Positions 1-64,000 of a stretch of 64,000 bases of DNA are shown here, in pieces. Both the position numbers and the translations under genes were made by a program. The notes beneath the pieces are model-generated. The model saw nothing but the letters and a program-made list of their open reading frames with translations, was not told the DNA's origin and did not search any database. Positions within the stretch are counted from its first letter, which is position 1, and each line of letters opens with the position of its first letter. The DNA is from Spartinivicinus marinus (GTDB lineage: Bacteria; Pseudomonadota; Gammaproteobacteria; Pseudomonadales; Zooshikellaceae): the NCBI RefSeq assembly GCF_026309355.1, contig NZ_JAPJZK010000001.1, forward strand, positions 5,600,501-5,664,500. The letters run 5' to 3'.

Positions 1-41
1 AAAACGACAAAAAGGTTCAAGTCTATCTTGCTCAAATTCAT
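1..41 (-). CDS. LysR-family transcriptional regulator, N-terminal fragment cut by window edge
   Basis: The minus strand reads ATG at 41 and stays open to base 1, giving MNLSKIDLNLFVVF. This is the characteristic opening of LysR regulators, just before the DNA-binding helix-turn-helix. A short GAGG lies about 8 bases upstream of the ATG. Only 13 codons are visible, so the target and ligand cannot be named. The 234 bases between this start and xthA hold no other gene I can support. Confidence 0.6.
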   Translation of the reverse strand, partial: MNLSKIDLNLFVV

Positions 42-275
42 AGAATGCCTCAGTTACTACAAACCACCTGGCTCGACATCCTTGAAATAAGTGTTGTATT
101 TTTCCTTACGCTTTTTCCAGAGTAGCAAAAGCTGTTGTAAAGCGTTAACTAATTATCATGAGTTGGTCATTTTGGTGTCATGGGGACTAATGTGACTTTG
201 CAGTAGTCGTATAAAGAAAACCACATAAGCCGCCTAAGCCTGGAGTTCAATTGCAATAGGCGACAGTTTGGCTGC

Positions 276-1088
276 TTAAAAAATAGCCCAAATTGGGCAG
301 TGGTCAGAAGGTTTGTCCATACCTCGAATGTTGTAATCGATACCTACTTCTTGGCAGTGGCTCATCAGTGAAGCAGAGGCCAAAATAAGGTCGATACGCA
401 AACCTCGCTTTGGCTCTCGTTCAAAGCCTCGGCTACGGTAATCAAACCAGCTAAAAAGGCTGCTATCAGAAGGATTAAATTGGCGAAAGCTGTCCTGTAA
501 TCCCCAGTCTAAAATCGTTTGTAGCCACTCCCGTTCTTCAGGTAAAAAACTACACTTTCCTGTTCTCAGCCAGCGTTTGGCATTGTCGGCGCCGATGCCA
601 ATATCAAGATCAGTGTGTGAAATATTCATATCCCCCATGATAATTAAGTCATCATTGGGCGTATGGTATTCGGTCAGGTATTTTAGTAGGTCTGCATAAA
701 ACTGCTGTTTGGCGGGAAATTTAGCTGGATGAGAGCGGCTTTCCCCTTGGGGAAAATAGCCATTAATAATTGTAATTTTGCCTTTTTCAGGATGAGAGTA
801 GTCTGCTGCAATAAATCGTCTTTGTTGCTCATCTGAAGGATAATAAGGAAAGCCTTTAACAACATTGGTTAAGGGTGTTTTGCTGAGTAAAGCAACACCA
901 TAATGGGATTTTTCACCATAGTAACTCACTTCATAACCAAATTCTTGAATGCTTGATAAAGGAAATTGTTCGTCACTTACTTTTATTTCTTGCAAGCCAA
1001 TCACATCCGGTTGATGAGTCTCAATAATAGCTTGTAACTGGTGAAGCCGGGCACGGATACCATTGACATTAAATGATATGACTTTCAT
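276..1088 (-). CDS. xthA: Exodeoxyribonuclease III
   Basis: A 270-residue protein, the usual length for exonuclease III, a Mg-dependent 3'-5' exonuclease and AP endonuclease of base-excision repair in the cytoplasm. The sequence starts [14 protein letters not shown] and has the metal-binding Glu in LQEIKVSD, the [13 protein letters not shown] segment with catalytic Asp and Asn, the [10 protein letters not shown] strand and the terminal SDHCPIW with the catalytic Asp-His. The ATG at 1088 is preceded by AAAGG at a good distance. The gene stands alone. Family assignment is secure. Confidence 0.96.
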
Positions 1089-1465
1089 TGGAGACCTTTT
1101 AAATACGATTTCAGATAAAAAACGTTACCTTAATAGCAACTTAACCTAACCCTGTAAATAGTCTTTAGCTGTCAACAAATAGAGGTCATTGAATTGTTTA
1201 AAAGGTGATGAAGCTTGCTGATTGTGAAGTGGTTGGCATTGGTTGATTGCCGTGATATGGTGCAAATAATTGAGTCAATAATGAGAAAAATAAAAGATCA
1301 CAATACATTTGTAATAAGAAGGTTAACAATAAGTGCTTTATGGCTTTCACCTGCTAAGGATGCAGTTGTCACAATATAACCAGTGCAATGATAGCCAAGA
1401 AGGTATATTTGCACTGGAAAGATAATAAGAATGATGTTGACTGTTTAAAGTCAATGGAGGAGTCA
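1089..1465. other. Intergenic region upstream of the acetyltransferase gene
   Basis: About 375 bases between divergent xthA and the GNAT gene. It is AT-rich and should hold both promoters. The reading frame of the downstream gene can be extended back to an ATG at 1388, but that start has no good ribosome binding site. No hairpin, repeat or small gene stands out. Confidence 0.4.
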
Positions 1466-2131
1466 ATGACAGAGTACGCCCTTCAACTGAATGTGGAAGA
1501 CCAACTGACAAGGATTGTATACATTGATGAAAATTTTAGTCGTGAAGCGCGCTCGATGCTTTACCATGCCTATCTTGAAGAACCTTCAATTCGTTATTTG
1601 ATGGATGATTCCAAGCCTAACTATGCGCAGCGAGTACGCGCGCTGATTAGAGAGCTCATCAAAGTACATTTTGCTGAAAACCAGCCAGTTATTGGAGTGA
1701 TGAGAGGAGAGCGGCTAGCGGGTTTTGCTTTTGTCTCAACTCCTGATCATCAAGTAGAGCTATTTGAGTCATTACGCTGGCGTTGGCGGTTAATGCTGTC
1801 TGTTGGTTTACAGGCTGCAGAGCGGTTCATTAATTATCGAAAAGAAGTGGCTGCACTCTTAGCGGATAAACGTTTTTATCGAGTGCCATTAGTGGGCATT
1901 AATCCGAAGTGGCAGCATCAGGGATATGGACGTTTATTAATGGAGGCAGTGGACAGTCTATGTGAAACTGATCAGGACTCTGAAGGGGTTGTATTGGATA
2001 CAGGAAATAGTCGCTATTTGTCGTTTTACAGCTCTCTTGGTTACCAAGAGTTAGGAAAAGTGACGGTAGGTAGTGTGGCTGAGACCGTGTTGTTCAGACC
2101 AAACCAAGAGCCGCAGCTTGATGAAACATAG
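1466..2131 (+). CDS. GNAT-family N-acetyltransferase
   Basis: A 221-residue protein with the GNAT fold, which transfers an acetyl group from acetyl-CoA to an amine. The C-terminal half carries the acetyl-CoA binding loop NPKWQHQGYGRLLMEAV (the Q/R-x-x-G-x-G/A motif as QHQGYG), then VLDTGNSRYLSFYSSLGYQELG, the usual beta-6/beta-7 region. I chose ATG 1466 over ATG 1388 because GGAGGAG lies 5 bases upstream of it. The substrate cannot be told; similar proteins are often annotated only by family. It has no operon partner. Confidence 0.85.
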   Translation: MTEYALQLNVEDQLTRIVYIDENFSREARSMLYHAYLEEPSIRYLMDDSKPNYAQRVRALIRELIKVHFAENQPVIGVMRGERLAGFAFVSTPDHQVELFESLRWRWRLMLSVGLQAAERFINYRKEVAALLADKRFYRVPLVGINPKWQHQGYGRLLMEAVDSLCETDQDSEGVVLDTGNSRYLSFYSSLGYQELGKVTVGSVAETVLFRPNQEPQLDET

Positions 2132-2178
2132 GTGGCTTGTCAGGTATTTTGTATTTAGTGATGTGAGCTTTTGACAAT

Positions 2179-2210
2179 TAGTTAGCAGATCTTGTAGTTA
2201 GCAGATCTTG
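2179..2210. repeat. Two tandem copies of a 16-base unit
   Basis: TAGTTAGCAGATCTTG occurs twice head-to-tail without a gap, downstream of the acetyltransferase gene. It looks like a local duplication. No function is suggested. Confidence 0.7.
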
Positions 2211-2358
2211 GCGCCGGAATGATTGGCGTCTTCAATCTGTCTTTCAGTCAACCGAGCCAGCGTTCCCACTCGTGTCTAGCAAAGTGAACCCATAACAAAC
2301 AAGGACTTAATTAAAGCTGTTGTATGGGTTATTTGCCAGATTAAGCGGTATGATCATT

Positions 2359-3000
2359 TTAGTGGTTGAACTTTAGCCCTGTCAGCATGCAGTGAATTTG
2401 TAGCTCTAAGAGCTGCTCTGCTGGTGCCCATTTCATTTGTTTGATAGTAAGTAAGTTACTTACAATGCCTTGAACACCACATAGTAGGGTTTGGCCAATT
2501 AATGTGTGATCAGACTCTGCAAATGTTTGTGAGTCACAGCATTTTTTGATTTCGTTGAAAAGTGCTGTGAAATATTGCGATTGCATTATGATCTCGTTAG
2601 CTTGTTCATCCTGATCAGGTGTTGAATTTAGCTCTTCAATAGAAAATACAACGCGAAAATGGTCAGGGTGTTTTAGCCAATATTGAGCATAAGCCATTAG
2701 CAATGATTTGATTTTATTGATGGAGTCTGCATTTTCTTGCTGATCCACTGCAAAATCACTTAACTGAGAAAAAATATCTACCCAGATAAAATGCAATAAT
2801 GACCGTTTGTTTTCAAAGTAATAATAAAGGGTTCTAGGCGTGCACCCAACACGAGCGGCGATTTTTCTGACCGAGACTTGATCTACGCCCTCATTAATAA
2901 AAAGTTCTTTGGCAACGCCAATGATTTTACTTCTGATGGCAGCCTGTTCTTCAGGTGATTTAGGCGGCCTGCCTTGCTTCCGTTTTACTGTAGTATCCAC
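2359..3000 (-). CDS. TetR/AcrR-family transcriptional regulator
   Basis: A one-component repressor-type regulator with an N-terminal TetR helix-turn-helix (roughly residues 20-65: AKELFINEGVDQVSVRKIAA, then VGCTPRTLYYYFENKRSLL) and a ligand-binding helical C-terminal domain. The frame opens at a TTG at 3033, but the GTG at 3000 gives the usual short basic lead-in (KRKQGRPPKS) and follows AGAGG, so I use 3000 (213 residues). The neighbours do not reveal its target. A long AT-rich stretch upstream probably holds its promoter. Confidence 0.88.
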   Translation of the reverse strand: MDTTVKRKQGRPPKSPEEQAAIRSKIIGVAKELFINEGVDQVSVRKIAARVGCTPRTLYYYFENKRSLLHFIWVDIFSQLSDFAVDQQENADSINKIKSLLMAYAQYWLKHPDHFRVVFSIEELNSTPDQDEQANEIIMQSQYFTALFNEIKKCCDSQTFAESDHTLIGQTLLCGVQGIVSNLLTIKQMKWAPAEQLLELQIHCMLTGLKFNH

Positions 3001-3262
3001 TGCTAAAAAGACCTCTTCACACCAGCAGTTCAAATTAAGTCCGTTAATTACTCATCAGAGGGAGTAGGTTTAGTGAATATACCAAATTAAAGAGGTCAGA
3101 AGCTGACGTAGTTGGAAATATGCAAACACAGTAGGGTAATTTTAATCAATTAAGTGAAATATTTTGCATATTTTATTGTAAATAGCTAAACAATTTTAGA
3201 CAGTGAGATGACTTTTATAGCTCATTTTTAGTCTATTTTTTAATCAAGTGTTATAAAAGATA

Positions 3263-3285
3263 AAATAAATAATGTTAACTAACGT
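3263..3285 (+). promoter_or_regulatory. Possible Ter-like site upstream of the tus-like gene
   Basis: The stretch contains AATAAATAATGTTAACTAAC, which resembles the E. coli TerB core (AATAAGTATGTTGTAACTAA) with a two-base gap. It lies about 200 bases before the Tus-like gene. In E. coli, TerB overlaps the tus promoter and serves autoregulation. The conserved G at position 6 of Ter is not present here, and the region is AT-rich, so chance is a real alternative. Confidence 0.25.
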
Positions 3286-3479
3286 GTGTTTTAAGTGAGA
3301 GGGAAGCACTGCTTATTAGGTATATTTTGAATAACTAGTAAACAAATTTATTTTAAAAGAAGTACGACATGAAAGGCTATATGTGTGTCGGGATTATTGA
3401 CAGATAAGCGCCTTTAGACCATCCTAACATGCTCAATGCCAAAAAACTCCAATACAATCAGGATAACTAAAGAGCAAAG

Positions 3480-4472
3480 ATGAGAACTCCCACATTTACT
3501 GAGAAGGAAGCGCTGCAACGGGAAATTGTAAGAGAAAGGTTCCACACTTTGGAGCGCTTTGGTAATCAGCTGAAGCAGCAGTTGCTGACTAGTGTTGAAT
3601 TCACAATCCATACAGCCTGTGAAATTCCTATTCGAGAAGCCAGTGAAGTGCCTGAGAGCCTAGAGGTTAAACGCTTAGACTCTACTCATGAGACAACAAA
3701 GCGGGCTTTGGTAAATTTGTTGACTGATTTTTATAAAGCTGATGAACAAAATATTGTTTCAACTAAACGTTTAAGTGGAGTAGTGAGTATTGATGCAGAT
3801 AGCTTTCAGCAACTGAAACAGTTTAATCAGTTGAAAATGTCACTTAAAGAAGCGATGTTGAAACTTCCTTTCAAAATAAGGCGACATATGCATAAGTATT
3901 TGTCATCACCTGGCCAGCCAACAGTTGTTTTACTACAAGCTTATCGACAAGTACCTTTATATTCCAAGGAATTGCTAACAGAGCAGCCCGGTGTTGTAGC
4001 GAAAATTCAACTACATTGGCGTCGTAAAGGAGTCGGTGGGAAACAGACGACAGTTGCAGAGCTACGTGGCCGGTTGATAGCAGAAGCCAATAGCTTGTTT
4101 GGTGAGGGCAGCTGTCAAAAGCCCTATACTGAATTCAGCTCAGACAACAGCAGGTTAACTCACTATCGAATGAATATCGAAGCATTAACGGAGTTACCTG
4201 ATAATGAAGTACTGTTTGCCGACTATCGACTGATTCGACCTCATCCAAGGGCCAATATATTTTTTGCTGATGAGCAGGGCCAAGTCTTAACAAATCCATT
4301 GACGCCTGTAGCAGTGATGCCCATTTTTATTCATCAAACGATGCCTTTTTCTATTAAACCGCTTTCTAATCTTACCCCTCGTGATATAAGCAGGGATGGA
4401 AAGCAATTAGCTGATGTGCCTGTGACTGAAAACCCGTATGCGTTTCGCTATCTGGTCCCCCGCTATAGTTAA
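3480..4472 (+). CDS. tus: Tus-like DNA replication terminus site-binding protein
   Basis: A 330-residue protein that I match to the Ter-binding family (Tus, 309 residues in E. coli) by ordered similarities: [20 protein letters not shown] with Tus [31 protein letters not shown] with [27 protein letters not shown] with KVQPIARVWYKGDQKQV, and the end RYLVPRY with LIIPRL. Tus binds Ter sites and blocks DnaB helicase in one direction, trapping forks in the terminus. The N-terminal ~80 residues differ from Tus. The match was made by eye; secondary structure or HMM comparison would confirm it. No operon partners. Confidence 0.72.
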   Translation: [330 protein letters not shown]

Positions 4473-4556
4473 TATGATAAAGAGAGTCTGGTTTTACCAT
4501 CGTTGGAGGCTGTGCTTTACTGACTGGTAGTATTGCGAAACCATAATGGTAACCAA

Positions 4557-5315
4557 ATGAAAAGGCCTCTAGCCAGGTTTTTAGGAGCAGTGATATGTGC
4601 TTGCGCTGTAAGCAGCTGGGCTGACGAGGCTATTTTGCAAGTTGTAACAGAAGAGTTCCCCCCCTATAACTATACAGAAAATCATGAAATTACAGGTATG
4701 AGTACAGAAGTAGTCAAAGCTGTGTTAGCTGAATTAAAGATTAATGCCGATTTTCGTTCATATCCTTGGGTAAGGGCATATAAAACGGCGTTGACTAAGC
4801 CTAATGTTTTAATTTACTCCATAGGTCGCAATGAAAAGCGAGAAAATCTTTTTAAATGGGTAGGGGTGGTTGCACCAGCAAAGTTTTATTTGTTTGCTTT
4901 AAAACAGCGAGCTGATATTAAAGTTAATAAGCTAGAAGAAGCGAAACAGTTTTTGGTGGGGACCTTTCGCGAAAGTGTTCGAGAGCAGTATTTATTACAA
5001 AAGGGTTTTAAAAAAAATGTCAACATAATTAGTTATTACGATTATAAACGTGGTTTGACTATGTTGGTGAATAAACGCATTGATTTATGGGCAATGAATG
5101 AAATGGTGGCTTATTATATATGTAAAAATATGGGGTATGTTCCAGATAAACTATTAAGCCAAGCTTATTTTTTTGCTGAATTATCACCAGAGGGTTACTA
5201 TATGGCCTTTAATAAGGATACAGATGATACGTTAGTCAATAAACTCCAGCAAGGGTTAATGGCTATAAAAAATAAAGGCATTTTACAAAAAATTCACCAA
5301 AAATATGTAAACTAA
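4557..5315 (+). CDS. Periplasmic solute-binding protein, SBP_bac_3 type
   Basis: A 252-residue secreted protein. The signal peptide MKRPLARFLGAVICACAVSS is followed by WADEA, then VVTEEFPPYNYTENHEITGM, the typical start of family-3 amino-acid-binding domains. SYPWVRAYKTAL and the C-terminal QGLMAIKNKGILQKIHQKYV also fit. No permease or ATPase lies nearby. It closely resembles the protein at 25233-25976 in every segment, so the two are paralogues. I chose ATG 4557 over the upstream TTG 4533 because it begins the signal peptide. The ligand is unknown. Confidence 0.85.
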   Translation: MKRPLARFLGAVICACAVSSWADEAILQVVTEEFPPYNYTENHEITGMSTEVVKAVLAELKINADFRSYPWVRAYKTALTKPNVLIYSIGRNEKRENLFKWVGVVAPAKFYLFALKQRADIKVNKLEEAKQFLVGTFRESVREQYLLQKGFKKNVNIISYYDYKRGLTMLVNKRIDLWAMNEMVAYYICKNMGYVPDKLLSQAYFFAELSPEGYYMAFNKDTDDTLVNKLQQGLMAIKNKGILQKIHQKYVN

Positions 5316-5355
5316 ACAACACTTGATTTTGATTATATTGATAGCTGTTTCTGGT

Positions 5356-5871
5356 TTAAATTAAATCTTCAATATTATCTTCTCGCTGGTCGGTTACTTT
5401 TTTGCTTTCTTTATTTTGCGTTTCTTCTTCATCAGTCGACGTTGCTTGTTGTTGGTCTTGAGATGTGGACTCTTGTGCTTGCTTGGGCTTTTGTGATTTT
5501 GTTATAGACCCGGAGGGCTTAAGTTGAGGTGGGGTGCTAGCGTAATGAATTTGGTAGTCATCCATCGTTTGTAAGCAGGGGATAACGCGGTTAACCTTCA
5601 GCATAGTCAGTAAGCCTAGAGGTTGCCCCTCAGCCCCTATAATAAAGATACGTTTTTGTTTTGCTTTTAAAATTTTGTGCATGTGGATAATGGTGCCAAT
5701 TCCTGTTGAGTCCATAAATAGTACAGGTCTTAGGTTGACTAAAACATCATCGGTAATTTTATTTGCTAATTGGTCAAAAATGTATTTCAGTTTTCGTGAC
5801 ACTTTTGCATCAAAATGTTCTTTTAAGGAAATGATAACATTTTGTTCTTTTTTATAAATTGAAAAATCCAT
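5356..5871 (-). CDS. STAS-domain protein (anti-anti-sigma factor-like)
   Basis: A 171-residue protein. Residues 1-105 form a STAS domain with the motif VLFMDSTGIGTII, in which the Ser of DSTGIG is the phosphorylation site of SpoIIAA-type partner-switching proteins. The rest is a charged Ser/Gln/Glu/Lys tail (roughly residues 115-171) that looks disordered, ending in DNIEDLI. ATG 5871 follows AGGGA at a good distance, better than the TTG one codon before it. No anti-sigma kinase or phosphatase is adjacent. The tail is not part of the usual domain. Confidence 0.8.
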   Translation of the reverse strand: MDFSIYKKEQNVIISLKEHFDAKVSRKLKYIFDQLANKITDDVLVNLRPVLFMDSTGIGTIIHMHKILKAKQKRIFIIGAEGQPLGLLTMLKVNRVIPCLQTMDDYQIHYASTPPQLKPSGSITKSQKPKQAQESTSQDQQQATSTDEEETQNKESKKVTDQREDNIEDLI

Positions 5872-6317
5872 CAAAGCATCCCTTTCAGTTTTTTTAGTAA
5901 GGAGTTAATGGTAACTGACTTTATTTTTCCTGGTCTCCTGGGCGGGGAGTTATTGCTTTGTTTTAGTACTTCTTACTAGCATAGCTCAAAGTTGGATAAA
6001 CCATGTACGACAGTTGCTATCTTGCCTTAGGGTTGGAATGATATTTTTGCAGTTGCTTATTATTTTAGCTGTAAATAGATAAGGACAGTCTATAAAATCA
6101 GTGTTTTTAGCAAAATAGGGTTAGGATGGCTGATTTTGTTATGGTATTAAGGCTGTTGTTCGATTAATCAAAGAGTTACTGTCCTGTAAATTAAAAATAA
6201 AAAATCAGACGGCTATAGTGGGGTAAAGCTTTCATTGGGGTATAATGAACCAAAGGTTTACCTTACCTCAAATCCACTGGTGTTGGCAAAGCGCTTAAAT
6301 TAGACCATCCTATCACT
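5872..6317. other. Intergenic region between divergent STAS and DUF924 genes
   Basis: About 445 AT-rich bases with no open frame that looks coding and no obvious hairpin. It should carry the divergent promoters. I see no binding-site palindrome that I would name. Confidence 0.4.
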
Positions 6318-6866
6318 ATGACAAATACAACATTCACAGCTATTCTTGACTTCTGGTTCAACGAAATCACACCACAACAGTGGTGGGCAAAAGATGACAA
6401 TTTTGATCAATTAATTAAAGACCGTTTTTTATCAATACATACTCAAGCAGTCACAGGGGAGCTATACCATTGGCGTAAGCAAACAGAAGGGCGTTTAGCT
6501 GAGGTCATAATTATTGATCAGTTTTCACGTAATATTTTTCGAAATAAGCCTGAGGCTTTCCGTTGGGATTCGATGGCTCTTGTGTTAGCTCAGGAGGCAG
6601 TTGCATTACAGTTGGATGCACAGCTCTCCACTCAACAACGTGCATTTTTGTATATGCCTTATATGCACAGTGAGTCATTAGTGATTCATGAACAAGCGGT
6701 TAAGCTCTTTAGCCAGCCAGGCTTAGAAAGCAATTTATCATTTGAGCTAAAACATAAAGTCATTATTGAACAATTTGGTCGTTACCCCCATCGTAATCAA
6801 CTAGTAGGTCGTCAGTCGACATCTGAAGAGCAAATATTTTTAACTAAACCAGGCTCTAGCTTCTAA
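6318..6866 (+). CDS. DUF924-family protein
   Basis: A 182-residue cytoplasmic protein of the DUF924 family, recognised by the opening ILDFWFNEITPQQWWAKDDN, the central EVIIIDQFSRNIFR and the YMPYMHSESLVIHEQAVKLF segment. The length is normal. The family is widespread in proteobacteria and folds as a TPR-like helical protein, but its biochemical role is not established. The remains of a glutathione S-transferase gene follow about 45 bases downstream. Confidence 0.88.
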   Translation: MTNTTFTAILDFWFNEITPQQWWAKDDNFDQLIKDRFLSIHTQAVTGELYHWRKQTEGRLAEVIIIDQFSRNIFRNKPEAFRWDSMALVLAQEAVALQLDAQLSTQQRAFLYMPYMHSESLVIHEQAVKLFSQPGLESNLSFELKHKVIIEQFGRYPHRNQLVGRQSTSEEQIFLTKPGSSF

Positions 6867-6875
6867 GGGCCATTC

Positions 6876-6900
6876 TTGACAATTAGTAGAGGTGCCCTAA
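6876..6900 (-). repeat. Terminal fragment of dispersed intergenic repeat family 1
   Basis: Read on the minus strand this is TTAGGGCACCTCTACTAATT followed by GTCAA, matching the outer end of the elements at 10251, 26832, 38764 and 52400. Only the terminus is present here, so it is a solo end or a decayed copy. Confidence 0.6.
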
Positions 6901-6911
6901 GGGGGTAGCCT

Positions 6912-7305
6912 ATGGAACTACTTTATAGTGATGCTTCACCTTTTGCGCGAGCAGTACGAATAGTGATACGTCAGTTAGCAATAGATAATATAAAGGAAAC
7001 GGTCAGCCATCCCTTTAACAATGAGCCTGCTTTGTTACAAGCCAATCCATTAGGGAAAGTACCTTGTTTAGTCATTGATGATTCACCTGCACTGATGGAC
7101 AGTGAGTTAAACAGAGCTAGAGCATACTATTCATGTATTACCTGACTCTCCAACCATTGCTCATGTGTTTTTAGGCTGTTGTTGTGACTATTTATCATTT
7201 CGTCATAGTGAATTACACTGGCAACAGGCGTTTCCAGTACTGGCTAATTGGTTTGAAAACAACTGCCGTGGAGATGAATGGTTTACTACCAAGCCGAGAA
7301 TTTAG
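6912..7305 (+). pseudogene. Decayed glutathione S-transferase
   Basis: The first frame (6912-7142) encodes a GST N-terminal thioredoxin-like domain: MELLYSDASPFARAVRIVIR, then NPLGKVPCLVIDDSPALMDS with the glutathione-binding cis-Pro and DS. It derails after DSELNRARAYY and stops at 7145. In the +1 frame from 7144 the text resumes as DSPTIAHVFLGCCCDYLSFR ... WFTTKPRI, ending at TAG 7303, which reads like a GST C-terminus. A full GST has about 200 residues, so some 60-80 residues of the middle are missing. A deletion with frameshift is the likely cause. A functional product is unlikely. Confidence 0.8.
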
Positions 7306-7314
7306 TAGGTAAAG

Positions 7315-7764
7315 ATGAAACAGTGGATTTTTATTGCCCTAGGTGTGTGTTGTAGTTTGGTTGGTGGTCTTTTTTTCGCCATTTCATTTTTTATTTGGTT
7401 TTATTTTGATAATCCCTACTCAGAAGGGTTTTCTTTACCTTTTGTGATTACCTTTTTATTGATGATCATCATTGGTACCTGGATGGTGATTCGGAATAGA
7501 AAGCAGTTAAGGCAAATAGAGCAGGAAGGCCTCGAAAAACGCATTCTAACTGCCATTCAAGCGAATGCAGGTCAGGTCACTGCCGCAGAAGTGGCTGTTT
7601 TGGCGGGGTGTACCTTAGAGCAGGCAACCGCTCAATTAGATCAGCTATGTGAGAAAGGGATGGGAGAGTTGCAAGTAACTGATGGCGGTAAGCTGGTTTA
7701 TCAGTTTACTGGATTTGCTCAAGCAAGTGATAAAGCAACTGCACGCTCACCACTTGAACCTTAG
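7315..7764 (+). CDS. Small inner-membrane protein with C-terminal winged-helix-like domain
   Basis: A 149-residue protein I do not recognise by family. Two membrane segments are clear (about residues 4-30 and 44-60), separated by a short periplasmic loop. A basic stretch RNRKQLRQIEQEGLEKR leads into a soluble region (about 75-135): ILTAIQANAGQVTAAEVAVL, then AGCTLEQATAQLDQLCEKG, which has the pattern of a MarR/GntR-like winged helix. It starts 10 bases after the GST relic. It might be a membrane-tethered regulator, but this is inference. Confidence 0.7.
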   Translation: MKQWIFIALGVCCSLVGGLFFAISFFIWFYFDNPYSEGFSLPFVITFLLMIIIGTWMVIRNRKQLRQIEQEGLEKRILTAIQANAGQVTAAEVAVLAGCTLEQATAQLDQLCEKGMGELQVTDGGKLVYQFTGFAQASDKATARSPLEP

Positions 7765-7781
7765 CTCCAGGTTTTGTTATT

Positions 7782-7819
7782 TGGTGTTTGCTTAAACATT
7801 TCACGTTAAACAAACACCA
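7782..7819. terminator. Long inverted repeat, possible bidirectional terminator
   Basis: TGGTGTTTGCTTAA pairs with TTAAACAAACACCA (14 pairs, one mismatch) across a 10-base loop. It sits between the convergent membrane-protein gene and the small lysine-rich gene. There is no strong T-run on either side, so it could also be an operator or an mRNA stabiliser. Confidence 0.5.
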
Positions 7820-7844
7820 TTACTAAAATTAAAGCATTATGAAA

Positions 7845-7958
7845 TTAAGCTGCTTTTTTAAGATTTCTCTTTAATTTTTTGATCTTACTGGCATGCTTTT
7901 CCATTTTAGCTTTTCTTTGCTTAAGCTCTTTTTTAAGTTCTTTAGCTTTTTTAGTCAT
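7845..7958 (-). CDS. Small lysine-rich protein (37 aa)
   Basis: The minus strand encodes MTKKAKELKKELKQRKAKME and 17 more residues ending LKKAA, with 15 lysines and 2 arginines in 37 residues. GGAG lies 9 bases before the ATG, and the frame ends at TAA 7845. The spacing of hydrophobic residues fits a single amphipathic or coiled-coil helix. I know no family for it. The high positive charge suggests nucleic-acid or ribosome contact, but that is inference. The ribosome binding site and compact frame make it a likely real gene. Confidence 0.6.
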   Translation of the reverse strand: MTKKAKELKKELKQRKAKMEKHASKIKKLKRNLKKAA

Positions 7959-8167
7959 TTACTAAACTCCTGCATTTTGATACTTAGAATTGCTTCCCTT
8001 AACAGATGACTGCTTAGGGAACCCTTATGTAAGATAGCAATTTAGCATACTTGCCAGTAGAAAATCGTATATATGTTTTATATAAAATTTTCATATTCAG
8101 GTAATATTATTATTTCTTAATTGAAAGCTTGCCCAAGCATTTCATTGAGTATTAAAGGCTCTGTGCA

Positions 8168-9105
8168 TTATTGTTCAATAGGAGCAGCTTCCACTGCATG
8201 TGATAGCCACCTGATTAAAGCGTTGATAGCTGGCTGGTTAACTCGGTCAGGGTGACAAACGAAGTAGTAGCTGTGTTTAGCTATGATAGGCTGACCAAAA
8301 GGAGTAACCAACTGGCCGGCTTTCACAGTGCTATTGATTAAGTTGAGCCTACCTAAGGCAATACCTTGGCTATTAATTGCTGCTTGAATAGCGGCTTCAC
8401 TGATATCGAAAGTATACTGATAACGGGCTGTTATGGCTGCATTATCTGACTGTTGTAACCAATAATCCCACTCGTCATAATGTTCTGTTTCTGGGCAAGC
8501 TTGTGAATCATGGAAAATAAGGCAATTATTAATATTTTCTGGCTTTCCATATAAGTCATGTTCTACTGCATATTCAGGACTACAGATAGGCTGAAGTGCT
8601 TCTGCCATTAATTTTTAGCGTAAAGCCCTGGGTATTTTCCTGCTCCGTAGTAGATTGCTGCATCCACATTTTCAGTTAAAAAGTCCCGTAGGTTATTGGG
8701 TGTTTCAACAGCAATTGATAACTTAGGATGGATGGCTTTAAGTTGTCCCAAGCGAGGGGCTAACCAATTGATAGAAAATGAAGCAGGAGCTGATAAGGTT
8801 AAATGACCGCTGATATCTTGATGTCGGATATCCTGAATGGTGACATTTAGTGTGTGCAAAAAGTGCCCTATAGATGAAAGCAGTTGTTTCCCTTCTGTAG
8901 TCAATTCAATATTTCGATTAAACCTTAAGAATAAATTAAAGCCTAACTGCTTTTCTAAGTTTTTGATCCGGTGGCTAACAGCACTCTGGGTCAAGTGAAG
9001 CTCTTTGGCTGCTAGGGTAAAACTCATATGTTTAGCAGTACAGGCAAAGCAGTGAAGATTAGCAAGTATAGTGGCATTTAGAGGGCTTACTTTCTCATTA
9101 ATCAT
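8168..9105 (-). pseudogene. LysR-family regulator interrupted by a frameshift
   Basis: The N-terminal part (9105 to 8608) has the LysR helix-turn-helix (SFTLAAKELHLTQSAVSHRI) and the start of the ligand-binding domain, then ends GKYPGLYAKN-stop. The next frame begins at 8608 with MAEALQPICSPEYAVEHDLY and completes the domain to 8168. The junction is an A5 run (GCTAAAAATTAATGG); removing two bases or adding one restores LYAKLMAEALQP-like text. Stop and restart overlap as TAATG, so reinitiation could still give two pieces. It is divergent from dcyD and would be its expected activator. A sequencing error in the A-run is possible. Confidence 0.75.
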
Positions 9106-9263
9106 ATTAATCCGTAGATTGAAATTTCTCGCTTGTGATCATGAATAGGTATTTGTTGTAATGATACCGTTCTTACACCCTGTTAAAAAAGCCGATAAAA
9201 AAGTTCAATTTATACCCAAAACGTAGGCTATCTATTATCGTTAATAAAGTACTAAGGTGTCAT

Positions 9264-10253
9264 ATGTTATCTCATTCACTGCCTCGCACATCATTGGGTT
9301 TTTTCCCAACGCCTGTTGTCGAACTAAAACGGCTCAGTAACCAGTTAAAGGGGCCTCGAATTTTTGTTAAACGAGATGATCAGACTGGGTTAGCGCTGGG
9401 GGGTAATAAAACCCGAAAACTGGAGTATCTCGTTGCGGATGCATTACAACAAGGCTGTGATACCCTGGTCACTGCAGGTGCTCCTCAGTCCAATCACTGT
9501 CGCCAAACGGCAGCTGCAGCGGCATTAATGGGGCTAGATTGCTACTTGGTGCTGGGAGGAGAGGCGACTAACAAGATAAATGGAAACTTATTGTTGGACC
9601 AATTGTTGGGTGCCAATATCCACTGGTCTGGAGAGCAACGCAAAGGCGAGCAAATTCCTCAAATAATTAACGCATTAACGGAACAGGGGAAAAAGCCATA
9701 TGTTATCCCCTATGGTGGGTCGAATGCTATTGGGGCTGCGGCCTTTGTTTTTGCTGGAGAAGAACTATACCTGCAACAGCGTCACCTTGATATTGAGTTT
9801 GACCATATTGTATTTGCTTCCAGTTCAGGGGGAACTCATGCAGGCCTAACGGTAGGGAAGTCGTTGTTGCAACTGAATACACAAATTATCGGTATTGGTA
9901 TTGATAAAGGTGAGGTAGGTGATCTGCCTTATACAACTTATTTAACCCAACTCAGCAATGAAACTCATGCCCTTGTTTCGCAAGAGCAAGGTCACTACAC
10001 AGAGTCAGATTTTATTCTGAATACCCATTATCAGGGAGCAGGTTATGGCGTAGTGGGTGATTTAGAAAGAGAAGTTATTCAGCTAGTAGCCCAAACGGAA
10101 GGTATTTTATTAGACCCTGTTTATACGGGGCGAGCAATGGGCGCATTAATTGATATGATTCGAAATAAACAATTTGATCAACAAGAAACCGTCTTATTTT
10201 GGCATACAGGTGGTGCGCCGGCTTTATTTGATTATGCTGCTGAGCTTATTTAG
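9264..10253 (+). CDS. dcyD: D-cysteine desulfhydrase (ACC deaminase family)
   Basis: A 329-residue PLP enzyme, the usual length. It has KRDDQTGLALGGNKTRKLEY with the PLP lysine near residue 49, AGAPQSNHCRQTAAAAA for cofactor phosphate and substrate contacts, ASSSGGTHAGLTVG, and the C-terminal FWHTGGAPALF. The family splits D-cysteine into pyruvate, sulfide and ammonia; the same fold serves ACC deaminase and L-cysteate sulfo-lyase, so the substrate is likely but not proven. AAGGTG precedes the ATG. Its stop TAG is the first triplet of a family-1 repeat. Confidence 0.88.
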   Translation: MLSHSLPRTSLGFFPTPVVELKRLSNQLKGPRIFVKRDDQTGLALGGNKTRKLEYLVADALQQGCDTLVTAGAPQSNHCRQTAAAAALMGLDCYLVLGGEATNKINGNLLLDQLLGANIHWSGEQRKGEQIPQIINALTEQGKKPYVIPYGGSNAIGAAAFVFAGEELYLQQRHLDIEFDHIVFASSSGGTHAGLTVGKSLLQLNTQIIGIGIDKGEVGDLPYTTYLTQLSNETHALVSQEQGHYTESDFILNTHYQGAGYGVVGDLEREVIQLVAQTEGILLDPVYTGRAMGALIDMIRNKQFDQQETVLFWHTGGAPALFDYAAELI

Positions 10254-10345
10254 GGCACCTTTAAAATAGTTTACTGTCTCTAGCTTTCTGGTAAATTCGC
10301 AATCAAGGCGTTGGTTTGAAGGTATGCTGGTGGCCTGTCGAAAAC
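10251..10345 (+). repeat. Dispersed intergenic repeat family 1, copy A
   Basis: Begins TAGGGCACCTTTAAAATAGT and contains GGTAAATTCGCAATCAAGGC, then GTTGGTTTGAAGG, GCTGGTGG and CTGTCGAAAA. The same order is seen at 26832 and 52400, and inverted at 37632-37803. The first three bases are the stop codon of dcyD. Confidence 0.8.
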
Positions 10346-10438
10346 CTGTCCTTTATTGATTCATGGAAAAATACACCAACTGAATAACGGAGTATGTTTT
10401 CATATTCAGTTATTCAGATGGCAAATAAATCCATATTA

Positions 10439-10894
10439 TTAACAACAGCTACCGGTTGTAGATATACAACAACTGGACTGTTTTTTACTAGGGTTGTCTG
10501 GTTGATCGCTATTTGATTGATCATGGTAGGTCGCTACCGTTTCCATCGAATGGAATGCTTCCCAGGCAATACCGTCGGGGTCCGTTGTCCAGTATTTATT
10601 GGATCGTGCATAACAGCAGTGAGTATCTTGTTGGGCAGCAATGGGTTGGTTGGCTAACTCCATTGCCGTTTTTATCTTTTCCAGTCCTTCATTGTTTGTA
10701 ACCTGAAGGCCTAAATGATCTACACCGAACTGTTGGCTGTGATTCGATAGGGCAAAATTAACAAATGGATCATCCAATTGCCACTTAGCATAGTCTGCTT
10801 TTAGTACTGTCGGCTCAGACTCAAACAACTGACTGTAGAATTGAACACTTTGCTGTAGGTTTTTTACATTGAGGTGAATATGTAATCGTTTCAT
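10439..10894 (-). CDS. arsI: ArsI/CadI-family metalloenzyme, probable C-As lyase
   Basis: A 151-residue vicinal-oxygen-chelate (glyoxalase-fold) protein. ArsI is an Fe(II) dioxygenase that splits the C-As bond of trivalent methyl- or aryl-arsenicals. Diagnostic features are the metal His near the start (RLHIHLNVKNLQQSVQFYSQ), DHLGLQV, the vicinal cysteine pair in THCCYARSNKYW used for arsenic binding, and DPDGIAWEAF with the metal Glu. A cysteine-rich tail (SSCCISTTGSCC) follows, as in many ArsI/CadI proteins. An arsR-type gene lies upstream on the same strand and a perfect palindrome sits 30 bases before the start. Confidence 0.87.
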   Translation of the reverse strand: MKRLHIHLNVKNLQQSVQFYSQLFESEPTVLKADYAKWQLDDPFVNFALSNHSQQFGVDHLGLQVTNNEGLEKIKTAMELANQPIAAQQDTHCCYARSNKYWTTDPDGIAWEAFHSMETVATYHDQSNSDQPDNPSKKQSSCCISTTGSCC

Positions 10895-10923
10895 GATTTA
10901 TTCTCTTTTTTTATTTAATATGG

Positions 10924-10943
10924 ATATATGGAATTCCATATAT
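10924..10943. promoter_or_regulatory. Perfect 20-base palindrome upstream of arsI, likely ArsR operator
   Basis: ATATATGGAATTCCATATAT is a perfect palindrome centred about 40 bases before the arsI start. A related imperfect repeat lies upstream of arsR (11575-11598). Dyad AT-rich operators near the promoter are usual for ArsR/SmtB repressors. Confidence 0.65.
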
Positions 10944-11053
10944 TTAAAACCGCAAATATTCAAAGTTCTTCTATATAACAGTTACTCCGTATTTATTCAC
11001 AAATACGCTATATGACCCTCCTGGAGGGCGATCTACTTACTCCTTTTCTTTTT

Positions 11054-11160
11054 GAGACTGTCGCGAAAATAAGTCTAGTGTCCGATATGGAGTAGCAGGC
11101 TATTCCTCGCCGCTCTAAAAGCCCATCCCTGGCCTTTAGAGCTAAAGCTGTTCCCGACAG
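11054..11160 (-). repeat. Dispersed intergenic repeat family 2, copy A
   Basis: On the minus strand the copy reads CTGTCGGGAACAGC, then CTCTAAAGGCCAGGG, and ends TTTTCGCGACAGTCTC. It aligns over its whole length with 17249-17356. The CTCTAAAGGCC and GGGCTTTTAGAG parts are inverted and can form a hairpin. It sits between arsR and arsI. Confidence 0.65.
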
Positions 11161-11178
11161 CAGAGATTGAATACCCTG

Positions 11179-11523
11179 TTACCCCATATCCACTAGCTTT
11201 TTGCAGCATTTAGCCCTTAGCGCAACCTGTTTAAAACCTGGGTCTTTATTAAACACAGGTTTTAAGCCTGCAATGATATTACTCATCCAGCCAGGCATTA
11301 AGGGGTTAAGTGCATAATAGACCCACTGCCCACGCCGCTCATCCACGACCAAGCCACAACTTCGTAATTGGGCAAGGTGACGGCTGACCTTAGGCTGAGA
11401 AATGTTGATTGCTGCAGCTAAATCACATACACAGAGTGATTCATGGTTGCACAACAACATCAGGCACTGCAGTCGCGTATCATCAGATAAACATTTAAAA
11501 AAAAGCGAAGGTTTGTTAGTCAT
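11179..11523 (-). CDS. arsR: ArsR/SmtB-family metalloregulator
   Basis: A 114-residue winged-helix repressor. CLSDDTRLQCLMLLCNHESL leads to CVCDLAAAINISQPKVSRHL, which contains the CVC metal-binding motif on the recognition helix region typical of arsenite-sensing ArsR, followed by the beta-wing GLVVDERRGQWVYYAL. KCCKK near the end gives further thiols. Arsenite binding would release it from DNA. It lies upstream of arsI on the same strand, about 285 bases away, with AT-rich dyads in front of both genes, so it probably controls both. Confidence 0.9.
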   Translation of the reverse strand: MTNKPSLFFKCLSDDTRLQCLMLLCNHESLCVCDLAAAINISQPKVSRHLAQLRSCGLVVDERRGQWVYYALNPLMPGWMSNIIAGLKPVFNKDPGFKQVALRAKCCKKLVDMG

Positions 11524-11574
11524 TGGTTACCGAACCGCTGTTTTATCATTTCTAGTTAAGGGTCTATTTATCTG

Positions 11575-11598
11575 TATATATGGATAAGCGTATATATA
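11575..11598. promoter_or_regulatory. Imperfect AT-rich dyad upstream of arsR, likely autoregulatory operator
   Basis: The site reads TATATATGGATAAGCGTATA followed by TATA. It shares TATATGGA with the perfect palindrome in front of arsI and lies about 50 bases upstream of the arsR start. ArsR proteins commonly repress their own promoters. Confidence 0.5.
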
Positions 11599-11619
11599 GT
11601 TTAAACAATATGCAAATTT

Positions 11620-11898
11620 TTATTCAATAAACTCTGCTTCAGGTACTGTTTGAGGTGACAGCTTAAGCTGTAACAAAGTAGTGGTTTTTTGGTTAATAAT
11701 AAGTTTGCCTTGGCCAGGGCCAATCACCGTCATTTCAGCAATAGGGGTACCCTATTGATGTCGATCAATTAACTCGGTAATTCTCGTCTATCGGCTACTG
11801 TACCGAGCAAAGCACCATGGGTAAGGAATATATCGGCTGAGCTTACTGATTTTAGTTGATATTCGTTAAGCCGTTTTCCCAACAATTTGGCTTGCTAG
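11620..11898 (-). pseudogene. Relic of an unidentified protein-coding gene
   Basis: Reading the minus strand gives a coherent coding text with interruptions: AKLLGKRLNEYQLKSVSSAD and onward to VADRRELPS-stop, then LIDRHQ-stop-GTPIAEMTVIGPGQGKLIIN and a C-terminus ending SPQTVPEAEFIE-stop. The two in-frame stops within about 90 codons show decay. I cannot name the family. It lies directly after the acyl-CoA synthetase gene on the same strand, so it may once have been part of that operon. Confidence 0.5.
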
Positions 11899-11906
11899 CC
11901 TAAATT

Positions 11907-13994
11907 TCATGCAACGATTAAAGCATCTAATGCCAGTACTCCTTGTTCATTAACCACGACCGGGTTGATATCAATTTCTTTGACTTGTCCTGCGAGTTGG
12001 TTGACTAATTGACAGAATTGGTAAATAGCGTCTATTAAAGCGTCAATATTAGCGGATGGATTGCCGCGAACACCGGTTAATATGCGATAGCTTTTCAGCT
12101 GGGTTAATTTATGTTTTATCTCGGCTGGTGAGGCAGAAGGTAATAAGAACATTTTATCATTTAAATATTCAGCCAAAATGCCCCCAGCACCAATAATGAT
12201 GATAGGGCCAAAGGTGTCATCAGTTTTCATACCAAAAATCAGCTCGTGATCAAAAGACTGCATAGGCTGAATCAGTGCTTCAGGTCCTAATTGGGTTGAT
12301 AACTGCTGATAGGCAGTAAGTAATGCATCCATATCCTTTAAGTTAAGGATAACTCCGCCAACATCAGCTTTATGCAGAACGCCAGGCTTAGCGGTTTTTA
12401 ATACCACGGGAAAGGGTAGCTGGTGTTGTAAATTTCGTATTGCTTGAACATTATTGATGGCATAACTGATATTGGTTGGAAAACCATATTCTTTTAATAA
12501 CAGCAGGGCATCATGTTCTTGAATAACATTTTGTTTGGTTAATACATCAATAGTTGTATTTGTTTGAGGGAACGTATTTTTTTGAGGTGTTGCAGTTTTT
12601 TGCTGGCTAACGGATGAATATTGGAAATCTCTAAAATCGAATAAATGTTTAATGGCTAATAGGGCAGGGCGAGTGCCGGTTAATACAGGTACATTTAATT
12701 GGTTTAATCGTTTAGTGGTTTTACTGCGGCGAGAGCCACTGAAGTTGGTCATAAATACCATGGGTTTTTCAGTGGTTTTTTGGGCGATTTTTATGGCTTC
12801 CACCAAGCCATCAGTGAGAAAGTAATCGTCACGAATATCTTGGCTGAATAAACCAATGGCTGCATTGGAGTCTTGCATCATTATTGCCAAGGACTCACCA
12901 AAAATACGCTCAAAATCTAAACCGGTTCCCCATGGGTCTAACGGGTTATCAGCGGTTTGGCCAAACTCTTGAATCGCTTGCAACTGGGTTTGGGTGGTGT
13001 CATCCATGGTCGCGAAGGGGAGGGAGATGGCTTCAGCTTCATCGGCTAGCAGGTTGCGTTCACCCCCTGAGTCAGCCACGGCCATTACCCCCCCGCCAGT
13101 AATAGACGGAAATTGGCTGAACAACAGTAAGCTATTGGCCAGTTCATCCAAGCTCGATACGCGAATCACCCCATAATGATCAAACACTGCTTGCAAGGCA
13201 TCATCATCGCCAGCCATACCCCCTGAATGGCTTAATGCAAACTGAGCCCCCAGTTCACTGCGACCCACTTTCATTGCAACAACTGGAACACCCTGACGGA
13301 TTGCTTGCTGCAATGCCTGAATAAATAAAGCGGGTTTACGGATTGTTTCAACATACAAACCAATCACTCGGGTGGTGGGTTGGCTTAAGGCGTAAAGGAT
13401 AAAGTCAGCCGCACAAGTCGTGGTTTCTGCACCGGTGGCAATGGCCAAATTGAATGTCAGCTGTGGGTCGTTATGGGTCAGGGTGCTAAATACTGAGCCA
13501 GACTGAGTGATTAAGGTAATATGACCAGGGGTGGCATCATTGGGCGCTTTAAACCCACAAACCCGTAGCTGAATGTCGTGGTTATAAAAGCCCATCGCAT
13601 TGTGGCCTAATAAGGGTATTCCAGCGGCTTCGCACTGGGCGGCAATCCGTGAGGCCAATGGTGGCTCGATATCATCAGGTAATATGGCGTTTGCAAATAG
13701 CACAATCGCTTTAACTCCCCCCTCAATGGCGGCTGCCACTTGCGCTTCTGCTCGATGGGCGGCAATACATAATACGGCTAAATCCACCGGTTTGTTGATA
13801 GCTTGCAGGCTTTCATAACAAGGCAAGCCACAGACTTCTGTATAACGGGGGTTAATGGGGTAAATGTCACCCTTGAAGCTAGATTGTTGAATCATGGCAA
13901 CCATATCATGGCCTAGCCCAGGTTTATTGGAGGCGCCAATTAAGCCGATAGATTGGGGGGTGAGTAAGGGATTGAGAGTGGTGGTTATGCACAT
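11907..13994 (-). CDS. Acetate--CoA ligase family protein (NDP-forming acyl-CoA synthetase)
   Basis: A 695-residue fusion of the two subunits of NDP-forming acyl-CoA synthetases. It has a CoA-binding Rossmann domain (SIGLIGASNKPGLGHDMVAM near the N-terminus), the succinyl-CoA-ligase-like middle domain (ITLITQSGSVFSTL; the phospho-histidine region follows ALSHSGGMAG), and a C-terminal ATP-grasp domain (about residues 475-695, FPVVLKTAKPGVLHKADVGG, ending EIDINPVVVNEQG). These enzymes interconvert acyl-CoA, ADP and phosphate with acid, ATP and CoA. It is divergent from the carnitine regulator, which suggests a role with betainyl-CoA or acetoacetate. The substrate is inference. Confidence 0.85.
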   Translation of the reverse strand: MCITTTLNPLLTPQSIGLIGASNKPGLGHDMVAMIQQSSFKGDIYPINPRYTEVCGLPCYESLQAINKPVDLAVLCIAAHRAEAQVAAAIEGGVKAIVLFANAILPDDIEPPLASRIAAQCEAAGIPLLGHNAMGFYNHDIQLRVCGFKAPNDATPGHITLITQSGSVFSTLTHNDPQLTFNLAIATGAETTTCAADFILYALSQPTTRVIGLYVETIRKPALFIQALQQAIRQGVPVVAMKVGRSELGAQFALSHSGGMAGDDDALQAVFDHYGVIRVSSLDELANSLLLFSQFPSITGGGVMAVADSGGERNLLADEAEAISLPFATMDDTTQTQLQAIQEFGQTADNPLDPWGTGLDFERIFGESLAIMMQDSNAAIGLFSQDIRDDYFLTDGLVEAIKIAQKTTEKPMVFMTNFSGSRRSKTTKRLNQLNVPVLTGTRPALLAIKHLFDFRDFQYSSVSQQKTATPQKNTFPQTNTTIDVLTKQNVIQEHDALLLLKEYGFPTNISYAINNVQAIRNLQHQLPFPVVLKTAKPGVLHKADVGGVILNLKDMDALLTAYQQLSTQLGPEALIQPMQSFDHELIFGMKTDDTFGPIIIIGAGGILAEYLNDKMFLLPSASPAEIKHKLTQLKSYRILTGVRGNPSANIDALIDAIYQFCQLVNQLAGQVKEIDINPVVVNEQGVLALDALIVA

Positions 13995-14117
13995 GACAGC
14001 TTATCCAATTGGCTATTTGTATTTATTTGAAAATCACTATAGGAGGAGGAATTCACTTGATTTTGCTCTTTTCCGATTTTAATTTGATATAAACCGTCAA
14101 ATTTTTAGGAAAAATGA

Positions 14118-15080
14118 ATGTTTGGTGACCCTCCTCATAAGCTGCCCCAACAGATCAGCTATTTGCTGTTGCCACGCTTTTCCCTGATTGGCTTTTCTTC
14201 ATTGGTTGATCCTTTACGCTGGGCCAATACCATTAGTGGCAAAGAACTATATGGTTGGAACAATCTTGCAGTAACAGGCACATCGGTCGAGTCCAGCGAC
14301 CGGATTGCGGTGCAGGTGGATGGCACAATTAATGAAATTGATCATTGCCAAATGCTGATTGTCTGTGCCGGTTATGATCCCCAGCATCAGGTGAATCCGG
14401 CCCTAATGGGTTGGCTTAGGCGACAAGCCTCCCATGGCGCCCTTATTGGTGCCCAAGATACAGGCAGCTATATTCTGGCCAGTGCCGGATTATTAAATAA
14501 CTATCGTGCCACCATTCACTGGGAAAACCTGCAAAGCTTTGCTGAGATGTTTCCTCAAGTAAAAGTGGTCAATGATATTTTTGAAATTGATCGAAATCGG
14601 TTTTCTTGCTCTGGCGGGCTATCTGGTTTAGATATGATGCTGCATTTGGTGCAATGCCAACATGGTCAAGACTTGGCCTCCGCCATTGCTGAACAGCTTA
14701 TTTACAGTCAGCGACGCAGTGCTGAGCACCCCCAGCTGTTATCTCTTCAGGCCCGATTGGGTACAACCAACCCTAAGTTAATTGCTGCCATTAAAATTAT
14801 GCGCAGAAATCTAGAAGAGCCATTGAGTATTCCTGCGCTGGCGGCTGAAGTGCATATTTCTGATCGAGAGCTGGAACGGCTATTTCGCAAGCATTTGCAG
14901 ACCACACCAGGTAGCTACTATCGAAATCTCAGGCTAGAGCAGGCCAGGTGTTTGCTACAACAAACCAGCCGCAGTGTCACTAATATTGCGGTTGCCTGTG
15001 GCTTTAGTTCATCCGCTCACTTTTCCCGCAGTTACCTCAGCCGATATGGGATAGCGCCAAGCAAAGATCGTCAGTCATAA
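14118..15080 (+). CDS. cdhR: GlxA/CdhR-family AraC-type regulator of carnitine catabolism
   Basis: A 320-residue regulator. Residues about 10-190 form a DJ-1/PfpI-like amidotransferase domain (ISYLLLPRFSLIGFSSLVDP; GALIGAQDTGSYILASAGLL; TIHWENLQSFAEMFP). The C-terminus is an AraC double helix-turn-helix (PLSIPALAAEVHISDRELER; TNIAVACGFSSSAHFSRSYL). CdhR activates carnitine dehydrogenase genes in Pseudomonas. The BKACE and dehydrogenase genes that follow on the same strand fit that role. AGGA lies 8 bases before the ATG. The symbol rests on context as well as on the domain pair. Confidence 0.82.
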   Translation: MFGDPPHKLPQQISYLLLPRFSLIGFSSLVDPLRWANTISGKELYGWNNLAVTGTSVESSDRIAVQVDGTINEIDHCQMLIVCAGYDPQHQVNPALMGWLRRQASHGALIGAQDTGSYILASAGLLNNYRATIHWENLQSFAEMFPQVKVVNDIFEIDRNRFSCSGGLSGLDMMLHLVQCQHGQDLASAIAEQLIYSQRRSAEHPQLLSLQARLGTTNPKLIAAIKIMRRNLEEPLSIPALAAEVHISDRELERLFRKHLQTTPGSYYRNLRLEQARCLLQQTSRSVTNIAVACGFSSSAHFSRSYLSRYGIAPSKDRQS

Positions 15081-15277
15081 GCTGACCTTTTTTGATAAAC
15101 ATGGCTTAAAACTGTCATATTTGTCGATTTTAGATAAGTTATCTTCGATTAATATCAATTATTCTTAGAGCAGGCAGGGTAGCTTGATAGGCAGTCACAA
15201 CAGCAGTGCAACAACAATAACAAGTCAAAACAAAAACAAAAAACAGACAAAAACCATTAGAAGGAATTCGCCTGAGC

Positions 15278-16168
15278 ATGAATCACGATGTCATTATCAC
15301 CTGTGCAGTCACAGGCTCTGGAGATACTGTAGGAAAACATCCTGCTATTCCGATTACCCCAGCCCAAATCGCTAACGCTGCCATTGAAGCTGCTAAAGCC
15401 GGTGCGGCGATTGCCCATATCCATGTTCGCGACCCAGCTACCGGCAAGGCATCCCGTGATGTCGCCCTTTATCGGGAAGTCGTAGAGCGGATTAGAGAGC
15501 AAAGCACCGATATTGTTATCAACTTAACAGCAGGCATGGGGGGCGATCTTTACCTTGGGCCTGATAAAGCACCCACGGATTTTTCCGAAAGCACTGATCT
15601 GGTAGGGGGAATGGCCAGGCTGCCCCATGTAGAAGCGTTACTGCCAGAAATCTGCACATTGGATTGTGGCTCTCTCAATTTTGGTGACAGCAATTTAGTG
15701 TATGTGGCAACGCCTGAAATGCTTCGGATCGGCGCTAAACGCATCCAAGCCTTGGGGGTGAAGCCTGAGCTGGAAATTTTTGATACCGGTAATCTCTGGT
15801 TTGCCTTGCAACTATTAAAAGAGGAGTTGGTTGATTCGCCACCTTTGTTTCAGCTTTGTCATGGGATTCCCTGGGGGGCGCCCCCAGACATTGGCGTCAT
15901 GACCGGAATGGTTAATCTGTTGCCAGATAATGCTAACTGGACAGCCTTTGCCTTGGGGCGTAATCAAATGCCTTGGGTGGCGCAGTCAATGCTGTTAGGT
16001 GGCAATGTAAGGGTTGGTTTGGAAGACAACCTGTATTTGGATAAAGGAGTATTTGCCAGTAATGGTCAGTTGGTAGAGCGAGCAGCCAATATCGTTACCA
16101 ACCTGGGAGGGCGGTTGTTATCCCCTGCCGAAGCAAGAACCAAGCTAGGGCTGAAGCAACATGGATAA
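15278..16168 (+). CDS. cdhC: Beta-keto acid cleavage enzyme (dehydrocarnitine cleavage)
   Basis: A 296-residue BKACE (DUF849) protein, a zinc enzyme that exchanges the acyl group of a beta-keto acid with acetyl-CoA. [20 protein letters not shown] opens it; [10 protein letters not shown] carries the zinc histidines; [12 protein letters not shown] and [13 protein letters not shown] complete the active site. Next to carnitine dehydrogenase, the expected reaction is 3-dehydrocarnitine plus acetyl-CoA to betainyl-CoA plus acetoacetate. Its end overlaps the next gene by 8 bases, so the two are translationally coupled. Confidence 0.88.
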
Positions 16169-17156
16169 ACCAATGGAACAACCCATAGTGAGCCGATTGG
16201 AGCCTACTCAAGTCAGTCGGGCAGGAGTGATTGGTACTGGTACCATTGGTGGCGCCTGGGCTTTACATTTTCTAAGAATGGGAATGGATGTAGTCGCTTA
16301 TGATCCAGGCCCTGATGCCCAACAAAATCTGTTGAATATGGTCGAAGCCATTTGGCCCACCATGAAAGAGCTGGGATTGCGTGAAGGCGCCAGCCCTCAG
16401 CGACTGAGCTTTGCCAATAGCATGGAAGCGTTGACTCAATGTGTTCAGGTGATTCAAGAAAGCACCCCAGAAAATTTAACAGCCAAGCGAAAGTTATTTG
16501 CTGAACTGGATTCGATAACCCCCGCAGATGTCGTGATTATTTCCAGTACCTCTGGTTTTGCTATGACGGATATGCAGGTAGATTGCCTGCATCATCCGGA
16601 GCGCTTTGTAGTAGGGCATCCGTTTAATCCCCCTTATCTGATTCCTTTCTGTGAAGTGGTGGGGGGAAAACAAACCAGCCCAGAAGCAGTTGATTGGACC
16701 GCGGCTTTTTATGAGTCCATCGAAAAGCAAGTCGCCAAGATGGATAAGGAGCTACCAGGTTTTATTGGTAATCGGCTGCAAGAGGCCCTTTGGCGCGAAG
16801 CGCTGCATATGGTGGCGAATAACGAATGCAGTGTCGAAGATATCGATAAGTCCATTGCCTATGGGATGGGGTTGCGCTGGGCCATTATGGGTCACTGCTT
16901 AACTTATCATTTGGGGGGTGGCCAAGGGGGAATGGCTCATTTATTAGATCATTTTGCCCCTGCTTTGAAGGAGCCCTGGACTCGGTTAGAAGCACCTGAA
17001 CTCACCCCTGAATTGCGTGATGCCATGGTACAAGGCTGCCTAAACCAGACAGAAGGTCGTTCAATTAATGAACTGGTTAAAGAAAGGGATGACTGTTTAA
17101 TACGTATTATCAATACGTTAAAAGAATATAAAGCAAGCCACGGTATTCAGCGGTAA
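16161..17156 (+). CDS. cdhA: L-carnitine 3-dehydrogenase
   Basis: A 331-residue member of the 3-hydroxyacyl-CoA dehydrogenase family acting on free L-carnitine with NAD. The Rossmann motif [20 protein letters not shown] lies near residue 20; [18 protein letters not shown] contains the catalytic His; [18 protein letters not shown] starts the helical C-terminal domain. Length and sequence fit carnitine dehydrogenases rather than HbdA. No betainyl-CoA thioesterase (the usual third gene) is present next to it. A betaine/carnitine ABC importer follows on the same strand. Confidence 0.9.
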
Positions 17157-17248
17157 TACGGAATACTAAACAATACCGTTTTTAACTCTACGCGTAGAGG
17201 CTGTCGTTAAAGCTGAGAAATAGGGAGTGATAGGGTGTTCTGGAACGG

Positions 17249-17356
17249 CTGTCGGGAACAGCCAAAGCTCTAAAGGCCAGGGGTGGACTTGTAGAGTGGT
17301 GGAAGAATATCTTGTTGCTTCATATTTTTACTCCAAGACTTTTTCGCGACACTCTC
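17249..17356 (+). repeat. Dispersed intergenic repeat family 2, copy B
   Basis: Begins CTGTCGGGAACAGCC, continues CTCTAAAGGCCAGGGGTGG and ends TTTTTCGCGACACTCTC. It matches the inverted copy at 11054-11160 in the same order of blocks. It separates the carnitine enzymes from the importer genes and could influence readthrough. Confidence 0.65.
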
Positions 17357-17402
17357 CATAAGGAGTTGAAACCATAATAACGATAAAAAAAGAGGTTTAT
17401 CC

Positions 17403-18470
17403 ATGAGGAGTACCAGTAGTGAAGCGACCACGATTGAGTGCCAGAATGTCTGGAAAATCTTTGGTGATCGAGCTGAAGAAGCCTTAACTGCCATCCAAAC
17501 CCGTGGGTTAACTAAAGAACAGGTCCACGCCGAATTTGACTGTGTGGTAGGGGTTGCTGGAGCCAGTTTTACCGTATCAGAAGGTGAAGTTTTCTGCATT
17601 ATGGGGCTATCTGGTAGCGGAAAATCTACCTTGGTTCGCCATATCAATCGCCTGATTGAACCCACCGCCGGCAATATCCTGATTGATGATGAAAATATCA
17701 GTGAACTAGATGATGACTCGCTGCGGGCAGTGCGTGCAGACAAAATCGGCATGGTATTTCAGCATACCGCATTATTGCCCCATCGCACGGTAAGAGAAAA
17801 TGTGGCGTTGGGTTTAGAGTTGCGCCATGTGGATGAACAAACCCGGTTACGAATTGCTGAAGAAAAGTTGGCATTAGTGCAGCTGACAGGTTGGGAAGAT
17901 CGGATGCCTGCTGAACTGTCTGGGGGGATGCAGCAGCGAGTAGGGTTGGCCCGAGCCATGGCAGCGGACCCACGCATTTTATTAATGGATGAACCTTTCA
18001 GTGCGTTAGATCCTTTAATTAGACGTCAGTTGCAGGATCAATTTTTAGCCCTGGCCGAGGTTATGAAAAAAACCACTTTGTTTATTACCCATGATTTAGA
18101 TGAAGCCATTCGTATTGGCCATCGTATTGCGATTATGAAGGATGGCAAAATTGTTCAAGTCGGTACACCAGAAGCCATAGTGACAGCACCGGTTGATGAT
18201 TATGTGGCGGATTTTGTTAAAGGTATTTCTCGACTTAAACTGGTATTTGCGCAATCGGTTATGCAGCCGCTTGCTGATTATTTAAACGAATGCAACACTT
18301 GTCTTGAACAAATTAATCATTTTCCAACAGCCGCCCAAGATGCGAACTTAAATCAACTAATCGACTTAGCCATTGCCCATGATCATCCAACACTTATTTG
18401 TGATGGGGCAACACCAGTGGGTGTCGTAACAAGAAAACAGTTGTTGCGTGGTATACAAGGAGGTGATTAA
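17403..18470 (+). CDS. proV: Glycine betaine/carnitine ABC transporter, ATP-binding subunit
   Basis: A 355-residue ATPase of the ProV/OpuAA type. Walker A is GLSGSGKSTLV, the signature is LSGGMQQRVGLARAMA, Walker B is ILLMDEPFSALDPL, and the H-loop is LFITHD. The insertion DRAEEALTAIQTRGLTKEQV before Walker A is typical of quaternary-amine importers. After about residue 270 a CBS-like region ends with THPV-type text (ATPVGVVTRKQLLRG), usually linked to osmotic or nucleotide control. It opens a three-gene importer operon. Confidence 0.9.
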   Translation: MRSTSSEATTIECQNVWKIFGDRAEEALTAIQTRGLTKEQVHAEFDCVVGVAGASFTVSEGEVFCIMGLSGSGKSTLVRHINRLIEPTAGNILIDDENISELDDDSLRAVRADKIGMVFQHTALLPHRTVRENVALGLELRHVDEQTRLRIAEEKLALVQLTGWEDRMPAELSGGMQQRVGLARAMAADPRILLMDEPFSALDPLIRRQLQDQFLALAEVMKKTTLFITHDLDEAIRIGHRIAIMKDGKIVQVGTPEAIVTAPVDDYVADFVKGISRLKLVFAQSVMQPLADYLNECNTCLEQINHFPTAAQDANLNQLIDLAIAHDHPTLICDGATPVGVVTRKQLLRGIQGGD

Positions 18471-18472
18471 GC

Positions 18473-19813
18473 ATGGCAAGTATAGATGCAGGTATAAATA
18501 GCCTGCCTAATAAGACAAAAGAACTGGCACAGTTAAAACAGTTTTTAGTGCATTCTTCCAGTTATTATTCACAACAATTTAACCAGCTTGTTCATGGCAA
18601 AAAACTCAGTTTTAATACGGCAGCTGTATTATTTGGACCGCTATGGGCTGCTTATCGCAACATTTGGGTATTATTTTGGCTTTTATCTATCACCGATGTG
18701 ATTGGCTTGGTTATCATCGGTCGCAGTTTATGGGGGAGTGAAAAATACCCAGAAGCCAACTTGATGATGGGAATATCACTATTGGTGATGTTTCGTTTGT
18801 TGGGTGGACTTGTCGCTAATCAACTGTATTATGCTTATTTTAAGCGGTGGCGTGTGAACACCGGCTTGCAGTGTGGCGTTAGTCGTAAGCGGATTGGCAT
18901 CGGTTGCCTGCTAATATTAGCCACCTATCCGCTGACCATTTATCAGTTTACTGCCACGCATATTGCCAGTTTTCTTGAAACCTTTCCCACCTCGCGAAAA
19001 ATTGCGGCAAAAACCGCATTAGCCATTGACCATAGTGTCGATTGGATGATAAGCCAATTTGAGGGCATGTTTGATAATATTACAGCGGCTATCAGAGAAG
19101 TTTTAAACTTTCTTGAGCTGATTTTTATTGGTACCCCATGGCCAGTCATGGCATTACTATTGCTGTTATTGGCATGGCGGGCAGCGGGTTGGAAAGTGGT
19201 TGCATTTACTGCTGCTGCATTAGCGTATTTAGGTTTTTTTGGGTTTTGGAATAAAGCCATGAGTACCATGGCGTTAGTGGCTGCATCGGTATTTATCTGT
19301 TTTATTGTGGGTACGCCCTTGGGTATATTAGCGGCAAGAAAGCCTCGTTTTAATGCAGTGTTAACACCCATTCTAGATTTAATGCAAACCATGCCAAGCT
19401 TTGTTTATTTAATACCGGCTATTGCATTTTTTTCCATCGGTAAACCCCCTGCCGTATTAGCAACGGTTATTTTTGCCATGCCCCCCATGATTCGATTAAC
19501 CACGTTAGGCATAAAACAGGTGCCGGATTCAGTGATTGAAACCATGTTAGCGTTTGGTGCCACCTCGCGACAAATTTTATTTAAAGCAGAATTACCATTA
19601 GCCATTCCTTCCATTATGACCGGTATCAATCAAAGCATCATGATGAGCTTGTCAATGGTGGTGGTGGCAGCCCTGATTGGTGCGGGAGGGTTAGGGTATG
19701 ATGTACTGTTTTCATTGCAGCATTTAGAGGCAGGTAAAGGTTTATTAGCCGGTATTGCCATTGTGCTATGTGCGATGATACTGGACAGGATTGTTCAAGG
19801 AAAAAGAAAATAA
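18473..19813 (+). CDS. proW: Betaine/carnitine ABC permease with N-terminal DUF2628-like fusion
   Basis: A 446-residue membrane protein. Residues about 250-440 are the ProW-type permease core (GTPLGILAARKPRFNAVLTP; the EAA-type loop ETMLAFGATSRQILFKAELP). Residues about 30-150 are extra: LSFNTAAVLFGPLWAAYRNI, then membrane segments and VANQLYYAYFKRW, which match the DUF2628 pattern of small inner-membrane proteins. GGAGG precedes the start, two bases after the ATPase stop. Such a fusion is not part of the standard ProW plan (354 residues in E. coli). The added domain's role is unknown. Confidence 0.85.
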   Translation: MASIDAGINSLPNKTKELAQLKQFLVHSSSYYSQQFNQLVHGKKLSFNTAAVLFGPLWAAYRNIWVLFWLLSITDVIGLVIIGRSLWGSEKYPEANLMMGISLLVMFRLLGGLVANQLYYAYFKRWRVNTGLQCGVSRKRIGIGCLLILATYPLTIYQFTATHIASFLETFPTSRKIAAKTALAIDHSVDWMISQFEGMFDNITAAIREVLNFLELIFIGTPWPVMALLLLLLAWRAAGWKVVAFTAAALAYLGFFGFWNKAMSTMALVAASVFICFIVGTPLGILAARKPRFNAVLTPILDLMQTMPSFVYLIPAIAFFSIGKPPAVLATVIFAMPPMIRLTTLGIKQVPDSVIETMLAFGATSRQILFKAELPLAIPSIMTGINQSIMMSLSMVVVAALIGAGGLGYDVLFSLQHLEAGKGLLAGIAIVLCAMILDRIVQGKRK

Positions 19814-19831
19814 AAAGAGGTAGTAATAATA

Positions 19832-20845
19832 ATGAGTAAAATAATAAAAAAACTAGGGTTAGCCACTGTGTTAACCTTGGGGGTAACCCACGTTGCTGCA
19901 GCTAAAGATACCATTGTGATTGGTGAAGTGAGCTGGGATGCTTCTTTGGCTATCGAACAGGTATTGAAACAGGTAATGGAAAAACATTTGGATGTTAATG
20001 TAAAGATAGTCGCTACAGATCAGTCAGCAATTTGGGCCTCGATGGATAAAGGTAAGGGGAGTATTGACGTTCACCCTGATGTGTGGACTTCCTCTCAGGC
20101 TGAGCCTTGGGCAAAGTTTGTAGTGAAAGGAGGCAAAGAGTCGGTATTGGCTAATCAAAAACCTTATATGGGGACAGAAGGCTTATTTATTCCTGGCTAT
20201 ATCCAAGAAAAGTATGGGGTAAAATCCGTTTATGACCTAGCCAAGCCTGAAATCGCTAAATTATTTGATCAGGATGGAGATGGTAAAGGTGACTTTTGGC
20301 CGGGAGCCCCTGGCTGGGGCATTGTGAAAGTCAACCAAGTCAAAGCGAAAAGCTATGGGTTTGACCAATATTTTAAAGCCTTTCATGTGTCTGATGCTAT
20401 TCTAAGGGCACAACTTAAAACAGCCTTTCGTAAGAAAACAGGGATTTTATTTTATTCCTGGACACCTGACTGGATTCATAAGGCGTATGATTTACGAAAA
20501 TTAGAAGAGCCAACATTTACCGGTTATGCCAGTCAAGACAAACAACAAGATCCTCACTATAACCCAGATGGCTGTTGGAATATGGTACAAGGGGATGAAT
20601 GGTTAGAAAAAAGCTCCATTACCTGTGATTGGCCAGAAACGAAAGTGTATTTAGCTTATTCAAAATCATTACTGAGCCGAAATGCTCAAGTAGCCGAGTT
20701 TTTAAATAATGTGTCCTTCACAACGGATGACATCAGTCAGTGGATATATCAGATTGCTCAAGAAAAAGAAGCGCCTGAAGATGTCGCTGAAGAATGGATT
20801 AACAATAACCCGGCTGTCGTTAAGCAATGGTTAAATCAATCATAA
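19832..20845 (+). CDS. Betaine/carnitine ABC transporter, periplasmic binding protein
   Basis: A 337-residue OpuAC-domain protein. The signal peptide runs to VAAAKD. The domain follows with IVIGEVSWDASLAIEQVL, a Trp-rich ligand pocket (YSWTPDWIHK; WPGAPGWG; NMVQGDEWL) typical for caging quaternary amines, and DHPDVW-like text (VHPDVWTSS). An Asp-rich segment DQDGDGKGDFW resembles a calcium-binding loop. It is the last gene of the importer operon, 18 bases after the permease, with AGAGG upstream. Carnitine or betaine is the expected ligand from context. Confidence 0.88.
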   Translation: MSKIIKKLGLATVLTLGVTHVAAAKDTIVIGEVSWDASLAIEQVLKQVMEKHLDVNVKIVATDQSAIWASMDKGKGSIDVHPDVWTSSQAEPWAKFVVKGGKESVLANQKPYMGTEGLFIPGYIQEKYGVKSVYDLAKPEIAKLFDQDGDGKGDFWPGAPGWGIVKVNQVKAKSYGFDQYFKAFHVSDAILRAQLKTAFRKKTGILFYSWTPDWIHKAYDLRKLEEPTFTGYASQDKQQDPHYNPDGCWNMVQGDEWLEKSSITCDWPETKVYLAYSKSLLSRNAQVAEFLNNVSFTTDDISQWIYQIAQEKEAPEDVAEEWINNNPAVVKQWLNQS

Positions 20846-20872
20846 ATCCTTATACCCTTTAGAGCGACTCTG

Positions 20873-20900
20873 CTGAGGGAAGGCAAGTTATTTCCCTCAG
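20873..20900. terminator. Hairpin between convergent genes, probable terminator
   Basis: CTGAGGGAA pairs with TTCCCTCAG (9 pairs) around a 10-base loop. It lies at the meeting point of the importer operon and the convergent binding-protein gene and overlaps the latter's stop codon. T-runs are weak on both sides, so Rho may also be involved. Confidence 0.55.
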
Positions 20901-21694
20901 TGGCTAAAGCGGTATTTATTTTGAATTCTCTCTAAATCTCCGCTTGCTTGTAACTTGATCATACCTTCAGTTATTAATCGGGCATATTGTTTGGAAGAAG
21001 AAAGCGCTGGGGAAAAAGCAATAGACATTTCGCCTGTTTTTAGACAGCCTGCTATTTTAAGCTTATGTGTTAACTGATGTGTTTGTAGCGTATGGTTAAT
21101 CACATAGGGACTATCGATAATAGCATCAACACGCTTTGTCGCTAGTTTTTGAATATTTCTTAGTAATGCCCCACGGTCATCGCCTTTTAGTACTTGAATA
21201 AAGTGGTTGTTGGTATTTTGTTTTATATATTGGTCCACTTCACCACCATCATCGTAAGGGTAATCCTGTACGATCCCTAACCGAACGCTTTCTAAACTAT
21301 TTATGCCTGTGTATTGCCAAGTGAAGTGATCTCGTGTGTGGAAACACATATTATAGGTGACTTGTGGTATAGCTGGGAAAATAAAGTCGGGTGTAATGCT
21401 CTTTGAGGATCCAAATACGGCGTTATATTTTCCATTTCTTGTTTCAAGAATAGCTCTTGACCATGGCATGCTGGCCAGCTTCAATGAGTGTCCATGGTCA
21501 GCTAAAATGCGTATGACCACCTCAGAAAAAATGCCAGGTTTTTCGGCAAATCCCGCTTCGGTTGATGGATCTACACAAATATAAGGACACCAGCCATTGC
21601 CAGCCGCAATAATAACATCACTCATTGTAATGATGGGTTTGAGAAAAAATGTGAATAAAAGCGCTGCTAAGCATCTATTGGTAGTACTGTTCAT
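20897..21694 (-). CDS. Periplasmic solute-binding protein, SBP_bac_3-like
   Basis: A 265-residue secreted protein with signal-like MNSTTNRCLAALLFTFFLKP. The mature part has ICVDPSTEAGFAEKPGIFSE, SMPWSRAILETRNGKYNAVF and GMIKLQASGDLERIQNKYRF, the same architecture as the other stand-alone family-3 binding proteins in the window. The frame opens at a GTG at 21712; ATG 21694 better fits the signal peptide, though neither has a clear ribosome binding site. No permease is nearby. Ligand unknown. It may instead feed a signalling system; a sensor kinase gene starts 230 bases away. Confidence 0.75.
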   Translation of the reverse strand: MNSTTNRCLAALLFTFFLKPIITMSDVIIAAGNGWCPYICVDPSTEAGFAEKPGIFSEVVIRILADHGHSLKLASMPWSRAILETRNGKYNAVFGSSKSITPDFIFPAIPQVTYNMCFHTRDHFTWQYTGINSLESVRLGIVQDYPYDDGGEVDQYIKQNTNNHFIQVLKGDDRGALLRNIQKLATKRVDAIIDSPYVINHTLQTHQLTHKLKIAGCLKTGEMSIAFSPALSSSKQYARLITEGMIKLQASGDLERIQNKYRFSH

Positions 21695-21924
21695 TACATA
21701 ATGGCTTGTCACCAGTTGAAGGCGTTTTGGATATGTTTACTTTTATCTGTCGAGACACTCACCAGTATAGTAAAGGATAATGTGATATACCCAGTGCGTA
21801 GCTAGCAAAGCTTTCAGCTGGAGGTAAGTGTGTCAAAGTAGAAGATATGTTGTGACTGAATGGTTGAATCTACTAATTCTATCTAATCTATTGACATGTC
21901 GAATCAATAGGTATTGATGTTGTT

Positions 21925-24105
21925 ATGTCTGACCGAGGCGTATCTGCAAGTGAGGCTGTGGCTTTAGTTGGCACCCGCAACTCCATCGCGACCCAGCTAC
22001 TAAAAGCGGTTTTTTCAATCTACCTATTAATTACTATAGTCCTAACCCTTACCCATATGGTAGTCGATTTTACTGAAACAAAGCAGAGTATATACAATGA
22101 GTTAATTAATATCAGTGAGGCATTTGCGCCGGTATTGCGGAGGTCTATCTGGGATCTCAACCCAGAATCGACAAAAAGTGCTCTTGAAGGAATGAATAAA
22201 TCATCTCATGTACTTGGTGTGCTTATCAGAGATAATGATAATAATGTCATTGGGGCTTTAGGACCAATTTTTGATAAAAAAATTGAGGTGTCTTTTTCTA
22301 GTAAAAAAAATACAATAGATATAATTTCTGATTATGAAGTATTTGAATACTCAACAATTATAACGCCAATTAAGTTGTTGAATGTTTATACTAAGGGGAA
22401 AGTAAAAAAGCATAAGGTTGAGAAAATTGGAATGTTAACACTATACTCCAGTGATAGTGTCGTATTTGATAGCGTTAAACTTGGATTTGCATTAATTGTC
22501 GTCAATGCAGTATTAAAAACAGCAGCCTTATGGATATTGTTTCTGTTATTTTCACATCATATGCTGGCTAAACCATTAGCGATATTATCCCGAGCGATGG
22601 AAAAAGTGAAGTCAGATAATATCGATAATTTAGCTGTTGATCTTAAAGTAAAAAAATATAATGAATTAACCGTGCTGGAAGCCGGGTTTAACCAGATGAT
22701 TAGTAGCCTGTTGGAAACCAGGAGGCACCTGCAGAACAGCCATCGTCGATTAACTATTTTATTGAATGGTGTTAGAGATTTATCCAGTGCTAACGATCAA
22801 TTTAGTGCCATGGCGCTGGCGACACATAATATCATTGAGCTTATTTACCATGATATTGTTCAACTGATTCAATTTGGTCACTATGAATATAATAACAAAT
22901 CGAAAGAAGGTTTTCTTACTTATCAATATAAGTTGATAAGTAATGCTGTGAATGATATTAACCAACAAAAGTTGATGAGCCTTAGTTGTTATGATGTACA
23001 TGAGATTTTACCTGAAACAGTTAACGATTTTAAAGATAATGAAAATTTATATAGTGAATACAATAATAAATTGATTTTATTAGTTAAACGTAAAAATGAA
23101 TTATTAGGGTTCATAGAAGTCAATGGTAAGCTTGAACAATCGCTTTCTATAGAGGATAAAAATGCGATCAGTATGTTGATAGAGTCTTTATCGATTACTT
23201 TAGATAATATTTATATTAGGCAAGGTCTAGAACAACAAGTTAAAACGCGGACCAAAGTACTCAAGGATACACTGGATCAACTGCAAAAAGAGCATGTCCG
23301 ATTAAAAGAGACGCAGTCTAAGTTGGTTCATTCCGAAAAAATGGCCGGTTTGGGGGTATTGGTTGCGGGGGTTGCCCATGAAATTAACAACCCGGTTAAC
23401 TTTGTACATGTGGGAGGGCAAAACCTTGAGCATGAGTTAGAAACATTTAAATCATTTATTTTTGAACTGGCAGGTGAAGAAGTGAGCCAGTCAATAAAAG
23501 ATGAGTTCAATACACGTTTTGCTAAGCTATTTAAACACAATAATAATATATTAAATGGCAGTACCCGAATAAAAAACATTGTTCATGAATTGAAGTCATT
23601 TTCCCGGTTTGACGAAGATAGTCGGGATGATGTGGATATCATTGATGAATTAAAATCAACTATTAAATTAGTGAAAACTAAATTTAAACGTAGTGTGGAT
23701 TTTTACTGCGACTTTAAATCAGCACCATTAATGACTTGCTGGCCAGCTAAACTTAATCAAGTGTTTCTCAATTTATTGATCAATGCCTGTCAGGCAATTC
23801 AAGCTAAATATCATCAGTCGACAGAGCCAGAAGTGGGGCACTTATTTGTTCGGTCATTTCAAACAGCTAAATATTTGTATATCAGTTTTGAAGATGATGG
23901 CGTTGGTATGCCCAAATCCGTACAGCAAAAAATATTTGACCCTTTTTTTACCACCAAAAAAGTAGGAGAGGGAACAGGCTTGGGTTTATCATTGTCTCAT
24001 GAAATTGTTGAAAGGCATCATGGCCGTATAGCAGTGAATACGGAGGAACAAATAGGAACTACAATAACGATATCGCTTCCGTTACATGACCATTATGGGG
24101 ATTGA
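21925..24105 (+). CDS. Membrane sensor histidine kinase
   Basis: A 726-residue kinase. Membrane segments lie near residues 25-48 and 188-213, framing a ~140-residue periplasmic sensor. A HAMP-like linker follows (residues ~215-270), then a GAF-like region, a coiled coil (~430-475), the H-box in [14 protein letters not shown] (His near 485) and an HATPase domain ([37 protein letters not shown]). It should autophosphorylate and pass phosphate to the response regulator that begins one base after its stop. The signal is unknown. Confidence 0.9.
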
Positions 24106-24106
24106 C

Positions 24107-25219
24107 ATGAGCATTTTTAGTGATAAAAAGCTTAAGGATATTCAGAAACAAAATTATAAATATAAGAAGCATAATATTCTGATTGTTGATGATGAGATTG
24201 ACAATCTGGAAGCGTTAGAAAGTGCCTTAAACCAAGAATATAATGTCACTAAAGCTCAGGATGGCGAAGAAGCATTAAATTTAATTGAAAGTAGTAATGG
24301 GAGTGAACAGTTTGATCTGATTATCTCTGACCAACGGATGCCAAAACTAAGCGGGGTAGACTTTCTGTCTAAAACGATTGCAATGTGTCCACTGACTGTT
24401 CGGATGATTCTCACTGCTTATGCGGATGCCAATGCTATTATTGATGCAGTCAATAAAGGGCATGTATATAAGTTTATATTAAAGCCTTATGATAGAGAGG
24501 ATATGATCATAACCGTTCGTCGTGCATTGGAGGCATTTGAACTTGAAAAAGAAAATATGGAGCTTTTTCATCAATTAAAAAAAACTAATACTGAGCTGGA
24601 ACTGAAAGTTGAAGAGCGGACTAAAGAGTTACAGCGAGCATTAGAAAAACAGGAAAGACTCAATGAAAAAATTCTTGCTCAAACAAAGGAGCTGCAAGCG
24701 GTAAACGAGCAGCTGTCTTATCTAGCTACCACTGATGCATTAACTGGGCTTCCTAATAGAAGGCATTTTCTAGAGTTATCAGATAAAGAGTTTTCGCGAT
24801 CTCAACGGTATAAACAGACACTGTCTGTATTGGTTTTAGATATTGATTTTTTTAAACAAATCAATGACATTCATGGTCATATTGCAGGTGATAAGGTACT
24901 GATGGAGTTTGCTGATTTCCTTAGCGAGTCCATTCGTGTGCATGATATTGTAGGTCGAATGGGGGGAGAGGAGTTTTGTATCACTCTACCCCAGACAGAC
25001 CTACAAACCAGCTATAGTCTTGCAGAAAGAATTCGAGAGGGCGTAGCGCAACTATCTGTTGAGTTTGATGGCAAACAATTACAGATTACAGTTAGCATTG
25101 GCGTATCTCAAGTACGACAAGAGGACACTGCTATAGAACAGGCTATTCATCGAGCTGACATGGCTTTATATCAGGCTAAAAATGGTGGCCGAAATTGTGT
25201 GGAGATAGATAAAAAATGA
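24107..25219 (+). CDS. Response regulator with GGDEF diguanylate cyclase domain
   Basis: A 370-residue protein. Residues ~20-150 are a receiver (ILIVDDEIDN; phospho-Asp in DLIISDQRMPKLSG; Lys in YKFILKPYD) of the RpfG/HupR style. A coiled coil (~150-205) links to a GGDEF domain (TDALTGLPNRRHFLEL; active site GRMGGEEF near 285). It likely makes c-di-GMP when phosphorylated by the preceding kinase. I use ATG 24107, one base after the kinase stop with GGGG upstream, rather than the overlapping ATG 24086. An RxxD inhibitory site was not evident. Confidence 0.9.
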   Translation: MSIFSDKKLKDIQKQNYKYKKHNILIVDDEIDNLEALESALNQEYNVTKAQDGEEALNLIESSNGSEQFDLIISDQRMPKLSGVDFLSKTIAMCPLTVRMILTAYADANAIIDAVNKGHVYKFILKPYDREDMIITVRRALEAFELEKENMELFHQLKKTNTELELKVEERTKELQRALEKQERLNEKILAQTKELQAVNEQLSYLATTDALTGLPNRRHFLELSDKEFSRSQRYKQTLSVLVLDIDFFKQINDIHGHIAGDKVLMEFADFLSESIRVHDIVGRMGGEEFCITLPQTDLQTSYSLAERIREGVAQLSVEFDGKQLQITVSIGVSQVRQEDTAIEQAIHRADMALYQAKNGGRNCVEIDKK

Positions 25220-25232
25220 ATCGAAGGCTTGG

Positions 25233-25976
25233 TTAAAAAAAGTATTTTTTATGGATTGACTGAATGACTCCCTTTTTTTGAATAGTGGCTAGTGCATTTC
25301 TAACCTTTTCTACTAATGCTGCATCTGAGTTTTTATTAAAAGCTATATAGAGCTCATCAGATAAGTCTTCTAGCCTATAAACCCGTGAATATTTGTTAAT
25401 TGCTAATCCTTCCTTTTTAATATTGTGAACAAATGATGCTTCATCAAATGCAATCAGGTCAATACGGCCTAATAGGAGTTTGCGTAAGTTTTGCGTATCA
25501 TTGGATACGGCCCTTAACTGAGAAAATCCCTGTTTTTTTAAATAAGTAGTGATGACATCGGAAATCGAGCAGCCAATAGAATATTGTTTAGCATCGTCTA
25601 ATGATTGTATATTAATATCAGTTCGTTCTTTAAGTTTATATAAAGAAGTTTTATAGGGGGCAATGGCTCCTACCCATTGAAACAAATTTTCGCGCTCAGG
25701 TATTTTGGCAATGGAGTAGATCATATAGTTTTTAGTATTTAGAGCAATATCATAAGCTCTGGCCCAAGGATAAATACTGATTTTGGGCTTAAGTTTTGCC
25801 TCTTCTAAAGCTGCTAAGAGAATTTCAGTTGACATTCCCTCTATTTTTCCTGCTTTTTCAAAGTTATAGGGAGGGAAGTTTTCAGTGACTATCTGTACTT
25901 CTTGACAGTAGGCTTGAAGTGACAGATTAATCAGTAAAATGAAAGTAATCAGTTGTTGCACGAGTAGACCTTTCAT
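25233..25976 (-). CDS. Periplasmic solute-binding protein, SBP_bac_3 type
   Basis: A 247-residue secreted protein with signal peptide MKGLLVQQLITFILLINLSL and cleavage near AYCQ. The mature part starts VQIVTENFPPYNFEKAGKIE and has SIYPWARAYDIALN, IPERENLFQWVGAIAP, and the end ALATIQKKGVIQSIHKKYFF. It parallels the protein at 4557-5315 along its whole length. It ends 14 bases from the convergent GGDEF regulator. No transporter partner is nearby. Ligand unknown. Confidence 0.85.
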   Translation of the reverse strand: MKGLLVQQLITFILLINLSLQAYCQEVQIVTENFPPYNFEKAGKIEGMSTEILLAALEEAKLKPKISIYPWARAYDIALNTKNYMIYSIAKIPERENLFQWVGAIAPYKTSLYKLKERTDINIQSLDDAKQYSIGCSISDVITTYLKKQGFSQLRAVSNDTQNLRKLLLGRIDLIAFDEASFVHNIKKEGLAINKYSRVYRLEDLSDELYIAFNKNSDAALVEKVRNALATIQKKGVIQSIHKKYFF

Positions 25977-26019
25977 GAATGATTATTGGGTATATACATG
26001 ACGTTTACCGTAGAGGCAG

Positions 26020-26790
26020 TTATTGCTTTGGTTCATACAATCCCATTCTTGAGTTTTTCAGAATTTGATTGATTTTTCCGCTAGTTTTTAATTGCTTTAG
26101 GCCTCGATTAAAATCATTAATGATTTTTTGGGCGTCAAGAGTTTTTTTCGAAATAAGCAGGTGGTTATAACTGACTTGAAAAGGTTTTTGGTGGTAGACA
26201 AATTGACTGACTAACTCAGGCTTAAATAGTGAACGTAGTTTATAATAGGCGACTTCTATATTCTCTAAAGTGATGTCAGTGCGTCCAGCCAGTATCATCT
26301 TGAAACACTGATCAATGTAGTTGACAAAACTAACATGTAAGTTGCCAGCTCTGATGGCACGATGAAATTCATGGGTGTAAGTAAAGCCCCTTAAGGCACA
26401 AATTCTAATGCCTGTGAGATCATCCAGGGTTTTCCAATCAAATTGGTATTCTCTCAAATAAAACCAAACCACTTTTTCAGACAGAATGGGGTGACTGTAA
26501 ATATGATCAATTTTTCGCTCTTCTGAGTTGAACCATTGGGCGGTACCATCAACATTGCCAATTTTAGAGAGGTAATAAGCTTTTGACCATGGTAAAAAAA
26601 CAAAATTAACTTGATAACCAACTGTTGCAAATGCTTCAGTTATGATTTTTGGCATTAAACCATAATGTTGAAAGGTTACAGAGTTGTAAGGAGGGTATTC
26701 TCCCGTCGCTAGTGTAATTGGCTCTGCCGCAAATACGCTCAAAGCTTTGACTGATAGCAGAATATAAAGTGCTAGGGTAGGGAATCTCAT
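26020..26790 (-). CDS. Periplasmic solute-binding protein, SBP_bac_3-like
   Basis: A 256-residue secreted protein: signal peptide up to SVFAAEP, then ITLATGEYPPYNSVTFQHYG, FLPWSKAYYLSKIGNVDGTA, a hinge region with ICALRGFTYTHEFHRAI, and the C-terminal FNRGLKQLKTSGKINQILKN. It lies upstream of the gene at 25233 on the same strand with a 43-base gap, so the two may be co-transcribed although they are distant paralogues. No permease. Ligand unknown. Confidence 0.8.
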   Translation of the reverse strand: MRFPTLALYILLSVKALSVFAAEPITLATGEYPPYNSVTFQHYGLMPKIITEAFATVGYQVNFVFLPWSKAYYLSKIGNVDGTAQWFNSEERKIDHIYSHPILSEKVVWFYLREYQFDWKTLDDLTGIRICALRGFTYTHEFHRAIRAGNLHVSFVNYIDQCFKMILAGRTDITLENIEVAYYKLRSLFKPELVSQFVYHQKPFQVSYNHLLISKKTLDAQKIINDFNRGLKQLKTSGKINQILKNSRMGLYEPKQ

Positions 26791-26831
26791 TCAACAACCT
26801 GCCAGAAATCAATCAGCTAATGAGTACATTA

Positions 26832-26916
26832 TAGGGCACCGCTAATAATTGTTTACATCTGGTAAATTCACAATCAAGGCGTTGGCTTGAAGGCAGGCTG
26901 GTGGTCTGTCGAAAAG
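26832..26916 (+). repeat. Dispersed intergenic repeat family 1, copy B
   Basis: Starts TAGGGCACCGCTAATAATTG, continues GGTAAATTCACAATCAAGGC, then GTTGGCTTGAAGGCAGGCTG and CTGTCGAAAAG. It matches the copies at 10251 and 52400. It lies between the binding-protein gene and the epimerase gene. Confidence 0.8.
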
Positions 26917-26991
26917 CACCAACACCTAACCTAGCTAATAGTTTACTAACAAGTCTTATGAAAGCTTTCCTAAATGTTACAAAACTATGTT

Positions 26992-27993
26992 TTACTTAAC
27001 TTCAAAGCCATAACAGTAAGGATCATCAGAGTCTACCCAAATGGTATTGTGGCCATAGACTTTTGCCCATCCTTGAACACTTGGTAAAATCGCAGGGTAA
27101 CTGCCTACTTCCGTGATGGCTTCTACTCGTCCTTCAAATAAGCTCCCAATAATACTTTCATGAATAAATTGATCCCCTACATTTAACTTGCCTTTTGCTG
27201 TCCATTGGGCCATACGAGCACTGGTACCTGTGCCACAAGGAGAGCGATCAATAGCCCGGTCACCGTAAAATACTGCATTGCGAGCAGTAGCGGTAGGTTG
27301 GGTTGGGTTGCCCGTCCATAATACATGACTTACACCTTTAACCGTATTGTCTAAGGGGTGGATGCAATCAACGACTTCATTTAGCTTTTGTCTAATCAGT
27401 GGGCTATAAAAAAGCAATTTATCGACAGTCATTGACGAAAGTCCTGCATAATTAGGCTGAGGATCAATAATGGCGTAATAATTACCTCCATACGCAATAT
27501 CGACGACTAATTCACCTAATTCAGGACAGTTGATGACTACTTCTGAATGCGCAAGGTAAGCAGGCACATTAAAAATTTTGACGGCGGTGATTTTATTATT
27601 TGTTTGCTGATATTCAACACGCACTTGGCCTGCAGGGACATCTAAAATTAATTGACCAGGAGTGTTGGGTTGAATCATGGCATGTTCCAATGCAGCCGTC
27701 ACAGTACCGATGGTTCCATGTCCACACATGGGCAAACAGCCACTGGTTTCAATGAATAAAATGGCTGCATCAGCTGATTCACTACAAGAAGGGTATACGA
27801 TAGTGCCTGACATCATCGAATGGCCGCGGGGCTCAAACATCAGTGCTTGACGAATCCAATCATGGTGCTGCAAAAAATCCTGGCGTTTTTCGCTCATAGT
27901 ATTGCCTTTTAATGCAGGAGCACCACTGGCAATTAATCGTACTGGGTTGCCACAGGTGTGGGCATCAATACAAAAGAAAGTTCCTTTTCGCAT
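26992..27993 (-). CDS. Proline racemase family protein, probable 4-hydroxyproline 2-epimerase
   Basis: A 333-residue cofactor-independent epimerase. Both catalytic cysteines are present: LPMCGHGTIGTV (Cys near 90) and DRSPCGTGTSARMAQ. FFCIDAHTCGNPVRLIASGA is the family opening. Such enzymes convert trans-4-hydroxy-L-proline to cis-4-hydroxy-D-proline. The divergent neighbour is an FAD amino-acid dehydrogenase that could oxidise the D-product, which supports the hydroxyproline assignment over proline racemase. The later pathway steps are not in the window. Confidence 0.87.
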   Translation of the reverse strand: MRKGTFFCIDAHTCGNPVRLIASGAPALKGNTMSEKRQDFLQHHDWIRQALMFEPRGHSMMSGTIVYPSCSESADAAILFIETSGCLPMCGHGTIGTVTAALEHAMIQPNTPGQLILDVPAGQVRVEYQQTNNKITAVKIFNVPAYLAHSEVVINCPELGELVVDIAYGGNYYAIIDPQPNYAGLSSMTVDKLLFYSPLIRQKLNEVVDCIHPLDNTVKGVSHVLWTGNPTQPTATARNAVFYGDRAIDRSPCGTGTSARMAQWTAKGKLNVGDQFIHESIIGSLFEGRVEAITEVGSYPAILPSVQGWAKVYGHNTIWVDSDDPYCYGFEVK

Positions 27994-28107
27994 AGCGTGT
28001 TATCGTTTGCTTTGGTAGTTGTACTGGTTTATTTAATAGACAGGTTGCGTATAGTGTATACGATATAAACCTGATATGACATGGATGGTAAGGTAAGGAT
28101 TAATAAA

Positions 28108-29397
28108 ATGGAACAGCAGACAACAATTGATGTGGCTGTGGTGGGTGCAGGTATTGTCGGGATTTGCTGTGCCTGCTATTTAAAGCAGGCTGGATTAAAT
28201 GTTTTATTGTTAGATCGCCAACCACCGGCTGAAGGTGCGTCAAAAGGTAATGCTGGGCACTTTGCCACAGAGCAGGTATTACCGCTGGCCTCTCCCCATA
28301 TTTTGACCAAAATTCCTGCCATGTTATTGAATCCATTAGGGCCTGTGGCTATTCAGTGGCAATATTTACCACAGATTTTACCTTGGTTAATGCGGTTTAT
28401 TTGGCAAAGTCGAATGCATACTTTTAAGCAAAATATGTTGGCATTACAGGCTTTAAATGAAGAGGCATTAACGGCTTATCGTCCCTTACTAAAAGCGGCC
28501 AAGATCGAGCACTTAGTAAACATTCATGGTTCAATGGTGGTGTTTGAGTCGCAAGCTGCTTTTGCCGCCAATCAAGCACAATATCAATTGATGGCTGCTC
28601 ATGGCGTTATAGTTAATTATTTAACAGCTGAGGAAGTAAGGGCGCTAGAACCCTTGCTGAGCAAACAGGTGACAGCAGGTGTCTTATTTCCAAATACTGG
28701 GCATACCATTAATCCTTATCGGCTTGCCATAGACTTGTATGATTATTATCGGAAAATAGGGGGGCATTTCCAGTGTGCTAATGTGACTGCATTATATAAA
28801 ACAGCAGATGGCTGTGTTATTCATGTACAACCTCGTGATTACCTGCATAGTCAAAAGGAAAACAGTCAGTATCAAGTACGAAGGTTGGTATTAACGACAG
28901 GGGCATGGTCTAAACAGTGGGTACAACAACTGACGGGGATTAAAGTGCCATTAGATACTGAGCGTGGTTATCACTTGATGGTGCCAGGTGCTAACCAAAT
29001 GTTAAAGATGGCAGTTTCTTCCGGTGAGCGAAAATTTATTATGACGCCAATGGAAGCAGGCTTACGCTTAGCAGGTACTGTAGAATTTGCCGGACTTCAG
29101 CGGCCAGCCAATATGAAGCGAGCGGATATGTTATTGCAGCATGCAAAAGCATTGATCCCTGAGTTACCGAACCAGCCTGGAGAACGTTGGATGGGGTTTA
29201 GGCCTTCATTACCCGACTCATTACCGGTTATTGACCAGATTGGCCCCATTTATTTTGCATTTGGTCATCAACATCTAGGGTTGACCCAGGCAGCAATAAC
29301 AGGGCAATTAATTAAGGAGATGATTCAAGGGGTTAAGCCCAGTATCAATTTAACCCCTTATCGAATAACGCGGTTTGGTGGTTCCTGTCGCGACTAA
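28108..29397 (+). CDS. FAD-dependent D-amino acid dehydrogenase (DadA-like)
   Basis: A 429-residue DAO-family flavoprotein. The FAD-binding motif VAVVGAGIVGICCACYLKQA opens it; LLDRQPPAEGASKGNAGHFA is the second FAD contact; LTTGAWSKQWVQQLTG and GERWMGFRPSLPDSLPVI are family landmarks. It probably oxidises cis-4-hydroxy-D-proline (or another D-amino acid), passing electrons to the respiratory chain. ATG 28108 has AAGGA upstream and starts directly before the FAD motif, so I prefer it to ATG 28081. It is divergent from the epimerase with about 115 bases between them. Confidence 0.85.
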   Translation: MEQQTTIDVAVVGAGIVGICCACYLKQAGLNVLLLDRQPPAEGASKGNAGHFATEQVLPLASPHILTKIPAMLLNPLGPVAIQWQYLPQILPWLMRFIWQSRMHTFKQNMLALQALNEEALTAYRPLLKAAKIEHLVNIHGSMVVFESQAAFAANQAQYQLMAAHGVIVNYLTAEEVRALEPLLSKQVTAGVLFPNTGHTINPYRLAIDLYDYYRKIGGHFQCANVTALYKTADGCVIHVQPRDYLHSQKENSQYQVRRLVLTTGAWSKQWVQQLTGIKVPLDTERGYHLMVPGANQMLKMAVSSGERKFIMTPMEAGLRLAGTVEFAGLQRPANMKRADMLLQHAKALIPELPNQPGERWMGFRPSLPDSLPVIDQIGPIYFAFGHQHLGLTQAAITGQLIKEMIQGVKPSINLTPYRITRFGGSCRD

Positions 29398-29735
29398 CCC
29401 AGCTGTTCGACCATAACGGAGTTTGTGTAAACCAGGGCATGGTCTTCAGCTCGGTGTCCAACCAAATGGAAAAATCCACGTTGATCTTCAGCTCGTAGAT
29501 ACACACGCAGTGAACAATCAGATAACGCTTCGCAGTTTTCGGGCATTTCCATTTCCATACTGGTCATATCCGCTGGGATCATGGTTTCTTTTTCATCACT
29601 ATTTGCTAGCTTTTCTTCAGCATCTTCCATTTTTAGGTGATCTTGCTCGCTGATACGAAAGGTCATTTTTCCTAAGGGCGTGGAGTGATCAGCACCTTCT
29701 GGCTTACACCAGGCATCTAAGGTCATCGTATTCAT
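29394..29735 (-). CDS. Hypothetical acidic protein
   Basis: A 113-residue protein that I cannot assign to a family. It starts MNTMTLDAWCKPEGADHSTP, has an acidic middle rich in Met and Glu (SMEMEMPENCEALSD) and ends LRVYLRAEDQRGFFHLVGHR, then a short tail. No signal peptide or membrane segment is visible. GAGGG lies 8 bases before ATG 29735, better than the TTG two codons upstream. Its stop overlaps the stop of the convergent dehydrogenase by 4 bases. Confidence 0.7.
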   Translation of the reverse strand: MNTMTLDAWCKPEGADHSTPLGKMTFRISEQDHLKMEDAEEKLANSDEKETMIPADMTSMEMEMPENCEALSDCSLRVYLRAEDQRGFFHLVGHRAEDHALVYTNSVMVEQLG

Positions 29736-30180
29736 TATCAACCCTCATAGGATTAGGCTCATAGTTTAGTAATAGAGCCCTATGAGAATGCTAGCCAGTG
29801 CCAAAATGATCTAAAAAGCTGCTATTAAAATGCTTTAGGAATAAACATTGGTGATAAGGAAAAGTTAATCAGGTATTTTAAATTATTTAATTAGCCTGCT
29901 TTTTAATAATGATGTTAATACGATAAATTGAATGGCTGCTTGACTGCACATATGTCCAGATATTTTTTTGATATTATCATTTGCATCGGCAATCCTGCTA
30001 TCGTAATAAATATGAGCAGAAGGAGTTGGCAGGCTCTTTAGCTGGAGACGATTACTCGGTACCATTAAAAACTGTACAAAGCTCCCTATTTTTATAAGCA
30101 ACGATCATTTAAGGCGTTATCAATTTAAAAGCCTATTAGATTTAGTTAACCTGATCAAATTTACTTTGGTGCGCTGGAAA
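29736..30180. other. Intergenic region before the DUF1127-like gene
   Basis: About 445 AT-rich bases. The frame of the DUF1127-like gene stays open upstream to about 30016 and reads sensibly just before its ATG (LLDLVNLIKFTLVRW), but it has no ATG there. A 72-codon frame on the opposite strand has no features of a gene. Promoters for both flanking genes should lie here. Confidence 0.35.
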
Positions 30181-30297
30181 ATGAATAGCCAACAACGACG
30201 GCAGTTGGCGAAGTTGCCACATTATCTGCTGAAAGATATTGGTGTTACTGAGCTTGAGCAGCAGAGAGAAGTGAGCAAGCCATTTTGGCAGCATTAA
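30181..30297 (+). CDS. DUF1127-like small protein
   Basis: A 38-residue product, MNSQQRRQLAKLPHYLLKDI followed by GVTELEQQREVSKPFWQH, matches the DUF1127 core (RRQLxxLxxHLLxDIGLxxxxxxxExxKPFW). Small DUF1127 proteins are common in proteobacteria and some affect metabolism and RNA turnover. Most have an extra N-terminal helix. Here that helix is readable in frame upstream (about 30133-30180) but lacks an ATG; GTG 30169 or a non-standard start could include part of it. GGA lies just before ATG 30181. Confidence 0.7.
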   Translation: MNSQQRRQLAKLPHYLLKDIGVTELEQQREVSKPFWQH

Positions 30298-30439
30298 ACA
30301 TACTCTTCGCGAATGAATTTTATACCCTACACCTAAACATGATAGGTATAAATTTGTCGTTTATCGTCAAGTAATCATCGACTTTATGTAATCAAAGGTT
30401 TGGATCATCATCTTAATATCCAGGGAGGAGGGTATTAGG

Positions 30440-30541
30440 ATGAACCAAAGCACTGATTTTTCTGATATACCGGGGTTTGCTCGTTACCCGGTCAATGCAC
30501 TACCGTATTTTAGAGCGAGCAATAATGTAAAATATCTGTGA
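30440..30541 (+). CDS. Possible 33-residue small protein
   Basis: The frame begins ATG 30440 and encodes MNQSTDFSDIPGFARYPVNA plus LPYFRASNNVKYL, ending TGA 30541. GGAGGAGGG lies about 7-8 bases upstream, an unusually strong ribosome binding site, and it is the main reason for calling this gene. No family is recognised. It may be a leader peptide or the remains of a longer gene. Confidence 0.4.
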   Translation: MNQSTDFSDIPGFARYPVNALPYFRASNNVKYL

Positions 30542-30640
30542 GTGGTTGTTGACTCCCTAGTGATTAGTACGATGCCGTATGGTTCACGAGCAGTAGGCTA
30601 TTATTTAACTAAGTTTTAAGCCATTCCTTTGGTATGGAAG

Positions 30641-31348
30641 ATGTATGGCCAGCGCTTCAGTTATTGTTTAGTAAGCTTTTTATTTCTAACCAGCATGTCC
30701 TGGTGTACTTCTGCTCAATTGACTATTGCAACTTTAGCAGATAAGGATTTAACCCATGTAAGAGTAATGGAGAAAATCTTAACAGATGCGTATGGGTTGC
30801 TGAATATTCCAATTGAATTGAAAATTATGCCTAATAAACGCTCTTTGCTTGCTTCTAACAGCGGAAGAGTGGATGGAGAAGCAGGTCGAATTGCAGGAAT
30901 GGAAAAAGAATATCCTAACTTAATAATGGTGCCTGAGTTTCTCTATAGCCTCAATGTACTCGTTTACAGTAAGCACCATAATTTTAAAGTTGATGGTTGG
31001 GAGAGCTTACGTCCTTACCGGATTGGTGTTTTACGAGGTGCTAAGTATGCTGAGATTGGATCTAAAGGCATGGATACATTGATAGTGTCTTATGGCACTC
31101 AACTTTTTCAAGCATTAGATGCTGGTAGAATTGATGTTGCTGTTTTGCATGAGAGTGGCAATTTGTCATTGTCAGGTGTAAAGGGGGTTAACGTATTACA
31201 ACCCCCGTTACAAAAAATTATTATTTACCACTATCTTCACAAAAAACATCAAAGCTTGGTGCCTAAGGTTAATTGTGCTATTAGAAAAGTAAAAAATAAA
31301 AAACTACTCCCATATTGCACTCAATTGCTAGGTGTTGGGGAACAATAA
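30641..31348 (+). CDS. Periplasmic solute-binding protein, SBP_bac_3-like
   Basis: A 235-residue secreted protein: signal MYGQRFSYCLVSFLFLTSMS with cleavage near SAQ, then LTIATLADKDLTHVRVMEKI, ELKIMPNKRSLLASNSGRVD and YRIGVLRGAKYAEIGSKGMD. This is a divergent member of the same family as the other stand-alone binding proteins here, with KIMPNKRSL in the place of the PWxRA motif. I use ATG 30641 rather than TTG 30629. It converges on the OppA-like gene with a one-base gap. Ligand unknown. Confidence 0.72.
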   Translation: MYGQRFSYCLVSFLFLTSMSWCTSAQLTIATLADKDLTHVRVMEKILTDAYGLLNIPIELKIMPNKRSLLASNSGRVDGEAGRIAGMEKEYPNLIMVPEFLYSLNVLVYSKHHNFKVDGWESLRPYRIGVLRGAKYAEIGSKGMDTLIVSYGTQLFQALDAGRIDVAVLHESGNLSLSGVKGVNVLQPPLQKIIIYHYLHKKHQSLVPKVNCAIRKVKNKKLLPYCTQLLGVGEQ

Positions 31349-31349
31349 A

Positions 31350-32981
31350 CTATTGAGCAACTATATATAGATTTTTAGTATACATATTGTTTAATGGGTT
31401 TGTATTTAAATAGCCTTTTACATAGGGCTTTAATAAATTACGACTCACATAATAATAAAACGGGATAATAGGGAAATCCGTGATCAGTAGTCTTTCGGCT
31501 TGTTGATAATAAGGGGAAGGGTCTTTGGCTGTAGCGGCTTTTGTTAGCAACTCGTCGTATTTAGGGTTGTTGTACTTACCATCATTGGCCCCACTGGTAG
31601 AAGCCATCACACTGAGCATAGTAGAGGGCTCATTGTAATCACCATTCCAGCCATAGCGAGCCAGCTCAAATTGGCCTTGCCGTTTAGTGCTTAAAAATGT
31701 TTTCCATTCTTGGTTTATTAAATTGACTTTAATATGTTTGAGGTTTTGTTTCCACATAGCGGATGCGGCAAGTGCAATGCGCTTATGTGACTCGTTAGTG
31801 TTATAAAGCAATTCAAAGGTAAGAGGATTGTTTTTATGGTAGCCTGCTTCAGCTAATAGTTTACGGGCTTCAGCATTACGCTGTTGTTGAGTCATGTTAG
31901 CAAAAGGGTTATCCACTGCCACATAACCATCAATATAAGGTGGGGTTAAACTATAAGCTGGTATTTCACCCATGCCCAGCACTTTGTTAGCGAGGATATC
32001 CCGGTCCATGGCTAAGTATAAGGCTTTTCTTACTCTGACATCGTTAAAAGGTTTTTTTTGAGTATTAAAAGAATAAAAGTAGGTAGATGCAATACCATGG
32101 GATTTTACTTCAGCAGTGATGGTTTTTTTAAGGTTGTTATAGTGGTCTTCTGGGATTTCCCGGGTCCAATGTAATTCTCCTGCTTTATAGCGGTTTAGTT
32201 CGGTATTTGCCGATTCAATAGGCAGAAAGGTTACCTGTTCGATAACCGTGTTACTATTGTCCCAATAATAAGGGTTGCGTTTAGCTTCCATTCGTTCATT
32301 AACCACCCATTTAGTCAGCTTATAAGGCCCATTGGTAACAATATGTTCGGGCTGAGTCCATTTCTCGCCATGTTTTTTGACTGTGGCTGGGTGTACTGGG
32401 AATGTCGTGTAATGCGCTAATGTCTTGATAAAATAAGACAGTGGGTGTTTTAAAGTAATTTCAAGGGTTTTCTGATCAATAGCACGAACACCTAATGTCG
32501 TAGGTTTTTGTTTGCCTTTGATAATGGCATCAGCATGTTTAATACCGATTAAATCCATATACCAGCCATAGCTAGAGCCTAGTTGGGGATCAACGGCTCG
32601 TCTAAACGTAAAGACAAAATCATCTGCGGTTACTGGCTCACCATTTGACCAGCGCGCGTTATCACGTAGTGTAAAGGTATAAATGGTTTTGTCTTGGCTG
32701 ATTGTCCATGATATTGCCTGTCCTGGTACTATTTTACCAGTATCATCTTCTGTCACTAACCCTTCAAACAGGTCTCTAACCACAAATCCGCCGGGACTAC
32801 CCTCAACCAGTTGTGGATCAAGGGAACTGGGCTCAGCACCAATGCCTCGAATAAACACCTGCTGTTTTGCTAGCTGAGTACCTGGCGGTACATTGGCTGC
32901 GTAAAGATAATGAGTGGATGATAGGCTAAAGCCAGCTAACAATAGCCAGCAGATAGTGAATAGTCTACTTAAGTTGTTCAT
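31350..32981 (-). CDS. Peptide ABC transporter substrate-binding protein (OppA/MppA-like)
   Basis: A 543-residue SBP_bac_5 protein. Signal peptide MNNLSRLFTICWLLLAGFSL, then FIRGIGAEPSSLDPQLVEGS, which is the typical OppA start, ARWSNGEPVTADDFVFTFRR, VTNGPYKLTKWVVNERMEAK and FNDVRVRKALYLAMDRDIL. OppA and MppA bind oligopeptides or murein tripeptide in the periplasm. AGGAG stands directly before ATG 32981, so I reject the longer frame to 33023. No opp permease genes are nearby; it may share a permease encoded elsewhere, as MppA does. Confidence 0.9.
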   Translation of the reverse strand: MNNLSRLFTICWLLLAGFSLSSTHYLYAANVPPGTQLAKQQVFIRGIGAEPSSLDPQLVEGSPGGFVVRDLFEGLVTEDDTGKIVPGQAISWTISQDKTIYTFTLRDNARWSNGEPVTADDFVFTFRRAVDPQLGSSYGWYMDLIGIKHADAIIKGKQKPTTLGVRAIDQKTLEITLKHPLSYFIKTLAHYTTFPVHPATVKKHGEKWTQPEHIVTNGPYKLTKWVVNERMEAKRNPYYWDNSNTVIEQVTFLPIESANTELNRYKAGELHWTREIPEDHYNNLKKTITAEVKSHGIASTYFYSFNTQKKPFNDVRVRKALYLAMDRDILANKVLGMGEIPAYSLTPPYIDGYVAVDNPFANMTQQQRNAEARKLLAEAGYHKNNPLTFELLYNTNESHKRIALAASAMWKQNLKHIKVNLINQEWKTFLSTKRQGQFELARYGWNGDYNEPSTMLSVMASTSGANDGKYNNPKYDELLTKAATAKDPSPYYQQAERLLITDFPIIPFYYYVSRNLLKPYVKGYLNTNPLNNMYTKNLYIVAQ

Positions 32982-33123
32982 GCTCACTCCTTTGGCATTA
33001 TTATTATAGTATTTTTTACTCACTTAAAAGGTAATGCAAAGGCATTAGTTTGGCTATGGTAGAATGTAAAAAAATATACAATGACTAGAGATGTTCAACA
33101 GAAGGCCTTAGCAAAGTCAAATT

Positions 33124-33816
33124 ATGAACGAAGTAAAATTAGACACTCAGCAAGCAACAGCAAAATCAAAGCAGGCCACCCGGCTGATTACCTTTGCAGT
33201 TATATTAGCCATTATTGTTGGTTGGCACTCCAGTTGGTTGTATCCGCTGAAAATGCTGACTGTATTTTTCCATGAGTTATCCCATGCTCTGATGACAGTT
33301 GCTACGGGAGGAAAAGTAGTGAGCTTTGAATTAGACCCCCGTCAGGGGGGGGCGGTGATGTCAGCTGGAGGCAGTCGATTTTGGACTTTAACGGCAGGGT
33401 ACTTAGGCTCATTACTGTGGGGGGTAGTGCTGTTTTGGTTTGCTGACCGTACTCGCTTAGATCGATATGCCACGGGTGCGTTGGCGTTGTTGATGTTAGT
33501 GGTTATTTTGTTGTTTTCGCCCAACCAGTTTGCACTTATTTTTTGTTTAGTTGTGGGGGCAGTTTTAGCCTTATTGGCCATTAAAGGCAGTCACTGGTTA
33601 AATGATTTAGTGTTAAGACTAATCGGCATCAGTTGTATGATGTATGTGCCATTAGACATCATTAGTGACACAATTGTGCGAAGTCACTTGCGCTCAGATG
33701 CTGCTATGTTAGCCGAAGAATTTGGAGGGGCCACCATCTTTTGGGGAATAATCTGGTTGGCCATTTCGGTGGTAGTGGGTGTTTGGATGCTGATTAAGGT
33801 ATGGAAAAGTAAATAA
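33124..33816 (+). CDS. M50-like membrane metalloprotease (peptidase M50B-like)
   Basis: A 230-residue membrane protein. The zinc motif HELSH lies in LTVFFHELSHALMTVATGGK at about residue 58. Around it are about six membrane segments (near 22-40, 80-100, 108-140, 145-160, 165-180 and 205-225). This is the M50B-like family, mostly uncharacterised relatives of site-2 proteases. No PDZ domain is present, and the second metal-site Asp is best sought near MYVPLDIISD. It converges on the three-repeat protein gene with a terminator between. Confidence 0.8.
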   Translation: MNEVKLDTQQATAKSKQATRLITFAVILAIIVGWHSSWLYPLKMLTVFFHELSHALMTVATGGKVVSFELDPRQGGAVMSAGGSRFWTLTAGYLGSLLWGVVLFWFADRTRLDRYATGALALLMLVVILLFSPNQFALIFCLVVGAVLALLAIKGSHWLNDLVLRLIGISCMMYVPLDIISDTIVRSHLRSDAAMLAEEFGGATIFWGIIWLAISVVVGVWMLIKVWKSK

Positions 33817-33854
33817 AATACCCCACTAGTGAAGTATAACATGAGCGGGGTATT
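33817..33854. terminator. Bidirectional terminator hairpin
   Basis: AATACCCC pairs with GGGGTATT across a 22-base loop between two convergent genes. The T-rich stretch TATTGTTAGTATTTATT follows on the plus strand and TATTTTATTT on the minus strand, so both directions look served. Confidence 0.65.
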
Positions 33855-33862
33855 GTTAGTAT

Positions 33863-34597
33863 TTATTCAGCTACACAGAGAGAATGGCCTAATGCACGGC
33901 TGTCGTTAGCTCGTATCTGGCAGCCGTAACCTAATCCATCCATAGAGCCGCCACCGGCTAATCGTGCTACGTCCCAAAACTCCAAAGATAGACAAGCTTT
34001 AATCAAGTCTTGCTTGGCTTCTGCTGGTGTGGCTAAACGGGTACCAGAAGGGCAGCCAACATCGCCAGATACTTTCATATGGCTATAGGTAGCGCAAAGC
34101 GTATGGCCAAGTAATTGTTCTTCTCTGGGTTTTAAGTTGCAGCCGTAACCAGGCCCATCCATCGCCCCCCCATCTAATAACCGGGCAATATACCAGTCGC
34201 CTAACGCATCGCAGGCTGCTTCTGAATGAGCATTAGCAACCAAGGAGCTGACCATGGTTTCACCTGCTTCACAATAATAGTCTCGCGCACGAGCAGTAAA
34301 CTGGGTGGGTTGTTTGCATAAGCTGTGGCCAAGTTTACGTGAGTCATTTGCGCGCATTTTACAACCATAACCTGGTCCATCCAGAGAGGCGCCATTCGCA
34401 AGCCGGACAATATCCCAGCTATCTAACATACTACAAATGTCGGTATAGTTAGCTTTAACTTCATTTGGATTAACCAGGGAGTAACCCGAAGGACAGGGAC
34501 TGTCACCTTCAGCTTTTTGAAAATCTGTAGCGGACGCACTTGAAATGCTTAAAATGACAGCGAAAGAACCACTTATTACTAATGATCTGAACTGCAT
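33863..34597 (-). CDS. Secreted protein of three tandem cysteine repeats (DGxGYGC repeat)
   Basis: A 244-residue secreted protein. After a signal peptide (MQFRSLVISGSFAVILSISS, cut near ASA) come three copies of a ~70-residue unit, starting near residues 32, 105 and 177. Each has PCPSG or an equivalent with Cys, a central Cys before a W-x-[IV]-[AV]-R-L segment, DGPGYGC (DGLGYGC in copy 3), and LGHSLC or LGHTLC, giving four cysteines per unit. Paired disulfides in the periplasm are likely. I do not know this repeat as a named domain. AAGGAG precedes the ATG. It stands alone with a terminator behind it. Confidence 0.8.
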   Translation of the reverse strand: MQFRSLVISGSFAVILSISSASATDFQKAEGDSPCPSGYSLVNPNEVKANYTDICSMLDSWDIVRLANGASLDGPGYGCKMRANDSRKLGHSLCKQPTQFTARARDYYCEAGETMVSSLVANAHSEAACDALGDWYIARLLDGGAMDGPGYGCNLKPREEQLLGHTLCATYSHMKVSGDVGCPSGTRLATPAEAKQDLIKACLSLEFWDVARLAGGGSMDGLGYGCQIRANDSRALGHSLCVAE

Positions 34598-34839
34598 TGA
34601 AATCTCCTTATTTCTATTTTAGTTATTATGGGCACCCTTATTGTCAACCCTTCTGCTAGCACTTTGTATTTATGAAGGGTATCAACCAGTGTAGACACTA
34701 TCTGCGGGGTAATGAAAATTGACTGGTAATATAGTAGTTATTAATTATGGGTTAGAAAGTAATTCATATGAGGTGATGAACGGCTATAGTTTGACTGACT
34801 GTATTTGCTGTTTTTGTGCTAAGTGACGGAAGGGTAGCA

Positions 34840-35226
34840 ATGAAGTGGTTAATAATTTGGTTAATTCGTGGATATCAACGTTGGGTTTCTCCATATAAAG
34901 GATTCTGTTGTGCCTATGCAACCTATCATCACAAAAGTCGCAGTTGTTCGGCAGAGGCTATTTATTTGTTAGAGCAATATGGTGTGGTAGTAGGGTGCAG
35001 AAAGCTGTCACAACGTTTTGAAGACTGTCGTTATGCGTATGAACAGCTAATAATAAAAGGGCTAACAACAGAGTGTGCAGAACCCAATAACCGGCGTCGA
35101 CGTAGAAGGCGTAAAGATAAAGAAGATAATAAAGGGTGTGATAGCTGCGATTTATTCGATTTTTTTGACTGTAAACCAGAGCTACCCTGTGACAGTTTGC
35201 CCTGTGATATAGGGCCTTGTCATTAA
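34840..35226 (+). CDS. YidD-like protein with cysteine-rich tail
   Basis: A 128-residue protein. Residues 1-70 follow the YidD pattern (IRGYQRWVSPYKGFCCAYAT, YHHKSRSCSAEAIYLLEQYG). YidD is a small membrane-surface protein that aids insertion by YidC; it is normally encoded in the rnpA-yidC cluster, which is not here. The tail is unusual: a run of arginines and lysines (RRRRRRRKDKED) and then CDSCDLFDFFDCKPELPCDS, ending LPCDIGPCH, with seven cysteines in about 30 residues. GGAAGGG precedes ATG 34840. This is probably a second, specialised YidD-domain protein. Confidence 0.75.
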   Translation: MKWLIIWLIRGYQRWVSPYKGFCCAYATYHHKSRSCSAEAIYLLEQYGVVVGCRKLSQRFEDCRYAYEQLIIKGLTTECAEPNNRRRRRRRKDKEDNKGCDSCDLFDFFDCKPELPCDSLPCDIGPCH

Positions 35227-35469
35227 CCAAGAACCTTTTAGCTACTTGATCGCCATGACTGGTATTACACTATAGGTGGCTATTATAGTTCGGCATATGC
35301 TTATTTCAGTAAAGCGTTTCAAAAGGTACATTGCCGCCCATATTTCAAAGATTGATCTGATTTTATAATTCTCAGAGTTTGCTGACATTTTATTTGTAGC
35401 TGGGGGTGATGATTGTGCTCCTAGTACGTTACTAATGTCCAAAAGCTCGTCATAGATGTGCGGGATGGT

Positions 35470-36498
35470 ATGATAATGAGTAGAAAAAGTGGCAGCTCAG
35501 TGTTTGGGCAATGTTGGTTAGCTGGGTTGACATTGCTAATGGCACTATTGATGAGTAGTGTCAGCGCTGCTAGTGAAAACAAGCAAGCAGACCAGCAAGC
35601 AAAAAAAATACTGATGCTGTTATGGCGTGGTGAAACCCAGGCGGATCAAGCTTTTAAAGCTAAATTGGAAAGCACTATTGGCGGTGTTCAATTTACCCAG
35701 ATTGATGTTAATCAAGATCGTAAACAGCTGACTAAAGCCTTACGTGAGCAGGTTTCTCAGTTTGATCAATATGATCTTGTTTATGTATTTGGTACCTCAG
35801 CCACACGTACGGTAAGGCATTACGCTCATGACAAGGTCCCCTTGTTATTCAATATGGTGTCAGACCCCATCGGGTCAGATATTGTTGAGAATTTTGCAGA
35901 GCCTCCCAAGGGGCTAACGGGTGTTAGTGATGGGGTGGCCGTTGCATACCAAGTACATTTGTTACAACAATTGCTGCCATTTAAATCGTTGCTGGTACCA
36001 TACAACCCAAAAGAGCGTAATGCTGCTTTGTATATTAAACAGTTAAAACCGATTGCTCGACGCTTAAATATTAAGCTGGAAATTGTGCGTGTTTCAGATA
36101 ATGAGAGTCGGTGGCAAGGGTTTTTAAAGAAATTAGTCAAGGGTGAGTGGCAAACAGACGCGGTATTGATTCCGCAAAGCTCATTTCTTGTCAGTAAAAC
36201 AGATACCATTAAAAGATTGGCGGGTAAGTATAAAATGCCTGTATTTACTGCATCTGCCAGTGGTATACAGCTAGGTGCCTTGGCCTCAGTTGCTCCTAAC
36301 TTAACCCATTTAGGGGAGCTTGCCGCTGACAAAGCCATTGCGATTTTAAATGGCGCAGCACCCGAAACTTTGCCTGTAGAACGTATTGAACGACCAGGCA
36401 TTATAGTGAATAAAAAAGAGTGGAAAAAATTAGGTAAACCAATAGCAACTGCATTGAGAAAAAAATGCCGGTTTGATAATGATGATATTTGTCAGTAG
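35470..36498 (+). CDS. ABC transporter substrate-binding protein (ABC_sub_bind family)
   Basis: A 342-residue secreted protein. The signal peptide ends near SVSAASE. The body starts KKILMLLWRGETQADQAFKA and has YVFGTSATRTVRHYAHDKVP, MVSDPIGSDIVENFAEPPKG, and the C-terminal APETLPVERIERPGIIVNKK. This is the family of TrpX/XACb-type proteins (PF04392). No permease or ATPase gene is adjacent, so it may work as a sensor partner or with a distant transporter. ATG 35470 and ATG 35476 are both possible starts; the GTG at 35458 is less likely. Confidence 0.82.
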   Translation: MIMSRKSGSSVFGQCWLAGLTLLMALLMSSVSAASENKQADQQAKKILMLLWRGETQADQAFKAKLESTIGGVQFTQIDVNQDRKQLTKALREQVSQFDQYDLVYVFGTSATRTVRHYAHDKVPLLFNMVSDPIGSDIVENFAEPPKGLTGVSDGVAVAYQVHLLQQLLPFKSLLVPYNPKERNAALYIKQLKPIARRLNIKLEIVRVSDNESRWQGFLKKLVKGEWQTDAVLIPQSSFLVSKTDTIKRLAGKYKMPVFTASASGIQLGALASVAPNLTHLGELAADKAIAILNGAAPETLPVERIERPGIIVNKKEWKKLGKPIATALRKKCRFDNDDICQ

Positions 36499-36652
36499 TT
36501 TCAGGCTTTTGTACAAAAATTGAGTCCCTCTGCTAGCGAAAGGATTCTCTAGCAAAAAACTATAAGCAATAAAAAAATGGTATTTGACTATATTTTAAGC
36601 TAATAGCAAAATACCATGTAATGTTAGCGTTTAGTAAGCTGCAGCTGTCGTT

Positions 36653-37477
36653 TTAGTTTAGTTGGCTTTTATGCTGAAAATAATCAATAAGTGCATTTAA
36701 CTGCTGTTCTGAAAGGTCTAAATGGTCTGGCATATTTGAATAACGAAACTTTGATGGTTGTTGAATAAAAGCTTTTATCATCGCTTTTGAACGGTATTTC
36801 ACTATACTTTGTGGGGCGTTCAGGTCAGGACCAATCTTTCCACCTTGTTGATTAATGGAATGACAATGCAAACACCTGCCTTTAAAAATCTGATACCCTT
36901 GATAAATAGTGGAGTTATTGCTTATACCTGTAGGGTACACAGCAGGGTATTGACTTTTAAACTGGATAAGCTTGATTGAGGCTAGCTGCCAGGTCCAGGG
37001 GTATGCGTACTCTGTCGTCTGTTGTTTGCCTGTCCATACTAAGTAGAATGGCCCAGGTGATACTTTTGCATGGCCCACAGGTTCCCAGCCATTGGCATCG
37101 ACATCAAAAAAGGTCAAGTAACCTCCTTGCTCATTAAGCATGGATACTTTACTAATAGCACTGTAACCATCTGAGGCAGTAAAAGCAGCATCGGAATAAT
37201 CACGGCTGTGCCACTTGTCACCAAAGCCCAGTTGCAGTACATCATGTATTTCAAATGCTAAAAACCGCTTTGTTTTTCCATAATGAGGGTCTTCAAATTT
37301 TATTTCATGGACTTTCAATTTGTCTTTAAGTTCATCGAGACTAACGGTTTTAACCGACTGGTTAGCAAGGGAAAATGTTAGCTCATCAATTTTAGCCAAG
37401 GTTTTAACGGGCATCATTAATATAATGACTAGTGTCTTTAATAATAAAATAGTTAGTTTTTGCATATTATCATCCAT
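36653..37477 (-). CDS. Secreted c-type cytochrome with N-terminal molybdopterin-oxidase-like domain
   Basis: A 274-residue periplasmic protein. A signal segment (TILLLKTLVIILMMPVKTLA) is followed by a ~150-residue domain with YGKTKRFLAFEIHDVLQLGF, DAAFTASDGYSAISKVSMLN and EPVGHAKVSPGPFYLVW, resembling the substrate part of sulfite-oxidase-type proteins but without a visible molybdopterin cysteine. The C-terminus is a cytochrome c: heme motif CLHCH in FKGRCLHCHSINQQGGKIGP, with MPDHLDLSEQQLNALIDYF supplying the axial Met. It stands alone. The electron partner is unknown. Confidence 0.78.
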   Translation of the reverse strand: MDDNMQKLTILLLKTLVIILMMPVKTLAKIDELTFSLANQSVKTVSLDELKDKLKVHEIKFEDPHYGKTKRFLAFEIHDVLQLGFGDKWHSRDYSDAAFTASDGYSAISKVSMLNEQGGYLTFFDVDANGWEPVGHAKVSPGPFYLVWTGKQQTTEYAYPWTWQLASIKLIQFKSQYPAVYPTGISNNSTIYQGYQIFKGRCLHCHSINQQGGKIGPDLNAPQSIVKYRSKAMIKAFIQQPSKFRYSNMPDHLDLSEQQLNALIDYFQHKSQLN

Positions 37478-37631
37478 AGGCTACCTGATTTTATGAATAA
37501 GGGACTGGATAAAAATATATCCAAATATCAGGGGTATTATTCATAAAAAAATCACTGTAGGCTCATGCGTCAAGTTGTTACTTGGTGTTACACATGAATC
37601 ACTTATTATTTGCAAAAATAACTACTTAATA

Positions 37632-37803
37632 GAGCGCTACGAATAATTGTTTATGGTCTCAGTGCAACCTGACGGGCTTTCTAGTAAACCTATTCTTGGT
37701 AATGCTACTTTTCAATAAGCCACCTGCATGCCTTCAAAGTAACGCCTTGATTGCGAATTTACCAGAAGGCCAGAGACTGCAAACAATTATTAGAGGTACC
37801 CTC
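37632..37803 (-). repeat. Dispersed repeat family 1, longest copy with terminal inverted repeats
   Basis: A 172-base element. The left end GAGCGCTACGAATAATTGTT pairs with the inverted right end (GAGGGTACCTCTAATAATTG on the minus strand). The minus strand also contains GGTAAATTCGCAATCAAGGC and CTTTGAAGGCATGC, as in the shorter copies. It carries no reading frame. The structure is that of a MITE. No clear target-site duplication was seen. Confidence 0.75.
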
Positions 37804-37986
37804 AAATAACTGCATTCGCCATATTGGTTAGGCAATTTATATACCAGCTGCTTAAAAGGTGATTTTAACTGCTTTGCTGAGTAGCAAAGCCATGGTTTGT
37901 ATAAAAATCTGACTGACTTTGCGATTGCCTATTATGAGTTGTTCGTTCTATGCTAAAGCTGATGGCATCATGAAGGTAAGTCAGTA
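37804..37986. other. Promoter region of the following binding-protein gene
   Basis: Together with the MITE-like element this is a gene-free stretch of about 510 bases from 37478. No operator or terminator is clear apart from the repeat. Confidence 0.3.
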
Positions 37987-38766
37987 ATGGAGCTAAAACA
38001 ACGATTGAGTTTTTTTGTGGCTATTACGCTTTGTACCTGTTTAGCTAACTTAGCTCAGGCCGTTGCCCAAGAGCTGACTCTAGGCATATCCAATAGTAAA
38101 CTGAAACCCTATCGCTGGGTAGAGAAAGGTATAGTAAAAGGGGCTAACCCTGATGTTGTCAAAGAGGCTGCAAAACGAATAAATATTCATATTAAAATCC
38201 TGACTATGCCTTGGAAACGGGTTTTGCTACTGATTAAAAATGGTAATTTGCATGGGTCTATTGGGGGCTATAAAAATACAGAAAGGCTATCCTTTGGAAT
38301 TTATACAGAAGTGCCTTTACACTACAGCTATTTTAGTATTTTTATTTTAAATAACACCAGCTTCCGTTTTACAACAATAAAAGACCTGTATGGAAAAAGG
38401 ATTGGTAGGTTAAGCGGCAATCATTTTAGTACTGAATTTGATCAGGCTGTGGTACAGGGCAATATTTACCTAAGTGAAGCAAATAAGCGACATCAGTTAC
38501 TGACAATGCTATACACACACAGGCTTGATGCGGTCATTGATGTTAATTCCCCTATGAAAATAGCCTTGAAAGAACAGAATATCGATACAATCATTGACTT
38601 GCCAATACCAGTCTCTAAGCCGAAAGCTTCTTATTTATGGTTTTCTAAGCCAGCGCAAATTCCCCCTGATATTATTAAACGATTTGATCAAGTGCTAAAA
38701 AAAATGTTGCAAGATGGTACCATTGAACAGATAACCAGTCGTCATGGGTTTGAATATAATCTGTAG
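37987..38766 (+). CDS. Periplasmic solute-binding protein, SBP_bac_3-like
   Basis: A 259-residue secreted protein. Signal peptide cleavage is near AVAQE, then LTLGISNSKLKPYRWVEKGI, LTMPWKRVLLLIKNGNLHGS, YGKRIGRLSGNHFSTEFDQA and the C-terminal VLKKMLQDGTIEQITSRHGF. It belongs to the same stand-alone family seen five other times in this window. No transport partners are nearby. Its stop codon TAG is the first triplet of a family-1 repeat end. Confidence 0.78.
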   Translation: MELKQRLSFFVAITLCTCLANLAQAVAQELTLGISNSKLKPYRWVEKGIVKGANPDVVKEAAKRINIHIKILTMPWKRVLLLIKNGNLHGSIGGYKNTERLSFGIYTEVPLHYSYFSIFILNNTSFRFTTIKDLYGKRIGRLSGNHFSTEFDQAVVQGNIYLSEANKRHQLLTMLYTHRLDAVIDVNSPMKIALKEQNIDTIIDLPIPVSKPKASYLWFSKPAQIPPDIIKRFDQVLKKMLQDGTIEQITSRHGFEYNL

Positions 38767-38783
38767 GGCACCTCTAATAATTG
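38764..38783 (+). repeat. Solo terminal end of dispersed repeat family 1
   Basis: TAGGGCACCTCTAATAATTG is the outer end of family 1 with no recognisable body after it. Its first three bases are the stop codon of the preceding gene. Confidence 0.6.
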
Positions 38784-39167
38784 ACTGGTGCAACATTCAT
38801 TGGCAAAGAATATATTTAAATAACACATCTCTCTTTGCTAAAAAGCTTCGCTTAGATAGTGGCTCGATTATGGTTTTACAGTCATATTCTCTTTTTTAGT
38901 TGGGTTATTAATCTTAATGCATGTTTGGCAATAGATTGTTTATCAATTAATTGTAGGGCTTAGTGGTTTGCGTTTGTCATCAATCCTTCATTCAGTAAAC
39001 AAAGTTAACTAAAACCAAGCATCTGCAACTAAAGTCGGTACAAGTTAATTTAAAATCTTATTGATAATTGTTATCATTTGCAATAATATCTTGCCTGTTT
39101 CATCTCACACTCTGTTTTTATTGGTGGGCCAGTTAGTAAATTGTCACAATAATGAGAAGAGGTTCCC
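38784..39167. other. Upstream region of the siderophore operon
   Basis: About 385 bases without a gene. It contains the Fur-controlled promoter at 39061-39089 and a leader of about 70 bases after it. Confidence 0.5.
39061..39089 (+). promoter_or_regulatory. Fur box overlapping the siderophore operon promoter
   Basis: GATAATTGTTATCATTTGC at 39063-39081 matches the Fur consensus GATAATGATAATCATTATC at most positions. TTGATA (39061-39066) and TAATAT (39084-39089) sit 17 bases apart as -35 and -10 boxes, so Fur-Fe(II) would cover the promoter and shut off the operon when iron is plentiful. It lies about 80 bases before entC. Confidence 0.75.
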
Positions 39168-40424
39168 ATGAAAGTCAACTGCTCAGAGTTGATTCCTACA
39201 GGCTCTGAACTAATCAGCCACTATGACCCAAATGACTTTTCCTTTTTCTTTGGGTCACCTAAACATGCGTTACTAGCTCGTGGTGTGCAACAAATGTCAG
39301 CTTCTACAAAGGCTGATAGTGGTTTACCTGAAGCTATTCAGGCAATGCAGGCGAAAGCTCGAGAAAAAGGTTACTTTAACCCTGTAGTAGTGGGTGCAAT
39401 ACCCTTTGACACTCAGCGAAATGCACAACTGGTGATACCAGAATACTTGGAAAGAACTCGGCATGTTAAATATGCTGTACCCAATAAACCTACTCATAAC
39501 CATGTTAATCAAGCGGTAACAATTACCCAAATACCAGCGGCAGCAGAGTATAAAGCGGGGGTCGCTCAGGCATTAAAGCAATTTCAGAATTCTGAATTGA
39601 GTAAAGTTGTATTATCTCGTTCGCTGCAGGTTACTACACCTGTTGCTATTGATGTACAACAGTTGTTGGCTCAACTTGCCGCTGATAATACGACTGGTTA
39701 TACCTTTGCGGTTAATTTGCCTACAGCTAATGATCAACAACTTTTTAATGGGCGTATGTTGTTAGGTGCTAGCCCTGAGTTATTAGTGTCTCGTTCAGGT
39801 ACAGTGGTGCAATCTAATCCTTTAGCAGGCTCGATTCCCCGTAGTAGTAATCTAAAAGAAGATCAACAGCGAGCAGCCCGTTTATTGCAATCAGAAAAAG
39901 ATCTTCATGAGCATGCTGTGGTGGTTGATGCAGTTGCTACTGCGTTACGGCCCTATTGCAAAATCCTGGATGTACCGGCTAAACCGTCTGTTATCAGTAC
40001 AGCAACCATGTGGCATCTTTCTACTTTTATTCAAGGAGAACTGCTTGATCCTACTACTTCTTCGTTAACTCTGGCCCATGCCTTACATCCGACACCGGCT
40101 GTATGTGGTTACCCACCATTAATGGCTAAAAAGGCAATAAAGGATATTGAGCCATTTGATCGGGGCTTTTTTACTGGAATGTTAGGCTGGTGTGATAGCC
40201 ATGGTGATGGTGAATGGATTGTAACGATTCGTTGTGCAGAAGTGGCTGATAATGAAATGACATTATTTGCTGGTGCTGGTGTAGTTGAAGGGTCTTGTCC
40301 GGAAAGTGAATGGAATGAAACGGGAGCAAAGTTTCGTACCATGTTAAATGCTATTGGCATTGCGCCGCTTTCAGAAGTGAATAAAGAAGAAGTCAAACAG
40401 GAGCCATGCGAGGCAAGTCAATGA
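39168..40424 (+). CDS. entC: Isochorismate synthase
   Basis: A 418-residue chorismate-utilising enzyme of the EntC/DhbC type, which turns chorismate into isochorismate, the first step to 2,3-dihydroxybenzoate. [20 protein letters not shown], the [10 protein letters not shown] motif, and [15 protein letters not shown] are all present, with the Mg-binding ends in [20 protein letters not shown]. It is first in the Fur-controlled operon. AGAGG precedes the ATG. Its stop overlaps the start of entE as ATGA. Confidence 0.93.
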
Positions 40425-42085
40425 CGGTGGTAGAGCAAACATGGCTAACTAAGTTTGATGAAAGGGATTGTCCTAAATGGCCTCAAGCGCAAGCAGACTA
40501 TTATCGTCAAGCGGGTTATTGGCAGGGAATAACCTTTGGTGAAATGCTAAAAAACCAAGCACGGCAACTGCCTCATCATGAGGCTTTGGTTGCAGGCAAG
40601 GAGCGTTGGACCTATCAGTTATTTGATCAAAAAGTAGATCAATTAGTAAGAGGTTTTCATCAATTAGGGATTCAAGACCGAGATGTGGTGGTAGTTCAAT
40701 TGCCTAATATTAATGAGTTTTTTGCCGTCTGTTTTGCACTATTTCGATTGGGTGCAATTCCAGTGATGGCGTTACCCGCTCATCGTCGTATTGAGATCCG
40801 CTATTTTTGTCAGTTTACTCAGGCAAAAGCTTATATTATCGCTGATAAGTATTTTGGATTTGACTATTGCCAGTTAGCCAGAGAAATTAAAGCAGAGGTT
40901 TCTTCTCTTAAACAAGTTATAGTGGTTGGAGAACCACAAGAGTTTACGGCGCTAAGCGATCTTTACCTGGAAGCAGAAGCAAATGATATCTTAGCAACGT
41001 TGACTAATCCAAATGCTAGTCATACGGCATTATTACAAGTCTCTGGTGGCACAACAGGGCTACCAAAATTAATTCCACGTACTCATGATGATTACTTATA
41101 TAGTGTAAAAGTAAGCGCAGAAATTTGTGGAGTCAATTCACATAGTATTTATTTATGTAGCTTGCCTGTTGCACATAATTTTCCATTAAGCTCACCAGGA
41201 ACCTTAGGCGTGTTTTATGCCGGTGGTAAAGTAGTATTAATGCAAGATACAACGCCTGAAGCAGCTTTTTCCCTTATTGAGCAAGAGCAAATCACGATTG
41301 CTGCATTAGTTCCACCTACGACATTATTATGGTTAGAAGCAGCTAAAAAAACCACATATGACTTATCCAGTTTACAAATATTGCAAGTTGGAGGGGCTAA
41401 ATTCAGCGCTGAAGCAGCCAAGCAGGTTAAGCCTGTTTTAGGGTGTCAACTACAACAAGTGTTTGGTATGGCAGAAGGGTTGGTGAATTACACTCGGTTA
41501 ACTGATAACGAAGAAATTTGTAACCATACTCAAGGTAAACCGATGTCGCCAGCAGATGAAATTCGCGTGGTAGATGAAGAAGGTAACCCTGTTCTTCCTG
41601 GCGAGGTAGGTCAGCTACAAACCCGTGGACCTTACACAATTTGTGGTTATTATAAAGCACCGCAACATAATACTAAGGCATTTACTACTGATGGTTTTTA
41701 TTGTACTGGTGATGAAGTTAAGCTAACAGAGTCAGGGTATTTAATGGTTGTGGGGCGCATTAAAGATCAAATTAATCGTGGTGGTGAGAAAATTGCGGCA
41801 GAAGAAGTCGAAAATCAGCTGTTGGCTCATCCTGCGGTTCATGATGTGGCTTTAGTTGCTATGCCCGATGACATATTAGGTGAAGCCAGTTGTGCGTTTG
41901 TTATTTGCCATGCTGACCAACCAACAAAAGTCATGGTATTAAAGCGTTTTTTACGGGAGCGAGGATTAGCGAGTTATAAAATTCCTGACCGAATTGAGTT
42001 TGTTGATAGTTTCCCTAAAACGGCTGTGGGTAAAGTTAATAAAAAAGCATTACGTTGTTTAACAAATACGATAAAAAATATTTAA
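40421..42085 (+). CDS. entE: 2,3-dihydroxybenzoate-AMP ligase
   Basis: A 554-residue adenylating enzyme that activates 2,3-dihydroxybenzoate with ATP and loads it on the aryl carrier domain of EntB. It shows the phosphate loop [48 protein letters not shown] and the C-terminal catalytic Lys in [12 protein letters not shown]. The aryl-pocket sequence [14 protein letters not shown] is that of DHB ligases. I use ATG 40421, which overlaps the entC stop and follows GAGG, and reject the earlier ATG at 40406. Confidence 0.94.
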
Positions 42086-42105
42086 TCAGTGGAAAACGTG
42101 AAGTT

Positions 42106-42990
42106 ATGACTATTCCTAAAATTGTAGCATATCAATTACCTTCAGTTGAGCTCATGCTAGAAAATCGTGTGAATTGGCAGCTTGATCCCTCAAGAGCAGT
42201 ATTATTGATTCATGATATGCAGCAATACTTTCTCAATTATTATGATACCAACGCGGAACCGATTCCAACTGTATTGGCGAATATACAAAGAATCAAAAGT
42301 CAACTAAAGCCGTTAGGCGTACCGGTTATTTATTCTGCTCAACCAGGTGATCAAACTCCTGAGCAGCGAGCATTGTTACAGGATTTTTGGGGTAAGGGGC
42401 TAACGGCTGATATATCCCAAACCGGTATTATAGATAAGCTAAAGCCAGAACAGGATGATCAAGTGATTACCAAATGGCGTTATAGTGCTTTTCAACGCAC
42501 TGAACTATTGCAAATCATGCAAGCACAGCAACGAGACCAACTAATTATCTGTGGGATATATGCACATATTGGCTGTTTGTTAACGGCTGCTGACGCCTTT
42601 ATGAATGATATTAAAGCTTTTTTTATCAGCGATGCCGTAGCTGATTTCACTCAACAAGACCATCTTATGGCAATTAATTATGCTGCTCAACGCTGTGCTA
42701 GAACAATAACAACACAACAACTGTTGGCTGATGCTACGGAGTTGACGACAATAACTGAAACTGATTTACCTAGTAATAAGCAGCAATTAAAACAATTAAT
42801 AGCAGGGTGGTTGGGAGTTACAAGTGATGAATTAGAAGACGATGACAATCTAATTGAGTGTGGGTTAGATTCTATTCGAGTGTTATCATTGCTAGATCAA
42901 TTTAAAACTGTTGGTAAACACACTAGCTTGATTGAATTAGCTGAAAACCCTACTATAGCTGGATGGAGCGCGCTATTAATAGCAGAGTAA
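42106..42990 (+). CDS. entB: Isochorismatase with aryl carrier domain
   Basis: A 294-residue bifunctional protein. The N-terminal isochorismatase domain (VLLIHDMQQYFLNYY with catalytic Asp; ITKWRYSAFQRTEL; LIICGIYAHIGCLLTAADAF) hydrolyses isochorismate to 2,3-dihydro-2,3-dihydroxybenzoate. The C-terminal ~75 residues are an aryl carrier with the phosphopantetheine serine in LIECGLDSIRVLSLLDQF. A carrier domain implies a downstream NRPS condensation step. ATG 42106 matches the known N-terminus (MTIPKIVAYQLPSVE); the frame runs back to 42055 without a better site. Confidence 0.94.
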   Translation: MTIPKIVAYQLPSVELMLENRVNWQLDPSRAVLLIHDMQQYFLNYYDTNAEPIPTVLANIQRIKSQLKPLGVPVIYSAQPGDQTPEQRALLQDFWGKGLTADISQTGIIDKLKPEQDDQVITKWRYSAFQRTELLQIMQAQQRDQLIICGIYAHIGCLLTAADAFMNDIKAFFISDAVADFTQQDHLMAINYAAQRCARTITTQQLLADATELTTITETDLPSNKQQLKQLIAGWLGVTSDELEDDDNLIECGLDSIRVLSLLDQFKTVGKHTSLIELAENPTIAGWSALLIAE

Positions 42991-44009
42991 TGGATATGAG
43001 TAATAAATTAGTTCAGTATATTTGGTTGGTAACCATAGTAATCCTGGTAGGATGCCAACCCGCTGATGTATCTAATGAAACACAGCAACTGCAACAGAAA
43101 CAACAATCACAGGGTGTATTAAATCAAAGTACTTCAAGTAAACAACAAGAGACTTATAATGATACTCGTCAGGTGAGGGATATGACTGGAGCAGAAGTCA
43201 TTATTCCCCGTCAGCCAAAGCGAGTCATTGCACTCAGCGAAGTTGATTTAGATAGCTTAATTGCACTGGGTATGCAGCCAGTCGGCGCTACGGCAGGGAG
43301 AGGGCAAATTACAACACCTAGTTATTTAGCTGATCATACTACAGATGTTACCATTGTTGGTCGACTAGGTTTGCCCAGTATAGATAAATTAATTGAACTA
43401 AAACCAGACTTGATTTTAGCAGGAGGCTTTATTGACCCTGTAGCATTAAAACAAGTGAAAAAAATAGCACCCACATTAGTCACCCATTCCATTGGAGAAA
43501 ACTGGAAACAAGCTTTTCAACGCACTGCAAGCTTGCTAGGTCAAGAACAGGCAGCAGAAATTTACTGGGAAACGTATAACAAGCGTGTTAGTCAGTTAAA
43601 ATCAGCTTTGGGTGAAAATGCTAATGCCAAAATCAGTGTGGTACGCTGGAACCCTAAAGGTCCCAGCTATATGCTAGGTGATTCATTTATTAGTTCGGTG
43701 CTTAACGATATACAATTAAAACGACCTGAGACTCAAAATCAGCCTGGAGCAGGACACTCGCCGCCACTAAGCTTAGAAGCATTGGAAAAAATAGATGGGG
43801 ATTGGTTATTTGTCGGTACGCTTGTTGAAAAAAGTAAAGCAACACAAGCATTAGAGCATATCAAAGCAACACAAGTTTTTCAGCAGTTAAAAGCGGTACA
43901 AAATAATCATGTCGTTAATGTTGATGGTTCACTGTGGACCAGTGTCGGTGGGCCATTAGCCGCTATGGCAGTGCTGAATGATTTGGCAACAGCATTTGAG
44001 GGTTCATAG
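42990..44009 (+). CDS. Ferric-siderophore ABC transporter, binding lipoprotein
   Basis: A 339-residue type III periplasmic binding protein. The lipobox VILVGC near residue 20 makes it a lipoprotein. A low-complexity Gln-rich linker (TQQLQQKQQSQ) leads to the folded part: RQPKRVIALSEVDLDSLIAL, GRLGLPSIDKLIELKPDLIL, ending WTSVGGPLAAMAVLNDLATA. It should pass ferric catecholate from receptor to permease. Its start overlaps the entB stop (TAATG). An ATG six bases further is also possible. Confidence 0.88.
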   Translation: MDMSNKLVQYIWLVTIVILVGCQPADVSNETQQLQQKQQSQGVLNQSTSSKQQETYNDTRQVRDMTGAEVIIPRQPKRVIALSEVDLDSLIALGMQPVGATAGRGQITTPSYLADHTTDVTIVGRLGLPSIDKLIELKPDLILAGGFIDPVALKQVKKIAPTLVTHSIGENWKQAFQRTASLLGQEQAAEIYWETYNKRVSQLKSALGENANAKISVVRWNPKGPSYMLGDSFISSVLNDIQLKRPETQNQPGAGHSPPLSLEALEKIDGDWLFVGTLVEKSKATQALEHIKATQVFQQLKAVQNNHVVNVDGSLWTSVGGPLAAMAVLNDLATAFEGS

Positions 44010-44011
44010 AG

Positions 44012-45067
44012 TTGTTTGCAGTAAAATTATTAAAAAGACACAATGAGCCTAATATCTGTCTCATTTGTTATTCATTGTTAGCTGTATTGGCTGTATTTTT
44101 ATTTATCTCACTGATGACTGGAGCTGGGTATATCTCTGTTGGAGAAAGCCTAAATTATTTACTTGGGAAGCCGGAAGCAATTGCAAATAATAAACTAACG
44201 GTTGTGATAGAAACCTTACGTATGCCTCGATCTGTTGCTGCGATTATTGTGGGTGGTTGCTTAGGCATTGCGGGTGCTTTAATGCAGTCAGTCACACGTA
44301 ATCCAATAGCAGAACCTGGGCTGTTAGGGGTTAATGCTGGTGCTGCACTAGGGGTCGTTGTTGGAATTAGTTTTGCAGCTGCCGAGACTGGTCAGGCTTA
44401 TTTGGCTTGGGCATTTATGGGTGCACTGATAGGAAATGGGGTCATTCTTTGGGTTGCTAATCAGGGAGCTGTAGTTACCCCGATAAAATTAATATTAGCA
44501 GGCATTGCGATTAGTGCTACGTTTCAGGGGGTTACTTCATTTCTATTAATTAATAATCAGGCCACTTATGATCAATACCGTTACTGGGTTTTAGGTTCGT
44601 TAGCAGGTATTAACTTAACAATTATAAGTCAGATTTTGCCATTTTTAGTTATTGGGATAGTCTTATCACTGGTATTATCTCGGCCACTTGCCTGTTTAAT
44701 GTTAGGGGATGATGTTGCTAAATCATTAGGGCATAAACCGGGGCTAATCCGTTTTATTGTCACTATCACAGTGACTTTATTAGCGGGTGGTTCAGTAGCA
44801 CTTGCTGGCCCAGTTAGCTTTTTAGGTTTGATTGCTCCTTTTTTAGCAAGGGCAATGACAGGTCCTGTTTTATTTCATCAGCTGATTTTGTCAGCTTTAT
44901 TGGGGGCATTAATTGTATTAGTTGCTGATATTAGTGCACGTTTGATTGTCCAACCTTTTGAAGCCCCAGTAGGAGTGATCTTAGCGATAGTGGGAGCGCC
45001 ATTACTAATTGGATTAACCCATAGTAACCACTTTAATCAACTGCTTTTAAGTAAAGCAGGCAACTAA
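44012..45067 (+). CDS. Ferric-siderophore ABC permease (FecCD family), first subunit
   Basis: A 351-residue permease with about ten membrane segments. Landmarks are LRMPRSVAAIIVGGCLGIAG, ALMQSVTRNPIAEPGLLGVN, and the C-terminal GPVSFLGLIAPFLARAMTGP, all FecCD/FepD features. The frame starts at a TTG (44012) two bases after the previous stop with GAGGG upstream; no in-frame ATG fits better. It pairs with the next gene to form the channel. Confidence 0.9.
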   Translation: MFAVKLLKRHNEPNICLICYSLLAVLAVFLFISLMTGAGYISVGESLNYLLGKPEAIANNKLTVVIETLRMPRSVAAIIVGGCLGIAGALMQSVTRNPIAEPGLLGVNAGAALGVVVGISFAAAETGQAYLAWAFMGALIGNGVILWVANQGAVVTPIKLILAGIAISATFQGVTSFLLINNQATYDQYRYWVLGSLAGINLTIISQILPFLVIGIVLSLVLSRPLACLMLGDDVAKSLGHKPGLIRFIVTITVTLLAGGSVALAGPVSFLGLIAPFLARAMTGPVLFHQLILSALLGALIVLVADISARLIVQPFEAPVGVILAIVGAPLLIGLTHSNHFNQLLLSKAGN

Positions 45068-45081
45068 TCAGTGGCTTATTC

Positions 45082-46143
45082 ATGATTAAACTGGTATCAA
45101 TTAAATATAATACAGATCATGCCTTAGTGGTCAGACTAAATAATGGAAACTATTCGTTATTATTTGATCAGAAAATTGTTTTACTCAGCGTTGTGTTAAC
45201 CGTTTTACTCGCTTTAACTGTATTAGGGGCATTAGCATTAGGCGCTACTATTTTAAGTATTGAAACGGTTATTGATGTTTTATTAGGTCAAGCATCTCAA
45301 AGCCAGCAATTGTTGGTCAATGAATTCCGATTACCAAGAATAATAGCAGGTATAGTAGCCGGTTTTGCATTAGCTATTGCTGGTAGCCTTATTCAGCATG
45401 TAGTCCGTAATCGTTTAGCAACACCTGATGTATTGGGAATTAATGAAGGGGCTGCATTATTAATGTTAATTGTCTTAATCAGTAGTAATGTTGGGTTAAT
45501 GGGGCCTTGGTGGGTTGCTCCAGTAGGAGCATTGGTTTCAGGTATTTTACTATTGTTTATTGCAAAAAGACTCGGTACTCATGGCTATCGGGTGATATTG
45601 GTTGGGTTAGCGCTGACCTATTTAGTGCGATCACTTAGCGAGTTAATGCTTGCTCATATTAATTCTTTACATGCCAGTGCAACCTATAGTTGGTCAGTGG
45701 GTAATTTAAATGGACGAGGCTATGAAGTGGCTGAACCGGTTGTGCTTATTTTAGCCATATTGATGCCATTTGTGTTGTTGATTTCAAGACAGTTGCGGGT
45801 TTTTCAGTTAGGGGAAGATATTGCTTGCACGCTCGGTACTCATATTAGACGTGTCCAGTTTATGGCAATTTGTTTGGCTATTATATTGGCTGGTTTAGCT
45901 GTGGGTATTGGTGGGCCTATTGGTTTTGTGGCAATTGCGGCGCCAGTCGTTATTAATAAAATTATAGGTGGTACTCAATTAGCCATCATTAATACTGGGT
46001 TATTAGGTGGTATTTTAGTTGTAGTGGCGGATACATTAGGACGATTATTAGTTGCACCACTGGAAATTCCTGTAGGTGTATTAACCAGTATTTTAGGTGG
46101 GCCCTTTTTGCTATGGGTATTACTTAGCGAAAAAAATACTTAA
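45082..46143 (+). CDS. Ferric-siderophore ABC permease (FecCD family), second subunit
   Basis: A 353-residue permease of the FepG/FecD type: FRLPRIIAGIVAGFALAIAG, SLIQHVVRNRLATPDVLGIN, and GGPIGFVAIAAPVVINKIIG. About 40 residues before the first membrane helix form a short cytoplasmic lead (MIKLVSIKYNTDHALVVRLN). It begins 14 bases after the first permease gene and is followed by the ATPase. Confidence 0.9.
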   Translation: MIKLVSIKYNTDHALVVRLNNGNYSLLFDQKIVLLSVVLTVLLALTVLGALALGATILSIETVIDVLLGQASQSQQLLVNEFRLPRIIAGIVAGFALAIAGSLIQHVVRNRLATPDVLGINEGAALLMLIVLISSNVGLMGPWWVAPVGALVSGILLLFIAKRLGTHGYRVILVGLALTYLVRSLSELMLAHINSLHASATYSWSVGNLNGRGYEVAEPVVLILAILMPFVLLISRQLRVFQLGEDIACTLGTHIRRVQFMAICLAIILAGLAVGIGGPIGFVAIAAPVVINKIIGGTQLAIINTGLLGGILVVVADTLGRLLVAPLEIPVGVLTSILGGPFLLWVLLSEKNT

Positions 46144-46159
46144 CTACTTGAGGTAATTT

Positions 46160-46936
46160 GTGAGTTTAGTGGTAAACCAATTAACAGCCAGTTATGACCA
46201 ACTGTTAGTCGTCAGTAATGTCAATCTTACGGTCAAAACGGGAGAGGTTGCCGTTATTGTTGGACCTAATGGTTGTGGCAAATCCACTTTATTTCGAAGT
46301 ATTGCACGTTTGCATAAACCAGATACTGGAACGGTTGTCGTCAATCAACAGGATATTTGGCAACTAACAACCAGTCAGGCAGCAAAACAAATTGCTTTGT
46401 TACCTCAAGTGCCTCAGGCACCAGATGATATTACAGTAAGGGGATTGGTGCAGTTTGGTCGGCATCCTCATCAAGGATTATTTCGTCAGTGGTCGGCAAA
46501 AGATGAACAAGTAATAAATCAGGTGTTGGATGTAACAGGCGTAACAGAGTTAACAGATCGGAGACTATCTCAGTTATCGGGGGGGCAACGACAGCGCTGC
46601 TGGCTTGCTATGGTATTAGCTCAAGAAACCCCATTAATATTACTGGATGAACCTACGAGTATGCTTGATCCTGGTCATCAGCTAGAGGTATTACAATTAG
46701 TACGACAGTTAGCGAATAAAGGAAAAACTTTTGTATTAATTTTACATGATTTAGTTGCTGCAGCTAAATATGCAGACTATTTAATTGCCATGAGAAATGG
46801 AAATATTATAGCATCAGGCAAGCCTGAGGATATTATTACCAGGCAGCTAGTAAAACAATTATATGATATAGAGGCTGATATTTTACAGTCTCCAGAAGAT
46901 GCCAAGCCAATAGTGGTCGCTAAATCAGTAGCCTAG
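46160..46936 (+). CDS. Ferric-siderophore ABC transporter, ATP-binding subunit
   Basis: A 258-residue ATPase of the FepC/FecE type: Walker A VGPNGCGKSTLFRSIARL, signature LSGGQRQRCWLAMVLAQ, Walker B LILLDEPTSMLDPGHQ and H-loop LILHD. It starts at GTG 46160 with TTGAGG upstream. It is the energy subunit for the two permeases before it. Confidence 0.92.
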   Translation: MSLVVNQLTASYDQLLVVSNVNLTVKTGEVAVIVGPNGCGKSTLFRSIARLHKPDTGTVVVNQQDIWQLTTSQAAKQIALLPQVPQAPDDITVRGLVQFGRHPHQGLFRQWSAKDEQVINQVLDVTGVTELTDRRLSQLSGGQRQRCWLAMVLAQETPLILLDEPTSMLDPGHQLEVLQLVRQLANKGKTFVLILHDLVAAAKYADYLIAMRNGNIIASGKPEDIITRQLVKQLYDIEADILQSPEDAKPIVVAKSVA

Positions 46937-47055
46937 CCCAAAATCTAAAAAAATAAACTAGTCAATTAATGAATAGCCAGTGATAAAGCCTGGAAGATGT
47001 TACTAAAGCCATTTTAGTATTTTATGTCTACAACAGTACATACTTGGAGAGTATT

Positions 47056-49038
47056 TTGAAAACCAGTAGTAGTATTTCAAAACATGTTTTATCGCCACTC
47101 AGCTTAGCTATAATAGCAACTGTGCCTGCTGTGTTAACCGCTAATGAGAAAAAGCAAGATAATTATACTACCCTTGATTCTGTGGTAGTGACTGCTACAA
47201 AAACTGAGCATGATATTTCTACCGCACCAGCATCCATATCAGTAATTACCAGTGAACAATTAAAAGAAATGCCAGTGTCAGATATCAGTGATGCCATTCG
47301 GCATTCAGTGGGGGTATTTCAAGTAAAGAATGGTAATGGCCGACAAGGCATTGGTATTCGAGGGCTAGGTAGTGCATACACATTGATTTTGGTGAATGGC
47401 CGACGGGTTAACTCGGTGAATACGTTAATTCGTGGTAATGACTTTGATCTATCAACCATTCCTTTGAATCAGATAGAGCGCATTGAAGTTGTTCGTGGAC
47501 CAATGTCATCCTTGTATGGCTCTGAGGCATTAGGTGGGGTGGTAAATATTATTACCAAGCAGGCAGATAATCAGTGGGGTGGTCAGGTCAGTGTTGATTA
47601 TGCAACACCTGAAGGCAGTGGTAGTGATGATGGTAATGAAACCCGTACTAGTATCAGTACCAGTGGAGCATTGATTGAAGACAAGTTATTTCTATCATTT
47701 CATGGTAACAAATACAATCGAGATGCCTGGACTCCTTTTCAAGAAGATTATACCACAACCACAATTAATGAGCGTGATGAGACAGGGTTAGAAGACCATA
47801 ATAGTATCAATGCTAACCTAGGCTTAACCTGGAAGTTGGCTGATAATCAGATGATTGATTTTGAATATGGCTATGGCCATGATGATCGCAAGGCAAATTT
47901 TGCTTTTAAAGGTAGCAATGGAATTACCGACCACGAAACACGACGTGATACTTATTCATTAACTCATAAAGGGGATTGGGATTGGGGCAATAGCCAAATA
48001 CGTTATTACCAAGAAGGAACGGAGTTTAAAGAACGAAGTACGACGGTCCCTAATGGTGTGGCTACTCAAACTAACCAAGTAGTGGATGGTTTTATTACTA
48101 CCCAGTTTGGTGATCATGCGATCACCACCGGGGCTGAATACAGACAGTCAGAACTGGATAATGATGTTAACTTAAAAACAACCGGTAGCGCCGACGTGTC
48201 GCAAAAAGCGCTGTATATTCAGGATGAATGGAAATTAAGCCAAGATTGGGCATTGACTGGTGGGGGCAGGCTGGATGATCATGAATTTTTTGGCCGGGAA
48301 TTTAGCCCCCGTGGTTATCTGGTTTATACTCCAACAGATGCATTAACCATTAAAGGGGGGGTAGGAACCGCATTTAAAGCGCCTACTTTAACCCAGCTTA
48401 CCAAGGAATATAACATTCCAAGTTGTCGTGGTAGGTGTACTCTTATTGGAAACCCCGATCTACAGCCTGAAAAGTCGACAAGCTATGAGCTTGGGTTTAC
48501 CTATCAAGGCAACAGTTGGGATCTGGGTGCGACGATTTTCCGTACTGATATAAAGGACATGATTGCCAGGCAAAGTGAAAAGGATGAGAATAATAAAAAA
48601 AGAGATTTTATTACTTACGAAAATATTAATAAAGCCAGAATTGATGGCATTGAACTAACTGGCAGTATTGATTTAACTGATGCTGTATTTTTAACGGCTA
48701 ATTATTCCTATACTGATGCAAGGGATCGTGACACTGATAATCGTTTAGCAACCACCCCTCGGGAAAATGTCAATGTTCGGTTGGATTGGGAAGTAGACAA
48801 CAAATTAGGTGCATTTACCCAAGCCCGTTATATAGGTGATCAAAAAACTAGAGGTAATGAAGATTTGCCAGGATATAGCCTGGTAGATATGGGCGTTACT
48901 TACCAATTAACTGAGCAGGTCAGTTTACGTTCTGGTATTACTAATTTAGCTGATACTCGACTGGATAAAAAAGATGATAACTTTGATTTTGTAGAAAGAG
49001 GACGTACTTTCTATGCAGGGTTTACAGCATCTTTTTAA
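47056..49038 (+). CDS. TonB-dependent catecholate siderophore receptor (CirA-like)
   Basis: A 660-residue outer-membrane receptor. After the signal peptide comes the TonB box (SVVVTATKTEHDIST), the plug (SVITSEQLKEMPVSDISDAI; IGIRGLGSAYTLILVNGRRV; VRGPMSSLYGSEALGGVVNI) and a 22-strand barrel ending in FYAGFTASF with the usual terminal Phe. Its length is near that of CirA (663) rather than FepA. It lies in the catechol operon, so it likely imports the ferric product. I use TTG 47056, preceded by GGAGAG, rather than TTG 47044. Confidence 0.93.
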   Translation: MKTSSSISKHVLSPLSLAIIATVPAVLTANEKKQDNYTTLDSVVVTATKTEHDISTAPASISVITSEQLKEMPVSDISDAIRHSVGVFQVKNGNGRQGIGIRGLGSAYTLILVNGRRVNSVNTLIRGNDFDLSTIPLNQIERIEVVRGPMSSLYGSEALGGVVNIITKQADNQWGGQVSVDYATPEGSGSDDGNETRTSISTSGALIEDKLFLSFHGNKYNRDAWTPFQEDYTTTTINERDETGLEDHNSINANLGLTWKLADNQMIDFEYGYGHDDRKANFAFKGSNGITDHETRRDTYSLTHKGDWDWGNSQIRYYQEGTEFKERSTTVPNGVATQTNQVVDGFITTQFGDHAITTGAEYRQSELDNDVNLKTTGSADVSQKALYIQDEWKLSQDWALTGGGRLDDHEFFGREFSPRGYLVYTPTDALTIKGGVGTAFKAPTLTQLTKEYNIPSCRGRCTLIGNPDLQPEKSTSYELGFTYQGNSWDLGATIFRTDIKDMIARQSEKDENNKKRDFITYENINKARIDGIELTGSIDLTDAVFLTANYSYTDARDRDTDNRLATTPRENVNVRLDWEVDNKLGAFTQARYIGDQKTRGNEDLPGYSLVDMGVTYQLTEQVSLRSGITNLADTRLDKKDDNFDFVERGRTFYAGFTASF

Positions 49039-49112
49039 ATAATCACCTTAGTGACCCAGGTCAAGGATGACCTTATTATTTTTAAGTAATTTTTACATGT
49101 TTTCAATTAGCT

Positions 49113-49889
49113 ATGGATTTTAAAGATAAAATTGTTCTCGTCACTGGAGCGGCACAAGGTATTGGTGCGGCTGTAGTCCGTAAACTGTGTCAATATGGCG
49201 CGACAGTAGCTGCATTAGATATCAATGAAACTGCCGTCAAGCAGTATGCAGATAGCTTCAACAATAATTGCAGGCCAGTTTTACCTTTTGCCGTTGATAT
49301 CAGCAACAGTGAGCAGGTAAGTCGATCTGTAGAGCAAATTGAAAAAAAGCTTGGTCCTATTGAATATTTGGTGAATGTAGCAGGTATTTTACGAATGGGG
49401 AGTTTACTTTCATTATCAGATGATGATTGGCAGGCGACTTTTTCGGTGAATACAACAGGTGCTTTTAATATATCCCGTACTGTTGGTTGTTATATGAAGG
49501 AGAGACGGTCTGGATCAATTGTGTTGGTTAGCTCTAATGCTGCATCAGTACCAAGAATGCAGATGGGGGCTTATGCCGCATCAAAAGCAGCTGTGACCAT
49601 GTATGCTAAATGCTTAGCTTTAGAATTAGCGGCATTTAATGTTCGCTGCAATGTCGTTTCGCCAGGTTCTACTGATACGGCAATGCAGCGAGCTTTATGG
49701 ACGGCTGACAGTGGGGTCGACCATGTAATTGCTGGTTCTTTAGAACATTATCGGTTAGGTATTCCTTTACAGAAAATTGCAACGCCTGAAATGATTGCAG
49801 ATGCTGTATTGTTTTTATTATCTGACCAGGCTAGTCAAATTACTATGCATGATTTGCGAATAGATGGAGGGGCTACGTTAGGTTGTTAA
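49113..49889 (+). CDS. entA: 2,3-dihydro-2,3-dihydroxybenzoate dehydrogenase
   Basis: A 258-residue short-chain dehydrogenase: cofactor motif [16 protein letters not shown], catalytic Tyr-x-x-x-Lys in [20 protein letters not shown], and [14 protein letters not shown] as in EntA/DhbA. It oxidises the EntB product to 2,3-dihydroxybenzoate with NAD. It closes the operon; its stop overlaps the stop of the convergent kinase gene. The distance from the receptor gene is about 75 bases. Confidence 0.93.
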
Positions 49890-50599
49890 GGTAAATATAA
49901 GGTGAAACAACCACCTGTACCATTAATTAAGCTATCATTACTGAGTTTAATTGATCCTTGTTGTTCTGCTTGTTGGTGAATTTGAGCAATCTCCTGAGCA
50001 AAATATAACCCTAGGTAGGTGCTGCCAGTATGGGGGGCTGCAAGTGTTGCTGGTGCCTTTTGACAAGCTATCATTTCATTGGGAAAACCATTGCCATTAT
50101 CATGGACTTGAAGTATTAGCTGATTATTTTGTTGTTGAGCAAGTACTAACACCTTGTCTTTGGTATATCGAGCGGCATTAACTAACACATTATTTATCAA
50201 ACACCCTATCAAATACTCATCAAAATACCAGGAAAGGTTATCATCACACTGAATACCTACTTGAACACCTTTATAGTGAAATAAATATTGGTTTCTTGCT
50301 ATTTGTTCTTCAATAAGATCGATTAAAAATAGTTGTTGTTTATTTACAATTAATTGCTGATCCTGCAAACGATAAAAGCTTAATAACTGAGTTAAGTCAT
50401 TATTTATTCTAGATGACTCATAGTAAAGGAGGGCATAATTATCAATAGCTTCTTTATTATCTTCTGGTATGTGAACGCTTAACTCATCTAGTGATTGAAT
50501 AAGCATGGATAGAGAGTTTTTAATATCATGGGCACAAGTGGCTAATACCATTGACATATCTATGCTAGTTTTAGGCTGTATATTTTTTTGCTTTTTCAT
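49886..50599 (-). CDS. Soluble sensor histidine kinase
   Basis: A 237-residue kinase without membrane segments. The H-box is ATCAHDIKNSLSMLIQSLDE (His near residue 25), followed by an HATPase domain with NNVLVNAARYTKDKV (N box), DNGNGFPNEMI (G1) and TGSTYLGLYFAQEI (G2). There is no separate sensor domain, so the input must come from a partner. Its start overlaps the end of the TPR response regulator gene by 29 bases, so the two are translationally coupled. Confidence 0.88.
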   Translation of the reverse strand: MKKQKNIQPKTSIDMSMVLATCAHDIKNSLSMLIQSLDELSVHIPEDNKEAIDNYALLYYESSRINNDLTQLLSFYRLQDQQLIVNKQQLFLIDLIEEQIARNQYLFHYKGVQVGIQCDDNLSWYFDEYLIGCLINNVLVNAARYTKDKVLVLAQQQNNQLILQVHDNGNGFPNEMIACQKAPATLAAPHTGSTYLGLYFAQEIAQIHQQAEQQGSIKLSNDSLINGTGGCFTLYLP

Positions 50600-52250
50600 G
50601 CCACTGCTTTACAGGCTTAAGTAGTTTTTGATATCGGTTGAATTGGGGGTGGTTTTCTCTCAGGTGTTTAACATTGATTAGTGATTGGTCGCATAACGTC
50701 AGCCATTTTGGAGAGAATTCGTCTTGTAATAGGTATAAGCAAGTTTGGATCAAATTAAGGTTGAGACCCGGATGCCTTGGTGAAAGCTCTAATGCTTGCT
50801 CAAATTTCTCTACAGCTTGTAAGTAATCTTTTTGCTCATAAAGAATAATCCCTTCCTTATTAGCAATAGCGGCTTCTTGTCTGACTTTTTGGCTAACAGG
50901 TTCATCAAGAAAAGCAATGACTTTATTTACAAAGGCTTTATCATCTGCATAATCTTCTACTAACTGATAAAAAATGGTTTCAGCTGTATCTTTGTGACTG
51001 CATAAAAATAATGTTTTCGCTATTTCAAACTTAGTATTAGGTAATAGCTCATTCGGTTGGGTCTCGTAGTTATTCTGCACTTTTTCGAATAACTCGTTCA
51101 TTGTTGCTAAATCATTTTTATGAAAAGCTGCTTTTGCTTTCACTAGGTCAATTTTAGTTGATGTATTTAAATCAATACTGAAACGTTTGCCTACTTGTTT
51201 GAGCAGCTGATCAGATTCCTGAATAGCCTTTTCTGAATTTATGCCTTTATCTTCTTGAGACTGATCAATGAGACAAATAGCTAGCTCAATATAGTTGTCA
51301 GGATCATCATAACAAGAATTTTCACCAAGCTCTAACGTACGTTTAAATGCTTTGGTCGCTACGTTTAGACTACCAGCTTCACGGCTAACCTGGCCAAGCT
51401 TCTGCTGACGTAAAATAGCATGAGGAGAGATGTCAACAGCCTGTTGCAATAATTTTTGTGCTTCTTCAGTACTACCATGGGCAAGAAATACTTGGGCCAT
51501 TTCATCATATCCTGCCATTGAATTTGGGTTAACTTTTAATAATTGTTCGTAGTGTTTTATTGCTTGATGTTTATCTCCTTGTTGAAAGGCAATTTTACCT
51601 AGCATTTGGTGAGGCCAATCTACATTGCGTTCAGATAAAATAGAATTACATAGCTCTACCGCTTCGTCATACTGTTTAGTTATAATCAATAACTCACATA
51701 ACTGTTTCTGATACCAAGGAGTGAGCCGGCTTTCATTCATTAATGCTTGATGACAGCTGTCAATTGCCTGAGAAAATTGTTTTTTATTGATCAGCTTTTT
51801 AATGGGAGATAGTGTATTACCTTGTTTAACCAGTTTTTCTAAGCGTTTTCTCAGTAAAGCCTGATTAATAGGCTTTGAGAGATAAGCATCTGGTTGGCAC
51901 TCAAGTGCACTCATGACAAAATCTTTAGCTGTTTCGGCAGTAATAATAATGAAAATACAAGTTGGACTTAATAGATTAAGCTGTTGTAGCTCTTCTAAAA
52001 GTTGTTGACCATTCTTGCCTTCACCTAAGTTAAGGTCACAGATAATAATGTCGTAACTTTGTTGCCCACAGGCTGTTAAGGCAAGTTTAGCATTTTGGAC
52101 CATGTCAATAGAACTAATGCCAAGTTCCTGTAACATCTTTTTTAACGATAGCCGAAAATTTTCAAAATCATCAACAATAAGAACTTTTTTCTTACTAAAG
52201 ATGTTAAACACATTTGAGCTTGTATACTGTATGCTGTTAAAAACGTCCAT
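50571..52250 (-). CDS. Response regulator with TPR repeats
   Basis: A 559-residue protein. Residues ~20-145 are a receiver (KKVLIVDDFENFRLSLKKML; phospho-Asp in YDIIICDLNLGEGKNGQQLL; Lys in PDAYLSKPINQALLRKRL). The rest is helical with TPR repeats (IKHYEQLLKVNPNSMAGYDE; AQVFLAHGSTEEAQKLLQQA; AVEKFEQALELSPRHPGLNL). This is a protein-interaction output, not DNA binding. The overlapping kinase is its likely partner. ATG 52250 is used. Confidence 0.88.
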   Translation of the reverse strand: MDVFNSIQYTSSNVFNIFSKKKVLIVDDFENFRLSLKKMLQELGISSIDMVQNAKLALTACGQQSYDIIICDLNLGEGKNGQQLLEELQQLNLLSPTCIFIIITAETAKDFVMSALECQPDAYLSKPINQALLRKRLEKLVKQGNTLSPIKKLINKKQFSQAIDSCHQALMNESRLTPWYQKQLCELLIITKQYDEAVELCNSILSERNVDWPHQMLGKIAFQQGDKHQAIKHYEQLLKVNPNSMAGYDEMAQVFLAHGSTEEAQKLLQQAVDISPHAILRQQKLGQVSREAGSLNVATKAFKRTLELGENSCYDDPDNYIELAICLIDQSQEDKGINSEKAIQESDQLLKQVGKRFSIDLNTSTKIDLVKAKAAFHKNDLATMNELFEKVQNNYETQPNELLPNTKFEIAKTLFLCSHKDTAETIFYQLVEDYADDKAFVNKVIAFLDEPVSQKVRQEAAIANKEGIILYEQKDYLQAVEKFEQALELSPRHPGLNLNLIQTCLYLLQDEFSPKWLTLCDQSLINVKHLRENHPQFNRYQKLLKPVKQWHEKAKKYTA

Positions 52251-52678
52251 TGCTTTGACAAGCGCTCTATTTATCCATCATTACTTTTAGCACTTTTGAT
52301 ATTTAAACCTCTCTCGACCAAGTATAGCTAAAGTCGTCGTGTTGGATGATGTACTGCCGTGTCATAATATTGCTATAAATATTTCATAAAAGTCACTTAT
52401 GGGCACCTCTAATAATTGTTTGCTGCCTTTGGCCTTGTGGTAAATTCGCAATCAAGGTGTTGATTTGAAAGCAGGCTGGTGGTCAGCCAAAAAGGCTGTT
52501 ATTAAAAAAATACATAATAAAGAATGACTAAATCTCGAATGGTTTTAGAGGATAAGCCTACTACGGTGAAGCCTAGCTATACTTCTTTTAAAACCTAAGC
52601 CGATTGAGCTGATAAGTACAGGTGATTGTTGGAAATACGCATTATTATTAAAGCGAAGTAGCTATAGAGCAGTCAGTT
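52251..52678. other. Intergenic region with a family-1 repeat
   Basis: About 430 bases between the divergent TPR regulator and the CheY-like gene. The repeat at 52400-52494 is the only clear structure. A 24-codon frame near 52524 has no good ribosome binding site. Confidence 0.4.
52400..52494 (+). repeat. Dispersed intergenic repeat family 1, copy D
   Basis: Begins GGGCACCTCTAATAATTGTT, contains GGTAAATTCGCAATCAAGGT and GCAGGCTGGTGGTCAGCC. The block order equals copies A and B. It stands in a divergent promoter region. Confidence 0.8.
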
Positions 52679-53125
52679 GTGAAAATACCATTTAGACAGC
52701 AACCACTAGTGCTTTTGATTGAAGATAGTATGCATGACTTTGCGGCTATTCAACGAGCCTTTAGGAAGGTAGGGTTTGAGGGGCATGTTGAGCATTGTCA
52801 AAAAGGGGAAACGGCTCTGGATTACTTGGAGCAAGCAAAGGCAGAAAAAGAAACAAAAAATAGCAGCCTACCTTGTTTTATTTTGTTGGATTTAAACTTA
52901 CCAGGTATTGATGGTATCCAAGTCTTGCAATCAATAAAAACAGATAATACGCTCAAGCAGATACCTATCATCGTTTTTACCACTTCTCAGAACCCTCAAG
53001 ATATAAAAATCTGTTATCAGTCAGGAGTAAACTCCTATGTAACCAAGCCTATGGACTTAGCCGCATTCAATCATGCTATTGCTACAATATCGGAGTATTG
53101 GTTGAAAACGGTTTATTTACCTTAA
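52679..53125 (+). CDS. CheY-like response regulator (Rcp1 type)
   Basis: A 148-residue single-domain receiver: VLLIEDSMHDFAAIQRAFRK, phospho-Asp in CFILLDLNLPGIDGIQVLQS, Thr in IIVFTTSQNPQD and Lys in SYVTKPMDLAAF. It resembles Rcp1, the partner of phytochrome-like kinases that have the ASHDLKEPLR H-box. The next gene encodes such a kinase. It starts at GTG 52679 with a weak ribosome binding site. Confidence 0.88.
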   Translation: MKIPFRQQPLVLLIEDSMHDFAAIQRAFRKVGFEGHVEHCQKGETALDYLEQAKAEKETKNSSLPCFILLDLNLPGIDGIQVLQSIKTDNTLKQIPIIVFTTSQNPQDIKICYQSGVNSYVTKPMDLAAFNHAIATISEYWLKTVYLP

Positions 53126-53178
53126 GCAATAGTTGTTATAAAGCGAATTAAATAACTGTCAAATATATTGACCTTATA

Positions 53179-55512
53179 ATGTATCTACAAACAATAAAAG
53201 AATACTTCTTAAAAATATTTGTATTGGCTGTTAGTTATGCGGTTATAGGTAAATTATCACTCTTATTAGCTATCCCCCCAGGATTTGCTTCCCCTGTCTG
53301 GCCACCTGCTGGTGTGGCACTTGGGTTAGTGTTGTTATGGGGCTATCGATATTGGCCTGGTATATTGCTAGGTTCGATGACAATCAATATTTGGGTTTCT
53401 CAAGAGGCATACACCAATATCATTGCTTTAGCCAATGGTCTTGGTATAGCGCTAGGTGCATCACTGCAAGCGGTTATATCGAAGTGGTTGATTGAAAAAG
53501 TCACCCAGCCACCCTGGGAGCTAGAAGAAGTCAAACAAATAACAGCGATTGTCGTAGTTGGTGGGCCTATTTGTTGTATTATTTCTGCAACTGTTGGAAA
53601 CACGGTGTTATTGCTGAATGGGGTAATCCCATCTGACGCTTGGTTACCGGCCTGGTTAACCTGGTGGATAGGCGATAGTATCGGTGTTATGGCTTGTGCT
53701 CCAGTATTGTTAGCATTATTTACCGGCTCTATTACGGTCGTACGAAAAACTATTGTGGCTACACCATTAATGGCCCTTTTAATCACAGTCATTTATTTAT
53801 TCTTCTCTGCTCAACGTTGGGAACAGGAACAACAAAATAGTCAAGCCATTAAAGAAATGGAGCGATCAGTAGAATATATGCAAGACTACCTTGATGGCTA
53901 TCTGATATCGTTATTTGCGTTAGAGCGTTTCTTTCAGTCATCTCAGGTGATTAGTCGTGATAATTTTAAACGTTTTGCAGAAGGCTTCATCAATAAATAC
54001 CCAGGCATTCAAGCATTGGAATGGGTGCCCATCGTGCCAGCAAGTCAAAGAGAGCAACTTATTAAATCTGCCCATGCTGGAGGATTGAAAAAATTTGATA
54101 TTGTTGAATATAATCCACGCTTAAAAAAAATGGAAAAAGCAAAGCCCCGTGATACTTACTATCCGGTTTTTTATATTGAACCTATGGCTACCAATGAGGC
54201 AGCTTTAGGTTATGATATAGGATCAAATCACCGTCGTTTAAAAGCTATCGAAAAAGCACTAACAACACTTCAGCCGGTTGCTACTGAAAAGATTACGCTG
54301 GTTCAGACTGCTGAGCCTGAGTCGGCTTTTTTGGTATTAATGCCAGTCAATAAAAATAATACAGTGTTTGGCTTTGTCTTAGGCGTATTTAAAATCAAAC
54401 CACTAATGGAAAAACTCCAGTCTCATCTGGGTAATTTAAACGCTGTTTTTAGTGTTTATGATAAAAATAATGAGGTGATATATGAATCAGGACCAATGCT
54501 AAAACAACAAGAGAAGCTTAAACCGCTGATAAATTTATTTAATTTAAGTCAAATACTGTCAATAGCTGATAGAGAGTGGCGCTTAGATATTCAATTTAAA
54601 GCTAATATTAATTTAGAACATAGATTCTGGTCAATATGGCTACTTATTGTCGGCGGATTTTTTATTATCGGTATGTTGAGTTATGTCCTATTAATTATTA
54701 CGGGGCAAGCAGAGTCTACTGAACGAAAAATTCAACGGCGTACAGTTGAACTGGAGGCTAGTAAACAGGCACTCAGTGAACAAGCGCAAGCACTATCTAA
54801 ATCAAATCAGGCATTAGAAGAATTTGCTTATATTGCATCGCATGACTTAAAGGAGCCATTACGAGGAGTCAGTAATTATTGTCAGTTTATTAATGATGAT
54901 TATAAAGATAAGCTGGATCGACAAGGTGGTGAAATGCTGGATAATATTCGCAAATTAACCAGAAAAATGGAGTGTTTTATTAATGATTTGCTCAAGTATT
55001 CAAGAGTAGATCATATTGAAGGGGTGCGAATTGAAACTAACTTAATGGAGCTGTTATCTGAAGTCAAAGAAGGCTTATTTCACTTAATTCAAAAGTTTAA
55101 TGCAGATATATCAATAAGAGAGCCTCTACCTATTATATACTGTAATAAAACCAAAATTGAAGAGTTATTTACTAACTTAATTACCAATGCGATTAAATAT
55201 AATAATAGTGAACAGATAAAGATAGGAATTGGATGTGATTTTAGCAAAATACCTGCTGTTTTTTATGTTGAGGATAATGGTATTGGTATTCCTGAGCATT
55301 TACAACATAAAGTATTTAAAATTTTTCAACGTTTGCATACAGAAGATGAATATGGCGGTGGAACAGGTGCTGGATTGAGTATTGTTAAAAAAATAATAGA
55401 AGGCTATCGTGGCTCTATATGGGTTAAATCAAAATCAGGCACCGGTAGTACTTTTTATTTTACGTTACCATTAGCAATGTCGAAAGCAGTTGACAAGGCA
55501 GTTAATAGTTGA
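53179..55512 (+). CDS. MASE1-CHASE sensor histidine kinase
   Basis: A 777-residue inner-membrane kinase. Residues ~10-200 are a MASE1 multi-helix sensor (IPPGFASPVWPPAGVALGLV). A CHASE domain follows (~235-400: FFQSSQVISRDNFKRFAEGF, GIQALEWVPIVPASQREQ), then a membrane helix (~490-510), a coiled coil, the H-box in EEFAYIASHDLKEPLRGVSN (His near 554) and HATPase motifs VEDNGIGIP and GGGTGAGLSIVKKI. It probably phosphorylates the preceding CheY-like protein. Ligand unknown. Confidence 0.92.
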   Translation: MYLQTIKEYFLKIFVLAVSYAVIGKLSLLLAIPPGFASPVWPPAGVALGLVLLWGYRYWPGILLGSMTINIWVSQEAYTNIIALANGLGIALGASLQAVISKWLIEKVTQPPWELEEVKQITAIVVVGGPICCIISATVGNTVLLLNGVIPSDAWLPAWLTWWIGDSIGVMACAPVLLALFTGSITVVRKTIVATPLMALLITVIYLFFSAQRWEQEQQNSQAIKEMERSVEYMQDYLDGYLISLFALERFFQSSQVISRDNFKRFAEGFINKYPGIQALEWVPIVPASQREQLIKSAHAGGLKKFDIVEYNPRLKKMEKAKPRDTYYPVFYIEPMATNEAALGYDIGSNHRRLKAIEKALTTLQPVATEKITLVQTAEPESAFLVLMPVNKNNTVFGFVLGVFKIKPLMEKLQSHLGNLNAVFSVYDKNNEVIYESGPMLKQQEKLKPLINLFNLSQILSIADREWRLDIQFKANINLEHRFWSIWLLIVGGFFIIGMLSYVLLIITGQAESTERKIQRRTVELEASKQALSEQAQALSKSNQALEEFAYIASHDLKEPLRGVSNYCQFINDDYKDKLDRQGGEMLDNIRKLTRKMECFINDLLKYSRVDHIEGVRIETNLMELLSEVKEGLFHLIQKFNADISIREPLPIIYCNKTKIEELFTNLITNAIKYNNSEQIKIGIGCDFSKIPAVFYVEDNGIGIPEHLQHKVFKIFQRLHTEDEYGGGTGAGLSIVKKIIEGYRGSIWVKSKSGTGSTFYFTLPLAMSKAVDKAVNS

Positions 55513-55523
55513 GCAGTAGCGAC

Positions 55524-56738
55524 TCAGACCTCATCATCATCTTCTTTTGCTTCTTCCAATGGCTCCAGTGTCAGGTTGGAGATTATTGAGGAAGCCTCTT
55601 GTTTTTCTTCTGTCGGGGTTGATTTAGCCTTGTTAGACTGCACTCGCTTCAATATCGTTTGATCGACACTTTCTGTTGACTTAGATTCTAAATTAACACG
55701 TAATCTAAGGTTATTTTTTGAGTCAGCGTTTTTTAATGCTTCTTCTAATGATATCTTGTTTTCTTTGTAAAGATTATATAGTGCGGTGTCAAAGGTTTGC
55801 ATTCCTTGTGCTTCAGACTTCATCATCACTTCTTTAATTTCATCGACTTTACCTTGTTTGATTAAATCGCATAAGCGTGGTGTGCCTAACAGGATTTCAA
55901 TAGCCGCGCAACGTTTGTTATCAATAGTGGGTATTAACCGCTGAGAGATGATACCTCGTAAATTTAAGGACAAATCTAAAAAAAGCTGTTTATGGCGCTC
56001 TTCCGGAAAAAAATTAATGATTCGATCTAAGGCTTGGTTTGCATTATTTGCATGCAAAGTGGAAATACATAAGTGACCCGTTTCAGCAAAGGTTATGGCT
56101 TGTTCCATTTGTTCTTGGCTGCGTATTTCACCAATTAAAATAACATCAGGCGCCTGTCTTAAGGTGTTTTCCAGTGCATCGTCATAGCAGTTAGTGTCGA
56201 CACCTACTTCCCGCTGGTTTACGATAGACTGTTTGTGTCGGTGAACAAATTCAACTGGATCTTCAATGGTTATGATATGGCCAGCTGAGTGACTATTTCG
56301 ATAATCGATGAGGGCAGCAAGTGATGTTGATTTGCCAGATCCTGTACCGCCAACAAATAAAATCAACCCTCGTTTTTGCATTATAAGCTTAGGGAGAATA
56401 TCGGGCAGGCCTAAATCCTTATAATGAGGGATTTCTGTTTTAATCGCGCGAACAACCATGGATACTTGGTTTCTTTGTTTAAAGATGTTCACTCTAAAAC
56501 GACCGATGCCTTGCTCTGCTATTGCGAGGTTCATTTCAGGCTTATGTTCAAAAGCAACCCGTTGCTCTTCATCCATAATGGTATAAGCAATTTCTTCTAC
56601 TCTACCGGGAGGTAATGGTCTATCTGCAATTGGTTGTAAGTGACCATGAATTTTAGCACTAGGTGGTGCACCTGTTGTTAAGAACAGGTCTGAACCATCT
56701 TGTTCAGCAAAATAGCGAAGGTAATCAAGCCATTCCAT
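55524..56738 (-). CDS. pilU: Type IV pilus twitching ATPase PilU
   Basis: A 404-residue PilT/PilU-type hexameric ATPase that aids pilus retraction. DGSDLFLTTGAPPSAKIHGH is the N-terminal domain, Walker A is FVGGTGSGKSTSLAALIDYR, the Asp box and Walker B are TIEDPVEFVHRHK and APDVILIGEIRSQEQ. The C-terminal extension beyond about residue 340 is charged and acidic (LEEAKEDDDEV at the end), as in PilU more than PilT. ATG 56738 follows CAGG at 8 bases and matches the normal PilU start, so the long upstream frame to 56915 is rejected. pilT is not adjacent. Confidence 0.9.
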   Translation of the reverse strand: MEWLDYLRYFAEQDGSDLFLTTGAPPSAKIHGHLQPIADRPLPPGRVEEIAYTIMDEEQRVAFEHKPEMNLAIAEQGIGRFRVNIFKQRNQVSMVVRAIKTEIPHYKDLGLPDILPKLIMQKRGLILFVGGTGSGKSTSLAALIDYRNSHSAGHIITIEDPVEFVHRHKQSIVNQREVGVDTNCYDDALENTLRQAPDVILIGEIRSQEQMEQAITFAETGHLCISTLHANNANQALDRIINFFPEERHKQLFLDLSLNLRGIISQRLIPTIDNKRCAAIEILLGTPRLCDLIKQGKVDEIKEVMMKSEAQGMQTFDTALYNLYKENKISLEEALKNADSKNNLRLRVNLESKSTESVDQTILKRVQSNKAKSTPTEEKQEASSIISNLTLEPLEEAKEDDDEV

Positions 56739-57096
56739 TGCAAATACCTGACTGGTCATTAAATTGTCATAATTGAAGTGCGCTAGTTGAACTCTTTGAG
56801 AGTATAGCAAGTAGTTTGTGTTGTGAGTGGTTTTGTAGTCTATTACAATACCGGTAAGACTTAAAATAAATAGGGAACTATTCATTACTGATCTAGTCTC
56901 ATTTGTCACTAGCAAATAGTATTCGACTCATATAGTATTTATTCAAGCCACTAAAATAGATTCCACTTGACTGTCTGTCATTGTAGGTAGTTGCTAGAGG
57001 AATAAATGAAAACGCGTGGGTTGAGAATGTTAACTGAGGGTAAAGCGGGTAAAGAATAATAATCTATTTAAGAGAACGTTATGGAACTATATAGAA
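56739..57096. other. Intergenic region upstream of pilU and the Cys/His-rich gene
   Basis: About 360 bases with divergent promoters. The pilU frame stays open upstream to 56915 without a convincing start. No repeat or hairpin was recognised. Confidence 0.35.
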
Positions 57097-57501
57097 ATGA
57101 TTAATAAACTTATAAAACACTTGTTTTGTATAATCTTTCTATTGGCTGGATCTACAGGATTTTCAGCCGTTGAAAATCCTGTAGGCGTCAGTAACATTCA
57201 TACGGCTAGTAAATTGATTACCAATGTAGTACTTTTTAACGATAAAACCAGTAAAGTAACATCTGAATGTAAAATCAAACTTCACTATATCCATGATCAA
57301 TCTGTTCATACTTCTCTGGAACATAGCTTAACCGAAAGTGCAGGTGGAGACTGCCATTGCTGCTTTGGGAACTGTTCTTCACTAGCTAATTCATCCTGCA
57401 ATCACTTACTATTAACACCATTCACTATTCATTATCCTGCTATAAAACTAGCTGAGTTAAAGCTGTTTATTGACCCTCATTTTCGCCCTCCTATAGTCTA
57501 A
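57097..57501 (+). CDS. Secreted small Cys/His-rich protein, function unknown
   Basis: A 134-residue protein with a signal peptide (IKHLFCIIFLLAGSTGFSAV). The mature part has many His and a cysteine cluster GGDCHCCFGNCSSLANSSCN, and ends with HFRPPIV. The layout (leader, central Cys/His cluster, RPP end) resembles small DUF2946/metal-related periplasmic proteins, but I cannot assign it firmly. Metal binding is inference. It stands upstream of the DUF1015 gene on the same strand, 220 bases away. Confidence 0.6.
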   Translation: MINKLIKHLFCIIFLLAGSTGFSAVENPVGVSNIHTASKLITNVVLFNDKTSKVTSECKIKLHYIHDQSVHTSLEHSLTESAGGDCHCCFGNCSSLANSSCNHLLLTPFTIHYPAIKLAELKLFIDPHFRPPIV

Positions 57502-57724
57502 TACTCATACGTTGTCAGCCTATTTTGTTTAAAACATTATAACCAAGTAATGGTTTACAAGCGCTATCGCTAATGCCATTAGTTTAGACTGTGTATATTT
57601 TATTGCTGGCAATTAATCTTTCGAAAAAACATATCCTTTACGTCTAATAGCGAAAGGAAAAACCTGCCTTTATCAAATGTAAATGCAGAGGATATCTATT
57701 GTCTGGCTGCAAAGGAATAGTCAA

Positions 57725-58738
57725 ATGAGTCTTATAGAACAAAAAACTAAAGTGATTGATTGTAATGCATTTAATAGTCTTCTATTTCAAGATTGTAATG
57801 AGGGCCTTTTTATATACCATATTAGTGGTTTGTTTAATGATGAACCTCATGAAGTTATTGGTGTTTTAAGCCAATATAGAAATAAAGGGAAATCAATGGT
57901 TTATCCTCATGAAGAGATTGATTCTCAACGGCTGGCCGCTCTTCAGCAGGAAATAGTACAACAGCAGGGCATGAGCACCCCCTGTTACTTAGTGACAAAT
58001 AGCAAATTTTATCCTCGGTTTACATTATCAAGATTAATACAGTCAGCACAGCCAATCATTAGTTTCAAAGATAAATCATTCACTCACTCAATTTTTTATA
58101 TTCATGAAGCTATCGACTGTATAGAGGTTATGTTAGCAATCAATCGCATCGAACATTTTCTTATTGCTGATGGCCACCACCGATTTGCAGCCTATCAACA
58201 ACAAACCAGTATTGATACTAGTAGCATTGTGTCACTCCCCGTATTTATTACACAGACATCTGAAACCAAAGTTAAGAGTTTTGGCCTAGTCGGTTGGCTT
58301 AATGAACACTTTAACTGGCAACAGCTTGTTGATCATTGTAGACAGCTAGGATTAAAGACCTGTAAAGAAGAACAGGCTGATTTCTTGATTCACTACCAAA
58401 ATCAAAAGCTGGTGGTTGCTTTTGATTTGCTAATTGGTAGAAAAGGGTTTAACCAGCCAGGTTATCATCATAACTTCATATTAGAAAATCTCAGTAGTTT
58501 AAATGGGGTAGAGACTATTTCAAGCGAGGCATTAGCCTTTCAGCATAAAAACCACTTATCTGATATCAACCTAAGCTCTCATTACTTATTCATACAAACC
58601 CGTTCACCCAGTGTTGAATCGATTTACCAAAGTGCCTTACAAGGCCATTTGCTTCCTAAGAAGTCCACATGTTTTCTATTTAAGCCTCTAGAAGGTGTTA
58701 TTGATTTTTTACAAAATGAAATAAAAGTTGCTTCATAA
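57725..58738 (+). CDS. DUF1015-family protein, possible L-serine kinase (SerK/SbnI-like)
   Basis: A 337-residue protein. The diagnostic DUF1015 motif is HFLIADGHHRFAAYQQ. Near the N-terminus it has GVLSQYRNKGKSMVYPHEEI, the usual 'H-E' region of the family. Known members with this fold make O-phospho-L-serine (archaeal SerK, staphylococcal SbnI). The partner gene just downstream is an SbnA/cysteine-synthase-like enzyme, which would use that product. It is shorter than typical DUF1015 proteins (~400 residues). ATG 57725 follows AAGGAA; the frame extends to 57683 without support. Confidence 0.78.
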   Translation: MSLIEQKTKVIDCNAFNSLLFQDCNEGLFIYHISGLFNDEPHEVIGVLSQYRNKGKSMVYPHEEIDSQRLAALQQEIVQQQGMSTPCYLVTNSKFYPRFTLSRLIQSAQPIISFKDKSFTHSIFYIHEAIDCIEVMLAINRIEHFLIADGHHRFAAYQQQTSIDTSSIVSLPVFITQTSETKVKSFGLVGWLNEHFNWQQLVDHCRQLGLKTCKEEQADFLIHYQNQKLVVAFDLLIGRKGFNQPGYHHNFILENLSSLNGVETISSEALAFQHKNHLSDINLSSHYLFIQTRSPSVESIYQSALQGHLLPKKSTCFLFKPLEGVIDFLQNEIKVAS

Positions 58739-58789
58739 CAGCCTGTATTTTCTTGGTTTTTAATTGTAGATTTTATTTAGGAGAAAAAA

Positions 58790-59734
58790 ATGCTTGATTC
58801 CATTTTAGATACTATTGGCAATACTCATCTTGTTCAGCTTCCAGTGCTATCATCAACAAGTCGTAAGATAAACGTGTATGGTAAGATTGAGTATTTCAAT
58901 CCGGGCTTCAGTATTAAGGATAGAGCTGCGCTGAAAATGATAGAATCTCTTGAAAAAACACATGATATTAAACCAGGTGACACGATTGTTGAGTCAACCT
59001 CTGGTAATACTGGCCATGCGTTAGCAATGATATGTGCAAAAAAAGGATATAATTTGGTATGTATTGTAGACCCTAAAACACCAAAACAAAATATTTTGAT
59101 TTATAAAGCATTTGGCGCAAATGTATTAGTGGTAGAAGAAATGGATGAAAATGGCTCTTATCAAAAAGTCAGAATTAAAACAGCAAAAGAGTTAAGTAAA
59201 AAAAATGGATGGATTAATTTAGATCAATATTCCAACCCTGGGTGTTGGATGGCTAATTATGAACATACAGGAAAAGAAATATATCAAGATTTAAATGGAA
59301 AAATAGATGTGCTGGTCGCATGTGTAAGTACTGGAGGACACTTATCAGGAATTGCGAAATTTTTGATAGAGCATTTAACAAAGAAGCCTTTAATAGTTGC
59401 TGTTGAGCCTGTTGGATCAGTCATTTTTGGTGGCAAGCCGAAGCCTTTTAAAATAAATGGTGCAGGCTTAAGTTTTGTCCCTAAAAACTATTTCTCAGAG
59501 TACGTGGATATGGAGTTAAAGTGTAGTGACCACAATGCATTCTCGATGTGCCGATATATTGCCAAACACGAAGGAATTCTCTTGGGTGGGTCTTCTGGTA
59601 GTGTGTTGTCAGTTATCTCATCATTGATAAACAAAGGGGGGATAGTCGAGGGAAGTAATGTGGTTGGTGTTTTACCAGATTCTGGGTTGAAATACATTGA
59701 TACGATTTATAATGATGGAACATATGATGATTAA
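58790..59734 (+). CDS. SbnA/cysteine synthase-like PLP enzyme
   Basis: A 314-residue fold-type II PLP enzyme. The lysine is in NPGFSIKDRAALKMIE (near residue 43), the substrate loop STSGNTGHALAM and the phosphate loop ACVSTGGHLSGIAKF are present, and C-terminal GSSGSVLSV completes the site. The opening DSILDTIGNTHLVQLPVLSS and FNPGFSIKDR are closer to SbnA, which joins O-phosphoserine and glutamate, than to CysK, but OPS sulfhydrylase is also possible. TAGGAG precedes the ATG. No SbnB-type dehydrogenase is adjacent. Confidence 0.82.
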   Translation: MLDSILDTIGNTHLVQLPVLSSTSRKINVYGKIEYFNPGFSIKDRAALKMIESLEKTHDIKPGDTIVESTSGNTGHALAMICAKKGYNLVCIVDPKTPKQNILIYKAFGANVLVVEEMDENGSYQKVRIKTAKELSKKNGWINLDQYSNPGCWMANYEHTGKEIYQDLNGKIDVLVACVSTGGHLSGIAKFLIEHLTKKPLIVAVEPVGSVIFGGKPKPFKINGAGLSFVPKNYFSEYVDMELKCSDHNAFSMCRYIAKHEGILLGGSSGSVLSVISSLINKGGIVEGSNVVGVLPDSGLKYIDTIYNDGTYDD

Positions 59735-60668
59735 ATTAATAACTAAATCTATTATATCAATGGTTATTGTAGTCTTTCCTGTATTGCTTATTGTTAATAT
59801 TGCTGTATTTCATGGCTTTGATCGTTTACTGATAACAGCTGTACAACCAATTATGTCTATCTTAGACTTGCCAGAAGAGTTTAGTATTGTTTGGTTGGCT
59901 GCAATATTGACTGGTGTGTATGGAGGAGTAGCTACATTTTTTACCATTGCCTCTGAATCCTATGGTTATCGGCTAATAGACATAAATGTATTATCAATAT
60001 TAATACTTTTGGCTCATGCACTTCCGGTAGAATCTCGGGTGAGTTCGTTAGTGGGGGTAGGATTTGTTAAGGCAACTATTTTTCGAATTGTTAACTCAAT
60101 TGTATGTGCATTGTTATTGATGCTATTTTGTAATTACTTTGAGCTTCTTCAAAGTAATGTAAGCTTTAGTAGTGCATTAATTACACCGAAGTCCTTTGCT
60201 AGTTATTTTGATGTGATTTGGCAGTCAATTGCGATAACGGTGAAAATGTGTGTGATTATTGTTTTATTGTTTTTATTAATTGAGCTGCTTAAAAAGTTAT
60301 CACTGATTAACTTAATAGAAAAGCTGCTGTTGCCTTTGGTTAGTCTGCTTCGGCTTGATATAAAACTATCACACCCTTTATTGATTGGTATATTACTGGG
60401 TATATCTTATGGCGGAGTATTATTAAAAGAGTCACTAGGAGAGCTATCTGTTATTTATAGTGAAAGTATCAAAAAAGCAATATACTTTATGAATTTATCA
60501 CACTCGCTAATAGAGGATACTTTATTAGTATTAATGATTAATGCCAATATTGTCATAGTTGTAATTTACAGATTGGCTTACTCAATAATAGTGATAAGAC
60601 TGATGGCGTTGTTTCTCTATGTTAAAAGCCAACTAATCAATAGAACTGGAGTAACAAAGGAAAGTTAG
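59724..60668 (+). CDS. Gate-domain (nucleoside-recognition-like) membrane protein
   Basis: A 314-residue hydrophobic protein with about eight membrane segments. The two halves each have an internally similar Gate-type layout (SIVWLAAILTGVYGGVATFF; HPLLIGILLGISYGGVLLKE), as in the nucleoside recognition domain family seen in transporters and sporulation membrane proteins. It starts within the end of the PLP enzyme gene (11-base overlap), with GGA before ATG 59724, so it is translationally coupled. An exporter or permease for the pathway product is the natural guess, but that is inference. Confidence 0.7.
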   Translation: MMIKLITKSIISMVIVVFPVLLIVNIAVFHGFDRLLITAVQPIMSILDLPEEFSIVWLAAILTGVYGGVATFFTIASESYGYRLIDINVLSILILLAHALPVESRVSSLVGVGFVKATIFRIVNSIVCALLLMLFCNYFELLQSNVSFSSALITPKSFASYFDVIWQSIAITVKMCVIIVLLFLLIELLKKLSLINLIEKLLLPLVSLLRLDIKLSHPLLIGILLGISYGGVLLKESLGELSVIYSESIKKAIYFMNLSHSLIEDTLLVLMINANIVIVVIYRLAYSIIVIRLMALFLYVKSQLINRTGVTKES

Positions 60669-60938
60669 TCTCTTAGGCATCAATACCCGGTTACGAATGG
60701 TTCGTGCGACCAAGCCCTGTTCTTCGCAGTGGTGATGAACAGTCCAGACTGCTAAAAAGGAAGTTAAGCACTGGGCTGTTAACATGGGCAGTATATGGTG
60801 TTTCACATCGATAACCCCGTTAATACTGTGTTCATGTTGATCAGTTGGGTATCTTGTGATTATAAGTAACTTTAAATCACCTACACTGTCATTACAGTAG
60901 TCACAAGAAAAATAGCATCACCTTCAAGTGATACCAGT
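60669..60938. other. Intergenic region with an uncertain reverse reading frame
   Basis: About 270 bases. On the minus strand a frame of about 95 codons without ATG runs through it (DVKHHILPMLTAQCLTSFLA, then VWTVHHHCEEQGLVARTIRN) and ends inside the preceding gene. It reads like a possible transposase relic, but I cannot identify it. The promoter of the following gene should be here. Confidence 0.3.
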
Positions 60939-63900
60939 ATGCCAAAAAGCCGTTTGCACCTGGGAATTCGCGGAAAACTTATTTCGATTTTCAGCCTGAT
61001 TAAAGTCCTTCCGCTGTTGTTACTGGCTTGGATTGCCTGGGACCATAGCGTTAATCTTGGTCATAAGGTGGTTGATGAAAGCCAGCAAATGGCTGACAGA
61101 ATGTTGCATACAGTAGCCACGGTAGGGGAAGTGACCACCGCTCAGTCAGTGAAAGCCTTGGATGCACAAGCGCAGGCAGCGATTGAGCGCTTAACGGTAG
61201 ATACTGCTGAGCAGGTGGCACAGTTTCTTTATGAGCGGGATAAAGATTTACTATTGTTAGCTGGGCAGCCGCCTGATCCTGATACTTATCAACAGTTCAT
61301 TGCGCATCGAACAGCCGTAGTGACGCTACATCAGCCCTGGCAAATGGATGATGAGGGGAAGCAATGGCAGCCTGTTCGGCCAGTGAGTATTAAATACCAG
61401 CAAGTAACTCCTCGTGTAGAAGACAATCGTACCGCCTTTCATTATCGTCCACCGGATCATCTAGGTATTAAAGAAAACAGGCCGCTTTATCGGGAGATCA
61501 GTTTTTTTGACGTAAATGGTCAGCAACAGATTCGCATTTTGTCAGACCCAAACCAAGCTGCTCCGTTATTGGATGTCTCTCGCGCTGAAAATACTTGGTA
61601 TAAGGCAGAGCGTTATTTTGCCAAGCTGAACTCATTACAAAAAGGCGATATTTATGTATCCGATGTGATTGGTGCTTATGTGCCATCGCCTATTATTGGT
61701 CCTTTTACTCGGGCAAAGGCAAAGCAAAAAGGCATTTCTTTTTTACCCGAAAATGCCGGGTATGCAGGTAAAGAAAACCCAGTAGGGAAACGATTTGAGG
61801 GAATTGTACGGTGGATAACCCCTGTTTTTCAGGCGGGTGAAAAAATTGGGTATTTATCATTGGCATTAGATCATACCCATATTATGGAGTTTACTGACCA
61901 CTTGGTGCCGACTCAACAGCGTTTTACGCCTATTTCTGATGCCAGCTCAGGAAATTATGCATTTATGTGGGACTATTTAGGGCGGAATATTTCTCATCCG
62001 CGCGATTATTTTATTGTGGGATACGATCCAACCACCGGTGAGCAGGTGCCTACCTGGTTGGATCAACACACTTGGCAACAGTGGCAAGATAGCGGTTTAT
62101 CTTTTCAGCAATTTATTACCCAGCAATCACCGTATAAAGCGCAGTCATTAAAGCGAAAACCTGCTTTGACGCAAGTAGGTAAAGGACAAATAGCCTTGGA
62201 TTGTCGCTACTTACATTTTGCGCCTCAATGTTCAGGTTGGTGGAATCTTACTGAAGAAGGTGGGGCAGGCTCGTTTGTAATTTTTTGGAGTGGGCTCTGG
62301 AAAATTTCGACAGCTGCAGTAATTCCTTATTATACCGGGCGCTATGCAAACAGTGCTCGTGGTTTTGGCTTTGTCACCATTGGCGCTAATATTGATCAGT
62401 TTCATGCGGCGGCAATGTCCTCAAAAGATGAAATGATGGGGATGATTCAACAAGCTAACCAACAACTGGAAAATAAACGTAACTCTTTAATTGCTGGGAT
62501 TAACACCAGGCTGCAGAAAATTACTGTGCAGTTAACGGCTTCAACGGCTGTGATGGTGTTGTTGGTCATTTTAATTGCTATTTGGATAGCTTCTTATCTC
62601 ACCAATCGACTGAAAGATATTATCACTGGAATGCAAACCTTTACTTCAGGTGATTTGACCCATCGACTGGCCACAACTACTGAAGATGAGGTAGGTGAGT
62701 TGATTGATACTTTTAATGAACTGGCGAATACCATTGAGCAAAATGTAACGAGTTTAAATGCTGAAATCCATCAGCGTAAAACCGCTGAAACCAAGCTGGC
62801 ACAAGCAAAGAATGAGCTGGAGCATCGGGTTGAAGAGCGGACCTTAGAGCTTCGAATGAGTAATGAACAACTGAAAAAAGAAAATAAAGAGCGACAAAAA
62901 GCGCAACGACAAATTGAGCATTTAGCCCGTTATGATCACCTGACTGGCTTGGCTAATCGGGTGCTGTTTGGAGAGCGTTTAAAGCAAGCTATACAAATGT
63001 CGTCAGTGACTAATGAAGCGTTAGCTTTATTATTTATTGATTTAGATGGCTTTAAAGAAGTGAATGATTCATTAGGACACGAAGTCGGTGATTTATTACT
63101 GAAACATGTCGCCCGCTGTTTAGAAAGTGCTGTGCGAGAAGGGGATACCGTAGCTCGGCTTGGAGGGGATGAATTTGCCGTCATTGCAGGGGGAGTCGCC
63201 AGCCATGATGTGCTAGTGGAAGTTGCAGAGCGACTATTGAAAAAACTGCTGGCTAAAGCTTGTCTCGATGGTCATTGTTTACGGGCGGGTGGTAGCATCG
63301 GCATTGCTTGCTATCCTGCTGATGCTAAAAGTCAGGATAAACTAATTCATTTTGCTGATATGGCGATGTATCAGGCAAAACATAGTGGTGGAGGGAATTG
63401 TTATCGGTTCTTTACTCCTGCAATGCATGAGCGGGTGCTACACCATCAAAAAATTGAGGCTGAGTTGCATCAGGCAATTCAACAAAATGAACTCAGAGTG
63501 TATTACCAACCAAAAATTAATTTACAAACGGATGAAATCTTTGGCATGGAAGCACTGGTTCGCTGGCAGCACCCTGAGCGAGGCTTATTACCCCCTTCGG
63601 AATTTATCGAAATTGCTGAACATACTGGGCAAATTATTGAGCTGGGGGCTTGGGTGCTTGCAGAGGCATGTCGTCAAACCAACCACTGGCATCAACAAGG
63701 AATTACCAGCTTGCAGGTGTCAGTGAATGTATCAGGTTATCAAATTGATCAGCGCTTTGTGGAGCATGTAAACGAGGTGTTAACCGCTACTCAGCTAAAC
63801 CCACAACAGTTAGAGTTGGAACTAACTGAATCGATTTTAATGAATGATACCCCTGCGACTAATGTAATTTTGAAGCAATTGAGGGATATAGGTGTTGCTA

Positions 63901-64000
63901 TTTCTATTGATGACTTTGGTACTGGCTACTCATCTTTTGAGCGAATCAGAGCCTTACATTTAGATGTGATTAAAGTAGACAGAAGTTTTATTAAAGGGCT
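60939..64000 (+). CDS. Membrane GGDEF-EAL c-di-GMP protein, 3' end beyond window
   Basis: About 1020 codons are visible. A membrane helix (residues ~20-40: LIKVLPLLLLAWIAWD) is followed by a very large periplasmic region (~45-530), probably Cache-like, a second helix (VMVLLVILIAIWIASYL, ~540), HAMP, a coiled coil, a GGDEF domain with intact VARLGGDEFAVIAGG (~742), and an EAL domain with EIFGMEALVRWQHPERGLLP, then SIDDFGTGYSSFERIRALHL and VIKVDRSFIKG at the edge. Both motifs look active, so it may make or break c-di-GMP. ATG 60939 has a weak ribosome binding site but begins the helix region. Confidence 0.9.
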   Translation, partial: MPKSRLHLGIRGKLISIFSLIKVLPLLLLAWIAWDHSVNLGHKVVDESQQMADRMLHTVATVGEVTTAQSVKALDAQAQAAIERLTVDTAEQVAQFLYERDKDLLLLAGQPPDPDTYQQFIAHRTAVVTLHQPWQMDDEGKQWQPVRPVSIKYQQVTPRVEDNRTAFHYRPPDHLGIKENRPLYREISFFDVNGQQQIRILSDPNQAAPLLDVSRAENTWYKAERYFAKLNSLQKGDIYVSDVIGAYVPSPIIGPFTRAKAKQKGISFLPENAGYAGKENPVGKRFEGIVRWITPVFQAGEKIGYLSLALDHTHIMEFTDHLVPTQQRFTPISDASSGNYAFMWDYLGRNISHPRDYFIVGYDPTTGEQVPTWLDQHTWQQWQDSGLSFQQFITQQSPYKAQSLKRKPALTQVGKGQIALDCRYLHFAPQCSGWWNLTEEGGAGSFVIFWSGLWKISTAAVIPYYTGRYANSARGFGFVTIGANIDQFHAAAMSSKDEMMGMIQQANQQLENKRNSLIAGINTRLQKITVQLTASTAVMVLLVILIAIWIASYLTNRLKDIITGMQTFTSGDLTHRLATTTEDEVGELIDTFNELANTIEQNVTSLNAEIHQRKTAETKLAQAKNELEHRVEERTLELRMSNEQLKKENKERQKAQRQIEHLARYDHLTGLANRVLFGERLKQAIQMSSVTNEALALLFIDLDGFKEVNDSLGHEVGDLLLKHVARCLESAVREGDTVARLGGDEFAVIAGGVASHDVLVEVAERLLKKLLAKACLDGHCLRAGGSIGIACYPADAKSQDKLIHFADMAMYQAKHSGGGNCYRFFTPAMHERVLHHQKIEAELHQAIQQNELRVYYQPKINLQTDEIFGMEALVRWQHPERGLLPPSEFIEIAEHTGQIIELGAWVLAEACRQTNHWHQQGITSLQVSVNVSGYQIDQRFVEHVNEVLTATQLNPQQLELELTESILMNDTPATNVILKQLRDIGVAISIDDFGTGYSSFERIRALHLDVIKVDRSFIKG

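What the first reader, a model, noticed from the sequence alone, without database searches (positions are those of the whole stretch)
57725..60668. Packed DUF1015 / SbnA-like / Gate-protein cluster: possible uncharacterised O-phosphoserine-derived amino-acid pathway
Seen: three genes on one strand, with 51 bases between the first two and an 11-base overlap between the last two. Known: some DUF1015 proteins (SerK, SbnI) phosphorylate free L-serine, and SbnA uses O-phosphoserine to build a diaminopropionate precursor. Here the SbnB step and staphyloferrin genes are absent, but a Gate-type membrane protein is coupled instead. Inference: the trio may make an unusual amino acid (cysteine analogue or diaminopropionate precursor) and move it across the membrane. 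The upstream secreted Cys/His-rich protein may be linked.
Basis: partly seen in the sequence, partly recalled or inferred. Interest (0 to 1): 0.65.

Follow-up and report, generated by a model that had tools for sequence, protein, structure and literature searches.

The report
Phosphoserine-derived amino-acid maker with exporter
A marine bacterium carries a compact gene set that looks able to phosphorylate serine, turn it into an unusual amino acid and pump that out, and the enzyme-plus-pump half differs from that of its closest relatives, which makes the unknown product, perhaps a metal-binding molecule, directly testable.

Summary
The trio is real and its coordinates are right. In all five held genomes of the family the same unit recurs: secreted Cys/His protein, divergent DUF1015 protein, SbnA-like PLP enzyme, membrane exporter. 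Only in the window genome is the fourth gene a Gate protein; the other four have a different PLP enzyme (36-38% identical) and an exporter related to ANKH-family proteins. The enzyme-exporter pair thus differs behind a conserved DUF1015 gene, best read as replacement in place. The window enzyme keeps the three O-phosphoserine-selecting residues of SbnA and is not within CysK/CysM, but fails the SbnA cut-off and has no SbnB over cut-off in its genome. One other genome has sbnA-sbnB-DUF1015 as an operon, which supports DUF1015 as the phosphoserine supplier. Related PLP-exporter pairs lie on Vibrio and cyanobacterial plasmids, some near metal genes; one genome pairs an SbnA-like enzyme with a CntE-family metallophore exporter and a TonB receptor. 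Best reading: serine to O-phosphoserine to a beta-substituted alanine that is exported as made, possibly a metal ligand. Activities, product and metal role are inferred. New variant of a known kind.

The parts
57097..57501 (+). Small secreted Cys/His-rich protein (134 aa), first gene of the conserved unit
   Evidence: Homologue directly upstream of DUF1015 in 5 of 5 family genomes, although the genes further upstream differ between the two genera. Invariant H63, H66, H71, H76, D85, C86, H87, C89, C93 and an FRPPI stretch. No Pfam or NCBIfam match at E 1 for the window's; only chance-level Pfam matches for the others.
57725..58738 (+). Divergent DUF1015 protein, candidate free-serine kinase (O-phosphoserine supplier)
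   Evidence: PF06245 36.7 bits; weak SerK match, E 4e-4, 19.6 bits against a cut-off of 380; PHE 61-63, ADGHHR 148-153 and T315, F317, K320, P321 invariant in six sequences, one of them from an sbnA-sbnB-DUF1015 operon.
58790..59734 (+). SbnA-like PLP enzyme, predicted O-phosphoserine-dependent beta-replacement
   Evidence: TIGR03945 295.6 bits; 41% identical to S. aureus SbnA; K43, R128, Y147, S180 match SbnA K47, R132, Y152, S185.
59724..60668 (+). Gate-domain (PF07670) membrane protein, predicted exporter; alternative start 59715
   Evidence: Gate 30.5 bits, two stretches; about 7 hydrophobic segments; a paralogue in the same genome at C1:6251146 lies between an Lrp/AsnC gene and speA. Lowest G+C (0.32) of 29 open frames of 300 or more codons in the window.
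60669..60938 (-). Right edge of the differing segment; cut remnant of a desaturase-like reading frame on the minus strand
   Evidence: Close identity to G001 resumes at 60685; a minus-strand reading shared with G001 runs on there to a HHLFP motif but stops short in the window. The desaturase reading is recalled, not tested.

Best explanation
The unit is a minimal O-phosphoserine (OPS) pathway without SbnB. The DUF1015 protein phosphorylates free serine to OPS. The SbnA-like enzyme eliminates the phosphate to a PLP-bound aminoacrylate and adds a nucleophile, most likely the amino group of an amino acid, giving a beta-substituted alanine of the ACEGA kind. No SbnB step cuts it to diaminopropionate; the overlapping Gate gene encodes the exporter that releases it as made. 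The secreted Cys/His protein acts outside the cytoplasm on the same task, plausibly metal binding. In the relatives the same upstream part feeds another SbnA-like enzyme and an ANKH-related exporter, so product and exporter change together. Shown by sequence: the gene unit, the difference to the relatives, the OPS-selecting residues, the lack of SbnB over cut-off. Inferred: kinase activity, second substrate, direction of transport, metal role (about 0.3 on its own).
For: Four-gene unit in 5 of 5 family genomes. In G420 a short DUF1015 gene follows sbnA and sbnB, overlapping sbnB by 4 bases, and both are over their cut-offs (392.0; 370.9): DUF1015 sits where SbnI would. R132 of SbnA is kept in the window and 25 of 25 other SbnA-like rows, and in 0 of 13 CysK/CBS-like rows (0 of 26). 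R132, Y152 and S185 are named as OPS-selecting in PMC12414870 (passages), and the window keeps all three. SbnA-like enzymes are followed by exporters of three kinds: Gate (window); ANKH-related in 4 family genomes, one Vibrio plasmid and 7 cyanobacterial plasmids; and MFS in G459, over the cut-off of the staphylopine-family exporter CntE (247.6 against 235), then a TonB receptor. Mammalian ANKH is reported to export citrate and ATP (PMC7371198, start of abstract seen in the listing). 15 of 29 order-wide Gate loci lie near an Lrp/AsnC gene, usual for amino-acid exporters (recalled).
Against: No activity is shown. The window enzyme is under the SbnA cut-off and its place is unsure: with the SbnA-like rows at 100/99 in the first tree, which warned of long branches, but weakly beside CysK/CBS (84/36) in the larger one. 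It alone of the 26 SbnA-like rows has T at SbnA position 78, as 12 of 13 CysK/CBS-like rows do. The pairing with Gate is a single case. 14 of 29 order-wide and 8 of 9 class-wide Gate loci had no Lrp gene in the flanks searched. G420 and G459 are single cases: of the 121 class genomes with DUF1015 I read the surroundings of G420 only (besides the window), chosen for its short frame; G459 was the best PLP hit, and 23 class-wide PLP loci showed none of the unit's other genes. No shared Fur- or Zur-like box was seen by eye upstream, and no TonB receptor or metal regulator among the ORFs listed from 53000 to 64000. RppA, beside several cyanobacterial pairs, is discussed for photosynthesis genes in the passage of PMC4751278 I saw, and the word nickel was not found in its main text.
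Confidence: 0.5

Rival explanations
1. The PLP enzyme is an O-phosphoserine sulfhydrylase: DUF1015 and the enzyme make cysteine (or a simple S-substituted cysteine) and the Gate protein exports it, for example against thiol or metal stress.
For: SerK in Thermococcus feeds such a cysteine route (PMC5120207, abstract and passages). The enzyme scores 250.1 bits against cysKM, under its cut-off of 344.15, and has T at SbnA position 78 like most CysK/CBS-like rows.
Against: Placement inside the five CysK/CysM rows or inside the eight CBS-like rows is rejected (p-AU 0.0041 and 0.0042). Y152 and S185 of SbnA are kept where the five CysK/CysM rows have F and G. The genome has another copy with CysK-type residues.
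Confidence: 0.17
2. The product is a secreted antimetabolite or signal amino acid (another beta-substituted alanine), and the exporter gives self-protection; the cassette swap reflects chemical diversification.
For: Enzyme and exporter differ together behind a constant upstream part. Related SbnA-like genes sit in other small operons, such as those with SbnI-like and pyrE genes.
Against: A conserved secreted Cys/His protein and the CntE-linked homologue fit a metal-related role better; I noticed no immunity gene, but did not search for one.
Confidence: 0.15
3. The unit makes L-2,3-diaminopropionate after all, with an SbnB-like enzyme encoded elsewhere.
For: The window genome has one remote SbnB-family match (86.3 bits, cut-off 326.9).
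Against: No SbnB over cut-off in the 3 genomes of the window's genus. Z. ganghwensis and Z. harenae carry a separate SbnI-like/SbnA/SbnB set besides the unit.
Confidence: 0.07
4. Chance neighbourhood: the Gate gene arrived with the PLP gene but has an unrelated function, or the DUF1015 protein is not a kinase.
For: Gate is linked to the PLP enzyme in one genome only. The DUF1015 protein matches the SerK model only weakly, and its profile match to SbnI-like proteins covers 34 columns, the DGHHR region.
Against: Same strand, 11-base overlap, and both genes stand where the relatives have their own PLP-exporter pair.
Confidence: 0.11

Closest known systems
Staphyloferrin B SbnI-SbnA-SbnB diaminopropionate module
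   Same: Predicted serine kinase with a DGHHR motif plus an OPS-type PLP enzyme; R132, Y152, S185 kept
   Different: DUF1015 instead of SbnI, no SbnB over cut-off, overlapping exporter gene; PLP enzyme under the SbnA cut-off
Archaeal SerK with OPS-using CysK (Thermococcus)
   Same: Serine to OPS to a beta-replacement product (PMC5120207, abstract and passages)
   Different: Kinase far under the SerK cut-off; PLP enzyme not in the CysK/CysM group; an exporter gene is coupled
PLP-ANKH pairs of Zooshikellaceae, Vibrio europaeus and cyanobacterial plasmids (described here)
   Same: SbnA-like enzyme followed by a membrane protein
   Different: Exporter related to ANKH; enzyme 36-38% identical to the window's in the four family genomes, with H at SbnA position 152 in 12 of 12
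Opine-type metallophores (staphylopine; exporter CntE)
   Same: An SbnA-like gene in G459 is followed by a CntE-family exporter and a TonB receptor
   Different: The usual nicotianamine-like synthase and opine dehydrogenase (recalled) were not noticed among the ORFs; exporter family differs in the window

Membership tests
SbnA (TIGR03945 equivalog) | Score over the curated cut-off 349.95 | tested here: not met
   295.6 bits; the four SbnB- or siderophore-linked SbnAs tested score 384.8-435.5
SbnA (TIGR03945 equivalog) | OPS-selecting residues R132, Y152, S185 | tested here: met
   R128, Y147, S180; residues named in PMC12414870 (passages)
SbnA (TIGR03945 equivalog) | Partner SbnB | tested here: not met
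   No SbnB over cut-off in the window genome; best 86.3 against 326.9
SbnA (TIGR03945 equivalog) | One clade with SbnA proteins | tested here: inconclusive
   Clade of 11 SbnA-like rows at 100/99 in the small tree; in the larger tree a clade with seven SbnAs is not rejected and not shown (p-AU 0.4)
CysK/CysM cysteine synthase | Groups within CysK/CysM | tested here: not met
   Rejected, p-AU 0.0041; cysKM 250.1 under cut-off 344.15. Of the five rows used as CysK/CysM one was checked by model (cysK 455.6 against 350.95)
DUF1015 (PF06245) | Score over gathering cut-off | tested here: met
   36.7 against 25.8, covering profile positions 78-220 of 325 only
SerK/SbnI free serine kinases | Score over SerK equivalog cut-off | tested here: not met
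   19.6 against 380; no SbnI-model match listed at E 1
SerK/SbnI free serine kinases | DGHHR motif | tested here: met
   ADGHHR invariant in 6 of 6; DGHHR also in the aligned stretch of 1vk1, E 0.72
SerK/SbnI free serine kinases | Catalytic glutamate near the N-terminus | tested here: inconclusive
   PHE 61-63 invariant in 6 of 6; its match to the SerK/SbnI glutamate is recalled, and the model was too poor to test it (pLDDT 39.6)
Gate (PF07670) | Score over gathering cut-off | tested here: met
   30.5 against 29.6
Metallophore biosynthesis | Metal-responsive regulation and dedicated uptake receptor | tested here: inconclusive
   None seen by eye at the window; CntE-family exporter over cut-off and TonB receptor (under the siderophore-receptor cut-off) at the G459 homologue
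Metallophore biosynthesis | Product binds metal | not testable with these tools
   Needs chemistry

The most novel reading that the evidence does not exclude
A single-enzyme metallophore system: the SbnA-type condensation product itself, not processed by SbnB or a synthetase, is the exported metal ligand. The enzyme is combined modularly with unrelated exporters (Gate, ANKH-like, CntE-like) in Zooshikellaceae, a Vibrio, cyanobacterial plasmids and another gammaproteobacterium, with DUF1015 as a new class of OPS-supplying kinase and a secreted Cys/His protein as its partner outside the cell.
Probability: 0.27. Interest if true: 0.78.

Novelty: new variant of a known kind. Interest (0 to 1): 0.58.

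Why it matters
It would give a function to a DUF1015 lineage, show that SbnA-type chemistry is used without SbnB, and reveal interchangeable enzyme-exporter pairs behind one OPS supply. Close relatives that carry the same unit with a different enzyme-exporter pair make product discovery straightforward by comparing their culture fluids. If the product binds metal, it would be a very short metallophore route, present also on cyanobacterial plasmids.

Tried and rejected
Structure prediction of the DUF1015 protein with three sequences gave mean pLDDT 39.6, so no fold search was made. The search of solved structures with the DUF1015 profile gave only 1vk1 at E 0.72; none for Gate. Profile comparison with SbnI-like proteins covered 34 columns (probability 76.9, E 2.1e-5). 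The genome-contig scan with the DUF1015 profile matched 78 stretches, of which 2, both Zooshikella, encode a relative; records near the window's own genome may be left out there. No plasmid match for the DUF1015 protein. The ANKH-type enzyme was not found in 339 sampled Pseudomonadota at E 1e-70; G001-G004, which have it, cannot have been in the sample, and in the rows shown at most 5 candidates a genome were scored, so this shows rarity at most. No shared regulatory box was seen by eye upstream, and no conserved small ORF beside the plasmid pairs. I dropped the idea that SbnA position 78 separates SbnB-linked from exporter-linked enzymes: two SbnA rows (Bacillus badius, Pseudonocardia) have F like the exporter-linked ones. 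One clade test (item B) was run with a wrong row list and is not used; one search repeats it. Thirteen CysK/CBS-like rows were dropped for redundancy or long branches before the larger tree. Literature: searches showed no paper in their listings whose title or abstract start describes an SbnA-like/ANKH or SbnA-like/Gate pair; only the held library was searched, and only listed papers were seen.
Full report
WHAT IS THERE. The window lies at G000:C1:5600501-5664500 of a 6.88 Mb genome. Its two relatives of another genus, G003 and G004, are Zooshikella ganghwensis and Z. harenae (contig lengths agree), so the window belongs to their family; that its genus is Spartinivicinus is my inference (taxonomy). 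The DUF1015, PALP and Gate assignments hold at Pfam cut-offs, Gate only just.

THE UNIT AND ITS RELATIVES. The DUF1015 protein has one clear homologue in each of the other four family genomes (75, 46, 36 and 37% identical; a second hit in G002, E 5e-4 inside a 1637-aa frame, was set aside). In each the order is: small Cys/His protein, DUF1015, SbnA-like PLP enzyme, membrane protein of 436-456 aa. In Zooshikella the genes further upstream are quite different (by reading: exodeoxyribonuclease, IMP dehydrogenase, GMP synthase genes), so the Cys/His gene goes with the unit and not with the region. Its five versions share four His, a D-C-H-x-C-x-G-N-C core and an FRPPI stretch; none matches a Pfam family convincingly.

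THE SWAP. DUF1015 is 75% identical to that of G001, but the PLP enzyme behind it only 36% (36-38% over the four relatives), and the fourth gene is of another family. A gapped DNA alignment with G001 runs through DUF1015 into the PLP gene (to 59599, where the two genes are distantly homologous); close identity resumes at 60685, 17 bases after the Gate stop. The relatives' enzymes form a 100/100 clade with G538, Vibrio and cyanobacterial ones that leaves the window's out, so this is replacement and not divergence of one gene. The other three PLP-enzyme matches in the window genome are 26-32% identical; the nearest has CysK-type residues. Downstream, a minus-strand desaturase-like remnant continues in G001 and is cut short in the window, so the differing piece ends inside it. 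Gate has the lowest G+C (0.32) and the PLP gene the third lowest (0.36) of 29 open frames of 300 or more codons, but DUF1015 is low too (0.36), so composition alone proves nothing. Since G001-G004 share the other arrangement, the window's is most simply the newer one. The window genome has two Gate matches, each of the other four one.

THE PLP ENZYME. PMC12414870 (passages) names R132, Y152 and S185 of SbnA as the residues for selective OPS binding. The window enzyme keeps all three (R128, Y147, S180), with the PLP lysine K43. R132 is present in all 26 SbnA-like rows (window included) and in none of 13 CysK/CBS-like rows, or of 26 before thinning. Y152 and S185 are less exclusive: three of the 13 have both. 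ANKH-linked enzymes (12 of 12) have H at 152, the MFS-linked one C, and G538 H with G at 185. The 13 CysK/CBS-like rows form a clade at 100/100 without the window, and forcing it into the CysK/CysM rows or the CBS-like rows is rejected (p-AU 0.0041, 0.0042). Grouping with seven SbnAs (p-AU 0.4) or with the exporter-linked rows (p-AU 0.19) is neither shown nor rejected. So: SbnA-like in its OPS site, a lineage of its own, not an SbnA by the curated cut-off (295.6 against 349.95). The exporter-linked enzymes tested are under it too (300.2, 305.7, 307.1, 330.5).

THE DUF1015 PROTEIN. It is a narrow lineage: 6 of 293 genomes of the order match its profile, five being the family itself and the sixth weak. 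In the class, 121 of 369 genomes (the window's included) have a DUF1015 match, most of them in frames of 400 or more residues. Of the others I read the surroundings of one, G420, because its frame is short (346 aa) and its score low: it lies in an operon sbnA-sbnB-DUF1015, where SbnA (392.0) and SbnB (370.9) are over their cut-offs. This is the best evidence here that short DUF1015 proteins supply OPS, but it is one case. PHE, ADGHHR and a T-x-F-x-x-K-P end are invariant across it and the family proteins. I recall a similar glutamate and KTT end in SerK/SbnI; the KTT end is visible in the SbnI-like proteins, the glutamate match is not tested. PMC12704722 (passages) names DUF1015 (printed DU1015) among the fusions in its 50 chosen ParB-CTPase-fold proteins; the passages give no result for it.

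EXPORTER-LINKED RELATIVES. The relatives' PLP enzyme has 55-63% identical homologues on plasmids of Vibrio europaeus and cyanobacteria (138 records matched, 30 listed, 12 of these at 55% or more). I read 8 of the 12 (Vibrio and 7 cyanobacterial records); of the other four, three look like near-copies of ones read and one lies at a record end. In 8 of 8 the next gene is homologous to the Zooshikellaceae exporter. ANKH is over its Pfam cut-off in 6 of 7 cyanobacterial exporters, not in the Leptolyngbya, Vibrio or four family ones; there the name rests on homology to the others. A two-component pair is the next annotated gene upstream, divergent, in 5 of 7 cyanobacterial records, a heavy-metal-responsive regulator in a sixth. 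Genes named for heavy-metal or cation efflux or metal regulation lie within the stretches read in 4 of 7 (Oscillatoria, Tolypothrix, Nostoc C052, N. carneum), a CbtB gene in Anabaena; none so named in Leptolyngbya or N. linckia, nor for metal efflux in Vibrio. These plasmids are partly related and I had no background control, so this is a lead only. Searching the class with the window enzyme gave 23 further loci; none had DUF1015, Gate, ANKH-like, SbnI or SbnB homologues in its flanks. I read the ORFs of three of them. In the best hit, G459, the SbnA-like gene overlaps an MFS gene over the CntE cut-off, followed by a TonB receptor under the siderophore-receptor cut-off (201.1 against 223.5); the contig starts about 600 bases upstream, so more genes may precede it. 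L104 (G538) and L100 showed no exporter directly beside the gene.

HOW IT MOST LIKELY WORKS. Serine is phosphorylated to OPS (DUF1015), OPS is condensed with a nucleophile by the SbnA-like enzyme, and the product leaves through the Gate protein. Without SbnB the SbnA product itself, or an analogue, would be final; ACEGA-like compounds carry two amines and three carboxylates and should bind metals (chemical inference). A citrate-exporting family (ANKH) in the relatives fits export of a polycarboxylate. The secreted Cys/His protein fits a metal role. None of this is measured.

NOVELTY. The parts belong to known families; the combination (DUF1015 kinase, SbnA chemistry without SbnB, interchangeable exporters, secreted Cys/His protein) was not seen in the literature listings named in Tried and rejected. 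I rate it a new variant of a known kind.

Noticed in passing
L123 2236-7618 (G420:C17): sbnA-sbnB-DUF1015 operon followed by an FMN hydroxyacid-dehydrogenase-like gene and a 4-hydroxyphenylpyruvate dioxygenase gene (over cut-off): perhaps a diaminopropionate-containing product cluster in which DUF1015 replaces SbnI.
   Followed up: partly
L013 / L125 (Z. harenae, Z. ganghwensis): Separate SbnI-like/SbnA/SbnB set in both Zooshikella genomes besides the unit described; the SbnA there has G where S. aureus SbnA has S185.
   Followed up: partly
L142, L146, L147, L148: Recurrent plasmid operon: SbnA-like PLP enzyme with a 4-hydroxyphenylacetate-3-hydroxylase-like and an Xaa-Pro-peptidase-like gene, an SbnI-like gene in three of four, and pyrE and/or pyrD (annotation, for L147 by reading): possibly a pyrimidine-containing beta-substituted alanine.
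   Followed up: no
L122 620-5093 (G459:C37): SbnA-like gene overlapping a CntE-family MFS exporter, followed by a TonB receptor: a very short candidate metallophore locus.
   Followed up: partly
L054 4273-11793 (window genome, C1:6250272-6257792): Gate paralogue between an Lrp/AsnC gene and speA, followed by a dehydrogenase, nspC and agmatinase genes: a polyamine neighbourhood that may hint at what this Gate family carries.
   Followed up: partly
L121 5825-6919 (G538:C26): Relative of the ANKH-linked enzyme (54% identical) with no exporter seen next to it.
   Followed up: no
60685-60900: Minus-strand remnant of a desaturase-like gene, longer in G001 and cut short in the window.
   Followed up: partly
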